Part shown: piece by piece, positions 1-50,539 of the stretch
Position numbering within the stretch: the first letter of the stretch is position 1
How the letters are laid out: the number at the start of each line of letters is the position of its first letter
DNA from: Betaproteobacteria bacterium SG8_41
Lineage (GTDB): Bacteria > Pseudomonadota > Gammaproteobacteria > Burkholderiales > SG8-41
Direction: 5' to 3'
Length of the DNA stretch: 50,539 nt
Assembly (NCBI GenBank): GCA_001303585.1
Contig: LJTT01000024.1
Location: 1-50,539 of the forward strand
The notes under the pieces: generated by a model
What the model was told of the DNA's origin: nothing
The model's database searches: none
The model's input: the letters and a program-made list of their open reading frames with translations, nothing else
Program-made: the position numbers and the translations under genes

Positions 1-11
1 ATCACCAGATT

Positions 12-38
12 CTGCGCGTATCGTTCCGATACGCGCAG
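12..38 (-). terminator. Perfect hairpin just past tctA stop
   Basis: A 12-bp perfect inverted repeat (12-23 with 27-38) with a 3-nt loop starts one base after the tctA stop codon on the minus strand. There is no clear U-run after it, so it could be a weak or Rho-assisted terminator or an mRNA 3'-end stabiliser. Position and stem are seen; the function is inferred. Confidence 0.5.
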
Positions 39-39
39 G

Positions 40-1506
40 TCAACGGCGGCGGAAAATCCCGTCGTAGAAGGTGTAAAGGACGACGATCAGGAGCACCGTG
101 CCAATCGGGTGGTCAGTGAAGACGGTCCACGCCGGTTTGCCTTCGAACACAAGCAGCGCGCGGCGGAAATTCTCATCGGCGACCGGGCCAAGGATGGCGC
201 CCAGGACCAGGGGCGCGAGCGGGAATCCAAACCGGCGCATGACGTAGCCCACAAGGCCGGCGATGAGCATGACATAGACGTCGAAGTAGCTCAAGCTCAC
301 GGCGTACGAGCCGAGGACACAGATCAGCAGGATCAGCGGCATCAGAAGGGCAAGCGGAAGGCTGAAGAGTTTCACGCACGGCTTCACCAGCACGATCGCC
401 ATCCCATACATCAGGAAATTGGCAATGATGAGGGACCAGTAGATGTAATAAATCAAGCCGGGGTGCTCGATCTGCATCGTTGGGCCGACGATCACATTTT
501 TCAGTTCGAGGGCGGCCAGGAATGCCGCGGCCGCCGCGCTCCCGGGAATCCCGAGCGTCAGCGTCGGCAGCATCGAGCCGCCGATGTTGGCATTGCTCGC
601 CGCCTCCGAGCATACGATCGCTTCGTAGCTGCCGGTGCCCCATTTGGCGCGCTCCGCCGGCGAGGCGCGTCGGCGCCCAATGTCGTAGGAAAGGAACGAA
701 GCCACGTTGGCACCGGCGCCGGGGATGGCGCCGATGATCGTTCCGATCAGGCCGGAGCGCAGCGCGGTGCGCGCATGCTTCCACAGCGTCTTTATCGGCG
801 GGACGACACGTCCGACCGCCTCGGGAATACCGACGTAATCCTTGCGCGGCAGCACCCGCAGTATCTCGGACAGCCCGAAGAGCCCGATCAGCACGGGAAT
901 ATAGCTAATGCCGTCCTCCAGGACGTCAAAGCCGAATGTGTAGCGCGGCGTCGCGTGGATGGATTCAAGGCCGACGAAGGAGACCATGAGCCCGATCCAG
1001 CCCGAGATCCAGCCCTTTAGCGGCCGCTTGCCCGCGGACATGGTTCCGCAAATGGCGATGCCCCACGTCGCGAGCAGAAACATTTCCCACGAGCGAAACT
1101 GCAGGGCGAGCGCCAGCACAACCGGAATGAAGGCGATCAGCAGCAGAATGCCGATCCAGTTGCCCATGAACGAGGCGCCGATCGCCGTGCCGAGCGCGAG
1201 CCCGCCCTCGCCGCGGCGCGCGAGCGGGTACCCCTCGATCATGGTAGGAACCGCGTCGGGCGTGCCGGGAATGTTGATCAGCACCGCGGTAATCGTCCCG
1301 CCGAAAACACTCCCCGTGAACACCCCCAGCATGAACATGATGGCCGTATCCTGGCCCATCCCAGTGGAAAGGCCGATCAGCAGCGCCATTGCCATCGTCG
1401 TCGACAGGGCGGGCATGGCACCCCAGAGGATGCCGAGCGTCACGCCGACTAGGCAGACAAAAATAAGGTACGGCGTGAGAGCGAGGAGGAGTTGCTCGAG
1501 AATCAT
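40..1506 (-). CDS. tctA: Tripartite tricarboxylate transporter large permease TctA
   Basis: Large membrane subunit of a TTT-family secondary transporter, which takes up carboxylates delivered by a periplasmic TctC/Bug protein. The 488 residues match the usual family length of about 500. The N-terminal stretch carries the family's G-x-x-P-x-L-x-x-x-M-A pattern (around residues 27-40), and about a dozen hydrophobic segments run through the protein. A second glycine/proline-rich motif (GAIPGAGANVASF, about residue 260) is also typical. It is the last gene of tctC-tctB-tctA, starting 6 nt after tctB, so translation is probably coupled. The substrate cannot be deduced. Confidence 0.95.
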   Translation of the reverse strand: MILEQLLLALTPYLIFVCLVGVTLGILWGAMPALSTTMAMALLIGLSTGMGQDTAIMFMLGVFTGSVFGGTITAVLINIPGTPDAVPTMIEGYPLARRGEGGLALGTAIGASFMGNWIGILLLIAFIPVVLALALQFRSWEMFLLATWGIAICGTMSAGKRPLKGWISGWIGLMVSFVGLESIHATPRYTFGFDVLEDGISYIPVLIGLFGLSEILRVLPRKDYVGIPEAVGRVVPPIKTLWKHARTALRSGLIGTIIGAIPGAGANVASFLSYDIGRRRASPAERAKWGTGSYEAIVCSEAASNANIGGSMLPTLTLGIPGSAAAAAFLAALELKNVIVGPTMQIEHPGLIYYIYWSLIIANFLMYGMAIVLVKPCVKLFSLPLALLMPLILLICVLGSYAVSLSYFDVYVMLIAGLVGYVMRRFGFPLAPLVLGAILGPVADENFRRALLVFEGKPAWTVFTDHPIGTVLLIVVLYTFYDGIFRRR

Positions 1507-1512
1507 GGCGGC

Positions 1513-2127
1513 CTAGTAGACTCCGGGCATCGGAATTCTGAAACCGTAGCGGAACGCGCTCGCCAAAAGCAGCGCAGCGGCCGCAGCCACCGCGAAGCAG
1601 CGCCACCACGACCGGCCCCAATAGATCTTCATGATCACGGTGACGATCGGGATCGCCACGCACTCGAAGCTGCTCAAGCGCAGCTCGATGCCGCCCACCG
1701 GAATGCGGATCCGGAAGGTCACGACGTCAATTGCCACCACGAGCGCGATGACGAACGCGATCAGCAGCCACGAGCGCCAGCCGTATTCCCGCTCCTCCGG
1801 ATCGCTCGACCGCGAGAAGACGCTGAGAAAATTCGTGGCGCCGCCTTCGCGCAGCGCGCGTACGGCGAGACCGATCGCCATCGCCAGCATCGTGAGGCTC
1901 ACCACGAAGGGCAGGAGCCCTGGATGAGTGAAGACGGAGCGGCCGGGGTCGGGCATCTGCCAGGCGAGCACCATCGCACCGATCGCCACCGCGCCGATGA
2001 CGCACGCCGAGATTAGGTCCTTCTGGGGCGTGGATGCCTCTTCGAGGTCCTCCTCGCCCACAAAACCGCTCGCAAGACGGGCTTTCGCCTTCTCTATGAA
2101 CGCGTCACCGTTCTTTTCCGTGCTCAT
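1513..2127 (-). CDS. tctB: Tripartite tricarboxylate transporter small permease TctB
   Basis: Small membrane subunit of the TTT transporter. The protein has 204 residues with four predicted hydrophobic segments after a polar N-terminal cytoplasmic stretch of about 40 residues. TctB proteins are poorly conserved, so the call rests on size, topology and position between tctC and tctA. It ends 6 nt before tctA. A GC-rich hairpin with a T-run lies between it and tctC, which should lower its expression relative to the binding protein. Confidence 0.88.
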   Translation of the reverse strand: MSTEKNGDAFIEKAKARLASGFVGEEDLEEASTPQKDLISACVIGAVAIGAMVLAWQMPDPGRSVFTHPGLLPFVVSLTMLAMAIGLAVRALREGGATNFLSVFSRSSDPEEREYGWRSWLLIAFVIALVVAIDVVTFRIRIPVGGIELRLSSFECVAIPIVTVIMKIYWGRSWWRCFAVAAAAALLLASAFRYGFRIPMPGVY

Positions 2128-2145
2128 GCGGCTGGTTTTCCCCAG

Positions 2146-2175
2146 AAAAAGCGCCCCCGCTTTGGGCGGGGGCGC
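2146..2175 (-). terminator. Hairpin with T-run between tctC and tctB
   Basis: A perfect 10-bp GC stem (2151-2160 with 2166-2175) with a 5-nt loop is followed on the minus strand by five T residues (2150-2146). This is a textbook intrinsic terminator shape inside the operon. It probably gives partial termination, so the binding protein is made in excess over the permeases. Confidence 0.75.
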
Positions 2176-2205
2176 CTGGTCTCACTGACTGCGAACGCCC
2201 TGGGC

Positions 2206-3369
2206 CTACGCGAGAGGCTTATAGCCCTTGGGCGGCCACCACTTGTCGAAGTTGTCGGGCGTGGGCAGGCCCAGCTCGCTCGCCGACAGGACCTTCTTGC
2301 CGATCTGTTCCTTGACCTGGTTGAAGGTGTGGGTCGTGATCGTTTCGAGCTGCGCGGCGCGGCGATCCGCAGCCTCGCCAGTGCGGATGTCGATATCGAA
2401 GTAACGCTTCTTGGCCATCGCTCCGAAGCCCGGCGAGTTGACCGCGGTGACGAACGCCTTTTCGATTTCTTTGATGATCGGAACCGGCACGTTACGCCGC
2501 ACCGCGAGGTTGTAGCAGCCGCCCACCGGCAGCGACGACTTGAGCTGCGGCAGGAATTTACCGACTGTGGGCAGGGTCGGCCCGCCTGGCACGTCGATGT
2601 CTTTCGTTCCGGTCTGCTGCAGGCAGCGCAGCTTGCCCGCTTTGATGAACTCAATGTGCTCATGCACGCCCCCGCCGGCGATGTCGACTTCGCCCTGCAG
2701 GCCAGCGAGCGTGGCGGGCTTGCCGCCTTTGTAGGGCACAAAGCGCAGCTTGATGCCTGCGGCCTGCGCGATGATCGCCGCAAGCTCGTGCCAGAGCCCC
2801 CCGGTGCCCGAGGTTGAAATGGACAATTTGCCGGGGTTCTTTTTCGCGTACGCAACCAGTTCATCGAAGCTCTTGAACGGTGAATCAGGCTTGACCGACC
2901 AGCTTGCAAGCGAGTTCGCCGCCTGCATGTACTGCCAGTCTTCCCAGGCTACCGTCTTCGAATGTCCCATCACACGCACGAACTTGTTGTAGTTGGCTGC
3001 GCCCAGCCACCAGTACCCGTCAGCCGGCTTGTCCTGCACGAAGGCCGTGGCGATTGCGCCCACGCTGCCGGGCTTGTTGATGACGTTGATGTCCCATCCC
3101 GTGGCCTTGGCCATTTCGGTCGAGATGGCGCGCAGCCCGACATCGGTGCCGCCGCCCGCCGAATACATGATCGTAAGCGTGATCGGACGCTCGGGGAATT
3201 TTGCAGCGCGCGCGGGACCCGCGTTGAGCAGCATTGGCATCGACGCGGCCGCGCCCAACGCGCCCACGCCCGCAAGAAAGCTGCGGCGCCGCGGATCGGC
3301 GCACACGATGGACGGCTCCTCGTCCAGGTCCAGATCGGGGTTCGGAAATTGTTCATCGACAGGTTTCAT
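2206..3369 (-). CDS. tctC: TctC/Bug-type tripartite transporter binding protein, Tat-exported
   Basis: Periplasmic substrate-binding component of the TTT operon, 387 residues. Near residues 27-32 it has a twin-arginine signature (RRRSFLAG) followed by a hydrophobic stretch and a cleavage-like ARA, so export through Tat is likely. Most Bug proteins use Sec, which makes this signal and the 25-residue acidic leader noteworthy. The mature part begins with the usual FPERPIT sequence and contains the SAGGGTD ligand-loop motif of the family. A purine-rich ribosome site (AAGGAGG) lies just upstream of the ATG. It is the first gene of the operon, 78 nt before tctB. Confidence 0.92.
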   Translation of the reverse strand: MKPVDEQFPNPDLDLDEEPSIVCADPRRRSFLAGVGALGAAASMPMLLNAGPARAAKFPERPITLTIMYSAGGGTDVGLRAISTEMAKATGWDINVINKPGSVGAIATAFVQDKPADGYWWLGAANYNKFVRVMGHSKTVAWEDWQYMQAANSLASWSVKPDSPFKSFDELVAYAKKNPGKLSISTSGTGGLWHELAAIIAQAAGIKLRFVPYKGGKPATLAGLQGEVDIAGGGVHEHIEFIKAGKLRCLQQTGTKDIDVPGGPTLPTVGKFLPQLKSSLPVGGCYNLAVRRNVPVPIIKEIEKAFVTAVNSPGFGAMAKKRYFDIDIRTGEAADRRAAQLETITTHTFNQVKEQIGKKVLSASELGLPTPDNFDKWWPPKGYKPLA

Positions 3370-3527
3370 CTTGACGTCCTCCTTACGGTGATAGTACGTC
3401 GGTTCCAGGCGCCGACACGTCCGGGCGCAGAATACAATACAAACTCACGGGGCCGAGCAGAATCCTCCTCCTGCAAAGCAACGCGGTGTGCAACGAATCG
3501 CCATTATGAGTGAGTGGCGGCGGCCTG

Positions 3528-3887
3528 TCAGCCCCGCGGATTTCTCCAAGTCATACAAAAAGTTAACGCGATGACTCCGCTGGATTCCGCGGCGGCTCCC
3601 AATTGCCGCCACGCAATGGCCGCCGCACGACGCGCGGGCGCCGACGCGACAGCGCCGATTGCCTTGTTGACGCGCGGCATGACCTGGTTTGCCATGAGCT
3701 CCATCGAGCGCTTGCCCAACGCCGGGTCGACCCAGTTCATGCCGGCATAGACGAGCTCACCGAAGTCGCCGGCTTCCTCGCGCAGCGTGAGGATTTGCAC
3801 CAGCTCTTCGACGACTTGATCGTCGGTAATCTTGCGGTCGTCCTGGTCCCGATGTGTCTTGAATACGCCAAGGCGCATCGAAGCCGT
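3528..3887 (-). pseudogene. C-terminal remnant of a luciferase-like flavin monooxygenase
   Basis: On the minus strand, roughly 3875 to 3674 encodes a sequence recognisable as the end of LLM-class flavin-dependent oxidoreductases: LREEAGDFGELVYAGMNW, then SMELMANQVMPRVNKA. Family members have about 350 residues and this has only their last 70 or so. The piece before it (GVFKTHRD then ITDDQVVEELV) seems to have lost about 15 residues between ITDD and VVEEL. Upstream the frame runs into a short-word repeat (3893-3926). No catalytic domain remains, so this is a decayed relic. The family assignment is from memory of these motifs. Confidence 0.6.
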
Positions 3888-3892
3888 GAGCG

Positions 3893-3926
3893 GTGAATGG
3901 AGAATAGTGGATGGAGAACAGTGATT
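3893..3926. repeat. 14-bp-period word repeat
   Basis: Two near-identical 14-mers, GTGAATGGAGAATA and GTGGATGGAGAACA, are followed by a partial third (GTGATTC). The repeat lies at the broken 5' end of the monooxygenase relic, within a gene-free gap (3888-4127) in which no other feature was seen. Confidence 0.6.
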
Positions 3927-4127
3927 CACCCCGCTTCGCGCGCTCTCGTTGAAGAGCATTGCCCGGCGTCATGCCAGATGTCGTCCCGCAAGCTCACAAT
4001 GTGACCCTCGGTCGAGCCCAAGGCGGTCCCATTGCTGCATAATCCGGAGGATCGCCGCAAGCACGGCAAATCTCGATCGAACAGACAAGCTGCTTTCCTT
4101 CATCCTGACCGCGTCACGCTTTGAGCC

Positions 4128-4991
4128 ATGGCCACAGACGAAAAACCCTATCGATTTTTCTTTTCCCAGGCGTTTCATCTGCCCGAGGATTCCCCGTACC
4201 TGCACCGCCCGGTGAAGGGGACCAAGGAGGCGCGCCTGATGAACTACGACAACGTCAAGCACCTGCTCGAAGACGTCGAGTGGGTTCTTCATCCGGGGCC
4301 GCTGGCGACTTACGGCAACTGGCCGGTGGAAAGCCGGGAGGAATTCTGCCTGGTCGCAGCGGGCAGGCTGCCGATCGTGCGCGAGGCGTGCGCCAGCAAG
4401 AAATACAACGCGATCGTCCTTCTCGGCGGCGGCGAGCCCGGGTTTCTCGAGTCGCGCGAGATTGCGCGCCAGTACGGCCTGCCGGTCACGGCGTGCGCCT
4501 TTGCGCAAATGCACATCGCTTCCATGCTGGGGCACAGATTCAGTGTGATCGACCATGCCGAGATCCACAACATGTATTACTACGATCTCGTCAGGCAGCA
4601 CGGGTTTGCCGACCGCTGCGCATCGATCCGCAATATCAATTTCCCCCTGCCGCGCCCGGCGCATCCGGACGTCCCCAATATCCAGGACGAGAAAGCAAAG
4701 GCCGCGCGCGGCGAGAAATCCACGATGCTGGAGGCCGCCGTGACGGAGGCGCTTGCCGCGATCGAGGAGGACGGCGCGGAAGTGATCACGTTCGGGTGCT
4801 CGGCCACGTTCTGGATGCGGCCGTTCGTGCAGCGGCGCCTCACCGAGATCGGCTGGGAGGTGCCGGTGCTCGAGGGCTACAGCTGCGCCATCTCGCTGGC
4901 CAAGACGATGGTGAGCCTCGGGCTCGACGCGAGCGGTCTTGCGTTTCCCGGCGACCACCCGCGGAAATGGCGCCGCCGCAAGCGGTTCTGA
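4128..4991 (+). CDS. Asp/Glu racemase superfamily protein with only the second catalytic Cys
   Basis: The 287-residue protein resembles the hydantoin/aspartate racemase superfamily, which also includes maleate isomerases and arylmalonate decarboxylases. The AIVLLGGGEPG segment (95-105) aligns with the family's first active-site loop, usually ACFGDPG, and SMLGHRFSVI follows as in hydantoin racemases. Gly100 takes the place of the first catalytic Cys. The second loop, ITFGCSATF, keeps its Cys (Cys224). A Gly/Cys pair is the arrangement known in arylmalonate decarboxylase, so decarboxylation or one-base chemistry is possible, but that enzyme's oxyanion Thr/Ser residues are not evident. The protein is longer than simple racemases because of N- and C-terminal extensions. 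It stands 5' of an SDR gene on the same strand, separated by a 13-bp-period repeat. Confidence 0.72.
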   Translation: MATDEKPYRFFFSQAFHLPEDSPYLHRPVKGTKEARLMNYDNVKHLLEDVEWVLHPGPLATYGNWPVESREEFCLVAAGRLPIVREACASKKYNAIVLLGGGEPGFLESREIARQYGLPVTACAFAQMHIASMLGHRFSVIDHAEIHNMYYYDLVRQHGFADRCASIRNINFPLPRPAHPDVPNIQDEKAKAARGEKSTMLEAAVTEALAAIEEDGAEVITFGCSATFWMRPFVQRRLTEIGWEVPVLEGYSCAISLAKTMVSLGLDASGLAFPGDHPRKWRRRKRF

Positions 4992-5050
4992 ACACCGAGT
5001 GCGAACCGCGGTGGCCCCGTGCTCGCGTGGTCCGGAGTGGCGATAAGAAG

Positions 5051-5139
5051 TGGTGATGAATACTGGTGATAGGCAGGAAGGCGTTTTTCCATCAGCATTT
5101 TTCATCACCAGTAATCATCGCCACCATTCATCACCATTT
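5051..5139. repeat. 13-bp-period inverted repeat, copy A
   Basis: The left arm has GTGATGA-type units and the right arm has TCATCAC-type units at 13-bp spacing (5091-5139), separated by a GGCGTTTTTCC-containing loop. The arms can fold into a long imperfect hairpin. It lies between the racemase-like gene and the SDR gene, ending about 13 nt before the SDR ribosome site. Confidence 0.8.
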
Positions 5140-5167
5140 GAGGTTGTTGAAGGAGAAAGGGCAGGAC

Positions 5168-5935
5168 ATGACCAATACGCCGAAAAACGCGACAAAAAGG
5201 GCGTTGGTGACCGGCGCAGCCCGGGGGCTTGGCCCCGCAATCGCTCTTGGGCTTGCCCGGGACGGTTTCGACATTGCGGTCACCGCGACGAACGCCGACC
5301 GGCTGGCCGACACGCTCGCCGCGGTCGCGCCCACGGGCTGCCGGGTGATCCCGCTCGCGCTCGATGTGCGCTCGGTGACAAGCGTCGAGCAGGCCGTGGC
5401 AAAGGCCGTCGAGTCGCTTGGCGGTCTCGATGTGCTGGTCAACAACGCCGGGATCACGGCACGCACGCCGGCACTCGAGGTGACGCTGGAGGAATGGAAC
5501 GAGATCTTTCGCGTCAATGTGACAGGCGCGCTCCTCATGAGCCAGCAGGTGGCGCGGCACCTCGTTTCCGCCAAGCGCGGGGGATGCATCATCAACATCG
5601 CGTCGACACACGGGCTGATCGGGTTCCCCCAGCGGCTTTCCTACGGAACGTCGAAAGGCGCGCTCATCCAGATGACCCGCATGCTGGCGATCGAGTGGGC
5701 GCCGCACGATATTCGTGTCAATGCGATCGCGCCGGGCACGGTGGAGACGACATCGCGCAACGAATTCTTCGCGGCGAATCCGGCAACGCACCAGGCGATG
5801 CTCCGGCGGGTGCCGGTGGGCCGGTTCGCGACGCCGGACGAGGTGGCCGGCATGGTGAGCTATCTCGCCAGCCCCGCAGCCGCCTATGTCACGGGGCAGA
5901 CCTTGATACTGGACGGCGGCCTCACTGCTGCTTGA
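5168..5935 (+). CDS. SDR family oxidoreductase (FabG-like)
   Basis: Classical short-chain dehydrogenase/reductase, 255 residues from the chosen ATG, which follows a GGAG ribosome site. A longer in-frame start at 5066 would read through the intergenic repeat and is rejected. Visible motifs: TGAARGLG nucleotide-binding loop (15-22), NNAG (92-95), catalytic Ser146, Tyr159 and Lys163, and the C-terminal YVTGQTLILDGG. These fit NAD(P)-dependent oxidation of a hydroxyl group or reduction of a ketone. The next gene, a D-2-hydroxyacid dehydrogenase, converges on it across another copy of the 13-bp-period repeat. The substrate is unknown. Confidence 0.93.
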   Translation: MTNTPKNATKRALVTGAARGLGPAIALGLARDGFDIAVTATNADRLADTLAAVAPTGCRVIPLALDVRSVTSVEQAVAKAVESLGGLDVLVNNAGITARTPALEVTLEEWNEIFRVNVTGALLMSQQVARHLVSAKRGGCIINIASTHGLIGFPQRLSYGTSKGALIQMTRMLAIEWAPHDIRVNAIAPGTVETTSRNEFFAANPATHQAMLRRVPVGRFATPDEVAGMVSYLASPAAAYVTGQTLILDGGLTAA

Positions 5936-5940
5936 AACGA

Positions 5941-6002
5941 GTGATGAGTACTGGTGATCAGTACTGGTGATAGGTGGCAGGGCGTTCTTCCATCACCATT
6001 TT
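5941..6002. repeat. 13-bp-period inverted repeat, copy B
   Basis: Two perfect 13-bp units and a partial one (GTGATGAGTACTG, GTGATCAGTACTG, GTGATAGG), then GGCGTTCTTCC and a single inverted CATCACCATTTT arm. The central part closely matches copy A. It sits between the convergent SDR and dehydrogenase genes. Confidence 0.75.
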
Positions 6003-6007
6003 GGCCG

Positions 6008-6988
6008 TCAGTAGACGCGGTTCAAGGGCTCGGCCCCCTTTGTCAGAACCGCCTCGACGTTGTCCCATGCCGTCTTGAACAGCACCGCGCTCGCCTGGCG
6101 CGTGACGCCGGCGACGTGGGGTGTGAGAAGCAGGCGCTCCGCCGCTTCGCCCTGCAGGGCGAGCAGCGGATTGTCTGCTGCAGGCGGCTCCTGCGAATAG
6201 ACGTCAACCGCCGCGCCGCCAAGATGGCCAGCGGCAAGCTGGCGCGCGAGCGCCGCCTCGTCGACTATGCCTCCACGCGCAGCGTTGATGAGTATGGCGC
6301 CGGGCTTCATCGCGGCAAGCTCCGCCTCGCCGATCATTCCCCGGGTGGCCGGAAGCAGTGGCACGTGCAGGCTCACGACATCGCTTGTCCGCAGAAGTTC
6401 GCCGAGCGAAACCGCTTTCGCACCAATGGCGTCCGCGGCGGTCCTCTCGCGTGGCGCGGGATCGAAGTATTGAATAGTGCAGCCGCGCTGGTGATAGGCG
6501 CGCGCTACCGCAAGACCGATCGTGCCCAGGCCGACCATGCCGATGACCAGACCGTCGAGACCGGAAAGGTTGTCGGCCATCATTCGTCCACGGAACTTCG
6601 CGTAGTTGCCGGCACGGATCTCGCGGTCGGCCCACGCGAAGCGGCGCAACAGAACCGAGGCCGCGGCAACCGCATAGTCGGCCACGGCCGCGTTGCTGCC
6701 GCCGGGCACGTTGCACACGGCGATGCCGCGGCGCTTCAGCACCGCCTCATCGAGTCGATCGACACCGGCGCCGGTGATCTGCACGATCCTTGCGGCGCTA
6801 TTCTCGAAAAGCGTACCCGGCAGCTTGGGTCCCATCGCAGCCATGACCACCGCCCGGGCGGCTGCCACGAGCGCCGGGGTGTCCGCGGCGTCGTGCGCGC
6901 GGTAGACAATCTTCAACGCCGCCGGCGGCGTCACGCCGGCCCGCAAGAAATCCGCCTCGGGCCGCAGGCATACCACGTCGTAGGTCAC
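6008..6988 (-). CDS. D-2-hydroxyacid dehydrogenase family protein
   Basis: NAD-dependent D-isomer-specific 2-hydroxyacid dehydrogenase, 326 residues, the usual length. The nucleotide fold is marked by MVGLGTIG (151-158) with Asp176 at the end of the next strand, which suggests NAD rather than NADP. The catalytic set is complete: Arg238 (NAARGG), Glu267 (YSQEP) and His291 (TPHVAG). The family covers phosphoglycerate, glycerate, lactate and related dehydrogenases. Without a neighbouring pathway marker the substrate cannot be named. It is divergent from the CMD-like gene at 7210, with about 220 nt between them that hold no further gene. Confidence 0.93.
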   Translation of the reverse strand: MTYDVVCLRPEADFLRAGVTPPAALKIVYRAHDAADTPALVAAARAVVMAAMGPKLPGTLFENSAARIVQITGAGVDRLDEAVLKRRGIAVCNVPGGSNAAVADYAVAAASVLLRRFAWADREIRAGNYAKFRGRMMADNLSGLDGLVIGMVGLGTIGLAVARAYHQRGCTIQYFDPAPRERTAADAIGAKAVSLGELLRTSDVVSLHVPLLPATRGMIGEAELAAMKPGAILINAARGGIVDEAALARQLAAGHLGGAAVDVYSQEPPAADNPLLALQGEAAERLLLTPHVAGVTRQASAVLFKTAWDNVEAVLTKGAEPLNRVY

Positions 6989-7209
6989 GATTTCATTTCC
7001 TCTTGCTGATTGAATGCTCGTCGGGCGAGGAATGGTACGCCTTTTGTCACCGACGAACCAGACAACCGCTGTGGTGGCAGGCCATTCTCGCTCCTAGGGC
7101 GCGCGGCGCCGCTCTGTGGCGGCAAGGTTTCGCCTCCGCCCCTTACCCTTTATGCTATGCGCCGTTGCCGATCGTCAATCTCGCCGGTGACCAATCGCAA
7201 GGAGGCCTC

Positions 7210-7803
7210 ATGTCACGACTCGCCGCGCTGCCGGCAGACGCCGCGCCCGATCTGCTGGACTCGTTCAAACGCTACCAGGAGCTGCTGGGCTACGTGCCCA
7301 ACAGCGTGCTCATCATGCAGCGCCGCCCGAAGATGGTGAAAGCGCTCGCGCAGCTTGCCTCCTCGGTCTGGGATCCGGCGAGCGAGGTGAATATCGGATT
7401 CAAGCGGCTCGTTGCCTATATGGCGAGCCGAACGCACGGCTGCAACTACTCGATGGCGCACGCGGCAGAGGCCGCGCATCGTGCCGGCATCGACGACGCC
7501 AGACTCGAGGCGGTGGTCGACTACCGCACGAGCCCGCTGTTCAGCGAGGCCGAGCGGGTCGCCCTCGATTTCGCCGTGGCAGCGGCTTCGCAGCCCAATG
7601 CCGTGACCGACGAGCTCTTCGAGCGGCTGAAAAAACACTGGACCGAGGGACAGATCGTGGAGCTGGCGGGCGCCGTGGCGATCAACGGTTTTCTCAATCG
7701 CTGGAACGACACCATGGCGCCGGCACTCGAGCACGAGCCGATCGAGTTTGGCGAGAAGCACCTGGCGCGCCATGGCTGGCGCGTCGGGAAACATGGCCCC
7801 TGA
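7210..7803 (+). CDS. CMD/AhpD-like protein with a CxxS motif
   Basis: Carboxymuconolactone-decarboxylase superfamily protein of 197 residues, starting at the ATG behind an AAGGAGG ribosome site. The first three-quarters carry the helical core. The redox motif reads C-N-Y-S with a following His: Cys78, Ser81, His84, so the second cysteine of the AhpD-type CxxC is a serine. In thioredoxin-like chemistry a CxxS site may react with thiols but cannot form the internal disulfide. The C-terminal half (FSEAERVALDFA, then EGQIVELAGAVAINGFLNRW) is typical of this subgroup and resembles the two-domain protein at 10956-12326. Its exact reaction is unknown. Confidence 0.85.
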   Translation: MSRLAALPADAAPDLLDSFKRYQELLGYVPNSVLIMQRRPKMVKALAQLASSVWDPASEVNIGFKRLVAYMASRTHGCNYSMAHAAEAAHRAGIDDARLEAVVDYRTSPLFSEAERVALDFAVAAASQPNAVTDELFERLKKHWTEGQIVELAGAVAINGFLNRWNDTMAPALEHEPIEFGEKHLARHGWRVGKHGP

Positions 7804-7818
7804 GGAAAGGGGCCAGAA

Positions 7819-7914
7819 GTGATGAAAAATGGTGATGAATGATGGTGATGATTACTGGTGATAAGAATCGGTTGTAAGCGACCTATCACCAGTTTTCATC
7901 ACCAGTGGTCATCA
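7819..7914. repeat. 13-bp-period inverted repeat, copy C
   Basis: Three consecutive 13-bp units (GTGATGAAAAATG, GTGATGAATGATG, GTGATGATTACTG) and a partial fourth, a loop of about 20 nt, then inverted units ATCACCAGTTTTC and ATCACCAGTGGTC. The inner CTGGTGAT/ATCACCAG pair is perfect. It lies between two convergent genes and touches the stop codon of the Bug gene at 7912. Confidence 0.85.
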
Positions 7915-8880
7915 GCGGGGCTTGACGCCCGCGGCCCGCACGACCTTGGCCCACTTCCCGGTCTCGGCCTTCAGGATGCGCCCGAATTCCTCGGGGGAAT
8001 TGCCAACGGCGTCGGCGCCATCGCGCGCGAACTTGTCGCTCTCGGCACGCAGCGCGCCAACCATCGCGCTGTTCAACTTGTCGATAATGGGCCCTGGTGT
8101 GCCGGCGGGCGCGAACAGCCCGTACCACTGCGTCACCTCGTAGCCCTTGACTCCTGCTTCCGAGACAGTGGGGGTCTTGGGCAGCGCGCTGGACCGCTTC
8201 GTGCCGGTCGTGGCCAGCGCGCGCAGGCGTCCGCTTCTGACATGCCGCAGCGTCGAGAGCATGGTTCCCACCACCACGGGAACACGGCCGGTCATCACAT
8301 CAACGAGGGCCGGCCCCAGTCCCTTGTAGGGAATGTGGACCATCTTGATATTCGCCATGCTGAGAAAGAGCGCCATCGAAAGATGCGGATTGGTTCCGGT
8401 GCCCGCCGAGGCGTAGTCGAGCCCGCCACGCTGTTGGCGCGCGAGAGCAATCAACTCCTTCACTGTCGTGACCGGCAGCGATGGGTGCACCACGAGAATG
8501 TTGGGCGCCGCTATGGTCTGGGTAACGGGTGCAAGGTCCGTGAGCGCATCGTACGGCAGCTTCTTGTAAGTCGAGGGCAATATGGCAAGCGTCGAGATGC
8601 CCATGAGCAACGTATAACCGTCGGGAGTCGAGCGGGCAACGAGCTCGTTGCCGATGATCGAGCCTGCCCCTGGCCGGTTGTCGACGACGACCCTTTGACC
8701 CAGACGCTGCGAGAACGCGGGTGTAATCCGGCGCGTGAGGGTGTCGGTGCCGCCACCGGGAGAGGATGGGACGACCACGCGCACCGCGCGGTTGGGGTAA
8801 TTGCCCTGCGCGAAAGCGCCGGACGCCACGCACGCGAGCGCGGTGGCGAAGATCGTGAACGAGCGGGTTCCAAACGCCAT
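7912..8880 (-). CDS. Bug family tripartite tricarboxylate transporter binding protein (orphan)
   Basis: Periplasmic solute-binding protein of the Bug/TctC family, 322 residues, with a Sec signal peptide (about residues 1-25, ending AFAQ). The start of the mature protein, YPNRAVRVVVPSSPGGGTDTL, carries the family's ligand-loop motif, and later segments such as GIIGNELVA-like, YASAGTGTNPHL and HIPYKG are all present. No tctA or tctB is adjacent, which is normal for Bug proteins: they are often orphan and may share permeases, possibly the pair at 40-2127. The ATG follows a GGAGGA ribosome site. The ligand is probably an organic acid, unspecified. Confidence 0.93.
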   Translation of the reverse strand: MAFGTRSFTIFATALACVASGAFAQGNYPNRAVRVVVPSSPGGGTDTLTRRITPAFSQRLGQRVVVDNRPGAGSIIGNELVARSTPDGYTLLMGISTLAILPSTYKKLPYDALTDLAPVTQTIAAPNILVVHPSLPVTTVKELIALARQQRGGLDYASAGTGTNPHLSMALFLSMANIKMVHIPYKGLGPALVDVMTGRVPVVVGTMLSTLRHVRSGRLRALATTGTKRSSALPKTPTVSEAGVKGYEVTQWYGLFAPAGTPGPIIDKLNSAMVGALRAESDKFARDGADAVGNSPEEFGRILKAETGKWAKVVRAAGVKPR

Positions 8881-9051
8881 GGGTTATCCTCCTCCTGTTG
8901 TTGTTCCAGCATCCATATCATACCGGCACATCGCCCTCGGATCGAACAGGCATACGGCGCGGGCGTTGCGTCGGGCGTATTTTACGGCAACAGTGCGGAC
9001 CAGGTCCCATAATACGGGATGTCGTTTCCTGTTTCACCGCGGCACTGTTGA

Positions 9052-9879
9052 GTGATGCGGACGATCAACAGCTCGAATAGGGGGAACGCTTTGGATCGCG
9101 CACTCTGGATTTCGTGGTATGACCTGCCCGAACACGGGCGTGAGGCGTACTTGAAATGGGCGCATGAGATGTATATGCCGGCCATGCTCGAACGCCCGGG
9201 CTTTCTGTGGGCCGCGCATTTCAAGACGGAGGACAAGCCGATACAGTCTGGTGTGCCGGCGGGGGCGCCGGGGCGCTTGCGCCGTACCGACGACCCTTCG
9301 ATTCCGAAAGGTAACGCGTACGTTCTCGTGTTTGGCGCTGAGACGCCGCACACGTTCGCCCATCCGACACCACGCAAGCTTCATGAGGCGCTGTCGCAGT
9401 TCGATCAGCAGATGCTGGCGATACGCGCGGGCGAGCGCGTGAATATCATGATCGACGAGGACAGAATCGGCGGGCCCGAGGCAAGGTACCGAAAGCGCAC
9501 GGAGGCGTTGAGCCCGTGTATCCAGCTCGGGTCGTTCAACGCTGGCGCAGCGGACGAGGACGAGATTCTCGCGTGGTACGCGCAATGGCGCTTGCCCTCG
9601 ATGAACAGGCTGCCGGGGTGTGTCGGCATCCGCAAGCTGGTGTCTGTTTCGGGGTGGGCCAAGCACGGCGTGCTCTACGAATTCGTCTCGCTGGAGGCGC
9701 GTAACACGCACTTTCCCGACCACGAGAAGGCGAACCCCGAAATGCAGGCCTGGACCGATACCCTGGTGCGAAAGCTGTTGCACGCTCCGGGCTCTCCCGT
9801 CGTGGCGGTCCGTATCGCCTCGGTGGTTGCAAAGAAGGGCCGGGGGCAAGAAGGCCTGGAGGCGACCCCGATAGTCTGA
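9052..9879 (+). CDS. Tandem dimeric alpha-beta barrel (EthD-like) protein
   Basis: Not firmly recognised. The 275 residues appear to contain two ferredoxin-like dimeric-barrel repeats. The first runs from about residue 17 (ALWISWYDLPEHGREAYLKW, then MLERPGFLWAAHF) and the second from about 160 (QLGSFNAG, WYAQWRLPSMNRLPG). The pattern 'helix, LP or RPG, strand' is typical of EthD/ABM-like enzymes and heme- or polyketide-acting small proteins. A TTG at 9091 stands 6 nt after AGGGGG and may be the true start, removing 13 residues. The ATG at 9052 has no good ribosome site. It neighbours CMD- and ABM-family genes, suggesting a shared oxidative pathway. Confidence 0.65.
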   Translation: MMRTINSSNRGNALDRALWISWYDLPEHGREAYLKWAHEMYMPAMLERPGFLWAAHFKTEDKPIQSGVPAGAPGRLRRTDDPSIPKGNAYVLVFGAETPHTFAHPTPRKLHEALSQFDQQMLAIRAGERVNIMIDEDRIGGPEARYRKRTEALSPCIQLGSFNAGAADEDEILAWYAQWRLPSMNRLPGCVGIRKLVSVSGWAKHGVLYEFVSLEARNTHFPDHEKANPEMQAWTDTLVRKLLHAPGSPVVAVRIASVVAKKGRGQEGLEATPIV

Positions 9880-9898
9880 CGCAAGGAGCCGCGCGTAA

Positions 9899-9928
9899 CT
9901 TCAGTTAAACGCCGGTAAACGCAGAATG
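9899..9928 (-). repeat. 10-bp-period word repeat (CTGCGTTTA type)
   Basis: Read on the minus strand, ATTCTGCGTT TACCGGCGTT TAACTG shows a 10-bp period. It is the same word family as at 10528-10562 and 40043-40069. It is intergenic, between the barrel protein and the CMD gene. Confidence 0.6.
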
Positions 9929-10029
9929 ATCGGGGCCGAGACACATGCTGACCGGTGTTCACCGGCGGCTGCACGGATGCCCCGACGTATTCGAGATGTG
10001 TTGACTTACTGAGAAAAGGAAGGCGAGCG

Positions 10030-10431
10030 ATGAGCGATTTCGAGCAGGACCGCTGGAACAAAGGCATGGAGATCCTGAAGCAGATGGGGCGGCAGGACAC
10101 GATGATGAACCAGAAGGAGCTCTATCCTGATCTCTACAATCTGTCAGTCGGCTATCTTTTCGGGGAGATCTGGTCGCGGCCGCATCTCAGCATCCGCGAC
10201 CGGGAGCTGATCACGATGGCGGCTAACATCGCGCTGGCGCGCCCGCACGGGACGCACTCGCATTACCGCAGCGCCAAGCACCTGGGGCTCACGCACGAGG
10301 AGATCATGGAATTGATCATCCACGTCGGGCACTACGCCGGCTGGCCGGCCATTGCGCATGCGATCATTCAGTACGACGAGGTCCTCAAGGAAGATGCCGC
10401 CAAGGCAAAAAAGGAAAGGGATGAAGGATGA
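10030..10431 (+). CDS. Carboxymuconolactone decarboxylase family protein
   Basis: A 133-residue CMD-family protein starting at the ATG behind AAGGAAGG. The segment LSIRDRELITMAANIALARP, then GLTHEEIMELIIHVGHYAGWPA, matches the PcaC-type (gamma-carboxymuconolactone decarboxylase) branch. There is no cysteine in the protein, so it cannot do AhpD-type thiol chemistry. This supports a decarboxylase or ring-cleavage-product role in protocatechuate-like metabolism. The true substrate may differ, as many CMD proteins in accessory clusters are uncharacterised. It is upstream of an ABM-domain gene on the same strand. Confidence 0.85.
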   Translation: MSDFEQDRWNKGMEILKQMGRQDTMMNQKELYPDLYNLSVGYLFGEIWSRPHLSIRDRELITMAANIALARPHGTHSHYRSAKHLGLTHEEIMELIIHVGHYAGWPAIAHAIIQYDEVLKEDAAKAKKERDEG

Positions 10432-10527
10432 GGGCGGAGCGCCGGCCCAAAGGGCAGAAGGCAGAAGGTTAAAGGGTTTTGATTCTTGTATGAAGTTCTC
10501 CGTGTGTCCGCGGTTCAATGTTCGAAT

Positions 10528-10562
10528 TATCTGCGTGTATCGGCGTTTATCTGCGGCTAAAT
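10528..10562 (+). repeat. 10-bp-period word repeat
   Basis: TATCTGCGTG TATCGGCGTT TATCTGCGGC TAAAT: three units of 10 bp, preceded by GAAT. It matches the repeat at 40043-40069 and the inverted copy at 9899. It is intergenic. Confidence 0.65.
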
Positions 10563-10623
10563 CGGGTTTCTAAACGGAACTCGATCCACCATTTAGGATT
10601 CACGGTCTTTAGGAGGAGGGGGC

Positions 10624-10926
10624 ATGATTCTCGAAGTTGCAATTCTGCACATCAAGCCCGAAGAGATGTCCAGGTTCGAGGCTGCGTTTCCAAAGGCGGA
10701 GGCGATTGTCAGCAGCATTCCGGGTTATATCTCGCACGAGCTGCAGCGCTGCATCGAGACGAAGGGGCGCTATCACTTTCTGATTCGCTGGGAGAGCGTA
10801 GAGGCGCACATGGTGAATTTCCGGCAGTCTCCGAAATTGCAGGACTTCCGCGCGCTGGTGGGCCCGTTCTTCGCGCAGCCGCCGGTCGCCGAGCACTTTG
10901 AGCGCGTCACCGCCAGTCACATCTGA
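10624..10926 (+). CDS. Antibiotic biosynthesis monooxygenase (ABM) domain protein
   Basis: A 100-residue single-domain dimeric alpha-beta barrel of the ABM type. It starts with a strand, MILEVAILHIKPE, then a helix, then SIPGYISHELQRCIET with the family's 'PGY/F-x-x-x-E' pattern, RYHFLIRWES, and the C-terminal FRALVGPFF. The ribosome site AGGAGGGGG is very strong. Such proteins range from cofactor-free quinone-forming monooxygenases to heme-degrading enzymes; many are of unknown role. It lies between a CMD gene and the convergent AhpD-like selenoprotein candidate. Confidence 0.85.
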   Translation: MILEVAILHIKPEEMSRFEAAFPKAEAIVSSIPGYISHELQRCIETKGRYHFLIRWESVEAHMVNFRQSPKLQDFRALVGPFFAQPPVAEHFERVTASHI

Positions 10927-10955
10927 GCCGCTGCGGTGCGGCGGGGCAGAGGGCG

Positions 10956-12326
10956 CTAAACCGGCTCTGGAAATTCGCGGGGCCAGTTCGCGACGATATC
11001 CATGAGGTAGCTCTTCAATCGCGCCGGGTCGAGACGAGCCGTTGGATAGAGCGCCGCGATCTCGGCATCGCTTTCAAGGGGGATCCGCAGGGCATTCTGG
11101 ATCCGGTCCACCTTGCACGAGACGGCGCAAAGCCCGGTCAATTCGACGATCTCGGCATCGCTGAAATTCCCCCGCAGTTGCTGGTAGATGTCGTCTCGGT
11201 CCTTCGCGGTGTTGCACGCCACCTCCGCGGCCCAGGCGAGCGCCGCGCGCTCGCGCGCCGAGAATTTCGGTGAGGCCGCGCAATCGTCCGCGGCAACCCG
11301 CTCGAGTTGCTCTTCGGCCAGGCCGGCCGCGCGGCCCAGCGCGGACCGGTGGGCAAGAGAGTAGGGCGCGCCGTTGACGTGGCTTGTGCGTACGAGCACG
11401 AGCGCTTTCAGCGTGCTTGGCAACCGGCTTCCGACGCCCTCGTAGACGAACGCGACATGGAAAGGCAGAAACAGCTTGCCGAGGTGAGGAATGTGCGCCC
11501 AAAGGCGGACCGCGTTTGACGCGCCCCCGAGCAAACGCCCGGCCGCGCGCAGAAACCATCCGGCATCATTTTGCGCCGCTGAGTCGGGCAGCGTGATCCG
11601 GCATTGCCGGCTCGGCGGCGCGGCGGCCTGTGGCGCGGTGCGCGCCCGGGCTCCGGCTGCGGGCGCAGCGCTGCTTTCCGGCGCGGGAAACTCCCCGGGC
11701 CAGGTGGCGACAATGCGCTCGACGTAAGCCTTGAGGCGATCCGTGTCGACCCGGACCGAGAGCCCGATTTTGTTGACCTCGCCTTGCTCCTCGATCGGCA
11801 GCAGCAGTGAATCCTGGAAGCGGTTCGACTGCGCAAACAGACCACAGACGCCCGTCAGCTCGACGAGCTCGGCCTCGTCGAAATGGCGCCTGACCTCGTC
11901 AAAGACGTCGTCGCGAACGCGTGCCGTGTTGCGGGCGACATGCTCTGCCCAGAGCACCGCCGCGCGCTCCCGCGGCGAGAAGTGCGGCGAGCTCAGGTAG
12001 TCGTCGAGGCTAATTGCCGCGACTTGCTCGCTCGTGATGCCGGACGCTTGACCAAGCGCCGTGTTGTGCGCAATTCAGTAGGCGCAGCCGTTGACATGGC
12101 TCGTTTTGAGGACAGCCATTTCCTTGATTCGGCACGAGAGCATGCCGCCGCCGCCCTCGCGCTGCAGTCCGATGCCCGCGAGGAGCTGGAATTTCGCGAC
12201 ATGCGGAATGTGCCCCCAGACCCGTGCGGAGTTTGGCACACGACCGCGAAACTGGTTTGATGCCTCGAAAAAGCGGGCGGTCTCGCCGGTTGCGGTGAGC
12301 GGATCGGTGATGGGTACTCTCGACAC
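10956..12326 (-). CDS. Two-domain AhpD-like protein, probable selenoprotein (CxxU)
   Basis: Read from a GTG at 12326 (ribosome site AGGAG 4 nt before) through an in-frame TGA at 12077-12075, this gives 456 residues. The TGA is codon 84, in NGCAY-TGA-IAHNTALG: exactly the second Cys of the AhpD CxxC motif, with Cys81 and His87 in place. The frame stays open for 372 further codons. A 7-bp hairpin with a GGUC loop starts 14 nt after UGA. AhpD-like selenoproteins are known in bacteria, so Sec84 is the likely reading. A second domain is offset by 239 residues; there Ala320 and Ser323 occupy the Cys81 and Sec84 positions, so it is redox-dead. Likely a peroxidase- or disulfide-exchange-type enzyme. 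The alternative is a nonsense mutation, with ORF callers reporting only 10956-11957. Confidence 0.75.
12043..12060 (-). promoter_or_regulatory. Candidate bacterial SECIS hairpin
   Basis: On the minus strand, GGCGCTT (12060-12054) pairs with AAGCGTC (12049-12043), seven pairs including one G-U, closing the 4-nt loop GGTC. The loop begins 21 nt after the in-frame TGA at 12077-12075. Bacterial SECIS elements lie within coding sequence shortly after UGA and have a G at the start of the loop; GGUC is also in the E. coli fdhF loop. Fit to the known pattern is good; function is inferred. Confidence 0.65.
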
Positions 12327-12478
12327 GATTCTCCTCTCGTGGTGATGGTGTCCGGGGCGCCTGGTGAACGCTGGCAAGTTAGCACATCGGGACGATACCG
12401 GACACGGGGCAGCGCGCGCGTCCGGTAGAATCGTGGCACTGGGCAAGCACACCAACACACGAGCGTGAGGGAATAAAC

Positions 12479-13222
12479 ATGGCAAGGGAGCTTGACGGCA
12501 AGGTCGCGCTTATCACCGGGGCGGTGCGCCGCAACGGGCGCGCGATTGCGCACGCGCTTGCGCGCGAGGGCGCGGCGATCGTGATCAATACGCGGCGCTC
12601 GCGCGAGGAGGCGGAAGCGGTGCGCGCTGAGCTGGAGGAGGCGGGCGCGCAGGCGCTCGTGTGCGTCGCTGACATCACGGACGAGGCTGCCGTGGCGCGG
12701 ATGTTTGATGCGATCCGGGCGCGGTTTGGCGGCGTCGACATTCTCGTCAACAACGCCGCGGACCGCGAGCGGGTGAAATTCACCGAGATGACGATGGCAC
12801 AGTGGCGTCATATCGTGTCCATCATCCTTGATGGCGCTTTTCTCTGCTCGCGGGCGGCGATTCCGCATATGCTGAAACGAGGGTGGGGCCGGATCGTGAA
12901 CATCGGCGGCGCGAGCCACCGTCTGCCCGGCTACGTCGGGCGGGCGCACGCCGCGACCGCGAAAGCCGGCCTGGAGGGGCTGACGCGCGCGCTCGCAATG
13001 GAATACGCGCGGCAGGGGATCACGGTTAATTGCGTCTCGCCGGGACGAATCGGCGGCGAACGCTCCAAGACCTCGGGCGAAGTGCCGCCCGTGGAGATTC
13101 CCGTTGGGTACGAAGGCGCGCCCGAGGACATCGCCGCATCGGTGTGTTTCATTTGCCGGCCGGCAGCGCGGTTCATCACGGGACAGAACATTCACGTCAA
13201 CGGCGGCCAGGTCCTGATCTGA
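12479..13222 (+). CDS. SDR family protein lacking the canonical catalytic Tyr
   Basis: A 247-residue short-chain dehydrogenase/reductase fold. The nucleotide loop TGAVRRNG (13-20), NNAA (91-94) and C-terminal FITGQNIHVNGGQ are clear. In the active site Ser146 or a nearby residue is possible and Lys162 is present (ATAKAGL), but the position of the YxxxK Tyr is Ala158, with His157 beside it. The RAHxxTAK arrangement seems to be a real subgroup rather than a sequence error, because the flanks are intact. It may use His or be a non-classical reductase. It is divergent from the AhpD-like selenoprotein candidate with 152 nt between starts, so shared control is possible. Confidence 0.88.
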   Translation: MARELDGKVALITGAVRRNGRAIAHALAREGAAIVINTRRSREEAEAVRAELEEAGAQALVCVADITDEAAVARMFDAIRARFGGVDILVNNAADRERVKFTEMTMAQWRHIVSIILDGAFLCSRAAIPHMLKRGWGRIVNIGGASHRLPGYVGRAHAATAKAGLEGLTRALAMEYARQGITVNCVSPGRIGGERSKTSGEVPPVEIPVGYEGAPEDIAASVCFICRPAARFITGQNIHVNGGQVLI

Positions 13223-13318
13223 GCTTGCGGTGTCGCCTGAGTCCACATCGCGGCCGGCGCCGCTCTCGCCGACCATCTCGAAGTGATAAGCTAGCTGCCT
13301 CCCCCCGGCGGGGTGACG

Positions 13319-13445
13319 GTGATGATTGATGTTGATGAGTTCTGGTGATGTGAAATGGTGATGGAGAACCCTTTCTAAGCAACCCGTCGCCAGTATTCGT
13401 CAACACTTCTCATCACTATTTCTCGTCACCAGTACTCATCACCAA
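13319..13445. repeat. 13-bp-period inverted repeat, copy D
   Basis: Left arm: GTGATGATTGATG, TTGATGAGTTCTG, GTGATGTGAAATG, GTGATGGAGAACC. Right arm: about five 13-bp inverted units (GTCGCCAGTATTC, GTCAACACTTCTC, ATCACTATTTCTC, GTCACCAGTACTC, ATCACCAATTCTG). This is the longest copy. It ends just before the ribosome site of the CocE gene. Confidence 0.85.
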
Positions 13446-13465
13446 TTCTGCTTTTGGAGCAAGAG

Positions 13466-15100
13466 ATGGCCGACAAGTCGAAGAACGTATCCCAGCCCAA
13501 AGACTACAAGCTGATCGTCGAGAAGGATGTGCAGGTCCCAATGCGCGACGGGACGATCCTTTATGCGGACGTGTTCCGACCCGACGGCGGGAGCGAGCGC
13601 TTTCCGGCGATCATGAACATCAGCGTCTACCAGAAGGACAAGCTCTGGATCCCGCCGGCGGATCTCGAGGAGAAGGCGAACCCCTACATGAACTGGGAGA
13701 CGGTCAACCCCGAGTGGTGGTGCCCGCGCGGCTACGCGTGCGTGCGCGTCGACTCGCGCGGCACCGGCAAGTCGCCCGGCAAATCCGATCCCAGCTCCTA
13801 TCAGGAGTCGCTCGATTTCTACGATGCGATCGAGTGGATTGCGAAGCGGCCGTGGTGCTCCGGCAACATCGGAACGCTCGGCATTTCCTACCACGCCAGC
13901 TCGCAGTGGCGCGTGGCCAACCTGCGGCCGCCGTCGCTGAAGTGCATCATGCCGTGGGAGGGCCGTGCGGACCAGTACCGCGACCAGGCCTACCACGGTG
14001 GCATCTTCTCGCTCGGCTTTGTCGGCAACTGGTGGCTTACGCACACCGCGCATCACCTGCTCGGTCGTCCGCGCAGCTACAACCCGGACGCTTTCCAGAA
14101 CGACATGCTGTGGAACATGATGCGCAATGACCTCGACTCCGAGTGGTGGCGGCTGTGCAGCGCGCGGTGGGAAAACATCGACGTGCCGCTCTACACCGTG
14201 GGGAACTGGGGCGGCTACTCGCTGCACCTGCGCGGGAACACGGAGGGCTTCATGAATGCGGCCTCGAAGCACAAGAAGCTGCGCATTCACACCGGCACCC
14301 ACTTCCACCCGTTCCACTCCGAGGAGGGGCGCCTCGACCAGCTGCGGTTCATGGACCACTGGCTGAAAGGTCTCGACACCGGAATCATGGAAGAGCCCCC
14401 GGTGAAGCTCGAGATCCGCACTGGTGGCAGCGCGCGGCCCTACCCGTTCCGCTTCGAGCGCGAATGGCCGCTGGCGCGCACGCGATGGACAAAGTGGTAT
14501 CTCCAGATCGACCGCCAGCCCTCCGGAGATGAGCACGGCATCGAGGGCGCGCTCGTCCCGAAACCGCACGCCCTGAGCAAGGCGACCTATCCGGCGAGCG
14601 GGGTGACCCGCGCCGGGGTTGCGTCGGGCTCGTCGCTGTCCACGACGCACGGGGGCGCTGGCCGTACCGGGATTTCATTCGAGACGCCGCCCATGGAGCA
14701 GGACACCGAAATTACGGGCCCGCTCGTGCTGAACCTATGGGTTTCGAGCACGACCGAGGACATGGATATTTTTGCGACGCTGCGCAACGTCGGGCCGGAC
14801 GGCAAGGATGTTTGGGAGGTGGGCCAGCATGGCCAGCCGGTGCCGCTTACCAAAGGCTGGTTGCGCGCTTCTCACCGCAAGCTCGATCCCGAGCGCTCGC
14901 TCCCGTACCGTCCGTATCATCCGCACAACGAACGCTGGTGGCTGAAGCCGAATGAGCCGGTGGAATGCCAGGTCGAGATCTGGCCCACCTGCATCGTGCT
15001 GAAGAAGGGCCACAAGCTGCGCCTCGACGTGCAGCCGCGCGACGGCGTCGGCAGCGCGCCCTACACGCACTACCACGGCGATTACAACGCGGACCAATAA
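13466..15100 (+). CDS. CocE/NonD family hydrolase
   Basis: Serine hydrolase of the CocE/NonD (Xaa-Pro dipeptidyl-peptidase S15-like) family, 544 residues from the ATG behind GGAG. The N-terminal alpha/beta hydrolase domain has VPMRDGTILYADVFRP, then YACVRVDSRGTGKSPG, and a nucleophile elbow GISYHASSQW with Ser141. The C-terminal jelly-roll domain (from about residue 390) shows SFETPPMEQDTEITGP and GWLRASHRKLDPERSLPYRPYH. These enzymes cleave esters or amides such as cocaine or cephalosporin side chains. The second paralogue at 28076 shares the same layout. It begins a same-strand run with a C-C hydrolase and a molybdenum dehydrogenase. Confidence 0.92.
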   Translation: MADKSKNVSQPKDYKLIVEKDVQVPMRDGTILYADVFRPDGGSERFPAIMNISVYQKDKLWIPPADLEEKANPYMNWETVNPEWWCPRGYACVRVDSRGTGKSPGKSDPSSYQESLDFYDAIEWIAKRPWCSGNIGTLGISYHASSQWRVANLRPPSLKCIMPWEGRADQYRDQAYHGGIFSLGFVGNWWLTHTAHHLLGRPRSYNPDAFQNDMLWNMMRNDLDSEWWRLCSARWENIDVPLYTVGNWGGYSLHLRGNTEGFMNAASKHKKLRIHTGTHFHPFHSEEGRLDQLRFMDHWLKGLDTGIMEEPPVKLEIRTGGSARPYPFRFEREWPLARTRWTKWYLQIDRQPSGDEHGIEGALVPKPHALSKATYPASGVTRAGVASGSSLSTTHGGAGRTGISFETPPMEQDTEITGPLVLNLWVSSTTEDMDIFATLRNVGPDGKDVWEVGQHGQPVPLTKGWLRASHRKLDPERSLPYRPYHPHNERWWLKPNEPVECQVEIWPTCIVLKKGHKLRLDVQPRDGVGSAPYTHYHGDYNADQ

Positions 15101-15187
15101 GTGATGAGCACGGGTGATGAAAAATGGTGATGACTACCGGTGATGGGTTCATGAGGCGGTTCTTCGTCACCATCATTCATCACCAGT
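15101..15187. repeat. 13-bp-period inverted repeat, copy E
   Basis: Units GTGATGAGCACGG, GTGATGAAAAATG, GTGATGACTACCG and a partial GTGATGGG, then GGCGGTTCTTC and the inverted GTCACCATCATTC ATCACCAG. It begins on the base after the CocE stop codon. Confidence 0.85.
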
Positions 15188-15247
15188 TTAGGCGCGAGGG
15201 CGCGAAGTGCTTGCCTAACCGAAAAACCGTGATAGTGGAGAGAGAAG

Positions 15248-16423
15248 ATGCTGCGAAAGCTCAGAACGCAACGTGACGACCAGCAGTGGATGCTCGATCT
15301 CGCGCTCAACATGCGCGGGCGGGTGTACCGCATGCTGCCCAAGGTGTGGCGGGAGGCGGGCGAACGCCACGAGAAGCTCGCGCGGCGCGCCGAATCCGTG
15401 GGTGCCAGGGAAGTCGCCACTTATCATTACGATCATGCGATCGAGTCCTACCGCATGGCCCAGCACCCGATCTTCTTCGACGATCATCCCGTCAAGCAGT
15501 CCCTCTACAAGAAGCTCTCCGAAATGGTGGACCGCCGCTCGAAGGTGGCAAGCTACCCGATCGAGCGTGTCGAGGTGCCGTTTGGCGGCGGCAAGACGAT
15601 CTCCTGCCTGCTGCACCTGCTGCCTGACCGGCGCAAGGCGCCCTGCGTCATTTATGTGCCGGGGATGGACCAGACGAAGGAAGTGTTCCCGAAGGCGTTT
15701 CACAATATCGCGCTCTCGCGCGGCTTCCATGTGCTGGCGATGGACGGCCCGGGTCAGGGCAATTCGAACATGCAGAAAATCCGCGCGGTGAAGGACAACT
15801 ACGAGCGCGCCGGCGCGGCCGTAATCGGCTATCTGCAGAAGCGCAAAGAGGTAGACGCGAAGAAAATCGCCATTTACGGCATCAGCATGGGGAGCTACTG
15901 GTCGCTGCGGCTCTCCAGCTACGATCACCGCGCGGCGGCGGTAGTGAGCTCGGTCGCGTGCTTCAATCCCAACAACACGATCTTCACGCAGTCCTCGCCG
16001 CGTTTCAAGCAGATGTTCATGTACATGGCGGGCTACGAGGACGAGGCGAAGTTCGACAAGGACGTGGCGAGCGGGATGACAGTGCGCGGCTATCTCGGCA
16101 AGGTGAAGTGCCCGACTTTGCTCGTTACCGGCGAGTTCGATCCCCTGTGCCCGCTCGAGGACGCGGTCGAGGCTTTCCGCGATCTCAAGGTGCCGAAGGA
16201 GATGTGGGTCATCGAAAATCAGTACCACCCGCTCTGGGGAATCCCGAACCTCGGCGGCATGGATTGCCATGACTACGTGATGGACTGGCTGCAAATGCTG
16301 TTCTCCGGCAAGCGCAAACCCACGAAGGGCGGGCGCATCGCCTACATCCGCGAGCAGGGCGACGGGCCGTGGGGCAAGTGCGACTGGACGCCGCCGGTCA
16401 AGCCTGGACAGGCCTATTTCTAG
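15248..16423 (+). CDS. Alpha/beta hydrolase, 2,6-dihydropseudooxynicotine hydrolase-like (paralogue 1)
   Basis: A 391-residue hydrolase of the DHPON-hydrolase/FrsA-like group, with a helical N-terminal region (about residues 1-105) before the hydrolase core. The core shows VIYVPGMDQTKE (oxyanion region), MDGPGQGNSN, the nucleophile elbow GISMGS with Ser213, GEFDPLCPLEDA with the acid, and ENQYHPLWG with the likely catalytic His. DHPON hydrolase cleaves a C-C bond in nicotine breakdown. It is followed 98 nt later by a molybdopterin dehydrogenase gene, the same pair of functions as in that pathway. The substrate is not proven. Confidence 0.85.
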   Translation: MLRKLRTQRDDQQWMLDLALNMRGRVYRMLPKVWREAGERHEKLARRAESVGAREVATYHYDHAIESYRMAQHPIFFDDHPVKQSLYKKLSEMVDRRSKVASYPIERVEVPFGGGKTISCLLHLLPDRRKAPCVIYVPGMDQTKEVFPKAFHNIALSRGFHVLAMDGPGQGNSNMQKIRAVKDNYERAGAAVIGYLQKRKEVDAKKIAIYGISMGSYWSLRLSSYDHRAAAVVSSVACFNPNNTIFTQSSPRFKQMFMYMAGYEDEAKFDKDVASGMTVRGYLGKVKCPTLLVTGEFDPLCPLEDAVEAFRDLKVPKEMWVIENQYHPLWGIPNLGGMDCHDYVMDWLQMLFSGKRKPTKGGRIAYIREQGDGPWGKCDWTPPVKPGQAYF

Positions 16424-16521
16424 GGCGGATGGCGGATGGCGAAACGGACCCTGCGCGCCGGTTTTATTGCAGTCGTCCTTCATCCTTCCACCCCCATCCT
16501 TAGCCTTCTTGTGGTCAGGCG

Positions 16522-18648
16522 TTGACCGTGAGCAATTCAGTCAAGCTGCCGGGGACGCTTGCCGCGAACAACCGTCTCGACCGTTGGGTGACGATCAACG
16601 CGGACGGCACGGTCACGGTCCGCACCGGCAAGGTCGAAATCGGGCAGGGCATCGTCTCCGCCATGGCGCAGATCGCCGCCGAGGAGCTCGACGTCGATTA
16701 CGGACGCATTCGCATGGTGGCGGTCGATACCACGATCAGCCCCAACGAGGGCTCGACCACGGGCAGCCGTTCGGTCGAGGAGGGCGGCGAGTCGATTCGG
16801 CAGGCCTGCGCCGAGATTCGCGATCTTTTCGTGCACGCCGCAGCGCGCAGGCTGGGTGCGGGGATCGAAGGCCTGGCGGTGACGGACGGCACGGTCCGTG
16901 TGCGAGGCGGCGAAAAGACCGTGACCTACTGGGAACTCGCGCGGACAGTCGACCTCGCGCGCGAAGCGACGGGGCAGGTGCGGCCCAAGCATGCCGAGGA
17001 CCTCCGCGTCGTCGGCACGACATTGCCCCGCCTCGACATACCGGGCAAGGTCACGGGGGCAGCGTACATCCAGGACCTCGAGTTGCCGGGGATGCTGCAC
17101 GGACGCGTCGTGCGGCCGCCTTCCTATCGCGCGCAGCTCGTCTCAATCGATGAGGCGCCGGTGCGTTCGATGCCGGGCGTGCGCGCGGTCGTGCGCGATG
17201 GCCGCTTCCTTGGCGTAATCGCCGAGCGCGAAGAACAGGCGATCAGGGCCATGCAGGCGCTCGCGCGCCGCTGCGAATGGCGCGAGCAGGCCGATCTTCC
17301 CGGCGACAACGCCATTCACGATTTCCTGCGCGCGCAGCGGACGGAGGACGAGATCCTCGTCGAGATAACGGGCGCTGGCGCAAAAGCAGGCAGTCATCTC
17401 ACCGCGACGTACACGCGACCCTATCTCGCGCACGCCTCCATCGGCCCCTCATGCGCCATCGCCTGGTGGCATGACGGCAAGCTGGAGGTATGGTCGCACA
17501 GCCAGGCAATTTATCCCCTGCGCGACGAGATCGCGAAGATCCTGAAGATGAGCGCGTCCGATATCGTTTGCCGGCACGCGGAGGGAGCGGGCTGCTACGG
17601 GCAGAACGGTGCCGATGACGTCGCGTTCGATGCCGTCCTGCTCGCGCGCGCGGTGAAGGACCGGCCGGTCCGGGTGCAATGGATGCGCGAAGACGAGTTC
17701 GGTTGGGAGCCGTTCGGGCCCGCCATGGTGGTGAAGATGCAGGGCGCCGTGGACGGCGCCGGCCGCGTCGCGTCGTGGAAGGAGGAGCTGTGGGGCAACC
17801 GGCACATCACGCGGCCGGGGCGCCACCCAAACCCCGGCCTGCTCGCGTCATGGCATCTGGAGCAGGGTTTCGATCCGCCGCCGGCCGTGGATTTTCCGCT
17901 GGCGATGGGCGGCGGCAGCCAGCGCAATGCCGTGCCGTACTACGAGTTTCCCGACGAGCTGGTCTTGAATCATATCGTCACGGCCGAGCCCGTGCGCGTG
18001 AGCGTGCTGCGCGCGCTCGCGGCATATCTCAACGTGTTCGCCATCGAGTGTTTCATGGATGAGCTTGCGGCCGCCGCGGGCGCCGACCCGGTCGAATTTC
18101 GCTTGCGCCATCTCACGGACGCGCGCGCGCGCGCGGTCGTTCAAGCCGCGGCCGACAAGGCCGGCTGGAAGCCGGGCGCGAAGGGGGATGGCACGCGCGG
18201 TATGGGCCTCGGTTTCGCCCGCTACAAGAATATCGGCGACTACGTTGCGGTCGTGGCCGAGGTGATCGTCGAAGAGGTCGTCCGTGTGCCCCGAGTGGTG
18301 GCTGCCATCGACTGCGGCCGCATCGTCAACCCGGGCGGCGTCATCAACCAGGCCGATGGCGGCATCGTTCAGGCGGTGAGCTGGACATTGAAGGAGCAGG
18401 TGCGTTTCGACCGGACGCGCATCACGAGCCGAACCTGGGATGACTATCCCATTCTCACATTCGAGGAGACGCCGGCGATCGAAGTCGTTCTGCTCGACCG
18501 GCCGGAGGAGCGCTCGCTCGGCGTCGGCGAGGGCATGCAAGGGCCCACCGCCGCGGCGATCGGCAACGCGCTCTTCAACGCCCTCGGCGTGCGCGTGCGC
18601 GATCTTCCCCTGACGCGCGAGCGCGTTCTCGCGGCAATAGCGGGTTGA
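16522..18648 (+). CDS. Xanthine dehydrogenase-family molybdopterin-binding subunit (no partner subunits)
   Basis: The large molybdenum-binding subunit of a xanthine dehydrogenase-family hydroxylase, 708 residues, starting at TTG 16522 or GTG 16528; neither has a strong ribosome site. It shows the repeated two-part organisation seen in isoquinoline 1-oxidoreductase-type large subunits (VTVRTGKVEIGQGIVSAMAQ, then AEELDVD). The C-terminal GEGMQGPTAAAIGNALFNA carries the catalytic Glu motif. Ordinarily an iron-sulfur small subunit and sometimes an FAD subunit sit next to it; neither is seen here, so they must be encoded elsewhere or be missing. Substrate is probably an N-heterocycle or aldehyde. 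Convergent with the TAXI permease gene. Confidence 0.9.
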   Translation: MTVSNSVKLPGTLAANNRLDRWVTINADGTVTVRTGKVEIGQGIVSAMAQIAAEELDVDYGRIRMVAVDTTISPNEGSTTGSRSVEEGGESIRQACAEIRDLFVHAAARRLGAGIEGLAVTDGTVRVRGGEKTVTYWELARTVDLAREATGQVRPKHAEDLRVVGTTLPRLDIPGKVTGAAYIQDLELPGMLHGRVVRPPSYRAQLVSIDEAPVRSMPGVRAVVRDGRFLGVIAEREEQAIRAMQALARRCEWREQADLPGDNAIHDFLRAQRTEDEILVEITGAGAKAGSHLTATYTRPYLAHASIGPSCAIAWWHDGKLEVWSHSQAIYPLRDEIAKILKMSASDIVCRHAEGAGCYGQNGADDVAFDAVLLARAVKDRPVRVQWMREDEFGWEPFGPAMVVKMQGAVDGAGRVASWKEELWGNRHITRPGRHPNPGLLASWHLEQGFDPPPAVDFPLAMGGGSQRNAVPYYEFPDELVLNHIVTAEPVRVSVLRALAAYLNVFAIECFMDELAAAAGADPVEFRLRHLTDARARAVVQAAADKAGWKPGAKGDGTRGMGLGFARYKNIGDYVAVVAEVIVEEVVRVPRVVAAIDCGRIVNPGGVINQADGGIVQAVSWTLKEQVRFDRTRITSRTWDDYPILTFEETPAIEVVLLDRPEERSLGVGEGMQGPTAAAIGNALFNALGVRVRDLPLTRERVLAAIAG

Positions 18649-18732
18649 CGTAGAGCACGTGGGGGCGCGAGCCGGTTCGGGCAAGGCTGTTCTGCTCGGG
18701 CTTCCGCCACCCGCTTGCCAGCAGGCCCGCCT

Positions 18733-20889
18733 TCAACCGCGAATGGCGGGTGTTGCGATGGCGCGCGCGGGCCGGGTCCGCTGCCACGCATAGAGCGCGG
18801 CAAGCGCCAGTACGCCCAGCACGTTAAGCTGCCCGCCGCTGAGATCGCCGGGCAAGACGAGCGCTGCCGGCAGGAAGCACATTGCCGCTGCCATCCCAAG
18901 CAGCAACCATTCCGGCCACGACGTGCCGCGGTGCAGCCAGCCCATGGTCCATCCTGCAAACGCGATGGTGCCAGCCGTCGCGGTCATCATCGTCCACACT
19001 GTCTCCCCCGGCGTGCCCGTCATCAGGATGGGCGTGTAGGCAAAGAGCAGCGGCATCACGTACAGCATTTTTGCGAAGCGAAAACTGGTCCAACCGGTCT
19101 TCCACGGGTCGGCCACCGCGATGGAGGCGGCCACGTACGCGCCAAGGCACACCGGCGGCGTGATATTCGAGTCCTGGCTTAGCCAGAACACGATCATGTG
19201 CGCAGCAATGAGCGCAACGCCGAACTCCTGCAACGCGGGACCGGCGAGCACGACCAGCACCAGATACGACGCAGTGATGGGAAGCGCCATGCCCAGCACC
19301 AGCGAGGCCACGGCTATCAGGGCGAGCGCGAGCAGCAGGCTCCCGGCCGAGAGGCTCACCAGCAGGTAGCTCATCTTGAGCCCGAGGCCGGTGAGCGCCA
19401 CGACCCCGACTACAATGCCGATCGCTGCAGCCACCGACCCGACTACCAGCGAGTTCTCCGTGCCCTCGATGAGCGCGTCGCGGATGCCGCGCAGTCCGAG
19501 CACCTGGTCGGGGCGCTCGAATTTGTCCGGCGTCAAAGCTGCCAGCGCCACGCGCGCCCAGTTGATGAGCACGATCGATCCGATGGCCATCACCGCGCAC
19601 CAGTCGGGCGAGTAGCCGGCGATGAGAAAACCGAGCAACACGGCAAAGGGCACCAGGTGGAACCAGCCGCGGCGCAGGACCACGATCGGTCGGTCCAGCT
19701 CCCCCGGTTCCATGCCACGGATGCCGTGCCGCTTGGCTTCCATGTGCACGATGATGCCGATGGACAGCAGGTAGAGCAGCGCCGGCACCGCCGCGATCGC
19801 CATGATCTCCACATACGGCACCCCGGTGATCTCTGACATGACGAAGGCGCCGGAGCCCATCACCGGCGGCAGCAGATGCCCGCCAAGTGACGCGGTGTTC
19901 TCCACCGCGCCCGCCACGTGGGGCCGGAAACCGACCCGCTTCATCAGCGGAATGGTGAAGGTGCCGGTGGAGACGATGTTGGCGAGGCTGCTGCCCGAAA
20001 TGGAACCGAATAGTGCGGAGGCCAGGACGGCCACCTTCGCCGGGCCCCCGGCGGTTCGCCCGGCGATCGCGAGGGGAAGCTCGATGAAAAACCGGCCCAT
20101 GCCCGAGTGCGCCATGAACGCGCCCAGGAAAATGAAGACCAGGACGTAATTGGCCATCACCGACGTCATCACGCCGAAGATCCCCTCCTGGGAGTACAGC
20201 GTGTAGTTCGCGATCTGCTCGATCGTGGAGCCGCGGTGCGATAGCTCGCCTGGCATCAGGTAGCCGAAGTGGGCGTAAGCCAAAAAGACAAGCGCCACCG
20301 CCGGAATCCACAGGCCGAGCCCGCGTCGAGCGACCTCGATGGCGAGGACGATCGCTACCACCGCAACCCAGAAATCGGTCCGCGTCCAAGCGCCGGGCCG
20401 GACGATCAATTCGTCGAACTGCGATTCGTAGTAGACGAAACAGGCGATCGCGAGCCCGATGAGCGCCAGGTTGCGCGCACGCGGTCGCAGCAGGACTAGG
20501 CTCGCGGCAAGGATGCCCCCGGCCCAGATTGCCCAGTCGGCGCCGGCCGCCCCCGCTTGGGCGACCCGCTCGGCGCGCAGGATTGCGGCAGCCCCGCATC
20601 CCACCGCGGCCGCCGCGGTCACCCAGTCAAGCAGGTTCGGCGAATGCCATGGCGCCCTTCGCCGCTCGGGGAAGATCAGCAGCGTGAGGGTCCACGTGAG
20701 CACCGTGTAGAACGAGAGCTGAAAGTGCTCCTCGGGTATGCCAGGCCCCGCCGACCAGAGCGCAAAACCGCCCAGCACCACCGCACAGCCCTGGTAGAAC
20801 CACGACCAGACTCGCGGCAGCTGCGCACGGCAGCTGCCGGTCACCCCGGCGGCCGCCGGGGGCTGCGCTTCTCCTGTCACGTCGGCCAC
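18733..20889 (-). CDS. TRAP transporter fused permease subunit (TAXI type)
   Basis: A 718-residue membrane protein that fuses small (DctQ-like) and large (DctM-like) TRAP permeases, as is usual in TAXI systems. About 16-18 hydrophobic segments are visible. The central part contains GSISGSSLANIVSTGTFTIP, a DctM-type motif, and WLSQDSNITPPVCLGAYVAA near the C-terminus. It follows the TAXI-binding protein gene after 62 nt, a gap containing a strong hairpin. The transported solute is probably a carboxylate; TRAP systems run on an ion gradient. Confidence 0.93.
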   Translation of the reverse strand: MADVTGEAQPPAAAGVTGSCRAQLPRVWSWFYQGCAVVLGGFALWSAGPGIPEEHFQLSFYTVLTWTLTLLIFPERRRAPWHSPNLLDWVTAAAAVGCGAAAILRAERVAQAGAAGADWAIWAGGILAASLVLLRPRARNLALIGLAIACFVYYESQFDELIVRPGAWTRTDFWVAVVAIVLAIEVARRGLGLWIPAVALVFLAYAHFGYLMPGELSHRGSTIEQIANYTLYSQEGIFGVMTSVMANYVLVFIFLGAFMAHSGMGRFFIELPLAIAGRTAGGPAKVAVLASALFGSISGSSLANIVSTGTFTIPLMKRVGFRPHVAGAVENTASLGGHLLPPVMGSGAFVMSEITGVPYVEIMAIAAVPALLYLLSIGIIVHMEAKRHGIRGMEPGELDRPIVVLRRGWFHLVPFAVLLGFLIAGYSPDWCAVMAIGSIVLINWARVALAALTPDKFERPDQVLGLRGIRDALIEGTENSLVVGSVAAAIGIVVGVVALTGLGLKMSYLLVSLSAGSLLLALALIAVASLVLGMALPITASYLVLVVLAGPALQEFGVALIAAHMIVFWLSQDSNITPPVCLGAYVAASIAVADPWKTGWTSFRFAKMLYVMPLLFAYTPILMTGTPGETVWTMMTATAGTIAFAGWTMGWLHRGTSWPEWLLLGMAAAMCFLPAALVLPGDLSGGQLNVLGVLALAALYAWQRTRPARAIATPAIRG

Positions 20890-20918
20890 GTGCTCGGTCA
20901 GGGCCGGGACTCGCTGCC

Positions 20919-20951
20919 GCCGCAGGCGACGGCGAGAGCGCCGCTTGCGGC
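20919..20951 (-). promoter_or_regulatory. Hairpin between TAXI binding protein and permease
   Basis: A 10-bp stem (20919-20928 with 20942-20951, one G-U pair) follows the stop of the binding protein on the minus strand, with no T-run after it. It may protect the 3' end of the binding-protein message so that this is made in excess. Confidence 0.4.
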
Positions 20952-21953
20952 TTACTTGCTACGCAGGTTTGCGGGAATCGTCACGCCCTGTTCCTTCCAG
21001 AAGCGTTCAGCGCCGGGGTGCAACGGCACCGTTATGAAATTGAACGCGCTCTCCTTGGTCATCCGCTCGACGGACGCTTTCCCGACCGCGCCGCGCATGT
21101 ACTCGCGGCCTTTGTCGGAGTAGATGGTCTTGAGGATCTGATAGACCAGGTCGGCGGAAAGACCTTTGTGCGCAACCAGGATGGACCCGGTGCCGAAGGT
21201 CGGCGTGTCCACGTTAACGCCCGAATACAGGCCGGCGGGGATCGTCATCTTTCCGAAGTAGGGGTACTTGTCGTAGAAACCCGACTTCCGCGCTGGCTCA
21301 TCGAGGTTGATGAACCGAACCTTCATCATCGTGGCCGTGTCCCGGATCATCGCGTTGCCAAGCCCGGGATGCCAGTTGTAGGCAGCGATCTCGCCGTTGC
21401 GCAGCGCCTCCGGGCTCTTGCGGCCGAGGTATACCGGCTTGAAGTCCTCCCACAACCCCATCTGCTTGAGCAGCAGCGTGAGGTTCACGGCCGAGCCGGA
21501 GCCGGGTCCGCCAAGCGAGACGCGCTTGCCCTTGATGTCCTCGAGCGCCTTGAAATCACTGTCCGCAGGCACAATGAAGTGGGCGACGGACGCAAATACG
21601 TAGGTCATGGCGCCAACGTCGGTCTGAGGCTTCTTGTACTGATCGAGTCCGCGGTAGGCATTGAAGAGATCGCTAGCGAACACGAGCCCCGTGCCGGCGG
21701 AGCCCGCGGCGACCGCGCGCACGTTTTCGGGCGAACCTGTCGAGGACTCGGACGAGAACCTGATGCCGGGAATTTCCTTGCTGAGGAGGATCGACCAGGC
21801 GCTGGTCCAGCGGTTGAACGCGCCCCCGATCTGGCCGCCCTTGATCGTGACGTGTTTCTGCGCCATCGCTGCTGGTCCGGCCAATGTCGATAAAGCAAAG
21901 GCGACGAAAATCGCCGTCGCGGCGCGGGGAAGCGGAAGATTCCAGGTTTTCAT
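20952..21953 (-). CDS. TAXI family TRAP transporter solute-binding protein
   Basis: Periplasmic binding protein of the TAXI type, 333 residues with a Sec signal peptide of about 31 residues (ending PAAMAQ). The mature start VTIKGGQIGGAFNRWTSAW and AGTGLVFASDLFNAY, with GKRVSLGGPGSGSAVN in the middle, match TAXI proteins, which bind glutamate- or glutamine-like or other carboxylates. The ATG follows GGAGGAG. First gene of a two-gene operon with the fused permease. Confidence 0.93.
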   Translation of the reverse strand: MKTWNLPLPRAATAIFVAFALSTLAGPAAMAQKHVTIKGGQIGGAFNRWTSAWSILLSKEIPGIRFSSESSTGSPENVRAVAAGSAGTGLVFASDLFNAYRGLDQYKKPQTDVGAMTYVFASVAHFIVPADSDFKALEDIKGKRVSLGGPGSGSAVNLTLLLKQMGLWEDFKPVYLGRKSPEALRNGEIAAYNWHPGLGNAMIRDTATMMKVRFINLDEPARKSGFYDKYPYFGKMTIPAGLYSGVNVDTPTFGTGSILVAHKGLSADLVYQILKTIYSDKGREYMRGAVGKASVERMTKESAFNFITVPLHPGAERFWKEQGVTIPANLRSK

Positions 21954-22019
21954 TACTCTCCTCCTATGGTGAGTGTGGCGGCGCCAGTTGTTATGGGCGC
22001 GTGAGCCGGCCGCCTTGGC

Positions 22020-23183
22020 TCAACGGGCGGGATGATCGACGCGGCGGGCGTGACCGGGCCCGAACCGGCCCTGCAGGGCGTCCCGCATCCAGTCGGCCAC
22101 CTGAAGATAAAAGTCGGGCAGGCGGCTGCCGAAGGTGTGCGTCTCGTTCTCGTAGACCCAGAGTTCTTTCGGGCAGCGCAGCGCCTCGAACAGCGACTCC
22201 GCATCCTCGAGCGGGCAGAGCTCGTCGAACTCTCCCATTGCGAGGAGCGTGGGACAGCGGATGTTTTCAATCAGCGGCTCGAGAGTCATCCGGGCCGACA
22301 TCTCGTCGAACGCGTCTTCATCGTAGATGTTCGACATGTACTTGTAGTTCGCGCGATAGGCCGGCTTGCCGTGCTTGAAGATGGTGTCCTTCTGCAGATA
22401 GACCCCCATCGCGCCGGCCACGGCCTTGACGCGCGGGTCGTGCGCCGCAATGCGCGGACCCCAGTAGCTTCCCATGCTCCATCCGTAGACGCCGATCCTG
22501 CTCGCATCGATTTCGGGGCGCGCCTGCAGGAAATCGATGGCAGCAGAGCCGGCCCGCTCGAAATTGTCGAGCGTCACCCAGTTCTCGCGAATGTTGCTCT
22601 CACCCTGGCCCGGCCCATCGATGGTCAAGGTGGCCATTCCCCGCCGGCGGAAGTGATTGTGGTAGGGGCTGGGCATGTACTCCTTGATCGTGTCCATGCC
22701 GGGAACCACGAGCACGCAGGGCGCCGGCCGGTTGCCGGGCGCTGTTTGCAGAATTGCAGGGATGGTCTTGCCATTCTCGAACGGGATCTCGACGCGGTGC
22801 ACAAAGGCCTCGTCGAAGAGCTCGATGAATTTCTCGTAACAGTGCACGAGCCGGCGGTACAGCTCGAGCTTTCGCGGCGTATTTTCGTGGATGACGCCGC
22901 AGGCCGGACCGTAATAGAGCGCGGCTCGGTAGAAGAACTCCGCGGCGCTCTCCCTGTGGCCGCTGGCCTCGGCCTCGCGCGCGAGCTCTTCCTCCTGGCG
23001 GGCGGTGCGCACCCATTCCTTCACCACCGCGGCGGGGGCCTTGATGCGCTCGGTCGTTCGCCGCACGTCGGCCGGGCGAAACCCCCACTCGACGAACATC
23101 ACGGCGCGAAAGCCGAACACGTCGAGGACCTTGTAGAACTCCTCGGTGATCCACTTCTGTCCCCTGCGGGTGTGGTCGAGCAT
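22020..23183 (-). CDS. Alpha/beta hydrolase, dihydropseudooxynicotine hydrolase-like (paralogue 2)
   Basis: A 387-residue hydrolase with the same plan as paralogue 1: helical N-terminal domain, then HRVEIPFENGKTIPAILQ, VLVVPGMDTIKEY, IDGPGQGESN, nucleophile elbow GWSMGS (Ser236), GEFDELCPLEDA (acid) and ENETHTFG (His). This copy keeps every catalytic element. It is divergent from the amidase gene: the two starts are about 100 nt apart. The substrate may be an ester, an amide or a beta-diketone-like compound. Confidence 0.87.
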   Translation of the reverse strand: MLDHTRRGQKWITEEFYKVLDVFGFRAVMFVEWGFRPADVRRTTERIKAPAAVVKEWVRTARQEEELAREAEASGHRESAAEFFYRAALYYGPACGVIHENTPRKLELYRRLVHCYEKFIELFDEAFVHRVEIPFENGKTIPAILQTAPGNRPAPCVLVVPGMDTIKEYMPSPYHNHFRRRGMATLTIDGPGQGESNIRENWVTLDNFERAGSAAIDFLQARPEIDASRIGVYGWSMGSYWGPRIAAHDPRVKAVAGAMGVYLQKDTIFKHGKPAYRANYKYMSNIYDEDAFDEMSARMTLEPLIENIRCPTLLAMGEFDELCPLEDAESLFEALRCPKELWVYENETHTFGSRLPDFYLQVADWMRDALQGRFGPGHARRVDHPAR

Positions 23184-23283
23184 CGCTGTTCCCCGGGTTT
23201 TTGTGCATCATATAACAGGGGCTGCGGGTTGCAACACTGCCGCGCCGTTTATACTTGAGGCCACTCGCGAGCTGAGTTCCTCC

Positions 23284-24594
23284 ATGCCGATTACTGCACC
23301 GCAGACTGCGCATCGCCTCAACGAATGGACGGCCAACGAGATCGTTGCCGCAATCCGTGCCGGAAAGACGACGTGCGAAGCGGTCGCGCGCGCCTGTCTC
23401 GATCGCATCGCGGAGCGTGAAACTGTGGTTCAGGCGTGGCAGTACCTGGATCCGGACAAAGTGATTGCGCAAGCGCGCGCGCTCGATCGAAGCGGCCGCA
23501 AGGATCCGCTCATTGGCGTGCCGTTTGGCGTGAAAGACATCATTAACACCTGCGATATGCCGACCGAGTACGGCACCCCCATCTACCGGGGGCATCGGCC
23601 AGCCAGCGACGCGGCCTGCGTGGCGCTCACGCGCAAGGCGGGCGGCGTGCTGATGGGAAAGACGGTTACCACAGAGTTCGCGAACGTCACTCCGGGCAAG
23701 ACGCGAAATCCGCTCGACCCGACGCGCACGCCTGGCGGGTCCTCGAGCGGCTCGGGCGCCGCCGTGGCGGACTGCATGGTGCCGCTGGCAATCGGCACGC
23801 AAACGACGGGATCGACGACCCGCCCGGCGTCGTTCTGCGGCGTATTCGGTTACCGTCCGACCTGGGGCGACCTGCGCCCCACGGGCGTCATGGAGGCGTC
23901 GGGATCACTGGACACGCTGGGCATACTCGCGCGGTCGATCGAGGATGTCGCGCTCTACCGCGACGTGCTGCTCGGGGTCGACCCCAAGCCTGTCGCCGAC
24001 GATCTGCCGGCTCCACGCGTCGGTTTTTGCCGTACTTATTTCTGGGATCGGCTCGAGTCTGCGACGCGCGAGCGGCTCGAAGAGGCAGCACAGAGGCTCG
24101 CTCGCGCCGGCGCCACGGTCGAAGAAGTGAGCCTGCCGGACGAGTTCGAGGAACTCGAAGCGGCGCACCGCTGGATCTCCGGTTTCGAGATGGCGCGCAA
24201 TCTTGCCTGGGAGATCGAGAATCGCGCCGAGTTGATCAGCGAGAAGTTACGCAACGGCCGTCTGAAAGACGGGCTCGCGTGCTCCTACGAGCGCTACTGT
24301 GAAATGCGCGACTTCGTCGCCCGTTGCCGGCGGCAGATCGCGCCGCTGTTCGAGCGCCATGACGTGCTGCTCGCTGCTTCGGCCCAGGGCGAGGCCCCGG
24401 TGGGATGGGATCCCGTGCCGCACCCCTGGGTCTACATGATGTGGACCGCGCTGCACGTGCCGTCCGTGACGCTGCCGGTGTTCAAAGGCGCCAGCGGCCT
24501 GCCGATGGGCGCACAGTTGATCGCCCGCTGGAGCAACGACCGGCGGCTCTTCGCGGCGGCGCGGTGGATCTACTCCAGGCTCGGCGACGCTTGA
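23284..24594 (+). CDS. Amidase signature family protein
   Basis: A 436-residue amidase signature enzyme. The Ser-cisSer-Lys triad can be placed: Lys84 (GVPFGVKD), Ser153 (GGSSSGSG) and nucleophile Ser177 (TQTTGSTTRPA). Spacing between the three matches other family members. The chosen ATG gives the expected N-terminus; a longer start at 23146 would overlap the divergent hydrolase gene. It would hydrolyse small aliphatic or aromatic amides, so it complements the esterase-like hydrolases on both sides. A role as GatA is unlikely, as no gatB or gatC is nearby and the protein is shorter than most. Confidence 0.92.
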   Translation: MPITAPQTAHRLNEWTANEIVAAIRAGKTTCEAVARACLDRIAERETVVQAWQYLDPDKVIAQARALDRSGRKDPLIGVPFGVKDIINTCDMPTEYGTPIYRGHRPASDAACVALTRKAGGVLMGKTVTTEFANVTPGKTRNPLDPTRTPGGSSSGSGAAVADCMVPLAIGTQTTGSTTRPASFCGVFGYRPTWGDLRPTGVMEASGSLDTLGILARSIEDVALYRDVLLGVDPKPVADDLPAPRVGFCRTYFWDRLESATRERLEEAAQRLARAGATVEEVSLPDEFEELEAAHRWISGFEMARNLAWEIENRAELISEKLRNGRLKDGLACSYERYCEMRDFVARCRRQIAPLFERHDVLLAASAQGEAPVGWDPVPHPWVYMMWTALHVPSVTLPVFKGASGLPMGAQLIARWSNDRRLFAAARWIYSRLGDA

Positions 24595-24628
24595 CTCGCG
24601 ATTCAGTGACAGCTCGCTCGGTCGCCTG

Positions 24629-24753
24629 GTGATGATTACTGGTGATGAGAAATGGTGATGAGTACTGGTGATAAGCGTCAGTGCCGCGGCCGGCAGAGCC
24701 GTTTTTCCCATCACCATTAAATCATCACCCCATTCATGGTCATTTACCATCAC
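24629..24753. repeat. 13-bp-period inverted repeat, copy F
   Basis: Left arm: GTGATGATTACTG, GTGATGAGAAATG, GTGATGAGTACTG and GTGATAAG; a GC-rich loop containing GAGCCGTTTTTCCC; right arm of inverted units at about 12-14-bp spacing. It lies between the amidase and hydrolase paralogue 3, in the same orientation as both. Confidence 0.85.
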
Positions 24754-24789
24754 TGCATCAGTCTCGGCGCGCAGCGCGAAGGAGCATGA

Positions 24790-25959
24790 ATGTCTGCAAA
24801 GGGCCCCTGGATCGAGCATTTTCCCGGCAATATGGTGTGGTCGAACGCCTGCCTCGTCACCAAGGGCATGGCGCCTTACGGCGCGGTGGCGCTCGGCGAG
24901 ATCGACCAGGTGTGCGAGCGGTTGCGGCAGCGCCAGAGCGAGCCGGACGCGTGGCGGGAGGAGTGGTGTGCGATGGGCGCGCGCCTCGAGAAGGCGGCCG
25001 ATGCCGCCGAGGCGGCGGGGCATCGCATCACGGCGGGTGATTACTATCTGCGGGCCGGCATGTATTACTTCACCGGCGAGCGCTTCGTTCATCCCGGCGA
25101 GGAGAAGCGCGAGATTGGCCGCAAGGCGATCGAGCTGCAGACCAAGGGCATCGAGCGGCGCCATCCGAATGTCGCGCGCGTCGAGGTGCCGTTCGAGGGC
25201 GCCACACTGCCGGCGCTATTCATGAAAGCGCCAGGAGCGTCAGGCCGTGCGCCGGTCGTAGTGGTGTTCGACGGCATGGACAACTGCAAGGAGATGAGCG
25301 TGCTGTTTGCGGGCCTGGAATTTGCCAGACGCGGCTGGCACACGCTCGCGATCGACGGCCCGGGCCAGGGAGAATCGCTGCGGTTGCGCAACCTTTACGC
25401 GCGTCACGATTACGAGGTGCCGGGCGCGGCGGCGTATGACTGCCTCGCCGCGCGGCAGGATGTCGATCCGAAGAAAGTGGCCGTCATGGGCTACAGCTTC
25501 GGCGGCTATTACGCGGCGCGCATCGCTGCCTTCGAGAAACGTTATTGCGCGGGAGTGGCAATGAGCGCGCTGCATTGGGATCTTGCCGGCTGGCAGGCGG
25601 AGATCAAGCGCAAGCAGGAGGCGGACCCGAAATCGACGGCGCAGTCCGCGTTCCACTTTCGCTGGATCATGGGCTGCATCGATGACGGCAATGCCGCGAT
25701 CGAGAAGGCGGAGAAATTTTCCCTGGCTGGCATTGCGGGCAAGATCACCTGTCCATTCCTCATCGTGCACGCGGGCGACGACGGCGTCGTGCCCGTCGCC
25801 AACGCGCCGAAACTATACGATGCGGTTGGCTCGCAACAAAAGCACCTCAAGATCTTCAGCGCGGAGGAGGGCGGCTCGTATCACGCCCAGGTCGACAACC
25901 GGCAGGTGGGTATCGACTACATCGCGGACTGGCTTGCGCCATTCCTCGGCGCTGCCTGA
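24790..25959 (+). CDS. Alpha/beta hydrolase, dihydropseudooxynicotine hydrolase-like (paralogue 3)
   Basis: A 389-residue hydrolase like paralogues 1 and 2 but the most diverged. It starts at an ATG with a weak AAGGAGC ribosome site. Visible elements: VARVEVPFEGATLPALF, VVVFDGMDNCKE, IDGPGQGESLR, nucleophile elbow GYSFGGY (Ser236), HAGDDGVVP and the His in EGGSYHAQVDN. The position of the acid residue and the changed PGMD to DGMD suggest a different substrate from the other two. It follows the amidase on the same strand, so co-transcription is possible despite the repeat between them. Confidence 0.85.
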   Translation: MSAKGPWIEHFPGNMVWSNACLVTKGMAPYGAVALGEIDQVCERLRQRQSEPDAWREEWCAMGARLEKAADAAEAAGHRITAGDYYLRAGMYYFTGERFVHPGEEKREIGRKAIELQTKGIERRHPNVARVEVPFEGATLPALFMKAPGASGRAPVVVVFDGMDNCKEMSVLFAGLEFARRGWHTLAIDGPGQGESLRLRNLYARHDYEVPGAAAYDCLAARQDVDPKKVAVMGYSFGGYYAARIAAFEKRYCAGVAMSALHWDLAGWQAEIKRKQEADPKSTAQSAFHFRWIMGCIDDGNAAIEKAEKFSLAGIAGKITCPFLIVHAGDDGVVPVANAPKLYDAVGSQQKHLKIFSAEEGGSYHAQVDNRQVGIDYIADWLAPFLGAA

Positions 25960-25996
25960 CAGGTGAGACGCGGCGAGAACCAGGTTCAGGTGCGCG

Positions 25997-26566
25997 CTAC
26001 TGACGGACGCCGTCCTTTTCCCAGCGGAAGACGCGCAATGGGGGCAGGTTCCACAGCTCCATCTCGGTGTCTTCCGGTTCCGGGAAAAACTCGCTCAGTG
26101 AAGCGACGCGCCTATTGAGTTGATAGGCCACGAAGCGTCCACCGGGGACAAGCACCGAGTGGATTGCCTCGAGGATCTCGCATCCCGTCTGCGGGCTGAT
26201 GGTGGAAAAGGGAATTCCCGAAATCACGGCCTCCGGCGCGGCCAGCGCATGAGTTGAAATAATGTCTTTCAGCGCCCGGGCGTCCCCAAGGTGTGCGACG
26301 AGACGGTGGTCTTCGATGCGGCTCACCAGGGTATGAAGGTGGGGATTGAGCTCGATCGTGAGCAGCCGGGCGTCTTGCCCGATCGCTCGCAAAATTGCCC
26401 GCGTCGTGCCGCCGGTTCCGGGGCCGAGCTCGACGATGGTCCTTGCCGAGCGTATTCCGGCGGCCTCGACAATGCGACGCTCCAAAAAACGGGAACTCGG
26501 CACGACGGACGCCACCTGGCGTGGATGCCGCAAAAATTCCTGCAAGAAAGTAAGCCACGCGTCCAT
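25997..26566 (-). CDS. Class I SAM methyltransferase, PmtA-like
   Basis: A 189-residue methyltransferase. Motif I is VELGPGTGGTTRAIL, and motif IV-like ISGIPFSTIS follows the pattern of phospholipid N-methyltransferases (PmtA) and rRNA adenine dimethylases. The N-terminal FLRHPRQVASVVPSSRFL, with the V-A-x-x-x-P-S-S element, is typical of PmtA-like proteins in proteobacteria. It would then methylate phosphatidylethanolamine or a related substrate. It stands alone on the minus strand, and the convergent neighbour is hydrolase paralogue 3. Confidence 0.8.
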   Translation of the reverse strand: MDAWLTFLQEFLRHPRQVASVVPSSRFLERRIVEAAGIRSARTIVELGPGTGGTTRAILRAIGQDARLLTIELNPHLHTLVSRIEDHRLVAHLGDARALKDIISTHALAAPEAVISGIPFSTISPQTGCEILEAIHSVLVPGGRFVAYQLNRRVASLSEFFPEPEDTEMELWNLPPLRVFRWEKDGVRQ

Positions 26567-26717
26567 ATCAATTTGAAGAACGTTGTCTGCCGATTCGGCG
26601 GAACTCCGCCATTGTCTTCAAGCGCAGAATGCGGCGATGCCGGCGGCGGATCGGCCTCTGCCGGAATTCAAGGTGCCTTCCCCCCCTTTTTTTGCCAAAT
26701 GTAAAGTACGACGGCGG

Positions 26718-27437
26718 TCAGCGGTACGCGTTGGGCCTGAACACCAGAAAATACTGGTTGGGCAGAAACTTGTGCGCTTCGAGCAGACGGTAGCCCGCGC
26801 GCCCCAGCTCCTGCTCGACCCGACTGGCCGGGATGCGCGAGTGCGGCGGCGGCCCGACGGGCGATTCCAGCGTGAAGTCGATGATGGCAAGCCTGCCGCC
26901 GGTCTTGAACGATTTCTGCAGCGCCCGAAAGTACCGCTCACGATCGGGGATGTGGTGGTAGGTGTCGACCAGGATTACCACGTCGACCGCAACCGGAATG
27001 CCCGGATCATCCGGTTTGGCGAGCACCGGGGTGACATTGCCGAGATTCTCGCGGTTCGCCCGTTCGCCGAGATAACGCACCATGTCCAGTTCAGCGTCTA
27101 CGCCATAGACATGGCCTTGCGGCAGGGCGCGCGCGAGCCGCACCGCGAAGTAGCCGGTGCCGGCGCCGATGTCGGCAACCCTGGCGTCCGGCGCGAGCGC
27201 GAGCGCGCGCAAGACTTCATCCGGCTTCTGCCAATCATCGCGCGAGGGGTCATCGAAGAGTTCTGCCCATCGGTCCGCACCGGAGAAAGGGTGCTGGTGG
27301 TGCTCGACCGATTGCGCCGCAGCGTGTGCCGCCAGGCCCGCTAGCAGCAGCACGGCCAGCCACCGATGAATACCGATGAGCGCCGACGAGAAGTCCGCGC
27401 GAACTTGTCTTCTCTGCGTTCTGGCGTGTTCAGTCAT
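26718..27437 (-). CDS. Putative exported SAM-dependent methyltransferase
   Basis: A 239-residue protein with a class I methyltransferase core: VADIGAGTGYFAVRLARALP (motif I), then YGVDAELDM, DVVILVDTYHHIPD (motif IV) and KTGGRLAIIDF. It carries an N-terminal hydrophobic segment (about residues 26-42, WLAVLLLAGLAAHAAAQ) with an AxA-type cleavage site, so it looks secreted to the periplasm. SAM is not known to be present there, so the reason for export is unclear; alternatively the segment is a membrane anchor. Substrate unknown. Confidence 0.85.
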   Translation of the reverse strand: MTEHARTQRRQVRADFSSALIGIHRWLAVLLLAGLAAHAAAQSVEHHQHPFSGADRWAELFDDPSRDDWQKPDEVLRALALAPDARVADIGAGTGYFAVRLARALPQGHVYGVDAELDMVRYLGERANRENLGNVTPVLAKPDDPGIPVAVDVVILVDTYHHIPDRERYFRALQKSFKTGGRLAIIDFTLESPVGPPPHSRIPASRVEQELGRAGYRLLEAHKFLPNQYFLVFRPNAYR

Positions 27438-27502
27438 AGATAGCGTCTGGCGAGCACTCGAGTCGGCACAGGATCACCGGTCACGGGTCACCGTTTGCCG
27501 GT

Positions 27503-27910
27503 TTACGGCATCTGGATTTTGCCGCCGCCCGGCAGGCCGCCAGGGGGGCCCATGCCGCCCATCCCGCCTTGCGGGACGACGATGGAAGAAGCAGCTTGCC
27601 GGCGCATTTCCTGAATGTCCTTGACTGTGCGCTCCACCGCCTCCTTGGCGTGCTCGGCAAATTTCTTAACGGCCTCGTCGAGCGAGCCTGCATCAATCTC
27701 GAATGTGATGGGAACCGCTCCCATGCTCGTGAGAAGCTGGGCCTCGCCCACGTAGACCACGGTGCGGCTCGCGTCATTCGAGCCGTCGGATTTGACTGGC
27801 GTCAGCGTGCGGATGGTGCCGACCTTCCGGTCGGTATAGACCTCCTCACGGTAGAGCGTTGCGGGGTCCATCTTCGGGTCGGCGGTTCGATCTTCGGGTT
27901 TCTGTGCCAT
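27503..27910 (-). CDS. Uncharacterised protein with a Gly/Met/Pro-rich tail
   Basis: No known family recognised. The 135 residues start with a charged, polar stretch and then REEVYTDRKVGTIRTLTPV, a beta-rich middle containing RTVVYVGEAQLLTSMGAVPITFEIDA, an amphipathic helix (about residues 81-110, EAVKKFAEHAKEAVERTVKDIQEM) and a tail rich in Gly, Met and Pro (GGMGGMGPPGG). The absence of a signal peptide and the charge pattern suggest a cytoplasmic protein. It is divergent from the second CocE gene (166 nt). Confidence 0.75.
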   Translation of the reverse strand: MAQKPEDRTADPKMDPATLYREEVYTDRKVGTIRTLTPVKSDGSNDASRTVVYVGEAQLLTSMGAVPITFEIDAGSLDEAVKKFAEHAKEAVERTVKDIQEMRRQAASSIVVPQGGMGGMGPPGGLPGGGKIQMP

Positions 27911-28075
27911 ATCATCAGTCCGGTCATGCAGAAAAACGAAATTATCGCACGACTCTGCTTGCAGGCGGCACCGGCGTGTTTTCGACGTGACTCACGTAGA
28001 ATGGGCTGGGGTTGCGCCTGCAGTTTTTGTCACGCGGTCGTCATTCGAGCCGCACCCGAGGGAAAAGGAAACAAG

Positions 28076-29818
28076 ATGAGCCAATACAAAAGCGAGGTCC
28101 GCGACGGCATGTGCATCGACTGGGACGTGCCGATAACCATGGACGACGGCGTCGTGCTGCGCGCGGACGTATTCCGGCCGGTGGGCGACGGGAAGCATCC
28201 GGCGCTGGTGAGCTATGGGCCGTACGGCAAGGGACTGGCGTTCCAGGAAGGCTACAAGACCGCGTGGGAAATCATGTGTCGCGACTTCCCCGATGCCGTG
28301 CGCGGTACCACCAACCAGTACCAGAACTGGGAAGTCGTCGATCCCGAGAAGTGGGTGCCCGACGGCTACGCCTGCGTGCGCGTCGACTCGCGCGGCGCCG
28401 GGCGCTCGCCGGGCTTTCTCGATCACAACAACGCGCGCGAGAACCGCGACTTCTACAACTGCATCGAATGGGCCGCGGCGCAGCCGTGGTGCAGCGGCAA
28501 GGTCGGGCTCAACGGAATTTCCTACTATGGAAGCGGGCAGTGGCGCGCGGCGGCGCTGCAGCCGCCGCATCTGGCGGCGATCTGCGTGTGGGAGGGGTGG
28601 GCGGACAACTACCGCGACTCGACCCACCATGGCGGCATCGTCTGTACGTTTCGCAAGCATTGGCAGGAGATGCAGGTCAAGACGGTGCAGCACGGCATGG
28701 GTACTCGCGGGCCGAAAAACCCCATCACCGGCGACCTCGTTTGCGGACCCGAGACGCTGACCGACGAGGAGCTTGCGCGGAACCGCTCCGACATGTGGGC
28801 CGACGTGCTCGCGCATCCGCTCGACGGGCCGTACTACCGCGAGCGCTCGGGGGATCTGTCGAAGGTGGTGGTCCCGGTGTTGTCCGCGGCCAACTGGGGC
28901 GGGCAGGGGCTGCACATGCGCGGCAACTCCGAGGGTTTCATGCGCGCGGCCTCCAAGCAGAAGTGGCTGGAGATCCATGGCGGCTCGCACTGGGCGCCGT
29001 TCTACACGGACTATGGCGTCGCGCTGCAGAAACGCTTCTTCGATTATTTCCTCAAGGGGGCTCAGAACGGCTGGGACAAGCAGCCGCGCGTTCAGCTGAA
29101 CGTGCGCCATCCCGGCGAGAAGTACGTCCTGCGGCACGAGAACGAGTGGCCGCTCGCGCGCACGAAATGGACGCGGCTCTATCTCGACCCGCAGGGGATG
29201 CGCTTGTCGCCGAAGCCGGTGGCGGCGACCCAGACGGTCGCCTACGACGCGATGGGCAAGGGCGTCACTTTCTCCACGCCGCCCCTCGAGGAGGAAACCG
29301 AAATCACCGGACCTTCGGCGCTCAAGCTGTGGATCTCGTCGTCCACCAGCGATGCGGATTTGTTTGTTGTGCTGCGCGTATTCGCGCCGGATGACAAGGA
29401 AGTTCTGTTCCAGGGCGCGCTCGATCCGAACACGCCCATCGGGCAGGGATGGCTGCGCGCCTCGCACCGCAAGCTCGATCCGCAGCGCTCGCTGCCATAC
29501 CGCCCCTACCACACGCACGATGAGAAAAAACCGCTGAAGCCCGGGGAAATGGTCGAGCTCGACATCGAAATCTGGCCCACGTGCATCGTCGTGCCGCGCG
29601 GCTACCGCATTGGGCTGACGATACTCGGGCGGGACTATGAGCACGAAGGCGCGGCAGCGACGCTCTCGAACATGAAGAACCCGATGCGCGGCTGCGGGCC
29701 GTTCATCCATGACGATCCCACCGACCGACCGCCCGCGGTCTTCGACGGAAAGGTGACGCTGCACGTGGGGCCGGACCGGGCGGCGCATGTTCTCTTGCCG
29801 GTGATCCCGCCGGCCTGA
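28076..29818 (+). CDS. CocE/NonD family hydrolase (second copy)
   Basis: A 580-residue paralogue of the protein at 13466. The ATG stands 5 nt after a purine-rich AAAAGGAAACA site; longer frames upstream run into the divergent gene and are rejected. Motifs: VPITMDDGVVLRADVFRP, YACVRVDSRGAGRSPG, nucleophile elbow GISYYGSGQW (Ser149), HGGIVCTF, and the C-terminal jelly roll with FSTPPLEEETEITGPSAL and GWLRASHRKLDPQRSLPYRPYH. The two copies align throughout. A typical substrate is an ester or an amide. It has no adjacent operon partner in the same direction within 130 nt except hslR. Confidence 0.92.
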   Translation: MSQYKSEVRDGMCIDWDVPITMDDGVVLRADVFRPVGDGKHPALVSYGPYGKGLAFQEGYKTAWEIMCRDFPDAVRGTTNQYQNWEVVDPEKWVPDGYACVRVDSRGAGRSPGFLDHNNARENRDFYNCIEWAAAQPWCSGKVGLNGISYYGSGQWRAAALQPPHLAAICVWEGWADNYRDSTHHGGIVCTFRKHWQEMQVKTVQHGMGTRGPKNPITGDLVCGPETLTDEELARNRSDMWADVLAHPLDGPYYRERSGDLSKVVVPVLSAANWGGQGLHMRGNSEGFMRAASKQKWLEIHGGSHWAPFYTDYGVALQKRFFDYFLKGAQNGWDKQPRVQLNVRHPGEKYVLRHENEWPLARTKWTRLYLDPQGMRLSPKPVAATQTVAYDAMGKGVTFSTPPLEEETEITGPSALKLWISSSTSDADLFVVLRVFAPDDKEVLFQGALDPNTPIGQGWLRASHRKLDPQRSLPYRPYHTHDEKKPLKPGEMVELDIEIWPTCIVVPRGYRIGLTILGRDYEHEGAAATLSNMKNPMRGCGPFIHDDPTDRPPAVFDGKVTLHVGPDRAAHVLLPVIPPA

Positions 29819-29918
29819 CATCGTGACCCGTGATTGATAAGGGAAAGGACTGAACCGCGAAAGCGCCGAGCAGAAAATAATAGGTGAACCACCGAGCGCG
29901 CGGAAAGAGTCTGATTTC

Positions 29919-29945
29919 GATTCACGATTCACGATTCACGATTCA
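29919..29945. repeat. 8-bp-period repeat GATTCACG
   Basis: Three exact copies of GATTCACG and a final GATTCAT, ending just before the hslR start. It is intergenic and another member of the window's short-word repeats. Confidence 0.7.
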
Positions 29946-29957
29946 TGGAGCCGATCG

Positions 29958-30332
29958 ATGGTGCGCTTGGACAAGTGGTTGTGGGCCGCGCGCTTCTTCA
30001 AGACGCGGTCGGCCGCGCAGCAGGCGATCGAGGGCGGCAAGGTAAAGTTGAACGGTGAGCGCACCAAACCCGCCCGCGACCTCAAGCCTGGTGACACGCT
30101 GGTCATCCACATCGGCGACCACGAATGGGTGATTGTCGTGGCGCGTTTGTCCGACCGCCGTGGCCCGGCATCGGTTGCCCGCACGCTCTACGAGGAAGAT
30201 CCCGCCAGCCACGCGCGGCGCCAGGAGCAGGTGGCGAACCGCAGGCTCATGTCGGAGCCGGCGGCAGGCCGTCACGGCCGCCCCACCAAGCGGGAGCGGC
30301 GGCTTCTCGAGCGCTGGCGCCGCAGCGGATGA
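29958..30332 (+). CDS. hslR: S4-domain RNA-binding heat-shock protein 15
   Basis: Hsp15/HslR, a small S4-domain protein that binds stalled 50S ribosomal subunits carrying peptidyl-tRNA. 124 residues. The S4 domain (1-60) starts MVRLDKWLWAARFFKTRSAAQQAI, with GGKVKLNGERTKPARDLKPGD. The basic C-terminal tail (KRERRLLERWRRSG) fits. Often single-copy in proteobacteria. It is a housekeeping gene inserted in this accessory region; the neighbours on either side are unrelated. Confidence 0.9.
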   Translation: MVRLDKWLWAARFFKTRSAAQQAIEGGKVKLNGERTKPARDLKPGDTLVIHIGDHEWVIVVARLSDRRGPASVARTLYEEDPASHARRQEQVANRRLMSEPAAGRHGRPTKRERRLLERWRRSG

Positions 30333-30436
30333 ATTGCGTGGTTGCGCTTGTTCCGTTGATTTGCGTTGACGAACCGGCTCCAGTCGGGAGTCGATGCAGC
30401 GAGGGCGGACCCGGCCGCGCGTGACGCTGTTCCCCG

Positions 30437-31174
30437 TCAGAAGCGGAACATCGCCCCCAGGAACGGACCGGTGATCGCGGCGTCGATCCGCAGATTGTCC
30501 TCGTCATAGTCGACGTAGAGGTGGCGCCAGCCGCCAACGATCGAGCCCCATGAGAACCGGTAGCCGATCGAAGCGAATGCTTGCCAAGTGAAGTCGGATC
30601 CGCCTTTCCCGACGTCCCCGTACAGGCCGAGATCCCAGTGATCGGAGAGCCGCGCTTGCCAGCGCAGGCCTGCTACTCCGTCAGCCCAGCTTTTACGTTG
30701 CGAAGCCCGACGGCCCGCGAGCAACCCAGGCTGAAGTGCCACCGTTCCGTCGAGGTCGTAGAACCGGATGCCGGCGAGGGCGTCGACACGCGATCCGCCC
30801 TCGCTGTGGATTTCATAGCCGGCGGCGCCTTGAACCACGTGGCCCTTGACTTCGCCATCGAGGCCGCCGTAGAGCAGGCCGAGCGGCGAGGACGCATTTG
30901 ATTCGACCTTGACGTAGGTCCAATCGCCGAAGACGGACCACCGTCCACGGCGCCAATCGGCGTAGAGCATGGCCCCACCAAGCTCCATGTTGCTCGAGAG
31001 CTGCCCGAAGTTTCCGTCGAGTCGGTCGCCTCCGTTCCGGTCCCCCACGCCGACCGTGCCGTCGAGACCGGCGATCCAGGCATAGGGAGCAATTCGCCAT
31101 TCGGTTTCCTGCGCGAAGCCGGGAACCATGGAAAAGATGGCGACAAGGGCGGCGACTACGGTAGCGGGTTTCAA
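30437..31174 (-). CDS. Outer-membrane beta-barrel protein
   Basis: A 245-residue exported protein: signal peptide (about 1-21, ending GFAQ), then alternating hydrophobic/polar strands with many aromatic residues, ending in a terminal Phe (GAMFRF), which is the usual outer membrane assembly signal. Internal WRIAPYAWIAGLDG and RWSVFGDWTYVKVES are of the 'porin-like or autotransporter-free barrel' kind. About 8-10 strands could be placed. Function is unknown; no partner is evident. Confidence 0.8.
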   Translation of the reverse strand: MKPATVVAALVAIFSMVPGFAQETEWRIAPYAWIAGLDGTVGVGDRNGGDRLDGNFGQLSSNMELGGAMLYADWRRGRWSVFGDWTYVKVESNASSPLGLLYGGLDGEVKGHVVQGAAGYEIHSEGGSRVDALAGIRFYDLDGTVALQPGLLAGRRASQRKSWADGVAGLRWQARLSDHWDLGLYGDVGKGGSDFTWQAFASIGYRFSWGSIVGGWRHLYVDYDEDNLRIDAAITGPFLGAMFRF

Positions 31175-31236
31175 GACATGTTTTCCTGGTTCGCGGGAAG
31201 GGAAGTCGAGCGCTCGGGTTACTGGTTCGGCAAAAC

Positions 31237-32046
31237 CTACCGAGTATAAGGGATGGCCGGCCTTGCCGCATGAGCAGCAATATCGGCGGCCGGGGCGCGC
31301 GCCTTTGCGGCTGCTGACACCCTGCGCGCGAGGTCGCCTGCATTTAGGGCTGCATAGCCAAGCTGATCATTGTCAAAGTAACAGCAAACTGATCTTCCTT
31401 CCGCGGACCATGCCCGGATTTTCCTCGCCCAGCTGGCAAGCGCGCGGCGGTTGTAGCACCCCTGGTATGGCCCCTCCGGCCCGTGCAGCCGGATGTAGAC
31501 CAGCTTTGAGGTGATGACGCTCGGAGAGCGATACCCGGCAAGCTCGTAGATGCAGAGCGCCGCATCCTGTCGCGCGAGCAGATCGTAGATCTCGGGCGTC
31601 AGCCAGCTGGGGTCGCGGAACTCGAAGGCGTAGCGAAAATCGCGGCTGAGGGAGGAGAGAAACGATACGAGGCGCTCGCGGTTGCAGCGCCAGCGCGGGG
31701 GCAACTGGAAAAGCACCGGCCCGAGCTTGTCACCGAGCGTGTCGATCCGCCTGAAGAAGCTTCTCAATGCCGAAGCCGGCGTCTTGAGCTTTTTCATGTG
31801 CGTGATGAACCGGCTCGCCTTGACCGCGAATACGAAATTCCCGGGGACTGCGTCATGCCAGGCTCTGAGCGCCTTACGCCCGGGCAGGCGGTAGAAGGTG
31901 CTGTTGATTTCGACGCTTTCAAAATGCTCTGCGTAGAACGCAAGCTGGGTCTCATGCGCGACGTCGCGCGGATAAAACGGCCCGCGCCAGTGTGGATAGG
32001 ACCACCCTGAGGTTCCGATCAGGATTCGCGCGCTGCGGCGTGCCAT
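31237..32046 (-). CDS. DUF72 family protein
   Basis: A 269-residue DUF72 (YecE-like) protein with a TIM-barrel-like fold in known members. Typical parts: ILIGTSGWSYPHWRGPFYP at the N-terminus, FESVEINSTFYRLP, FVFAVKASRFITHMKKL, LGPVLFQLPPRW and YFDNDQLGYAALNA at the C-terminus. Function is unknown in this family. The chosen ATG at 32046 begins 22 nt after the ATPase stop; an in-frame GTG at 32061 is also possible. The gene is probably co-transcribed with the ATPase upstream. Confidence 0.9.
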   Translation of the reverse strand: MARRSARILIGTSGWSYPHWRGPFYPRDVAHETQLAFYAEHFESVEINSTFYRLPGRKALRAWHDAVPGNFVFAVKASRFITHMKKLKTPASALRSFFRRIDTLGDKLGPVLFQLPPRWRCNRERLVSFLSSLSRDFRYAFEFRDPSWLTPEIYDLLARQDAALCIYELAGYRSPSVITSKLVYIRLHGPEGPYQGCYNRRALASWARKIRAWSAEGRSVCCYFDNDQLGYAALNAGDLARRVSAAAKARAPAADIAAHAARPAIPYTR

Positions 32047-32068
32047 TATTTTGCCGGGCACGGCGTGT

Positions 32069-34852
32069 CTAGAGGACCTGCCAGCGGGTGAGTCGCACCA
32101 CCCACTTCTCGAGTTCCACGAGCACGTAGACCGACAGCCCGATCAGAGTGACGCGCAGCCAGGTCTCCGGACTGATTGCGGCAGAATGAAAGAGCGTCTG
32201 CATGAAGGGCGCATACGTGTATACGACCTGGAAGACGACAACCACGACGATCATCAGGGGCACGTAGAGGTTGCCCGTGAGCGCTGCGAGCGGCGTCGCC
32301 GGCGCAAGGAGAAAACGCGCGTTCAACAGGTAGAAGGCCTCGAACACGACAAGTGTGTTGACCGCGGCCGTGCGCGCCACCTCCAAGCTTGCACCCTGTG
32401 CCTGCTCCCACAGGAACATGCCTAGCGTGCCGGCGCTGACCACTACCGAAACGAAGGCGGTTCGCCACAGAAAATAGCGCGAGAAGATCGGCGCAGCGGG
32501 GTCGCGCGGTGCGCGGCGCATGACGCCCGGTTCCATCGGTTCGAAAACGAGCGCGAGCGACAGGGTGACGGCCGTGATCATGTTCACCCACAAGATCTGC
32601 ACAGGGAGGATCGGGAGCGTGATGCCCAGGGCGATCGCGGTCATTAGCGTACCAGCCTCGCCGCCATTGGTCGGCATCATGAAGAGAATGGTCTTGCGCA
32701 GGTTGTCATAGACCGTCCGGCCTTCCTCGATCGCATGCTCGATCGAGGCGAAATTGTCGTCGGCGAGCACTATTTCCGCCGCTTCCTTGGCAGCTTCAGT
32801 GCCTGTGATGCCCATGGCGACGCCGATGTCGGCGCGCCTCAGAGCCGGCGCGTCGTTCACGCCGTCGCCGGTCATCGCCACGACTTCGCCGCGCGCCTGA
32901 AGCGCCTTGACAAGCCGCAGCTTGTGCTCCGGGCTGACGCGCGCGTAGATGTCCACCTGCGGCACCAGGCGCCCCAGCGTCTCCTCGTCGGTTTTTTCGA
33001 GCTCTGTTCCGGTGAGAACCGTTTCGCCGTCGCCGATGCCGAGCCGGGTGCCGACGGCGACTGCAGTGGCGGCGTGATCGCCGGTAATGAGCTGAACGCG
33101 CACGCCGGCCTGCCGGCAGACGGAGACGGCGTGAATCGCCTCTTCGCGCGGCGGGTCGCTCATGCCCATCAATCCCAGCAACGAAAGGCCGTTCACCACG
33201 TCGTCGTACGACAGGTCGAGCTGACCGTGCTCGAGTGGTTTGAAGGCAAGGGCGAGCACGCGCTGGCCCTTCGCGGCGAGGGCGTGGGCGTGGCGCTCCC
33301 ACTGCGCCCGCTGGAGCGGCCGGTCCTCGCCGCCATGGCGCTGGTGGCGGCACATCTCGAGCACGCGCTCGGGTGCGCCCTTCACGTATGCGAACGCGTG
33401 CCCGGCATGATCGTGATGCAGCGTCGCCATGTAGCGGTACTCGGACTCGAAGGGGATGACGTCTCGGCGCGGCAGGCGCTCGTTTTCCAGCGCGGGATCC
33501 ATGCCCGCCTTGCTGGCTGCAACGACCAGCGCGCCCTCGGTGGGGTCGCCCTCGATGGTCCACTCGCCGTCACGCGCGACCAGTCGCGCATCATTGCACA
33601 GGAGCCCGGCGCGCAGGATCTCCGCCAGCGAGGGATCGGCCAACGGATCCACCGGCCCTTCGTCCGTGCCGAATTCGCCGCGCGGCTCATAGCCGGCGCC
33701 CGTCACCGAATGGAAGCGATCGCCCGTGACGATGGTTTGAACCGTCATTTCATTGTGTGTGAGCGTCCCGGTCTTGTCCGAGCAGATCACCGTCACGCTG
33801 CCGAGCGCTTCGACGGCGGGCAGCACCCGCACGATGGCGTTGCGGCGTGCCATGCGCTGGACGCCGATGGCGAGCGTCACCGTCATGACCGCCGGCAATC
33901 CCTCCGGAATGGCTGCCACGGCTAGGCCAACCGCTGCCATAAACATTTCGGCTACCGGATAGCCGCGCGCGATGCCAATCGCGAAGATGGCCGCCGCAAT
34001 GGCAACGATTGCTGCGCTAAGCCACTTGCTGAATATCGCGATCCGGCGAAGCAGAGGTGTCTCCAGCCGCTCCACTTCGGCGAGCAGCGTCGAAACGTGG
34101 CCCAGCTCCGTCGCGTCGCCGGTGGCAGCCACCACACCGCGACCTTGCCCGAACGTAACGAGCGTGCCCGAATAGGCCATGCAGTAGCGGTCGCCGAGCG
34201 ATGCATCCGATGCGACGGCCTCGAGGCGTTTGTCCACCGGTACTGATTCGCCCGTGAGTGCGGCCTCCTCGATGCGGAGATTCTTTACGGCAACTAGGCG
34301 CAGATCCGCGGGCACGCGGTCCCCGGATTGAATCAGGACAACGTCGCCGGGAACGAGATCCGCTGCAGCGACCGTCAGCGCATGCCCGTCGCGCAGTGCG
34401 ACAGCCTTCAGCGAGAGCACGCGGCGGATCGCTTCCAGCGCGCGCTCGGCTTTGCCCTCCTGGATGAAGCCGACGATGGCATTTACAAGAACGACGGCGA
34501 TGATCACGCCGGTATCGACCCAGTGCGCGAGCGCGGCGGTCACGACCGCTGCGCCGAGCAGCACGTAGATGAGAACGTTGTGGAACTGCAGCAGGAAGCG
34601 CTCGACGGGCGTGCGTCCGCGTCGCACCGTGAGGCGGTTGGGACCGAAGCGCGCGAGCCGCTCGCGCGCCTCCGCTGTCGTGAGCCCGCGCAGCGAGCTG
34701 TCGAGCGCACCGAGAGCCTGCTCGGTGCTTAGCGCATGGGGGTAGCGCGGCAATCGCTCGCGCGAGCGAATGATCTCTTCGGTCCGGGCTCGATCCATGT
34801 TCGTTGGGGGAGCGCGCGCGGGGCAACCGCGCTCCTGCGTGGCACGAAACAT
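32069..34852 (-). CDS. Cation-transporting P-type ATPase (P2A-like)
   Basis: Membrane pump of 927 residues (909 if the ATG at 34798 is used). Domains in order: N-terminal actuator segment, TM1-2, TGES (200-203), TM3-4 with PEGLP (316-320), phosphorylation site DKTGT (Asp359), nucleotide-binding domain, [11 protein letters not shown] hinge and TM5-10. The M4 PEGLP signature places it with Ca2+-ATPase-like P2A types. In the M6-like segment [17 protein letters not shown], the Asp that binds Ca in SERCA (WVNxxTD) is not present, so the ion could be different. Convergent with none: upstream is the divergent acyl-CoA dehydrogenase. Confidence 0.92.
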
Positions 34853-34951
34853 TGAACCAGCATATCGTATTGAAGTTGTGGGGCATCTTGATGTGCGTCA
34901 ACAATGCGGGGTATCGTGCTGGCAGGACGGTGGATCCCTTCGTATTTCCGC

Positions 34952-36109
34952 ATGGACTTCAATCTGACCGACGAGCAGCGAGCTTTTCAGGAGAGCGTGC
35001 GAGCATTCGCCCGCCGCGAGCTCGAACAGGGCGCTTTTCATCGGGCTCACGTCAGCGAATTCCCTCGAGATATCGCGCTGAAGATGGCGCGCGCCGGGCT
35101 GCTCGGCATCACGTTGCCGGAATCGGATGGCGGCATGGGCGGCACGTTGATGGACGCGGTGCTCGCGATCGAGCAGGTGGCGCTCGCTTGCCCGCGCAGC
35201 GCCGACGTGCTGCAGGAGGGTAACTTCGGCGCGATCCGCGTCCTGGCCGCCTTCGGCACCGCCGACCAGAAGCGCCGCTACCTGTCCAAGGTTCTCAGCG
35301 GCGAGGAAATCATTGCGGTCGCCATGACCGAACCCAACGCCGGTTCCGCAGTGACTGACCTCGAAACGTCGGCCAAGCCTGACGGGGCCGGTTTTCGCAT
35401 CAGCGGACAAAAGGTGTTCCCCAATCCGCATGCGGACCAGTACGTCGTTTACGTGCGCTACGGGCCGGGTGTCGGGGGCATCGGCTCGGTGCTGCTGCGC
35501 AAGGGCGCTCCGGGATTCACGCTGGGAAAGCCATCGAAGTTCCTCTCGGGCGCCGACTGGGCTGCGCTGTATTTCGATGACGTTTACGTGCCCCCCGAGG
35601 ACGTGCTTCTGCGCGAAGGCGGTTTCAAGAAACAGATCGCGTCTTTCAATGTGGAGCGCATCGGCAATGCGGCCCGTTCCCTTGCGTTCGGCCGTTACTG
35701 CTATACCGCCGCCCGCGATTATGCCGGAGTGCGGAAGCAGTTCGGCCGGCTTCTGTGCGAGTTCCAGGGAATCCAGTGGAAGTTTGCCGAGATGAAAGTG
35801 CAACTCGACGCGGCCCAGCTTCTGCTCTACCGCGCGGCGGTGAACGCGGATCGCGGTTTTCCGGCGCCCGAGGAAACCACGGTCGCCAAGCTGACGTGCA
35901 ATCAGACGGGCTTCAATGTGGCCAACGAGGCCATGCAGATCATGGGCGGCCTGGGTTACACGCAGGAGACCCTGGTCGAGTATTGCTTCCGGCGCAGCCG
36001 AGGATGGATGATCGCGGGCGGCTCCATCGAAATGATGAAGAATCGGCTGGCAGAGATCATTTTCGAGCGGCGCTTCTCGCAGCGCGCGCCGCGGGCGAGG
36101 GCATCCTGA
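34952..36109 (+). CDS. Acyl-CoA dehydrogenase family protein
   Basis: A 385-residue flavin acyl-CoA dehydrogenase starting at the ATG of MDFNLTDEQRAF; a longer in-frame start at 34904 adds 16 residues with no domain support. FAD-binding and substrate segments are as expected (MTEPNAGSAVTDLETSA, then GQKVFPN). At the usual catalytic position of short- and medium-chain enzymes (YEG-T) the sequence has IAGGSIEM, so that Glu is absent. A Glu in FNVERIGNAARS could be the base, as in isovaleryl-CoA dehydrogenases. It is 12 nt upstream of an ADP-forming acyl-CoA ligase, so probably an operon. Confidence 0.9.
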   Translation: MDFNLTDEQRAFQESVRAFARRELEQGAFHRAHVSEFPRDIALKMARAGLLGITLPESDGGMGGTLMDAVLAIEQVALACPRSADVLQEGNFGAIRVLAAFGTADQKRRYLSKVLSGEEIIAVAMTEPNAGSAVTDLETSAKPDGAGFRISGQKVFPNPHADQYVVYVRYGPGVGGIGSVLLRKGAPGFTLGKPSKFLSGADWAALYFDDVYVPPEDVLLREGGFKKQIASFNVERIGNAARSLAFGRYCYTAARDYAGVRKQFGRLLCEFQGIQWKFAEMKVQLDAAQLLLYRAAVNADRGFPAPEETTVAKLTCNQTGFNVANEAMQIMGGLGYTQETLVEYCFRRSRGWMIAGGSIEMMKNRLAEIIFERRFSQRAPRARAS

Positions 36110-36121
36110 AGCGCGCGTGCG

Positions 36122-38233
36122 ATGGTGAAATCAGAATCACCTGAGGCCGCACCGGATCGCGCGGCGCTCGCGCATGCGCTGTTCGCTCCGCGGACGATCG
36201 CGCTGGTCGGCGCGTCTGCCGACCAGGCGAAACTCGCGTCACGGCCTCAACGCGTCCTTCGCAAGCACGGCTACCGGGGCGCGATCGTGCCGATCAACCC
36301 GGCTCGCAGCGAGATCCTCGGCGAACGGTCGTACCCCGCCCTGACTGCCGCGCCGGTCCAGATCGACCATGCGTTCGTCATGGTTCCTGCCACTGCGGTT
36401 GCGGACGTCATCGCCGATTGCTGCGCGGCCCGGGTCAGGGTGGCGACGATTTTTACGGCGGGATTTGCCGAGACCGGCGAGGAGGGCCGCCGGCGGCAGG
36501 ACGCAATGGTCGCTATGGCGAAGCGCGGCGGGGTGCGTCTGGTAGGGCCGAATTGCCTTGGCATTATCAACGTCAGCGGCGGCGTTACCATTTCCGCGAA
36601 CGCGGTGCTGGAGCAGGAGACACTGCTGCGCGGCGGACTGTCGGTCATTTCCCAGAGCGGCTCGATGCTGGGCGGAATCATTACGCGCGCGCAGGAGCGC
36701 GGCCTGGGTTTCTCCAAGCTGGTGTCCGTAGGAAACGAGTGCGACATCGGCGTGGGCGAGCTGGTCGATCTCCTGGTGGACGATCCGGATACGCGCGTGA
36801 TCCTGCTGTTCCTGGAGGCGTTCCGCGATGCGCCCGTGCTGGGCGCCGCCGCGCGGCGCGCTTTCGAGGCCGGCAAGCCCGTGATCGCGCTGAAGCTCGG
36901 GCGGTCGATGGTGGGACGCGAGATCGCGACGACGCATACGGGAGCGCTGGCCGGCGCTGATGATGTCGCCGAGGCTTTCTTTCGCGCCAACGGGATCATT
37001 CGCGTGGAGATATTCGAGGCACTGTTCGAGGCGGCGCAGCTGGTGCTCGGCCACCGTCCGCCCAAGGCTCGGCGCGTTGCCGTGCTCACGGTGAGCGGTG
37101 GGGCAGCGGCAATGGTCATCGACCGGCTCGGGATCGCTGGCGTCGACGTGGTGCCGCCAACGCCGCAGATCATCAGCAACCTCGCCGCAAAGAACATACC
37201 GATTACTGATGCAACTTTGACCGACTTGCCCATGGGCCGCGCCGAAGGCGGCATCTACGGCTCTATCCTCGAGGAGTTGACTGCTTCGGATCATTGCGAC
37301 GCCGTGGTGGCGGTGCAAGGTTCGACGGCCGCCTATTCCGCGGAGTCCGTCCGCGAGCGGGTCCTCGCGGCGCCGCGCGGTGACAAGCCGCTGGCCGTTT
37401 TTCTCGGGCCGCGAGCCGGCGAGTCGTTGCGGGTGCTTCAGGAGGGCGGGGTGGCGGCGTTCCGCACTCCGGAAGCGTGCGCGGATGCGGTGCGCGCATA
37501 CTGCGACTGGCGCGCGCCGCAGCCGCTCATCTCCGGTGAGCCGCAACAGATCGTTGCTCTTGACCGGGCCGTTGCAGCCGCCGGGCGAGGCACGTTGAGC
37601 GAACGCGCGGCGGCGACGCTGCTGTCGAGGATCGGCGTGCCTTTCGTGCCGTCCCAGGTCATTCGCTCGGCACAGGAGCCGGTGCATCTGCCTTTCCCCG
37701 TCGCCGCGAAAATCCTGTCCGCCGATATCCCACACAAGACCGAGGCCGGCGGGGTCGCGCTGGATATCGAGGATGCCTCGGCTCTCGCGGCCGCCTTCGA
37801 TGCGATGCTTGCCCGAATTCGTTTGGCGCACCCCGAGGCGCGCATAGAAGGCGTACTGGTGCAGCCGATGCAGCGCGGACTCGGGGAGGTGATCGTCGGC
37901 TTTCGCCGCGATCGCGACGTGGGGCCGGTTGTGATGGTTGGCGTTGGCGGGATTCTCGCAGAAGTGTGCGCGGGGCACGCTGTCCGGTTGGCGCCGGTGA
38001 GTCTCGATTCGGCGCTGGAGATGATCGAGAGTGTTCCCGGGCTTGCCGTCGTGCGCGGCTATCGCAATCGTCCGGCCGGCGACCTCGTTTCGCTCGCGCG
38101 CGTTATTCACCTGATGTCGTTGCTCGCGCTCGCGGATGATGGCATCGTGAGAGAGGCGGAAATCAATCCATTGATCGTGCGCAGCGATGGCGTCGTGGCA
38201 GTGGACGCCCTGGTGCGCATCGCGGAGCATTGA
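36122..38233 (+). CDS. ADP-forming acyl-CoA ligase/acetate-CoA ligase family protein
   Basis: A 703-residue NDP-forming acyl-CoA synthetase. Domain order: CoA-binding (about 10-135, ALFAPRTIALVGAS), ligase-CoA domain (about 150-310, ISQSGSMLGGI), and ATP-grasp (about 480-700, ADIPHKTEAGGVALDI). The phosphorylated catalytic His is His272 in TTHTGALAGADD. It would activate an organic acid to its CoA thioester with ATP cleavage to ADP. It lies between acyl-CoA dehydrogenase and MmgE/PrpD on the same strand; a CoA-dependent acid catabolism is likely. Confidence 0.92.
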   Translation: MVKSESPEAAPDRAALAHALFAPRTIALVGASADQAKLASRPQRVLRKHGYRGAIVPINPARSEILGERSYPALTAAPVQIDHAFVMVPATAVADVIADCCAARVRVATIFTAGFAETGEEGRRRQDAMVAMAKRGGVRLVGPNCLGIINVSGGVTISANAVLEQETLLRGGLSVISQSGSMLGGIITRAQERGLGFSKLVSVGNECDIGVGELVDLLVDDPDTRVILLFLEAFRDAPVLGAAARRAFEAGKPVIALKLGRSMVGREIATTHTGALAGADDVAEAFFRANGIIRVEIFEALFEAAQLVLGHRPPKARRVAVLTVSGGAAAMVIDRLGIAGVDVVPPTPQIISNLAAKNIPITDATLTDLPMGRAEGGIYGSILEELTASDHCDAVVAVQGSTAAYSAESVRERVLAAPRGDKPLAVFLGPRAGESLRVLQEGGVAAFRTPEACADAVRAYCDWRAPQPLISGEPQQIVALDRAVAAAGRGTLSERAAATLLSRIGVPFVPSQVIRSAQEPVHLPFPVAAKILSADIPHKTEAGGVALDIEDASALAAAFDAMLARIRLAHPEARIEGVLVQPMQRGLGEVIVGFRRDRDVGPVVMVGVGGILAEVCAGHAVRLAPVSLDSALEMIESVPGLAVVRGYRNRPAGDLVSLARVIHLMSLLALADDGIVREAEINPLIVRSDGVVAVDALVRIAEH

Positions 38234-38288
38234 GCATGCCGGCCACGCCCGGCCGGCCGGGGTGGCGACATAGCGGGAGCGCAGATCT

Positions 38289-39671
38289 ATGAGTAACGAA
38301 TCGGCATCGCCCGGCAACGCCCCGGAAGTTTCGAGGGCGCTCGCCGAGTACGTGGCCGGCATCGATTTCCGGCACCTGCCGGCCGCGGCGGTGCATGCGT
38401 TTCGCCGTGCCTTGCTCGACTATGTCACTTGCGCCGTTTCCGGGTCGCGGATGGGGCCGACGCTGCAGGTGCTGGACTATCTGGGCAGCTGGGACAGCTC
38501 CAGTGAGGCATGCGTTGTGGGCAGCGCAGCGCGCCTCGCGTGTCCGAACGCCGCATTCGTCAATGGCACCAGCGCTCACGGCCTGGATTTCGACGACGGC
38601 TACACGCAGGGATCGGTGCACCCGGCCGGCGCCGTGTTTCCTGCGCTGCTGGCAATCGCTGAACGCATTCGCGCAGACGCTGGAGACGTGATTGCGGCTG
38701 GTGTGGCAGCGTACGACATAACCTTGCGCATCGCGGCGTCCGTGCACCCCTATTCTGCCCGACGCGGCTTTCACAACACGCCGGCCGCGGGCGTGTTCGG
38801 CGCGGCGGCGGGCGCGTCAAGACTGCTGGGGCTGGATCCCGGTCGCACGCTGAACGCCCTCGGATTGGCCGGCAGTTTCGCGGGGGGGCTTCGCGAGTAT
38901 GTCGCGGAGGGCGCCGACGTGAAACGCATTCACCCCGGCAAGGCCGCGCGCGACGGAATCGTCTGCGCTGAACTGGCGCTGCGCGGGCTGAGCGGTCCGA
39001 GCACGGTGCTCGAGGGGCGCTACGGCTTCGCCGGGGCCGTGAGTGGCGGGAACGCTGATCTGGGCCGCATCACGGCGGGCCTGGGCAGCACGTTCGAGAT
39101 CTGCAACGCGTACTTCAAACCCTATCCGGCTTGCCGGCATTTTCATTCGGCCTTGGACGCCATACGCATTATTTCCAAGCGTCGCTCATTCGCGCCGCAG
39201 GAAGTCGAGTCGGTCGAGATCGGGCTGTACGACGTCGGCCTGCAGGGCCATGACCACAAGCACGCCTATAGCCTGCTGGACGCGCAGATGAGCGCGCCGG
39301 TGTCGGCGGCGCTTGCAGTGGTGCTCGGCGACGTGACAGCGGCCAGCTACGATCGCGCCAATATCGAGAGTCCCGAGGTTAAGCGAATTTCCAATGCCAC
39401 GACCGTTGTCGTCGATCCCGAGTGTGAGAGACTGTACCCGCGCCGCCGCTCCGGCGTGGCACGCGTGCAATTCAGGGACGGCTCGCAGCTCGAGGAGCGC
39501 GTCCTCGATCCCAGGGGCGAAGGGGAGAACCCGATGTCGGACGACGATCTTGCGCACAAGTTCATGTCCAATTGCCGTCCGGTCCTGGGCGAGGCGAAGT
39601 GCGCGCGCGTGCTCGAGACCGTCTGGTCGCTTGGCCGCTTTGCGGAACTGAAGGAGTTGTATCTATGGTAG
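38289..39671 (+). CDS. MmgE/PrpD family protein
   Basis: A 460-residue MmgE/PrpD protein. This family contains 2-methylcitrate dehydratase and relatives such as cis-aconitate decarboxylase. Diagnostic parts: GTSAHGLDFDDGY near the N-terminus, IAASVHPYSARRGFHNTPAAGVFGAAAGAS, GADVKRIHPGKAARDGIVCAELAL, and FKPYPACRHFHSALDAI. The ATG has a weak ribosome site (GGGAGCGCAG). It follows the ADP-forming ligase by 55 nt. Its true reaction is uncertain; a CoA-linked organic-acid dehydratase or isomerase fits the cluster. Confidence 0.92.
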   Translation: MSNESASPGNAPEVSRALAEYVAGIDFRHLPAAAVHAFRRALLDYVTCAVSGSRMGPTLQVLDYLGSWDSSSEACVVGSAARLACPNAAFVNGTSAHGLDFDDGYTQGSVHPAGAVFPALLAIAERIRADAGDVIAAGVAAYDITLRIAASVHPYSARRGFHNTPAAGVFGAAAGASRLLGLDPGRTLNALGLAGSFAGGLREYVAEGADVKRIHPGKAARDGIVCAELALRGLSGPSTVLEGRYGFAGAVSGGNADLGRITAGLGSTFEICNAYFKPYPACRHFHSALDAIRIISKRRSFAPQEVESVEIGLYDVGLQGHDHKHAYSLLDAQMSAPVSAALAVVLGDVTAASYDRANIESPEVKRISNATTVVVDPECERLYPRRRSGVARVQFRDGSQLEERVLDPRGEGENPMSDDDLAHKFMSNCRPVLGEAKCARVLETVWSLGRFAELKELYLW

Positions 39672-39729
39672 CGGTAGATCCCGCGATTGGGCCTATGCCG
39701 CGATGGCGGTTTGGCGAGAGGAGTAGATC

Positions 39730-39927
39730 GTGAAGCGGCTGTTGCTATTGCTCGTTGCGACCCCGGTCCTGCTGTTCATCATTCAGAATTTCCAGGTCAC
39801 GGAGCTGCGCTTTCTCATGTGGCGTATCGCGCTGCCCCACGCGCTGCTGCTGATCTTTGTCCTTGCGGCGGGCATCCTCATTGGCTGGGTGCTGCGCGCC
39901 CTGCATGCTGACGCGAAGCATAAGTGA
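39730..39927 (+). CDS. LapA-like small membrane protein (DUF1049)
   Basis: A 65-residue protein with two hydrophobic segments (about 2-20 and 35-57) separated by QNFQVTELRFLMWRIALPHA, the usual layout of LapA/YciS-type proteins linked to lipopolysaccharide transport. A GGCGAGAGGAG-type ribosome site precedes the ATG. Assignment rests on the short pattern and size; the partner LapB is not adjacent. Confidence 0.8.
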   Translation: MKRLLLLLVATPVLLFIIQNFQVTELRFLMWRIALPHALLLIFVLAAGILIGWVLRALHADAKHK

Positions 39928-40042
39928 GCCACGGGGGCTCGCGCGGCTCGCTCGCGTTAGACTAGTAGCAGGCTAACAACGAAACTTCGGCTGCCGATGG
40001 ATGTCGTCGAAACCTGACGATGATGATTAACTTGAATTTTCT

Positions 40043-40069
40043 ATCTGCGTTCATCTGCGGTTAATTGGT
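40043..40069 (+). repeat. 10-bp-period word repeat
   Basis: TATCTGCGTT CATCTGCGGT TAATTGG, preceded by GAATTT. It repeats the word seen at 10528-10562 and, inverted, at 9899-9928. It is intergenic, before the radical SAM gene. Confidence 0.65.
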
Positions 40070-40099
40070 TTTCTTTGAACTTCGGGCAGAATTAACGAC

Positions 40100-41623
40100 G
40101 TGCCAACCATCGTCCTCGCTACGATCAACGCCCGTTACGCGCACGCGTCGCTGGGCCTGCGCTATCTTGCTGCGAACATGGGCGAGCTCGCGCGGGAGAC
40201 GCGCATCGCGGAGTTTATCCTGGGCCAGCGTGCCACGGATATCGTCGAGCAGATCCTTGCGCTGGCGCCACGCATCGTCGGCTTCGGCGTCTACATCTGG
40301 AACGCAGAGGAGACGACGCGCGTAGTTGCCCAGTTGAAGCGCGTCGCGCCGGATGTAACGATCGTCTTGGGCGGACCGGAGGTAAGCTACGAAGTCGGCG
40401 AGCAGCGCATCTGCGCCCTTGCGGACCATGTCGTAACGGGGTGGGGTGATCTCACGTTTCCGCGGCTGTGCGCGGATTTGCTGGCCGGGCGGGTGCCTTT
40501 GCAGAAAGTCATTGCTGGCGAACAGCCGGATCTGGCGCGGATCGAGCTGCCGTTCGCGCTCTACAACGACGAAGACATCGCCAAGCGTTTCCTCTACGTG
40601 GAGGCCTCGCGCGGGTGCCCTTTCAAATGCGAATTCTGCCTCTCGGCGCTCGACAGGACGGCGTGGCCCTTCGCAAGCGAGCGTTTCCTTGCCGAGTTGG
40701 CGAAGCTTCACGCGCGCGGTGCCCGCCACTTCCGTTTCGTCGATCGCACGTTCAATCTCAAGGTGGCGACAAGCGCGAAGCTGCTGGAGTTCTTTCTGGA
40801 GCGCCTCGACGAGCGACTGTTCCTGCACTTCGAGGTGATCCCCGATCACCTGCCGGGACAACTGAAAGAGGTCATTGCGCGGTTTCCGAGAGGGTCGCTG
40901 CAGTTCGAGGTGGGCATTCAGACCTGGAATCCCGAGGTGCAGGCCCTCATTTCCCGCCGGCAGGACAACACGAAGGCGGAAAGCAACCTGAAGTGGCTGC
41001 GAACGCATTCGAACGCGTTCGTTCACGCGGATCTGATCGCCGGCCTGCCCGGCGAGGATCTGGCAAGCTTTGGCCGGGGGTTCGACCGCCTGTACGCGCT
41101 TGGCCCTCATGAAATTCAGGTGGGGATTCTCAAGCGGTTGCGCGGCGCGCCGATCGCTCGTCACACCGAGGCGTTCGCGCTGCGCTTCAATCCGGATGCG
41201 CCGTACAACGTGCTATCGACCGATCGTGTGAGCTTCGGCGAGATGCAGCGCATTGCGCGCTTTGCGCGCTACTGGGAGCTGGTGGGGAACTCGGGGCGCT
41301 TCCAGCGCGCCTTGCCGCTGCTGCTCGGCAAGAGCCCATTCGAGCGCTTTCTCCGTTTCTCGGACTGGCTCTACGCCCGGACCGGCAAGACGCACGAGTT
41401 TGCGCTGGAGCGACTCCACCAGTTCGTGTTCGATTTCCTCGCCGGCGAGCTGGGCGTCGAGCGCGGAGAGGCCGGCGGCACGCTGCTCGCCGACTATCAG
41501 GCGAGCGGGGCGCGCGGGCGCCTGGGCTTCGCCGATCCGGGCCTGCAGGTCGTGGGACGCGGCGACGGCACGGATCGCGGCGGGAATCTGCCGCGGCGCA
41601 CTGCGCGGCACGCGCGGTCCTGA
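40100..41623 (+). CDS. B12-binding/radical SAM protein (DUF4080-like)
   Basis: A 507-residue radical SAM protein, starting at GTG. The N-terminal part (about 1-130) looks like a cobalamin-binding-type domain (LATINARYAHASLGLRYLAA, VLGGPEVSYE). The radical SAM core has the iron-sulfur motif C-PFK-C-EF-C (Cys173, Cys177, Cys180) in ASRGCPFKCEFC. The C-terminal region resembles DUF4080. It would generate a 5'-deoxyadenosyl radical; the substrate is unknown. A weak hairpin follows its stop codon. Confidence 0.88.
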   Translation: MPTIVLATINARYAHASLGLRYLAANMGELARETRIAEFILGQRATDIVEQILALAPRIVGFGVYIWNAEETTRVVAQLKRVAPDVTIVLGGPEVSYEVGEQRICALADHVVTGWGDLTFPRLCADLLAGRVPLQKVIAGEQPDLARIELPFALYNDEDIAKRFLYVEASRGCPFKCEFCLSALDRTAWPFASERFLAELAKLHARGARHFRFVDRTFNLKVATSAKLLEFFLERLDERLFLHFEVIPDHLPGQLKEVIARFPRGSLQFEVGIQTWNPEVQALISRRQDNTKAESNLKWLRTHSNAFVHADLIAGLPGEDLASFGRGFDRLYALGPHEIQVGILKRLRGAPIARHTEAFALRFNPDAPYNVLSTDRVSFGEMQRIARFARYWELVGNSGRFQRALPLLLGKSPFERFLRFSDWLYARTGKTHEFALERLHQFVFDFLAGELGVERGEAGGTLLADYQASGARGRLGFADPGLQVVGRGDGTDRGGNLPRRTARHARS

Positions 41624-41624
41624 G

Positions 41625-41650
41625 CCGGCTGAACGGTTGGATACAGCCGG
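41625..41650 (+). terminator. Possible weak terminator after the radical SAM gene
   Basis: CCGGCTG (41625-41631) pairs with CAGCCGG (41644-41650), 7 bp with a 12-nt loop, starting 2 nt after the stop. Only TCTCAT follows, so termination is not strong. Confidence 0.3.
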
Positions 41651-41838
41651 TCTCATAAACATCATAGCCACCGAAGCACATGAAAATTGTGATTGCTCGA
41701 CAGTGTGCGTGCCGGCCCAGGTCTTCGTTCGTGTGATTCCGTGGTTGATGATCTTTGGCGTTTACGAGGTTTCCGGGACCGGTTCCAGTGAAGGGTGAAT
41801 GGGAAAAAACGACAGGACCTTTGTTCCGGAAGCTCTTT

Positions 41839-42276
41839 ATGAAAAGTTTGCCCACCGTGTTCTCGATACGCTGCATTGGCTGGCTGCTCGTGTTCGCGCT
41901 CGCCGGCTGCGCCACGACGCAGCGCCCGGTCCTCTATCCCAACGCCAAGCTGAAACGCGTGGGAAACGAGGCTGCGCAGTGGGACGTCGATGACTGCATG
42001 CGGATGGCGGAACAATACGGGGTGTCGCCGGGCGGCGGCGAAAAAGTCGCCCGTGGCGCGGGTGAAGGTGCCGCCGTTGGGGGCGCCACCGGCGCGGTGG
42101 CCGGAGCAATTGGCGGGCGCAATGTCGGCGAAGCCGCGGCTGCCGGCGCCGCGATCGGCGGGACCGCCGGTGCGGTGCGCGGCGCGGTGCGCTCCGACCG
42201 GCCAAGCCAGCCCTACCGCGGTTTCGTGCAGCGCTGTCTGCGCGAGCGGGGGTATGACGTAATTGGCTGGCAGTGA
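41839..42276 (+). CDS. Glycine-zipper lipoprotein
   Basis: A 145-residue probable lipoprotein. The ATG at 41839 follows GGAAG by 6 nt; a longer start at 41755 lacks a signal. The signal segment ends LVFALAGC, a lipobox, so the mature lipid-bearing residue is the Cys of that motif. A glycine-rich stretch (about 70-115, GGATGAVAGAIGG) is a glycine-zipper transmembrane or pore-like region common in outer-membrane lipoproteins. Function unknown. Confidence 0.8.
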   Translation: MKSLPTVFSIRCIGWLLVFALAGCATTQRPVLYPNAKLKRVGNEAAQWDVDDCMRMAEQYGVSPGGGEKVARGAGEGAAVGGATGAVAGAIGGRNVGEAAAAGAAIGGTAGAVRGAVRSDRPSQPYRGFVQRCLRERGYDVIGWQ

Positions 42277-42309
42277 GCGGAAACGGCTTTGAGTCGTGAA
42301 TCGTAAATC

Positions 42310-42330
42310 GGGCCTGACGCGGGATCAGGC
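42310..42330. terminator. Hairpin between convergent genes
   Basis: GGCCTGA (42310-42316) and TCAGGCC (42324-42330) form a perfect 7-bp stem with a 7-nt loop, midway between the convergent lipoprotein and oxyR genes. No T-run on either side; it may act in both directions weakly. The following bases (42340-42390) contain short CCAATTGCC/CAATCTCC words. Confidence 0.45.
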
Positions 42331-42376
42331 CGCCGGTTTCGGATCACCGATCGCCCATTGCCCAATCTCCAATTGC

Positions 42377-43333
42377 CTATCTCCCGCTCGCCGGTGCCTT
42401 GCTGCGCAGGCCAGGGATGCCGGTCCGACCTGACCGGCGACGACTCTCGAGAATGATCTCGGCCAGCAGTTCCACGTCCCGCAGCCGCGCAGTGGTGCGC
42501 CGGGCGACCAGCGCCAAGGTGCGCGCGGGCGCCGGGGCGGTGAAAGGGCGCGCGACGAGCTTCGTGTTCTTGAGGATGCCCGCCTTGAGCGTGATCTCGG
42601 GCAGCAGCGTGACGCCCAGGCCTCCCTCCACCATCTGGATCAGCGTGTAGAGGCTCGTCGCTTCCACGGTCGAGTGCCATGCGCCGCGGCGCGGGCCGCA
42701 AGCAGCGATTGCGTGGTCGCGCAGGCAGTGCCCCTCCTCGAGCAGCAGTACGTCGGCCGGCTTGAGCTTGCGCACGGCGATCTCCTTCTCGCGCGCTGCC
42801 GCGTCGTCCTCGCGGGCAACGAACCAGAACTCGTCGCGGAAAAGCTCGTGAACGTGCAACTCCGCAGTGTCGAACGGCAGGGCAATCAACGCGATGTCGA
42901 GGCTGCCAGCGCGCAGACGTTCGACAAGGCGCTCCGTCAGATCCTCGCGCAGGTAGAGCTTAAGCGCCGGATGGGTGCGCCGCAGCGGGGGCAGGACCTC
43001 CGGCAGTAGGAACGGCGCGATAGTCGGGATCGCCCCAAACCGCAGCTCGCCCGTAAGGGGCGAGCGCGCGATGCGCGCGACTTCGGCGAGGTCATTCGCG
43101 GCGGCAATAAGCGCGCGCGCCCGCGCGACGGTCTCCTCGCCCACGGCTGTCATTCGCACGTTGCGCTTGTCGCGCTCCACCAGCTGCACGCCGAGCGTGC
43201 TTTCGAGTTCCTTGATCCCCGCGGACAACGTCGACTGGGTGACGAACTGGGCCTCGGCCGCTTCGCGGAAGTTGAGGCGCTCGGCGAGCGCCACCAGGTA
43301 GCCCAATTGGCGCAGCGAGGGCAGTGCCGGCAT
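42377..43333 (-). CDS. oxyR: LysR-family peroxide sensor OxyR
   Basis: A 318-residue LysR-type regulator. The N-terminal helix-turn-helix is clear (FVTQSTLSAGIKELESTLGV). The two redox cysteines, Cys203 and Cys212 (GHCLRDHAIAAC), have the same spacing and flanking residues as E. coli Cys199/Cys208, which form the peroxide-sensing disulfide. It is divergent from ahpC-ahpD, its likely targets. The shared gap contains GATCG-type dyads, see 43349-43405. Confidence 0.94.
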   Translation of the reverse strand: MPALPSLRQLGYLVALAERLNFREAAEAQFVTQSTLSAGIKELESTLGVQLVERDKRNVRMTAVGEETVARARALIAAANDLAEVARIARSPLTGELRFGAIPTIAPFLLPEVLPPLRRTHPALKLYLREDLTERLVERLRAGSLDIALIALPFDTAELHVHELFRDEFWFVAREDDAAAREKEIAVRKLKPADVLLLEEGHCLRDHAIAACGPRRGAWHSTVEATSLYTLIQMVEGGLGVTLLPEITLKAGILKNTKLVARPFTAPAPARTLALVARRTTARLRDVELLAEIILESRRRSGRTGIPGLRSKAPASGR

Positions 43334-43348
43334 GCGTTTCTCCAGTCT

Positions 43349-43405
43349 GATCGACGTTTCCGATCATTTTAAACAATATAACTCGTTGGAGCGATCACGA
43401 TCGCT
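43349..43405. promoter_or_regulatory. GATCG dyads in oxyR-ahpC divergent promoter
   Basis: Two inverted repeats: GATCG-N7-CGATC (43349-43365, a T-N11-A LysR-box shape), and AGCGATC-AC-GATCGCT (43390-43405, perfect 7-bp arms). A TATAAC-like box lies between. They sit in the 130 nt between oxyR and ahpC, the usual place for OxyR binding and self-repression. Function is inferred; they do not match the E. coli OxyR consensus in detail. Confidence 0.45.
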
Positions 43406-43463
43406 GTTGCACACTGCGGCCCGTAAAGCTGTTTTTCTAACTGAAATAAAAGGAGCTGCGAAC

Positions 43464-44003
43464 ATGCTGACAGTAGGCGACCGAATTCCCCAGTTTGATC
43501 TTCAGGCGGTGGTATCCACCGACCAGGACAGGGCTTTTTCCCGGATCACGGACCAGTCGGACGCGGGCAAATGGAGGGTGGTCTTCTTCTGGCCGAAGGA
43601 CTTTACTTTCGTCTGCCCGACCGAGATTGCGGCCTTCGGCGCGATGAACCGCGAATTCAATGACCGGGATGCCGTGATTTACGGTGCGTCCACCGACAGC
43701 GAATTCGTGCACCTGGCGTGGCGCCGCGCGCACCCGGACCTGAAGGAGCTGCCGTTCCCGATGCTGGCCGACATCAAGCGCGAGCTGTCTGGCGCTTTTG
43801 GCATTCTCGACCGGAAGGAAGGCGTCGCGCTGCGCGCGACATTCATCGTGGACCCGGAAGGGGTGATCCGTTTTGCCTCGGTGCATGACCTCAACGTCGG
43901 GCGAAACGTGGAAGAGGTGCTGCGCACCCTCGACGCGTTGCAGACCGACGAGCTTTGCCCGTGCAACTGGCAGAAGGGCGACCGGGTTCTCAAGGCGGCG
44001 TGA
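43464..44003 (+). CDS. ahpC: Peroxiredoxin AhpC
   Basis: A 179-residue peroxiredoxin with the peroxidatic Cys51 in FVCPTE and, near the C-terminus, Cys165/Cys167 in ELCPCNW, one of which should be the resolving Cys. The ATG follows AAAGGAG. It is the AhpC type that pairs with AhpD rather than with AhpF, and the next gene is ahpD. Reduces hydrogen and organic peroxides. Confidence 0.93.
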   Translation: MLTVGDRIPQFDLQAVVSTDQDRAFSRITDQSDAGKWRVVFFWPKDFTFVCPTEIAAFGAMNREFNDRDAVIYGASTDSEFVHLAWRRAHPDLKELPFPMLADIKRELSGAFGILDRKEGVALRATFIVDPEGVIRFASVHDLNVGRNVEEVLRTLDALQTDELCPCNWQKGDRVLKAA

Positions 44004-44016
44004 CACGGATTGACTG

Positions 44017-44044
44017 TGAATGTTGAATGTTAAATGATGAATGG
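44017..44044. repeat. 7-bp word repeat overlapping the ahpD ribosome site
   Basis: TGAATGT TGAATGT TAAATGA TGAATGG: four 7-mers, the last running into the GGAGG ribosome site of ahpD. Another intergenic word repeat. Confidence 0.6.
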
Positions 44045-44052
44045 AGGTTTGT

Positions 44053-44607
44053 ATGTCATTGCAGAAGTTGAGGGATCGCTTGCCTGATTACGCGAAGGAT
44101 ATTCGTCTCAATCTGGGCTCGCTCGCATCGGAGACGGTTCTCGGCGAAACGCAGAAAGCCGGCACGTTCATCGCGGCCGCGCTCGGGGCGGGCAACCCGC
44201 AGGTTGCAGCGGCCATCATTGCCGAGTTTGCCTCGAAGCTCGATGCGAAGGAGGTCGCGGCGGCGCGGTCGGCTGCGGCGGTGATGGGCATGAACAATGT
44301 GTATTACCGCTTTCTTCATCTGGCGGGAAATGAAGACTACGGCAAGATGCCGGCCAAGCTCCGCATGAACGCCATCGCGACCCACGGCATTCCGCAGGCA
44401 AATTTTGAGTTGTGGTGTCTGGCCGTGTCGGCGATCAACGGTTGCGGCACATGCATCGCTTCCCATGAGGCGGCAGTGCGCGAAGCGGGGGTCACGGCCG
44501 AGCAGGTACAGGCTGCCGTGCGAATCGCCGCGGTGGTGAAGGGGGCCGCTGCAGTGCTCGATTGCGAGGCGGCTGAAAAGACCGAGGCGGTAGCGCTTGC
44601 CGCCTGA
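44053..44607 (+). CDS. ahpD: Alkyl hydroperoxide reductase AhpD
   Basis: A 184-residue AhpD, starting at the ATG behind GGAGG. The complete active site is visible: Glu119, Cys131, Cys134 (CGTC) and His138, corresponding to the M. tuberculosis Glu118/Cys130/Cys133/His137 relay that reduces AhpC. Adjacent to ahpC, forming one operon. It provides the normal CxxC comparison for the UGA-containing AhpD-like gene at 10956-12326. Confidence 0.94.
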
Positions 44608-44686
44608 CGTCGTGCTGTGCAACTGGTAAGCGATCGCATCGCGGAGACGGACGATTTGCCAATTGCCCGTCACCTTCATCGATCCA

Positions 44687-44709
44687 CGGGCCCGCCGCGA
44701 GCGGGCCCG
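44687..44709 (+). terminator. GC-rich terminator hairpin after ahpD
   Basis: A perfect 9-bp stem, CGGGCCCGC (44687-44695) with GCGGGCCCG (44701-44709), 5-nt loop, followed by TTCGCGTT. It ends the oxyR-controlled operon. The rest of the 370-nt gene-free gap 44608-44977 holds only the promoter listed next. Confidence 0.6.
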
Positions 44710-44903
44710 TTCGCGTTGAAGAAACCCTAACGCCTCAGGCGCCGTAACCCATCACGAGGGGTCCCGAGACAACAAATTCGAGCGGCGCTGAAGATCGCGG
44801 ATCGCGACGGCGAGCGGTCCGCGGCTTCCACCATTTTTTCCCGCTTGGGTGGGCGGGGGCGCCGCCGGGCGAGGGTTCAGTCCGGCGCGATTTGCATCCG
44901 TTA

Positions 44904-44931
44904 TTGACGCGGATCGAGGTATTCCTATACC
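44904..44931 (+). promoter_or_regulatory. Sigma70-type promoter for the DctPQM operon
   Basis: TTGACG (44904-44909), 16-nt spacer, TATACC (44926-44931), ahead of AAAGGAGGAG and the dctP start at 44978. This spacing and the strong -35 box support it. No operator is evident. Confidence 0.5.
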
Positions 44932-44977
44932 TTGCCCGAAGAATAATTTGTACCAATCGACCCAAAGGAGGAGTGCC

Positions 44978-46063
44978 ATGAACCAGAATTGGCCGGTGCG
45001 TCGCAGTGTGTTGTGTATTCCACTCGTAGCGGTCACGCTCGGTTTTGCGGGCCACGTGACAGCGCAGCAGACAATCAACCTTACCGCGATCGACGGCTAT
45101 CCAATCCGCGCGATGTGGGTGAAGGAGTTCGCGGAGTTCTTTATCCCGGAAGTCGACAAGCGGCTTGCTGCCGGCGGCAAGTACAAAATCCGCTGGAACC
45201 AGGCTTGGGGCGGCCAGATCGTGAAGCCGCGCGGGGTTCTGGAGGGATTGCAGCGCGGCCTGGGGGACATCGGCGTCGTGACCACGCCATTTCATACCGA
45301 CAAGGTTCCGATGCAGGCGCTCGCGTATGTGACGCCCTTTGTGACTAATAACCCGGCGCTGGTTGCGCGCACGCTCGACCGCCTGGCGCAAGAGTTCCCG
45401 GCCATCACCGGTGAGTTCGAGTCGTACGGACAGGTCTATCTCACGACCGCTGTCGTGCTTGACAGCTATCAACTCTTTACCAAGCCGCCGGTCAAGGAGT
45501 TGGGCGATCTGAAAGGTCTGAAGATCGCTGGCGCCGGCACCAACCTGCGCTATCTCGACGGCCTCGGCGCGACCGGCGTCGCCGGCCCGCTGACCGGTTA
45601 CTACAACAAGGTCCAGACCGGCGTCGTCGACGGGGCGTTTCTCTGGCCGGAAGCTGCGGTGCGCTTCAAGCTCATGGAAGTGGCGCCTCATATGCTTAAG
45701 GCCGACCTGGGCTCGGTCAATACCAAGGTCGTGCCGGTCAACGCTGGAACCTGGAAAAAGTTGCCCCCTGAAGTGAAAAAGGTGCTGCAGGATGTCGCAA
45801 TCGCTTACCGCGATCACCTGGCGAAGCTTGCAGCTGAAAAAGGTAATTCTGCCGAGGCCGCTTTCAAGAAGCGCGGCGGCACGATCACGACCATGTCCGA
45901 CGAGGCGCGCGCAGCGTGGGCCAAAGGCCTGCCCAACCTCGCCAAGGAGTGGGCGGCGAAGCTGGATAACCAGGGCAAACCAGGCAGCAAAGTGCTTGCT
46001 GCTTACATGAATGCGCTCCGTGCAGCCGGGGCGAAGCCACTGCGCCACTGGGATCGCGAGTAA
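44978..46063 (+). CDS. dctP: TRAP transporter substrate-binding protein DctP
   Basis: A 361-residue periplasmic TRAP-binding protein with a Sec signal of about 29 residues (ending VTAQQ). The ATG follows AAAGGAGGAG. The core segments (LKGLKIAGAGTNLRYLDGLG, VDGAFLWPEAAVRFKL) are typical of DctP proteins, which bind carboxylates with a conserved Arg. The ligand is unknown; the intradiol dioxygenase downstream suggests an aromatic or dicarboxylic acid. First gene of dctPQM. Confidence 0.9.
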   Translation: MNQNWPVRRSVLCIPLVAVTLGFAGHVTAQQTINLTAIDGYPIRAMWVKEFAEFFIPEVDKRLAAGGKYKIRWNQAWGGQIVKPRGVLEGLQRGLGDIGVVTTPFHTDKVPMQALAYVTPFVTNNPALVARTLDRLAQEFPAITGEFESYGQVYLTTAVVLDSYQLFTKPPVKELGDLKGLKIAGAGTNLRYLDGLGATGVAGPLTGYYNKVQTGVVDGAFLWPEAAVRFKLMEVAPHMLKADLGSVNTKVVPVNAGTWKKLPPEVKKVLQDVAIAYRDHLAKLAAEKGNSAEAAFKKRGGTITTMSDEARAAWAKGLPNLAKEWAAKLDNQGKPGSKVLAAYMNALRAAGAKPLRHWDRE

Positions 46064-46076
46064 CCGGCGACAGCGC

Positions 46077-46616
46077 GTGGGCGTGGATGCGGGATACGGC
46101 GCGGGGATCCGGTGGTTCTACCGGGCCCTCGCCGTGCTCAACATGATCGGCGCCCTGCTGGTTATCGGTCTGCTCATTCTGATCAATGCGGATTCGCTGG
46201 GGCGGACGCTCTTTTCCGCGCCCATTCTCGGGGTCATCGAGATCGTCGAGCTTTCGCTGGTGGCGATCGTGTTTCTGGCGCTGGGTGATGCGATACGGGC
46301 CGGGCGCCTCACGCGCTCGGAGGGGTTGCTGACGCTGCTCCGCGACCGCGCGCCGAGGGTCTCTCAGGCGCTGCGGATAATTTTTGACCTCGTCGCCGCG
46401 GCGTTTTTCGGGCTGATCGTCGTCGGGGGCGTTCCGAGGGCGATCGAGTCCTACGAGCGCGGGGAATTCAAGGGCACGTCGCAGGTCTTCACGGTGCCGG
46501 AATGGCCGGTGAAGCTGATCATCGTCATCGGCGCGATCGCCGGCATCATGGCGTTCCTTGTGGCGGTGTGGCGCGAGTTCCACGCCGGCCGCCGCCGAGA
46601 AGCGGGTGAGCGGTAG
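46077..46616 (+). CDS. dctQ: TRAP transporter small permease DctQ
   Basis: A 179-residue small TRAP permease with four hydrophobic segments. A GTG at 46077 or 46083 is chosen because earlier in-frame codons lie inside dctP; ribosome site is weak, so coupling to dctP is likely. Conserved IEIVELSLVAIVFLALGDAIRAG and the C-terminal short tail fit DctQ. It forms the membrane unit with DctM. Confidence 0.85.
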   Translation: MGVDAGYGAGIRWFYRALAVLNMIGALLVIGLLILINADSLGRTLFSAPILGVIEIVELSLVAIVFLALGDAIRAGRLTRSEGLLTLLRDRAPRVSQALRIIFDLVAAAFFGLIVVGGVPRAIESYERGEFKGTSQVFTVPEWPVKLIIVIGAIAGIMAFLVAVWREFHAGRRREAGER

Positions 46617-46637
46617 CGTTCCCTCACGAAGCACGAC

Positions 46638-47945
46638 ATGGATCCTGTCGGAATCGGCATATTGTCGGTAGTGCTGGTCGTTGCGCTGATCTACGCGGGG
46701 CTATACGTCCCGGTGGCGCTGGGAGTAGTTTCGGTTCTGGGCGTGTGGCTGATGCGCGACCGCCTCGATCTTTCCATCAATCTCCTTACGCTCGCGGTCG
46801 GCGACGCGGTCGGCGATTACAACTTTGCGACCATACCGCTTTTCATGGTGATGGGCCTGGTCGTAAGCCGCATCGGCATCGGGCGCGACGTCTATGATGT
46901 CGCCAATGATTCCTTCCGCCGCGTGAAGGGCGGCCTCGGAATCGCGACCGTGGCGGCGAATGCGCTGTTTGCGTCAGTCACGGGCTCTTCGATCGCGTCC
47001 GCGTCCGTGTTCACACGGGTGTCGCTGCCGGAGATGCGCAGGCTCAACTACGGGCGCCGCTTCTGCGTCGGTGTCGTTGCTGGAAGTTCGGTGCTCGGCA
47101 TGCTCATTCCGCCGAGCGTGATGATGATCATTTACGCTTTCGTGGCCGAGCAGTCGGTCGGTCATATGTTTCTCGCAGGGGTGATTCCGGGCGTGCTGCT
47201 CGCGGCATCATTTGCGATCGGCATCGTGATGATGGCGCATTTCACGCCGGGCTTTGTCGGAGGCCGCCAGCCCGATACCGACACCCCGAGCCTTTCGCTG
47301 GCCAGGAAGGCGAAAATGCTGGGGCCGGTGGTGCTGCTCGTCGTAGCGGTTCTGGGCGGTATCTACGGCGGCGTGGTCACGGCCACCGAGGCTGGTGCGC
47401 TGGGCGCACTGATTGCGCTCATCATCGGTTTCTTGCGTCGCGCGCTGGATCGCAGGAGCCTGTGGGAAATCTTCGTCGAGGCCGGCTACGTCTCTGCTGC
47501 ACTGCTTTTGTTGATCATCGCGGCCAATATGTACAGCCGCATGCTGGGGGTCGCCGGGCTGCCGACGCTTTTCAGCGAGTGGCTCGAGGGCATGGAATTT
47601 GGCTTGAACGAGCTCATGGCAATCTATGTCATGACGCTCATTATTCTGGGAACCGTCCTCGACACCGCATCCATTATTCTCATCGCATCGCCGCTGTTCA
47701 TGTCGGCAGTGGTCGCGTTTGGCGGCGACCTGGTCTGGTTCGGGGTCGTCACGGTTATCGGCGCTGAGATTGGACTGCTCACGCCGCCGCTCGGGCTATC
47801 CGTATTCACCGTCAAAAGCGCGATCAATGATCCGACAGTCTCGCTCGGCGACATCTTCGCCGGAGCGTTTCCGTTCGCGGCAATCATGCTGCTCGTCCTG
47901 GTTGCGGTCATCCTATTTCCCAGTCTCAGTCTTGCGTTAATTTAA
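46638..47945 (+). CDS. dctM: TRAP transporter large permease DctM
   Basis: A 435-residue large TRAP permease of the usual length and 11-12 hydrophobic segments. Motifs: TIPLFMVMGLVVSRIGI, ATVAANALFASVTGSSIASASVF and SSVLGMLIPPSVMMIIYAF. It follows dctQ by 21 nt. The ion-gradient-driven uptake matches DctP. Confidence 0.93.
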   Translation: MDPVGIGILSVVLVVALIYAGLYVPVALGVVSVLGVWLMRDRLDLSINLLTLAVGDAVGDYNFATIPLFMVMGLVVSRIGIGRDVYDVANDSFRRVKGGLGIATVAANALFASVTGSSIASASVFTRVSLPEMRRLNYGRRFCVGVVAGSSVLGMLIPPSVMMIIYAFVAEQSVGHMFLAGVIPGVLLAASFAIGIVMMAHFTPGFVGGRQPDTDTPSLSLARKAKMLGPVVLLVVAVLGGIYGGVVTATEAGALGALIALIIGFLRRALDRRSLWEIFVEAGYVSAALLLLIIAANMYSRMLGVAGLPTLFSEWLEGMEFGLNELMAIYVMTLIILGTVLDTASIILIASPLFMSAVVAFGGDLVWFGVVTVIGAEIGLLTPPLGLSVFTVKSAINDPTVSLGDIFAGAFPFAAIMLLVLVAVILFPSLSLALI

Positions 47946-47954
47946 GCGACTATC

Positions 47955-48818
47955 ATGCGTTCCGTCACCAAAGACACCATCACTGATGCTTTCGTCAATT
48001 ACTGCAGGAAGACGAAAGATCCCCGCCTCAAGTTCGTGCTCTCGCGGCTCGCGGCGCATCTTCACGAGTTCGCGAAGGAGGTTGAGCTTACTCATGAGGA
48101 GTGGCTGCAGGGCATGGACCTCCTCTATCGGGCCGGCCGCATTTCATCGCCTGAGCGCAGCGAGTTCATCCTGTTCTCGGACGTCCTGGGGCTCAGCGCC
48201 GTGGTTGACATGGTCGGGAGCGGCGGCAAGCGCACCGAGTACAGCAACCTGGGGCCGTTTCATATTGCCGACGCGAAGTGGCTTGAGCCCGGCGGTGACA
48301 TGATCGGTACCGGCGACGGAGACCATGTTGCCTTCTACGGGCGTGTGCTCGATGCGCGGTCCGGTGCGCCTGTGCCGGGCGCCGTGCTCGACATCTGGCA
48401 GACGGCGGCGAACGGCCTTTACTCGAACCAGGATCCGGCGCAACCGGAAGGCAATCTGCGGTGCCGTATGAAGACAGACGCCGGCGGACGCTATGGGTTT
48501 ACCACAGTGCGGCCGGCGCCTTATACGGTGCCGGATGACGGGCCGGTCGGCGACTTGCTGCGCGCAACCGGCCGTCATCCCTGGCGGCCGGCGCACTTTC
48601 ACTTCATGATAAAGGCTGAGGGCTATCGCCCGCTTACAACGGAGATTTTCCCGGCTGACGATCCGTACATCGACCAGGACGCGGTGTTCGGCGTGCGGCA
48701 CAGGCTGGTGGTTGATCTCGTGCCGGAGACCAACCCGGCGCGCGTTCCATTTAAGATGACGGCGGCGAGCCGCCTCAAGACGCCATTTTTCCGTGTCGAG
48801 TACGACTTTCGAATCTAA
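47955..48818 (+). CDS. Intradiol ring-cleavage dioxygenase
   Basis: A 287-residue non-heme iron(III) dioxygenase of the catechol/hydroxyquinol 1,2-dioxygenase group. The N-terminal dioxygenase-N domain (about 1-110) is present, then the catalytic domain with the four iron ligands Tyr156, Tyr190, His214 and His216 (GLYSNQD, APYTVP, RPAHFHF). It would open a catechol-like ring between the hydroxyls. It is 9 nt after dctM, apparently in the same operon, so the transporter may bring the aromatic substrate or a precursor. Confidence 0.92.
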   Translation: MRSVTKDTITDAFVNYCRKTKDPRLKFVLSRLAAHLHEFAKEVELTHEEWLQGMDLLYRAGRISSPERSEFILFSDVLGLSAVVDMVGSGGKRTEYSNLGPFHIADAKWLEPGGDMIGTGDGDHVAFYGRVLDARSGAPVPGAVLDIWQTAANGLYSNQDPAQPEGNLRCRMKTDAGGRYGFTTVRPAPYTVPDDGPVGDLLRATGRHPWRPAHFHFMIKAEGYRPLTTEIFPADDPYIDQDAVFGVRHRLVVDLVPETNPARVPFKMTAASRLKTPFFRVEYDFRI

Positions 48819-48848
48819 ACGAACGTTCAGCGCAAAGGAGGTTATGCC

Positions 48849-49625
48849 ATGCGATTCAGATACTGCCTTTACTCCGACATTCACGGCCAGGTCCCGCAGC
48901 TCGAAGCGGTCGAGCGCGCGGTGGCCGAGGAGAAACCCGACAAGGTGATCGTGCCGGGCGACCTCATAGGGCTCGGGCCGGAGCCGGACAAGATCGTGCA
49001 GCACTTCATGGACCGTCCCCATATCGATGTCATCGTCGGCAACGTTGATCTCTGGGTCGCCAACAAAGTTGACGAGAAGCTCAAGCCGAAAAGCAACCAC
49101 CAGGAATGGATGTTCCGCATGACCCGAATGACGCGGGAGCGCATGACGGAAGAGCAGCTGGAGTGGATCCGGAAACGCCCGTTCTCGATGACCTACACGC
49201 CGGAGCTCGGCCACGATTTCCACGTGTTCCATGGCACGCCTCATGACATCGGCGACAACGATGCCTTCCCTGCGCGCCTGAAGGACGAGCAGATCGCTGA
49301 GAAGCTGAAGGACGATGACTTCGACGTTGGCGCGCACGGCCACATCCACGGCCCGTCGGTGCGCTATCTCAAGAAGCCGAACAAAACCCAGATCCTGGTA
49401 TGCGTCGCGGCTGTCGGCATGAGCTGGGACGGCGATCCCCGGCCAGCTTACGCGGTGGTCGACTATCTGGGCGACGGAAAATGGGAAGCCCGTGTCGAGC
49501 GCGTCGAGTTCGATCCGGAGGAGCAGGCCAAGTTCAACGAGAACTCGTGGATCGAGCACGGTGAGCGGATCGCCAGCATGATTCGCACCGGAAACTTCTG
49601 GAATCCGGGGCACCTGCCACACTGA
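48849..49625 (+). CDS. Metallophosphoesterase family protein
   Basis: A 258-residue calcineurin-like phosphoesterase. Metal-binding motifs in order: YSDIHG (Asp10, His12), PGDLIGLG (Asp38), GNVD (Asn65, in place of GNHD), HGTP (His128) and GAHGHIHG (His163-His167). All but the altered third position are present, so activity is likely. It follows the dioxygenase by 30 nt with a strong AAAGGAGG site. Substrate unknown. Confidence 0.88.
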   Translation: MRFRYCLYSDIHGQVPQLEAVERAVAEEKPDKVIVPGDLIGLGPEPDKIVQHFMDRPHIDVIVGNVDLWVANKVDEKLKPKSNHQEWMFRMTRMTRERMTEEQLEWIRKRPFSMTYTPELGHDFHVFHGTPHDIGDNDAFPARLKDEQIAEKLKDDDFDVGAHGHIHGPSVRYLKKPNKTQILVCVAAVGMSWDGDPRPAYAVVDYLGDGKWEARVERVEFDPEEQAKFNENSWIEHGERIASMIRTGNFWNPGHLPH

Positions 49626-49662
49626 CTCGTTGGTTCGCGCTGCAGCAGACATCCCGCGCCGG

Positions 49663-50385
49663 ATGGACTGGTCGGCCGAGATCAAGGCGCGTATTCGCCG
49701 GCGCTACGCGCGGCTTGCACGAGCGGGCGACGGGGCGCTGGCGCGCGCGCACCGGATGAGGGAAGACGGTTACCCGGAAGCCGTGATCGAGCGCGTGCCG
49801 CCCGAACTTGCCGCGGCCTACAGCGGATGCGGTTTTCCACTGGCGGACGTAAGCCTTGCGAACGTGCGTTTTGCAGTTGACCTCGGGTGCGGCAGCGGGA
49901 TCGACGCTTGGTGGGCAGCCGCGCAAATGGGAGCGGAGGGTGCGGTCGTTGCCGTCGACATGACCACAGGGATGCTGCGGGTGCTGGGACCGGCGAGTGC
50001 GCGCGGAGTCCCAGCCGGATCCTCTATTTTTCCTGTCGCGGGGGATCTGGAGCGTATTCCGCTTGCCTCAGGACTCGCTGATCTGGCGTTCGCCAACGCC
50101 TCCTTCAACCTGGCCGTGGACAAGGACGCCGCCTTCAAGGAAGCATTCCGGATCCTGAGGGCCGGTGGGCAGTTGGCTGCCCGGGATTTGGTGCTGGAAG
50201 AGCCCTTGCCCCGGGAGGTTCTCGAAGACCCGTTGGCCGACGTGACTTCATTGGGCGGTGTCATGGCCGAAGACGAGCTGCGGCGCGTGATCGAAGGTGC
50301 GGGATTTTCAGGCGTGTGTGTTTCGGACCACCGGCCGTTTTCCTACGTGGTCAGCGTGCAGCTCACCGCAACCAAGGCAGCCTGA
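49663..50385 (+). CDS. ArsM-like SAM methyltransferase without the arsenic-binding cysteines
   Basis: A 240-residue methyltransferase (ATG 49663; a TTG at 49630 adds 11 residues). It resembles arsenite methyltransferases: SGCGFPLADVSL, VDLGCGSGIDAWWAA, VAVDMT, then NASFNLAVDKDAAFKEAFRIL, with the C-terminal domain. In ArsM the third and fourth positions hold the arsenic-binding Cys. Here they are Ala146 (NAS instead of NCV) and Ser196 (TSLGG instead of a CxxG). Cys56 alone remains, so arsenite methylation is doubtful. Probably a relative with another substrate. Same strand and close to the phosphoesterase. Confidence 0.82.
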   Translation: MDWSAEIKARIRRRYARLARAGDGALARAHRMREDGYPEAVIERVPPELAAAYSGCGFPLADVSLANVRFAVDLGCGSGIDAWWAAAQMGAEGAVVAVDMTTGMLRVLGPASARGVPAGSSIFPVAGDLERIPLASGLADLAFANASFNLAVDKDAAFKEAFRILRAGGQLAARDLVLEEPLPREVLEDPLADVTSLGGVMAEDELRRVIEGAGFSGVCVSDHRPFSYVVSVQLTATKAA

Positions 50386-50504
50386 CCACCGGTAATCGCC
50401 GGCAATAGTCCAAATTTGGGCCGGCAGGTAGTGTCTCCTTCTGGATGCGGTTTCAACCGGTCATCGCAACATTCTATTCTCTGACGAGAGAGGGAGGATG
50501 TTGC

Positions 50505-50539
50505 AATGGAGCGCAGACCGAGGATCTACTACACCGAAG
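50505..50539 (+). mobile_element. Start of an IS30-family-like transposase (cut by the window edge)
   Basis: An ATG at 50505 behind GGGAGGATG begins MERRPRIYYTE, which matches, from memory, the first residues of IS30-family transposases. The 60 bp before it include GGTTTCAACCGGTCATCGCAAC (about 50450-50471), likely part of the left inverted repeat, but the IS end cannot be fixed. Only 11 codons are visible, so the assignment is provisional. Confidence 0.5.

Follow-up and report, generated by a model that had tools for sequence, protein, structure and literature searches.

AhpD-like proteins with a CxxU site are established selenoproteins. The table of a 2026 review lists both AhpD-like (TIGR01926) and CMD-like (PF02627) CxxU proteins as selenoproteins (PMC13188914), the AhpD-like family (COG2128/YciW, TIGR01926; CxxU) is also given as a selenoprotein family in PMC9312934 and in PMC1088965, the latter reporting SECIS-like stem-loops. 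For this family, the accessible text of these three sources mentions no second, Cys-less AhpD domain. Fusions are in print as well. The selenoprotein fusions in the available part of PMC2398784 involve other families, while the table in PMC13188914 includes an arsenite methyltransferase/AhpD fusion selenoprotein, NF041537, with three Sec residues. Fused AhpD dimers are mentioned for Corynebacterium ureicelerivorans, Comamonas aquatica, and Candidatus Rokubacteria in the excerpted text of PMC11429811.

Here we analyzed a gene in a 50,539-nucleotide stretch of DNA from Betaproteobacteria bacterium SG8_41 (referred to as the window; Table 1). We consider it likely that the gene encodes a 456-residue selenoprotein, in which UGA codon 84 is read as selenocysteine, probably by means of a conserved hairpin. 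Of its two AhpD-like domains, the first contains the CxxU site and the second lacks the catalytic Glu and the Cys pair. The predicted product has the same CxxU at the AhpD site as the known selenoprotein family. Like NF041537 it is a fusion containing an AhpD-type CxxU domain, but the partner differs, and NF041537 was not among its NCBIfam matches. Like the C. ureicelerivorans and C. aquatica fusions, it has two domains, one of them without Cys. In those proteins, according to the same excerpt (PMC11429811), the N-terminal domain is dead and the C-terminal one carries Cys-Cys, whereas the gene product has the sestrin-like order and Cys-Sec. A tandem of a Sec-containing and a dead AhpD domain was not found in the open-licence literature searched. 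Thus, within that literature, the earlier claim that such a two-domain form is undescribed holds for the Sec tandem, but fused bacterial AhpD dimers and NF041537 are in print. We conclude that the assignment of the gene product to a known selenoprotein family is well supported, and that its architecture was not found described as a selenoprotein in the literature searched.

Table 1. Features of the locus and its surroundings (positions in the window)
Feature	Position	Strand	Remarks
Two-domain AhpD-like predicted selenoprotein (peroxidase-related, CMD/PF02627), whole gene	10956..12326	-	456 aa, GTG start, TAG stop
Ribosome-binding-site-like stretch GAGAGGAG	12331..12338	-	4 nt before GTG; sequence read directly
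Domain 1, residues 1-216, AhpD domain with CxxU site	11679..12326	-	
Glu69 codon	12120..12122	-	12 residues before Cys81; cf. Glu74/Cys86 in 2PRR
TGC codon of Cys81, the first CxxU residue	12084..12086	-	
TGA, codon 84, predicted selenocysteine	12075..12077	-	
SECIS-like hairpin	12041..12061	-	core stem 12058-12054/12049-12045, GGUC loop 12053-12050
ORF of 333 aa remaining if TGA is a stop	10956..11957	-	ORF finding; protein collection
Linker, residues 217-241	11604..11678	-	from model; pLDDT under 50 at 219-235
Domain 2, residues 242-454, AhpD fold without Glu/Cys/Cys	10965..11603	-	
SDR gene	12479-13222		divergent, upstream
ABM gene	10624-10926	opposite to gene	downstream
CMD gene, weakly PcaC-like	9955-10431	opposite to gene	downstream
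275-aa gene, no Pfam match over cut-off	9052-9879	+	downstream

Translation of the frame confirmed that the TGA at codon 84 is its sole internal stop and that it replaces the second Cys of the AhpD CxxC site (NGCAY-U-IAHN), as had been predicted. The proposed GTG start with a good ribosome site was matched by the GAGAGGAG stretch. TGA reassignment was rejected, since TGA terminates 16 of 26 window genes and is thus used as a normal stop. Existing gene calls had been expected to keep only the last 333 residues; indeed, ORF finding returns this ORF, and the protein collection contains a nearly identical piece (P0002; 333 aa, 98% identity, eight member sequences). This entry is what would be expected if translation stopped at the UGA and restarted at GTG 11957, giving two products. 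However, the restart (residue 124) would fall inside a predicted helix of domain 1 (residues 118-131), the CxxU helices would be missing, and residues 85-123 are well conserved, so we regard a separate 333-residue protein as very improbable.

The product matches TIGR01926 (peroxidase-related) at 91.4 bits (cut-off, 81.8), as does another two-domain gene, L051 (82.5 bits), and it also matches Pfam CMD (PF02627). Glu69, Cys81, Tyr83, and Sec84 have the same spacing (12-2-1) as Glu74, Cys86, Tyr88, and Cys89 of 2PRR. Two NCBIfam (seleno)protein families were matched as relatives, below their cut-offs: NF053654 (YciW-related (seleno)protein; 118.3 versus 310 bits) and NF041238 (alkylhydroperoxidase-related (seleno)protein; 39.2 versus 175 bits). 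NF053654 had matches in 23 of 74 genomes at E<=1e-20, none over the cut-off. A search of 349 genomes from the phylum for NF041238 (E<=1e-30) gave no match, but the control gave none either, so this zero does not establish absence.

The proton-relay His of AhpD, located seven residues after the first Cys (His93 in 2PRR, His132 in Sestrin2), is absent; Asn88 occupies its place and His87 lies one residue earlier. Because selenols are ionised even at neutral pH, the missing His could be tolerable, but the same HN in the Cys-containing relative L067 speaks against a Sec-specific change. Moreover, His132 occurs in only 1.9% of non-metazoan sestrins according to the available text of PMC11429811, so related proteins manage without it. 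Our assignment to the AhpD-like proteins (TIGR01926) rests on the curated score, and we do not claim the AhpD proton relay.

The Pfam CMD match and the neighboring genes (an SDR gene, an ABM gene, and another CMD gene, the last reaching 57 of 155.7 bits for PcaC) would also suit a seleno-form of carboxymuconolactone decarboxylase or a similar enzyme of aromatic catabolism instead of a peroxidase. Against this stand the TIGR01926 score, the redox-type CxxU motif, and the best-matching folds, which are AhpD-type proteins and Sestrin2; we therefore consider the decarboxylase unlikely. Other redox chemistry is possible, since Bmp8, one of the AhpD-fold matches, is a debrominase. The neighbors hint at work on organic substrates. 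At 5 of 22 loci in named genomes (L052, L056, L061, L062, and L065), a homolog of the 9052-9879 gene is found no more than 4 kb from the matched gene. The link is weak, because this gene family is present in 63 of 74 family genomes with 1 to 12 copies each, and the gene was set aside as a partner. TctC genes are also often found near the matched loci.

Some match was detected in 113 of the 149 related genomes searched. For 30 genomes the top-scoring locus was examined, and TGA was present at the aligned site in 30 of 30 loci; more distant matches, some without any stop, lie outside this set. Four of the 30 are full-length two-domain genes (L022-L025; 60-61% identity), and the set also includes partial ones. 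A scan of named genomes yielded 22 loci, 18 with TGA and three with TGC (L067, L070, and L071), while L072 fell outside the motif pattern. The scan contained five intact two-domain genes besides the window gene (L051-L055), which are the genes of G019, G039, G024, G048, and G041 in the 149-genome search and not additional ones; L056 is cut by a contig end inside domain 2 and L065 before domain 2. All six intact two-domain genes carry the TGA at position 84. The single-domain relatives number 12 and include members of Nitrospinota, Tectomicrobia, and Rhodospirillales alongside other or unplaced bacteria; TGA is present in 11 of them and TGC in one (L067). The 11 Sec relatives (L057-L064, L066, L068, and L069) share the TGA and the hairpin register with the gene and are 51-58% identical to it in the best segment, but they comprise about 220 aa where complete and lack domain 2.

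A Cys form of the two-domain protein was found neither among the 120 listed of 142 database proteins nor among the genomic loci read. In none of the 120 listed proteins, which are 295-407 aa long, does the sequence extend back to residue 84, so every listed copy appears to be cut off at the UGA. The gene is patchily distributed (with E<=1e-60 as threshold, 10 of 74 family genomes and none of nine further genomes in the genus), and no relative was found in viral contigs. As a side observation, one contig (locus L054) carries three AhpD-like TGA genes within about 5.5 kb, one of them a two-domain gene.

Could the TGA instead reflect ordinary decay, having arisen by nonsense mutation in a pseudogene of an AhpD fusion, or a fault in the assembly? 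One relative, L030 (G010:C99), is indeed broken: its matches are limited to residues 2-136 and 375-455, lying next to each other, and it has GATC instead of GGTC in the hairpin loop. However, the same TGA recurs in the six intact two-domain genes and in the single-domain relatives, several of them from other phyla. Furthermore, dN/dS was below 0.25 wherever computable, although several dS values exceeded 1, and the genome has complete Sec machinery. A close Cys homolog combined with decay of this copy, which would have pointed to a pseudogene, was not borne out; the nearest Cys form encountered is the single-domain L067, and dN/dS is well below 1 in the segments computed. As to a TGC or TGT misread as TGA, other genomes carry the same TGA. 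We therefore rejected the nonsense mutation, and regard decay or an assembly error as extremely improbable. The gene thus has a TGA at the position of a redox Cys in an open, conserved frame.

The selA, selB, selC, and selD genes, whose absence would have spoken against a selenoprotein, are all present. Contig C114 contains selB (429 bits), selA (584.6 bits), and tRNA-Sec (77 bits; also called by ARAGORN as tRNA-SeC, anticodon tca) within 9.9-14.8 kb, and selD (422 bits) is on contig C69. Because the genome is a draft of 147 contigs (92% complete, 4.6% contaminated), the sel genes are linked to the gene only by binning. SelA was detected in 67 of 74 family genomes, including all 10 with a whole or partial match to the gene at E<=1e-60. 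The SelD frame of the genome (L018) has a TGA in GGGUGCK, and SelD is predicted to be a selenoprotein itself. A second, weak tRNA-Sec family match (G000:C102:752-839; 48.4 bits, cut-off 47) is perhaps another long-armed tRNA. A thioredoxin-reductase-like ORF, named from sequence reading only, adjoins selB.

A GGUC-loop stem about 21 nt after the UGA had been proposed, and the hairpin is present, with a CGCUU/AAGCG core stem and the loop at nt 22-25 after the UGA. The 27-nt hairpin has a folding energy of -10.4 kcal/mol, equalled in 8 of 200 shuffles (z, -1.96), but a 61-nt piece is no better than shuffles (z, +1.08; 175 of 200). The Rfam scan of the window returned no family at the gathering score. 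Energy taken alone is weak support, and the case beyond chance is comparative.

Covariation was analyzed in 36 of 46 distinct segments, all in one hairpin register; seven SALNEC-type segments (L031, L032, L034, L041, L042, one of L054, and L074), in which GGTC or GGTT sits closer to the UGA by 4 nt, and three segments from L076/L077 were excluded. The 36 sequences align without gaps over 45 nt from the UGA on. The 5-bp stem (20-24/29-33) is paired in 96.7% of 180 cells (88.3% after shuffling), and its covariation score of 0.324 (shuffled, 0.157) was reached in none of 500 shuffles, while slid versions scored 0.030-0.208. Two of the five measures, both cruder ones, did not exceed the shuffles: pairs altered on both sides (two; 148 of 500 shuffles match) and further pair types (four; 500 of 500). 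Independent events are far fewer than cells, since the 15 U-A cells of pair 20-33 represent one sequence type. At this pair, an Ala/Val change is met by a synonymous GCG/GCA change four codons later. At pair 24-29, T, A, or C at the synonymous third position of a Leu codon goes with A, T, or G, respectively, at the second position two codons on. These stem changes are not explained by protein constraint.

The loop codons CTT, GGT, and CAA are minority synonyms (12%, 9%, and 11%; product, 0.12%) in 26 window genes, hand-picked from 43 ORFs, although CAA is not rare within the gene itself (7 of 15 Gln codons). The equivalent codons are CTG-GGC-CGC in domain 2 and TTG-GGC-CGG in the Cys relative L067. 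Among the 36 sequences, the second loop G is changed only in the broken L030, and L069 has GGCC. In Escherichia coli fdhF, the GGTC, which we take to be the apical loop, is one codon nearer its TGA. In summary, a conserved SECIS-type stem-loop with G in the apical loop follows soon after the UGA, and hairpin covariation, machinery, and TGA in relatives together support the original reading of an AhpD-like CxxU selenoprotein.

Both halves of the protein match the same families. In domain 2, Ala308, Ala320, and Ser323 replace Glu69, Cys81, and Sec84 of domain 1 (NGAPYSLAHR at the site). Among the 120 listed of 142 proteins, domain 2 never keeps the Glu or both Cys residues, and three keep one of the two Cys; the more distant P0107 still has one Cys there (NGSAYC) and may represent an intermediate in losing the site. 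In 118 of the 120, domain 2 retains the His that aligns with His87, which is no sign of catalysis because this His lies one place before the AhpD relay His (Asn88 in domain 1). In a 32-row tree, which omits L056, includes five hand-picked paralogs, and carries a long-branch warning (L071 and paralogs), the first domains cluster together (93/96), as do the second domains (100/100, starred). A single origin of the fused form fits these data.

Domain 2 dN/dS was 0.14-0.22 in four of seven pairs (two had no overlap and one had saturated dS), and domain 2 is, by these ratios, still under purifying selection. It evolves faster than domain 1, with longer branches and dN of 0.24 versus 0.00-0.04 (L053/L054). 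The structure was modeled with Cys in place of Sec from a 43-row alignment (P0001, 16 loci, and 26 of the 120 proteins). In a whole-length comparison of the predicted fold, human Sestrin2 was the best match; in Foldseek, ranked by E-value, single AhpD chains precede Sestrin2 (rank 11). The predicted protein thus would combine two AhpD-like domains, N-terminal live and C-terminal dead, with pseudo-symmetric packing, as in sestrins.

Sestrin domains overlay on the 2PRR dimer according to the accessible part of PMC4674687. Together with the resemblance of the model to Sestrin2 and the faster evolution of domain 2, this would suit a selenoprotein in which domain 2 is a mere stabilising pseudo-dimer half without ligand or partner. 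The purifying selection on domain 2 argues against this, though a scaffold would show likewise, and we give this possibility an even chance.

Sestrin2 and the gene product are only 16% identical, and no sestrin was found by sequence, neither among 39 PDB matches with profile A1 (E<=10) nor with P0001 (E<=0.001) or A3 (E<=0.01); TAL-repeat matches over 19 residues were taken as chance. At the site, Sestrin2 has Cys125/Leu128, whereas the gene product has Cys81/Sec84. Sestrins carry, in place of a domain 2 helix, an electronegative hinge (DDYDY) that serves GATOR2. The gene product is not a sestrin, since this hinge is absent and the model keeps the helix pair (304-318 and 321-333).

If the gene encodes the predicted selenoprotein, SelB with Sec-tRNA would bind the hairpin and decode the UGA. 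By analogy with published AhpD and sestrin chemistry, Sec84 would attack an organic hydroperoxide, a selenenylsulfide would form as Cys81 resolves the product, and the site would be restored by a reductant of the thioredoxin type. As the model suggests, domain 2 may stand in for the partner subunit of the AhpD homodimer. One chain would then comprise one live site and a non-catalytic half, with a possible sestrin-like role in binding a ligand or partner. A bolder reading, which we hold to be less likely than not, is a bacterial seleno-sestrin: a Sec hydroperoxidase with the dead half turned to sensing or partner binding, in the live-then-dead order of the eukaryotic sestrins but fused independently of them, and overlooked since the listed copies are cut off at the UGA.

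The same genome contains further AhpD-like genes. The 7003-7803 gene (+) of the window (CMD, 28.1 bits; cut-off, 23) has a CxxS site with TCG (Ser) at 7450-7452, where the related L076 and L077 of the same genome have TGA. Five further AhpD-like genes with TGA at CxxU (L074, L075, L076, which contains two in tandem, and L077) belong to three sequence types, suggesting that candidate AhpD-like selenoproteins have expanded within one genome.

If our reading is right, the 120 listed protein clusters would look truncated and lack the catalytic half, a view that at the DNA level applies to the genomes checked here. A sestrin-ordered fusion of a live and a dead AhpD domain, with Sec in the live site, would be added to bacteria. 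It would offer a tractable system for a question posed by the sestrins, namely, why a dead AhpD half is retained.
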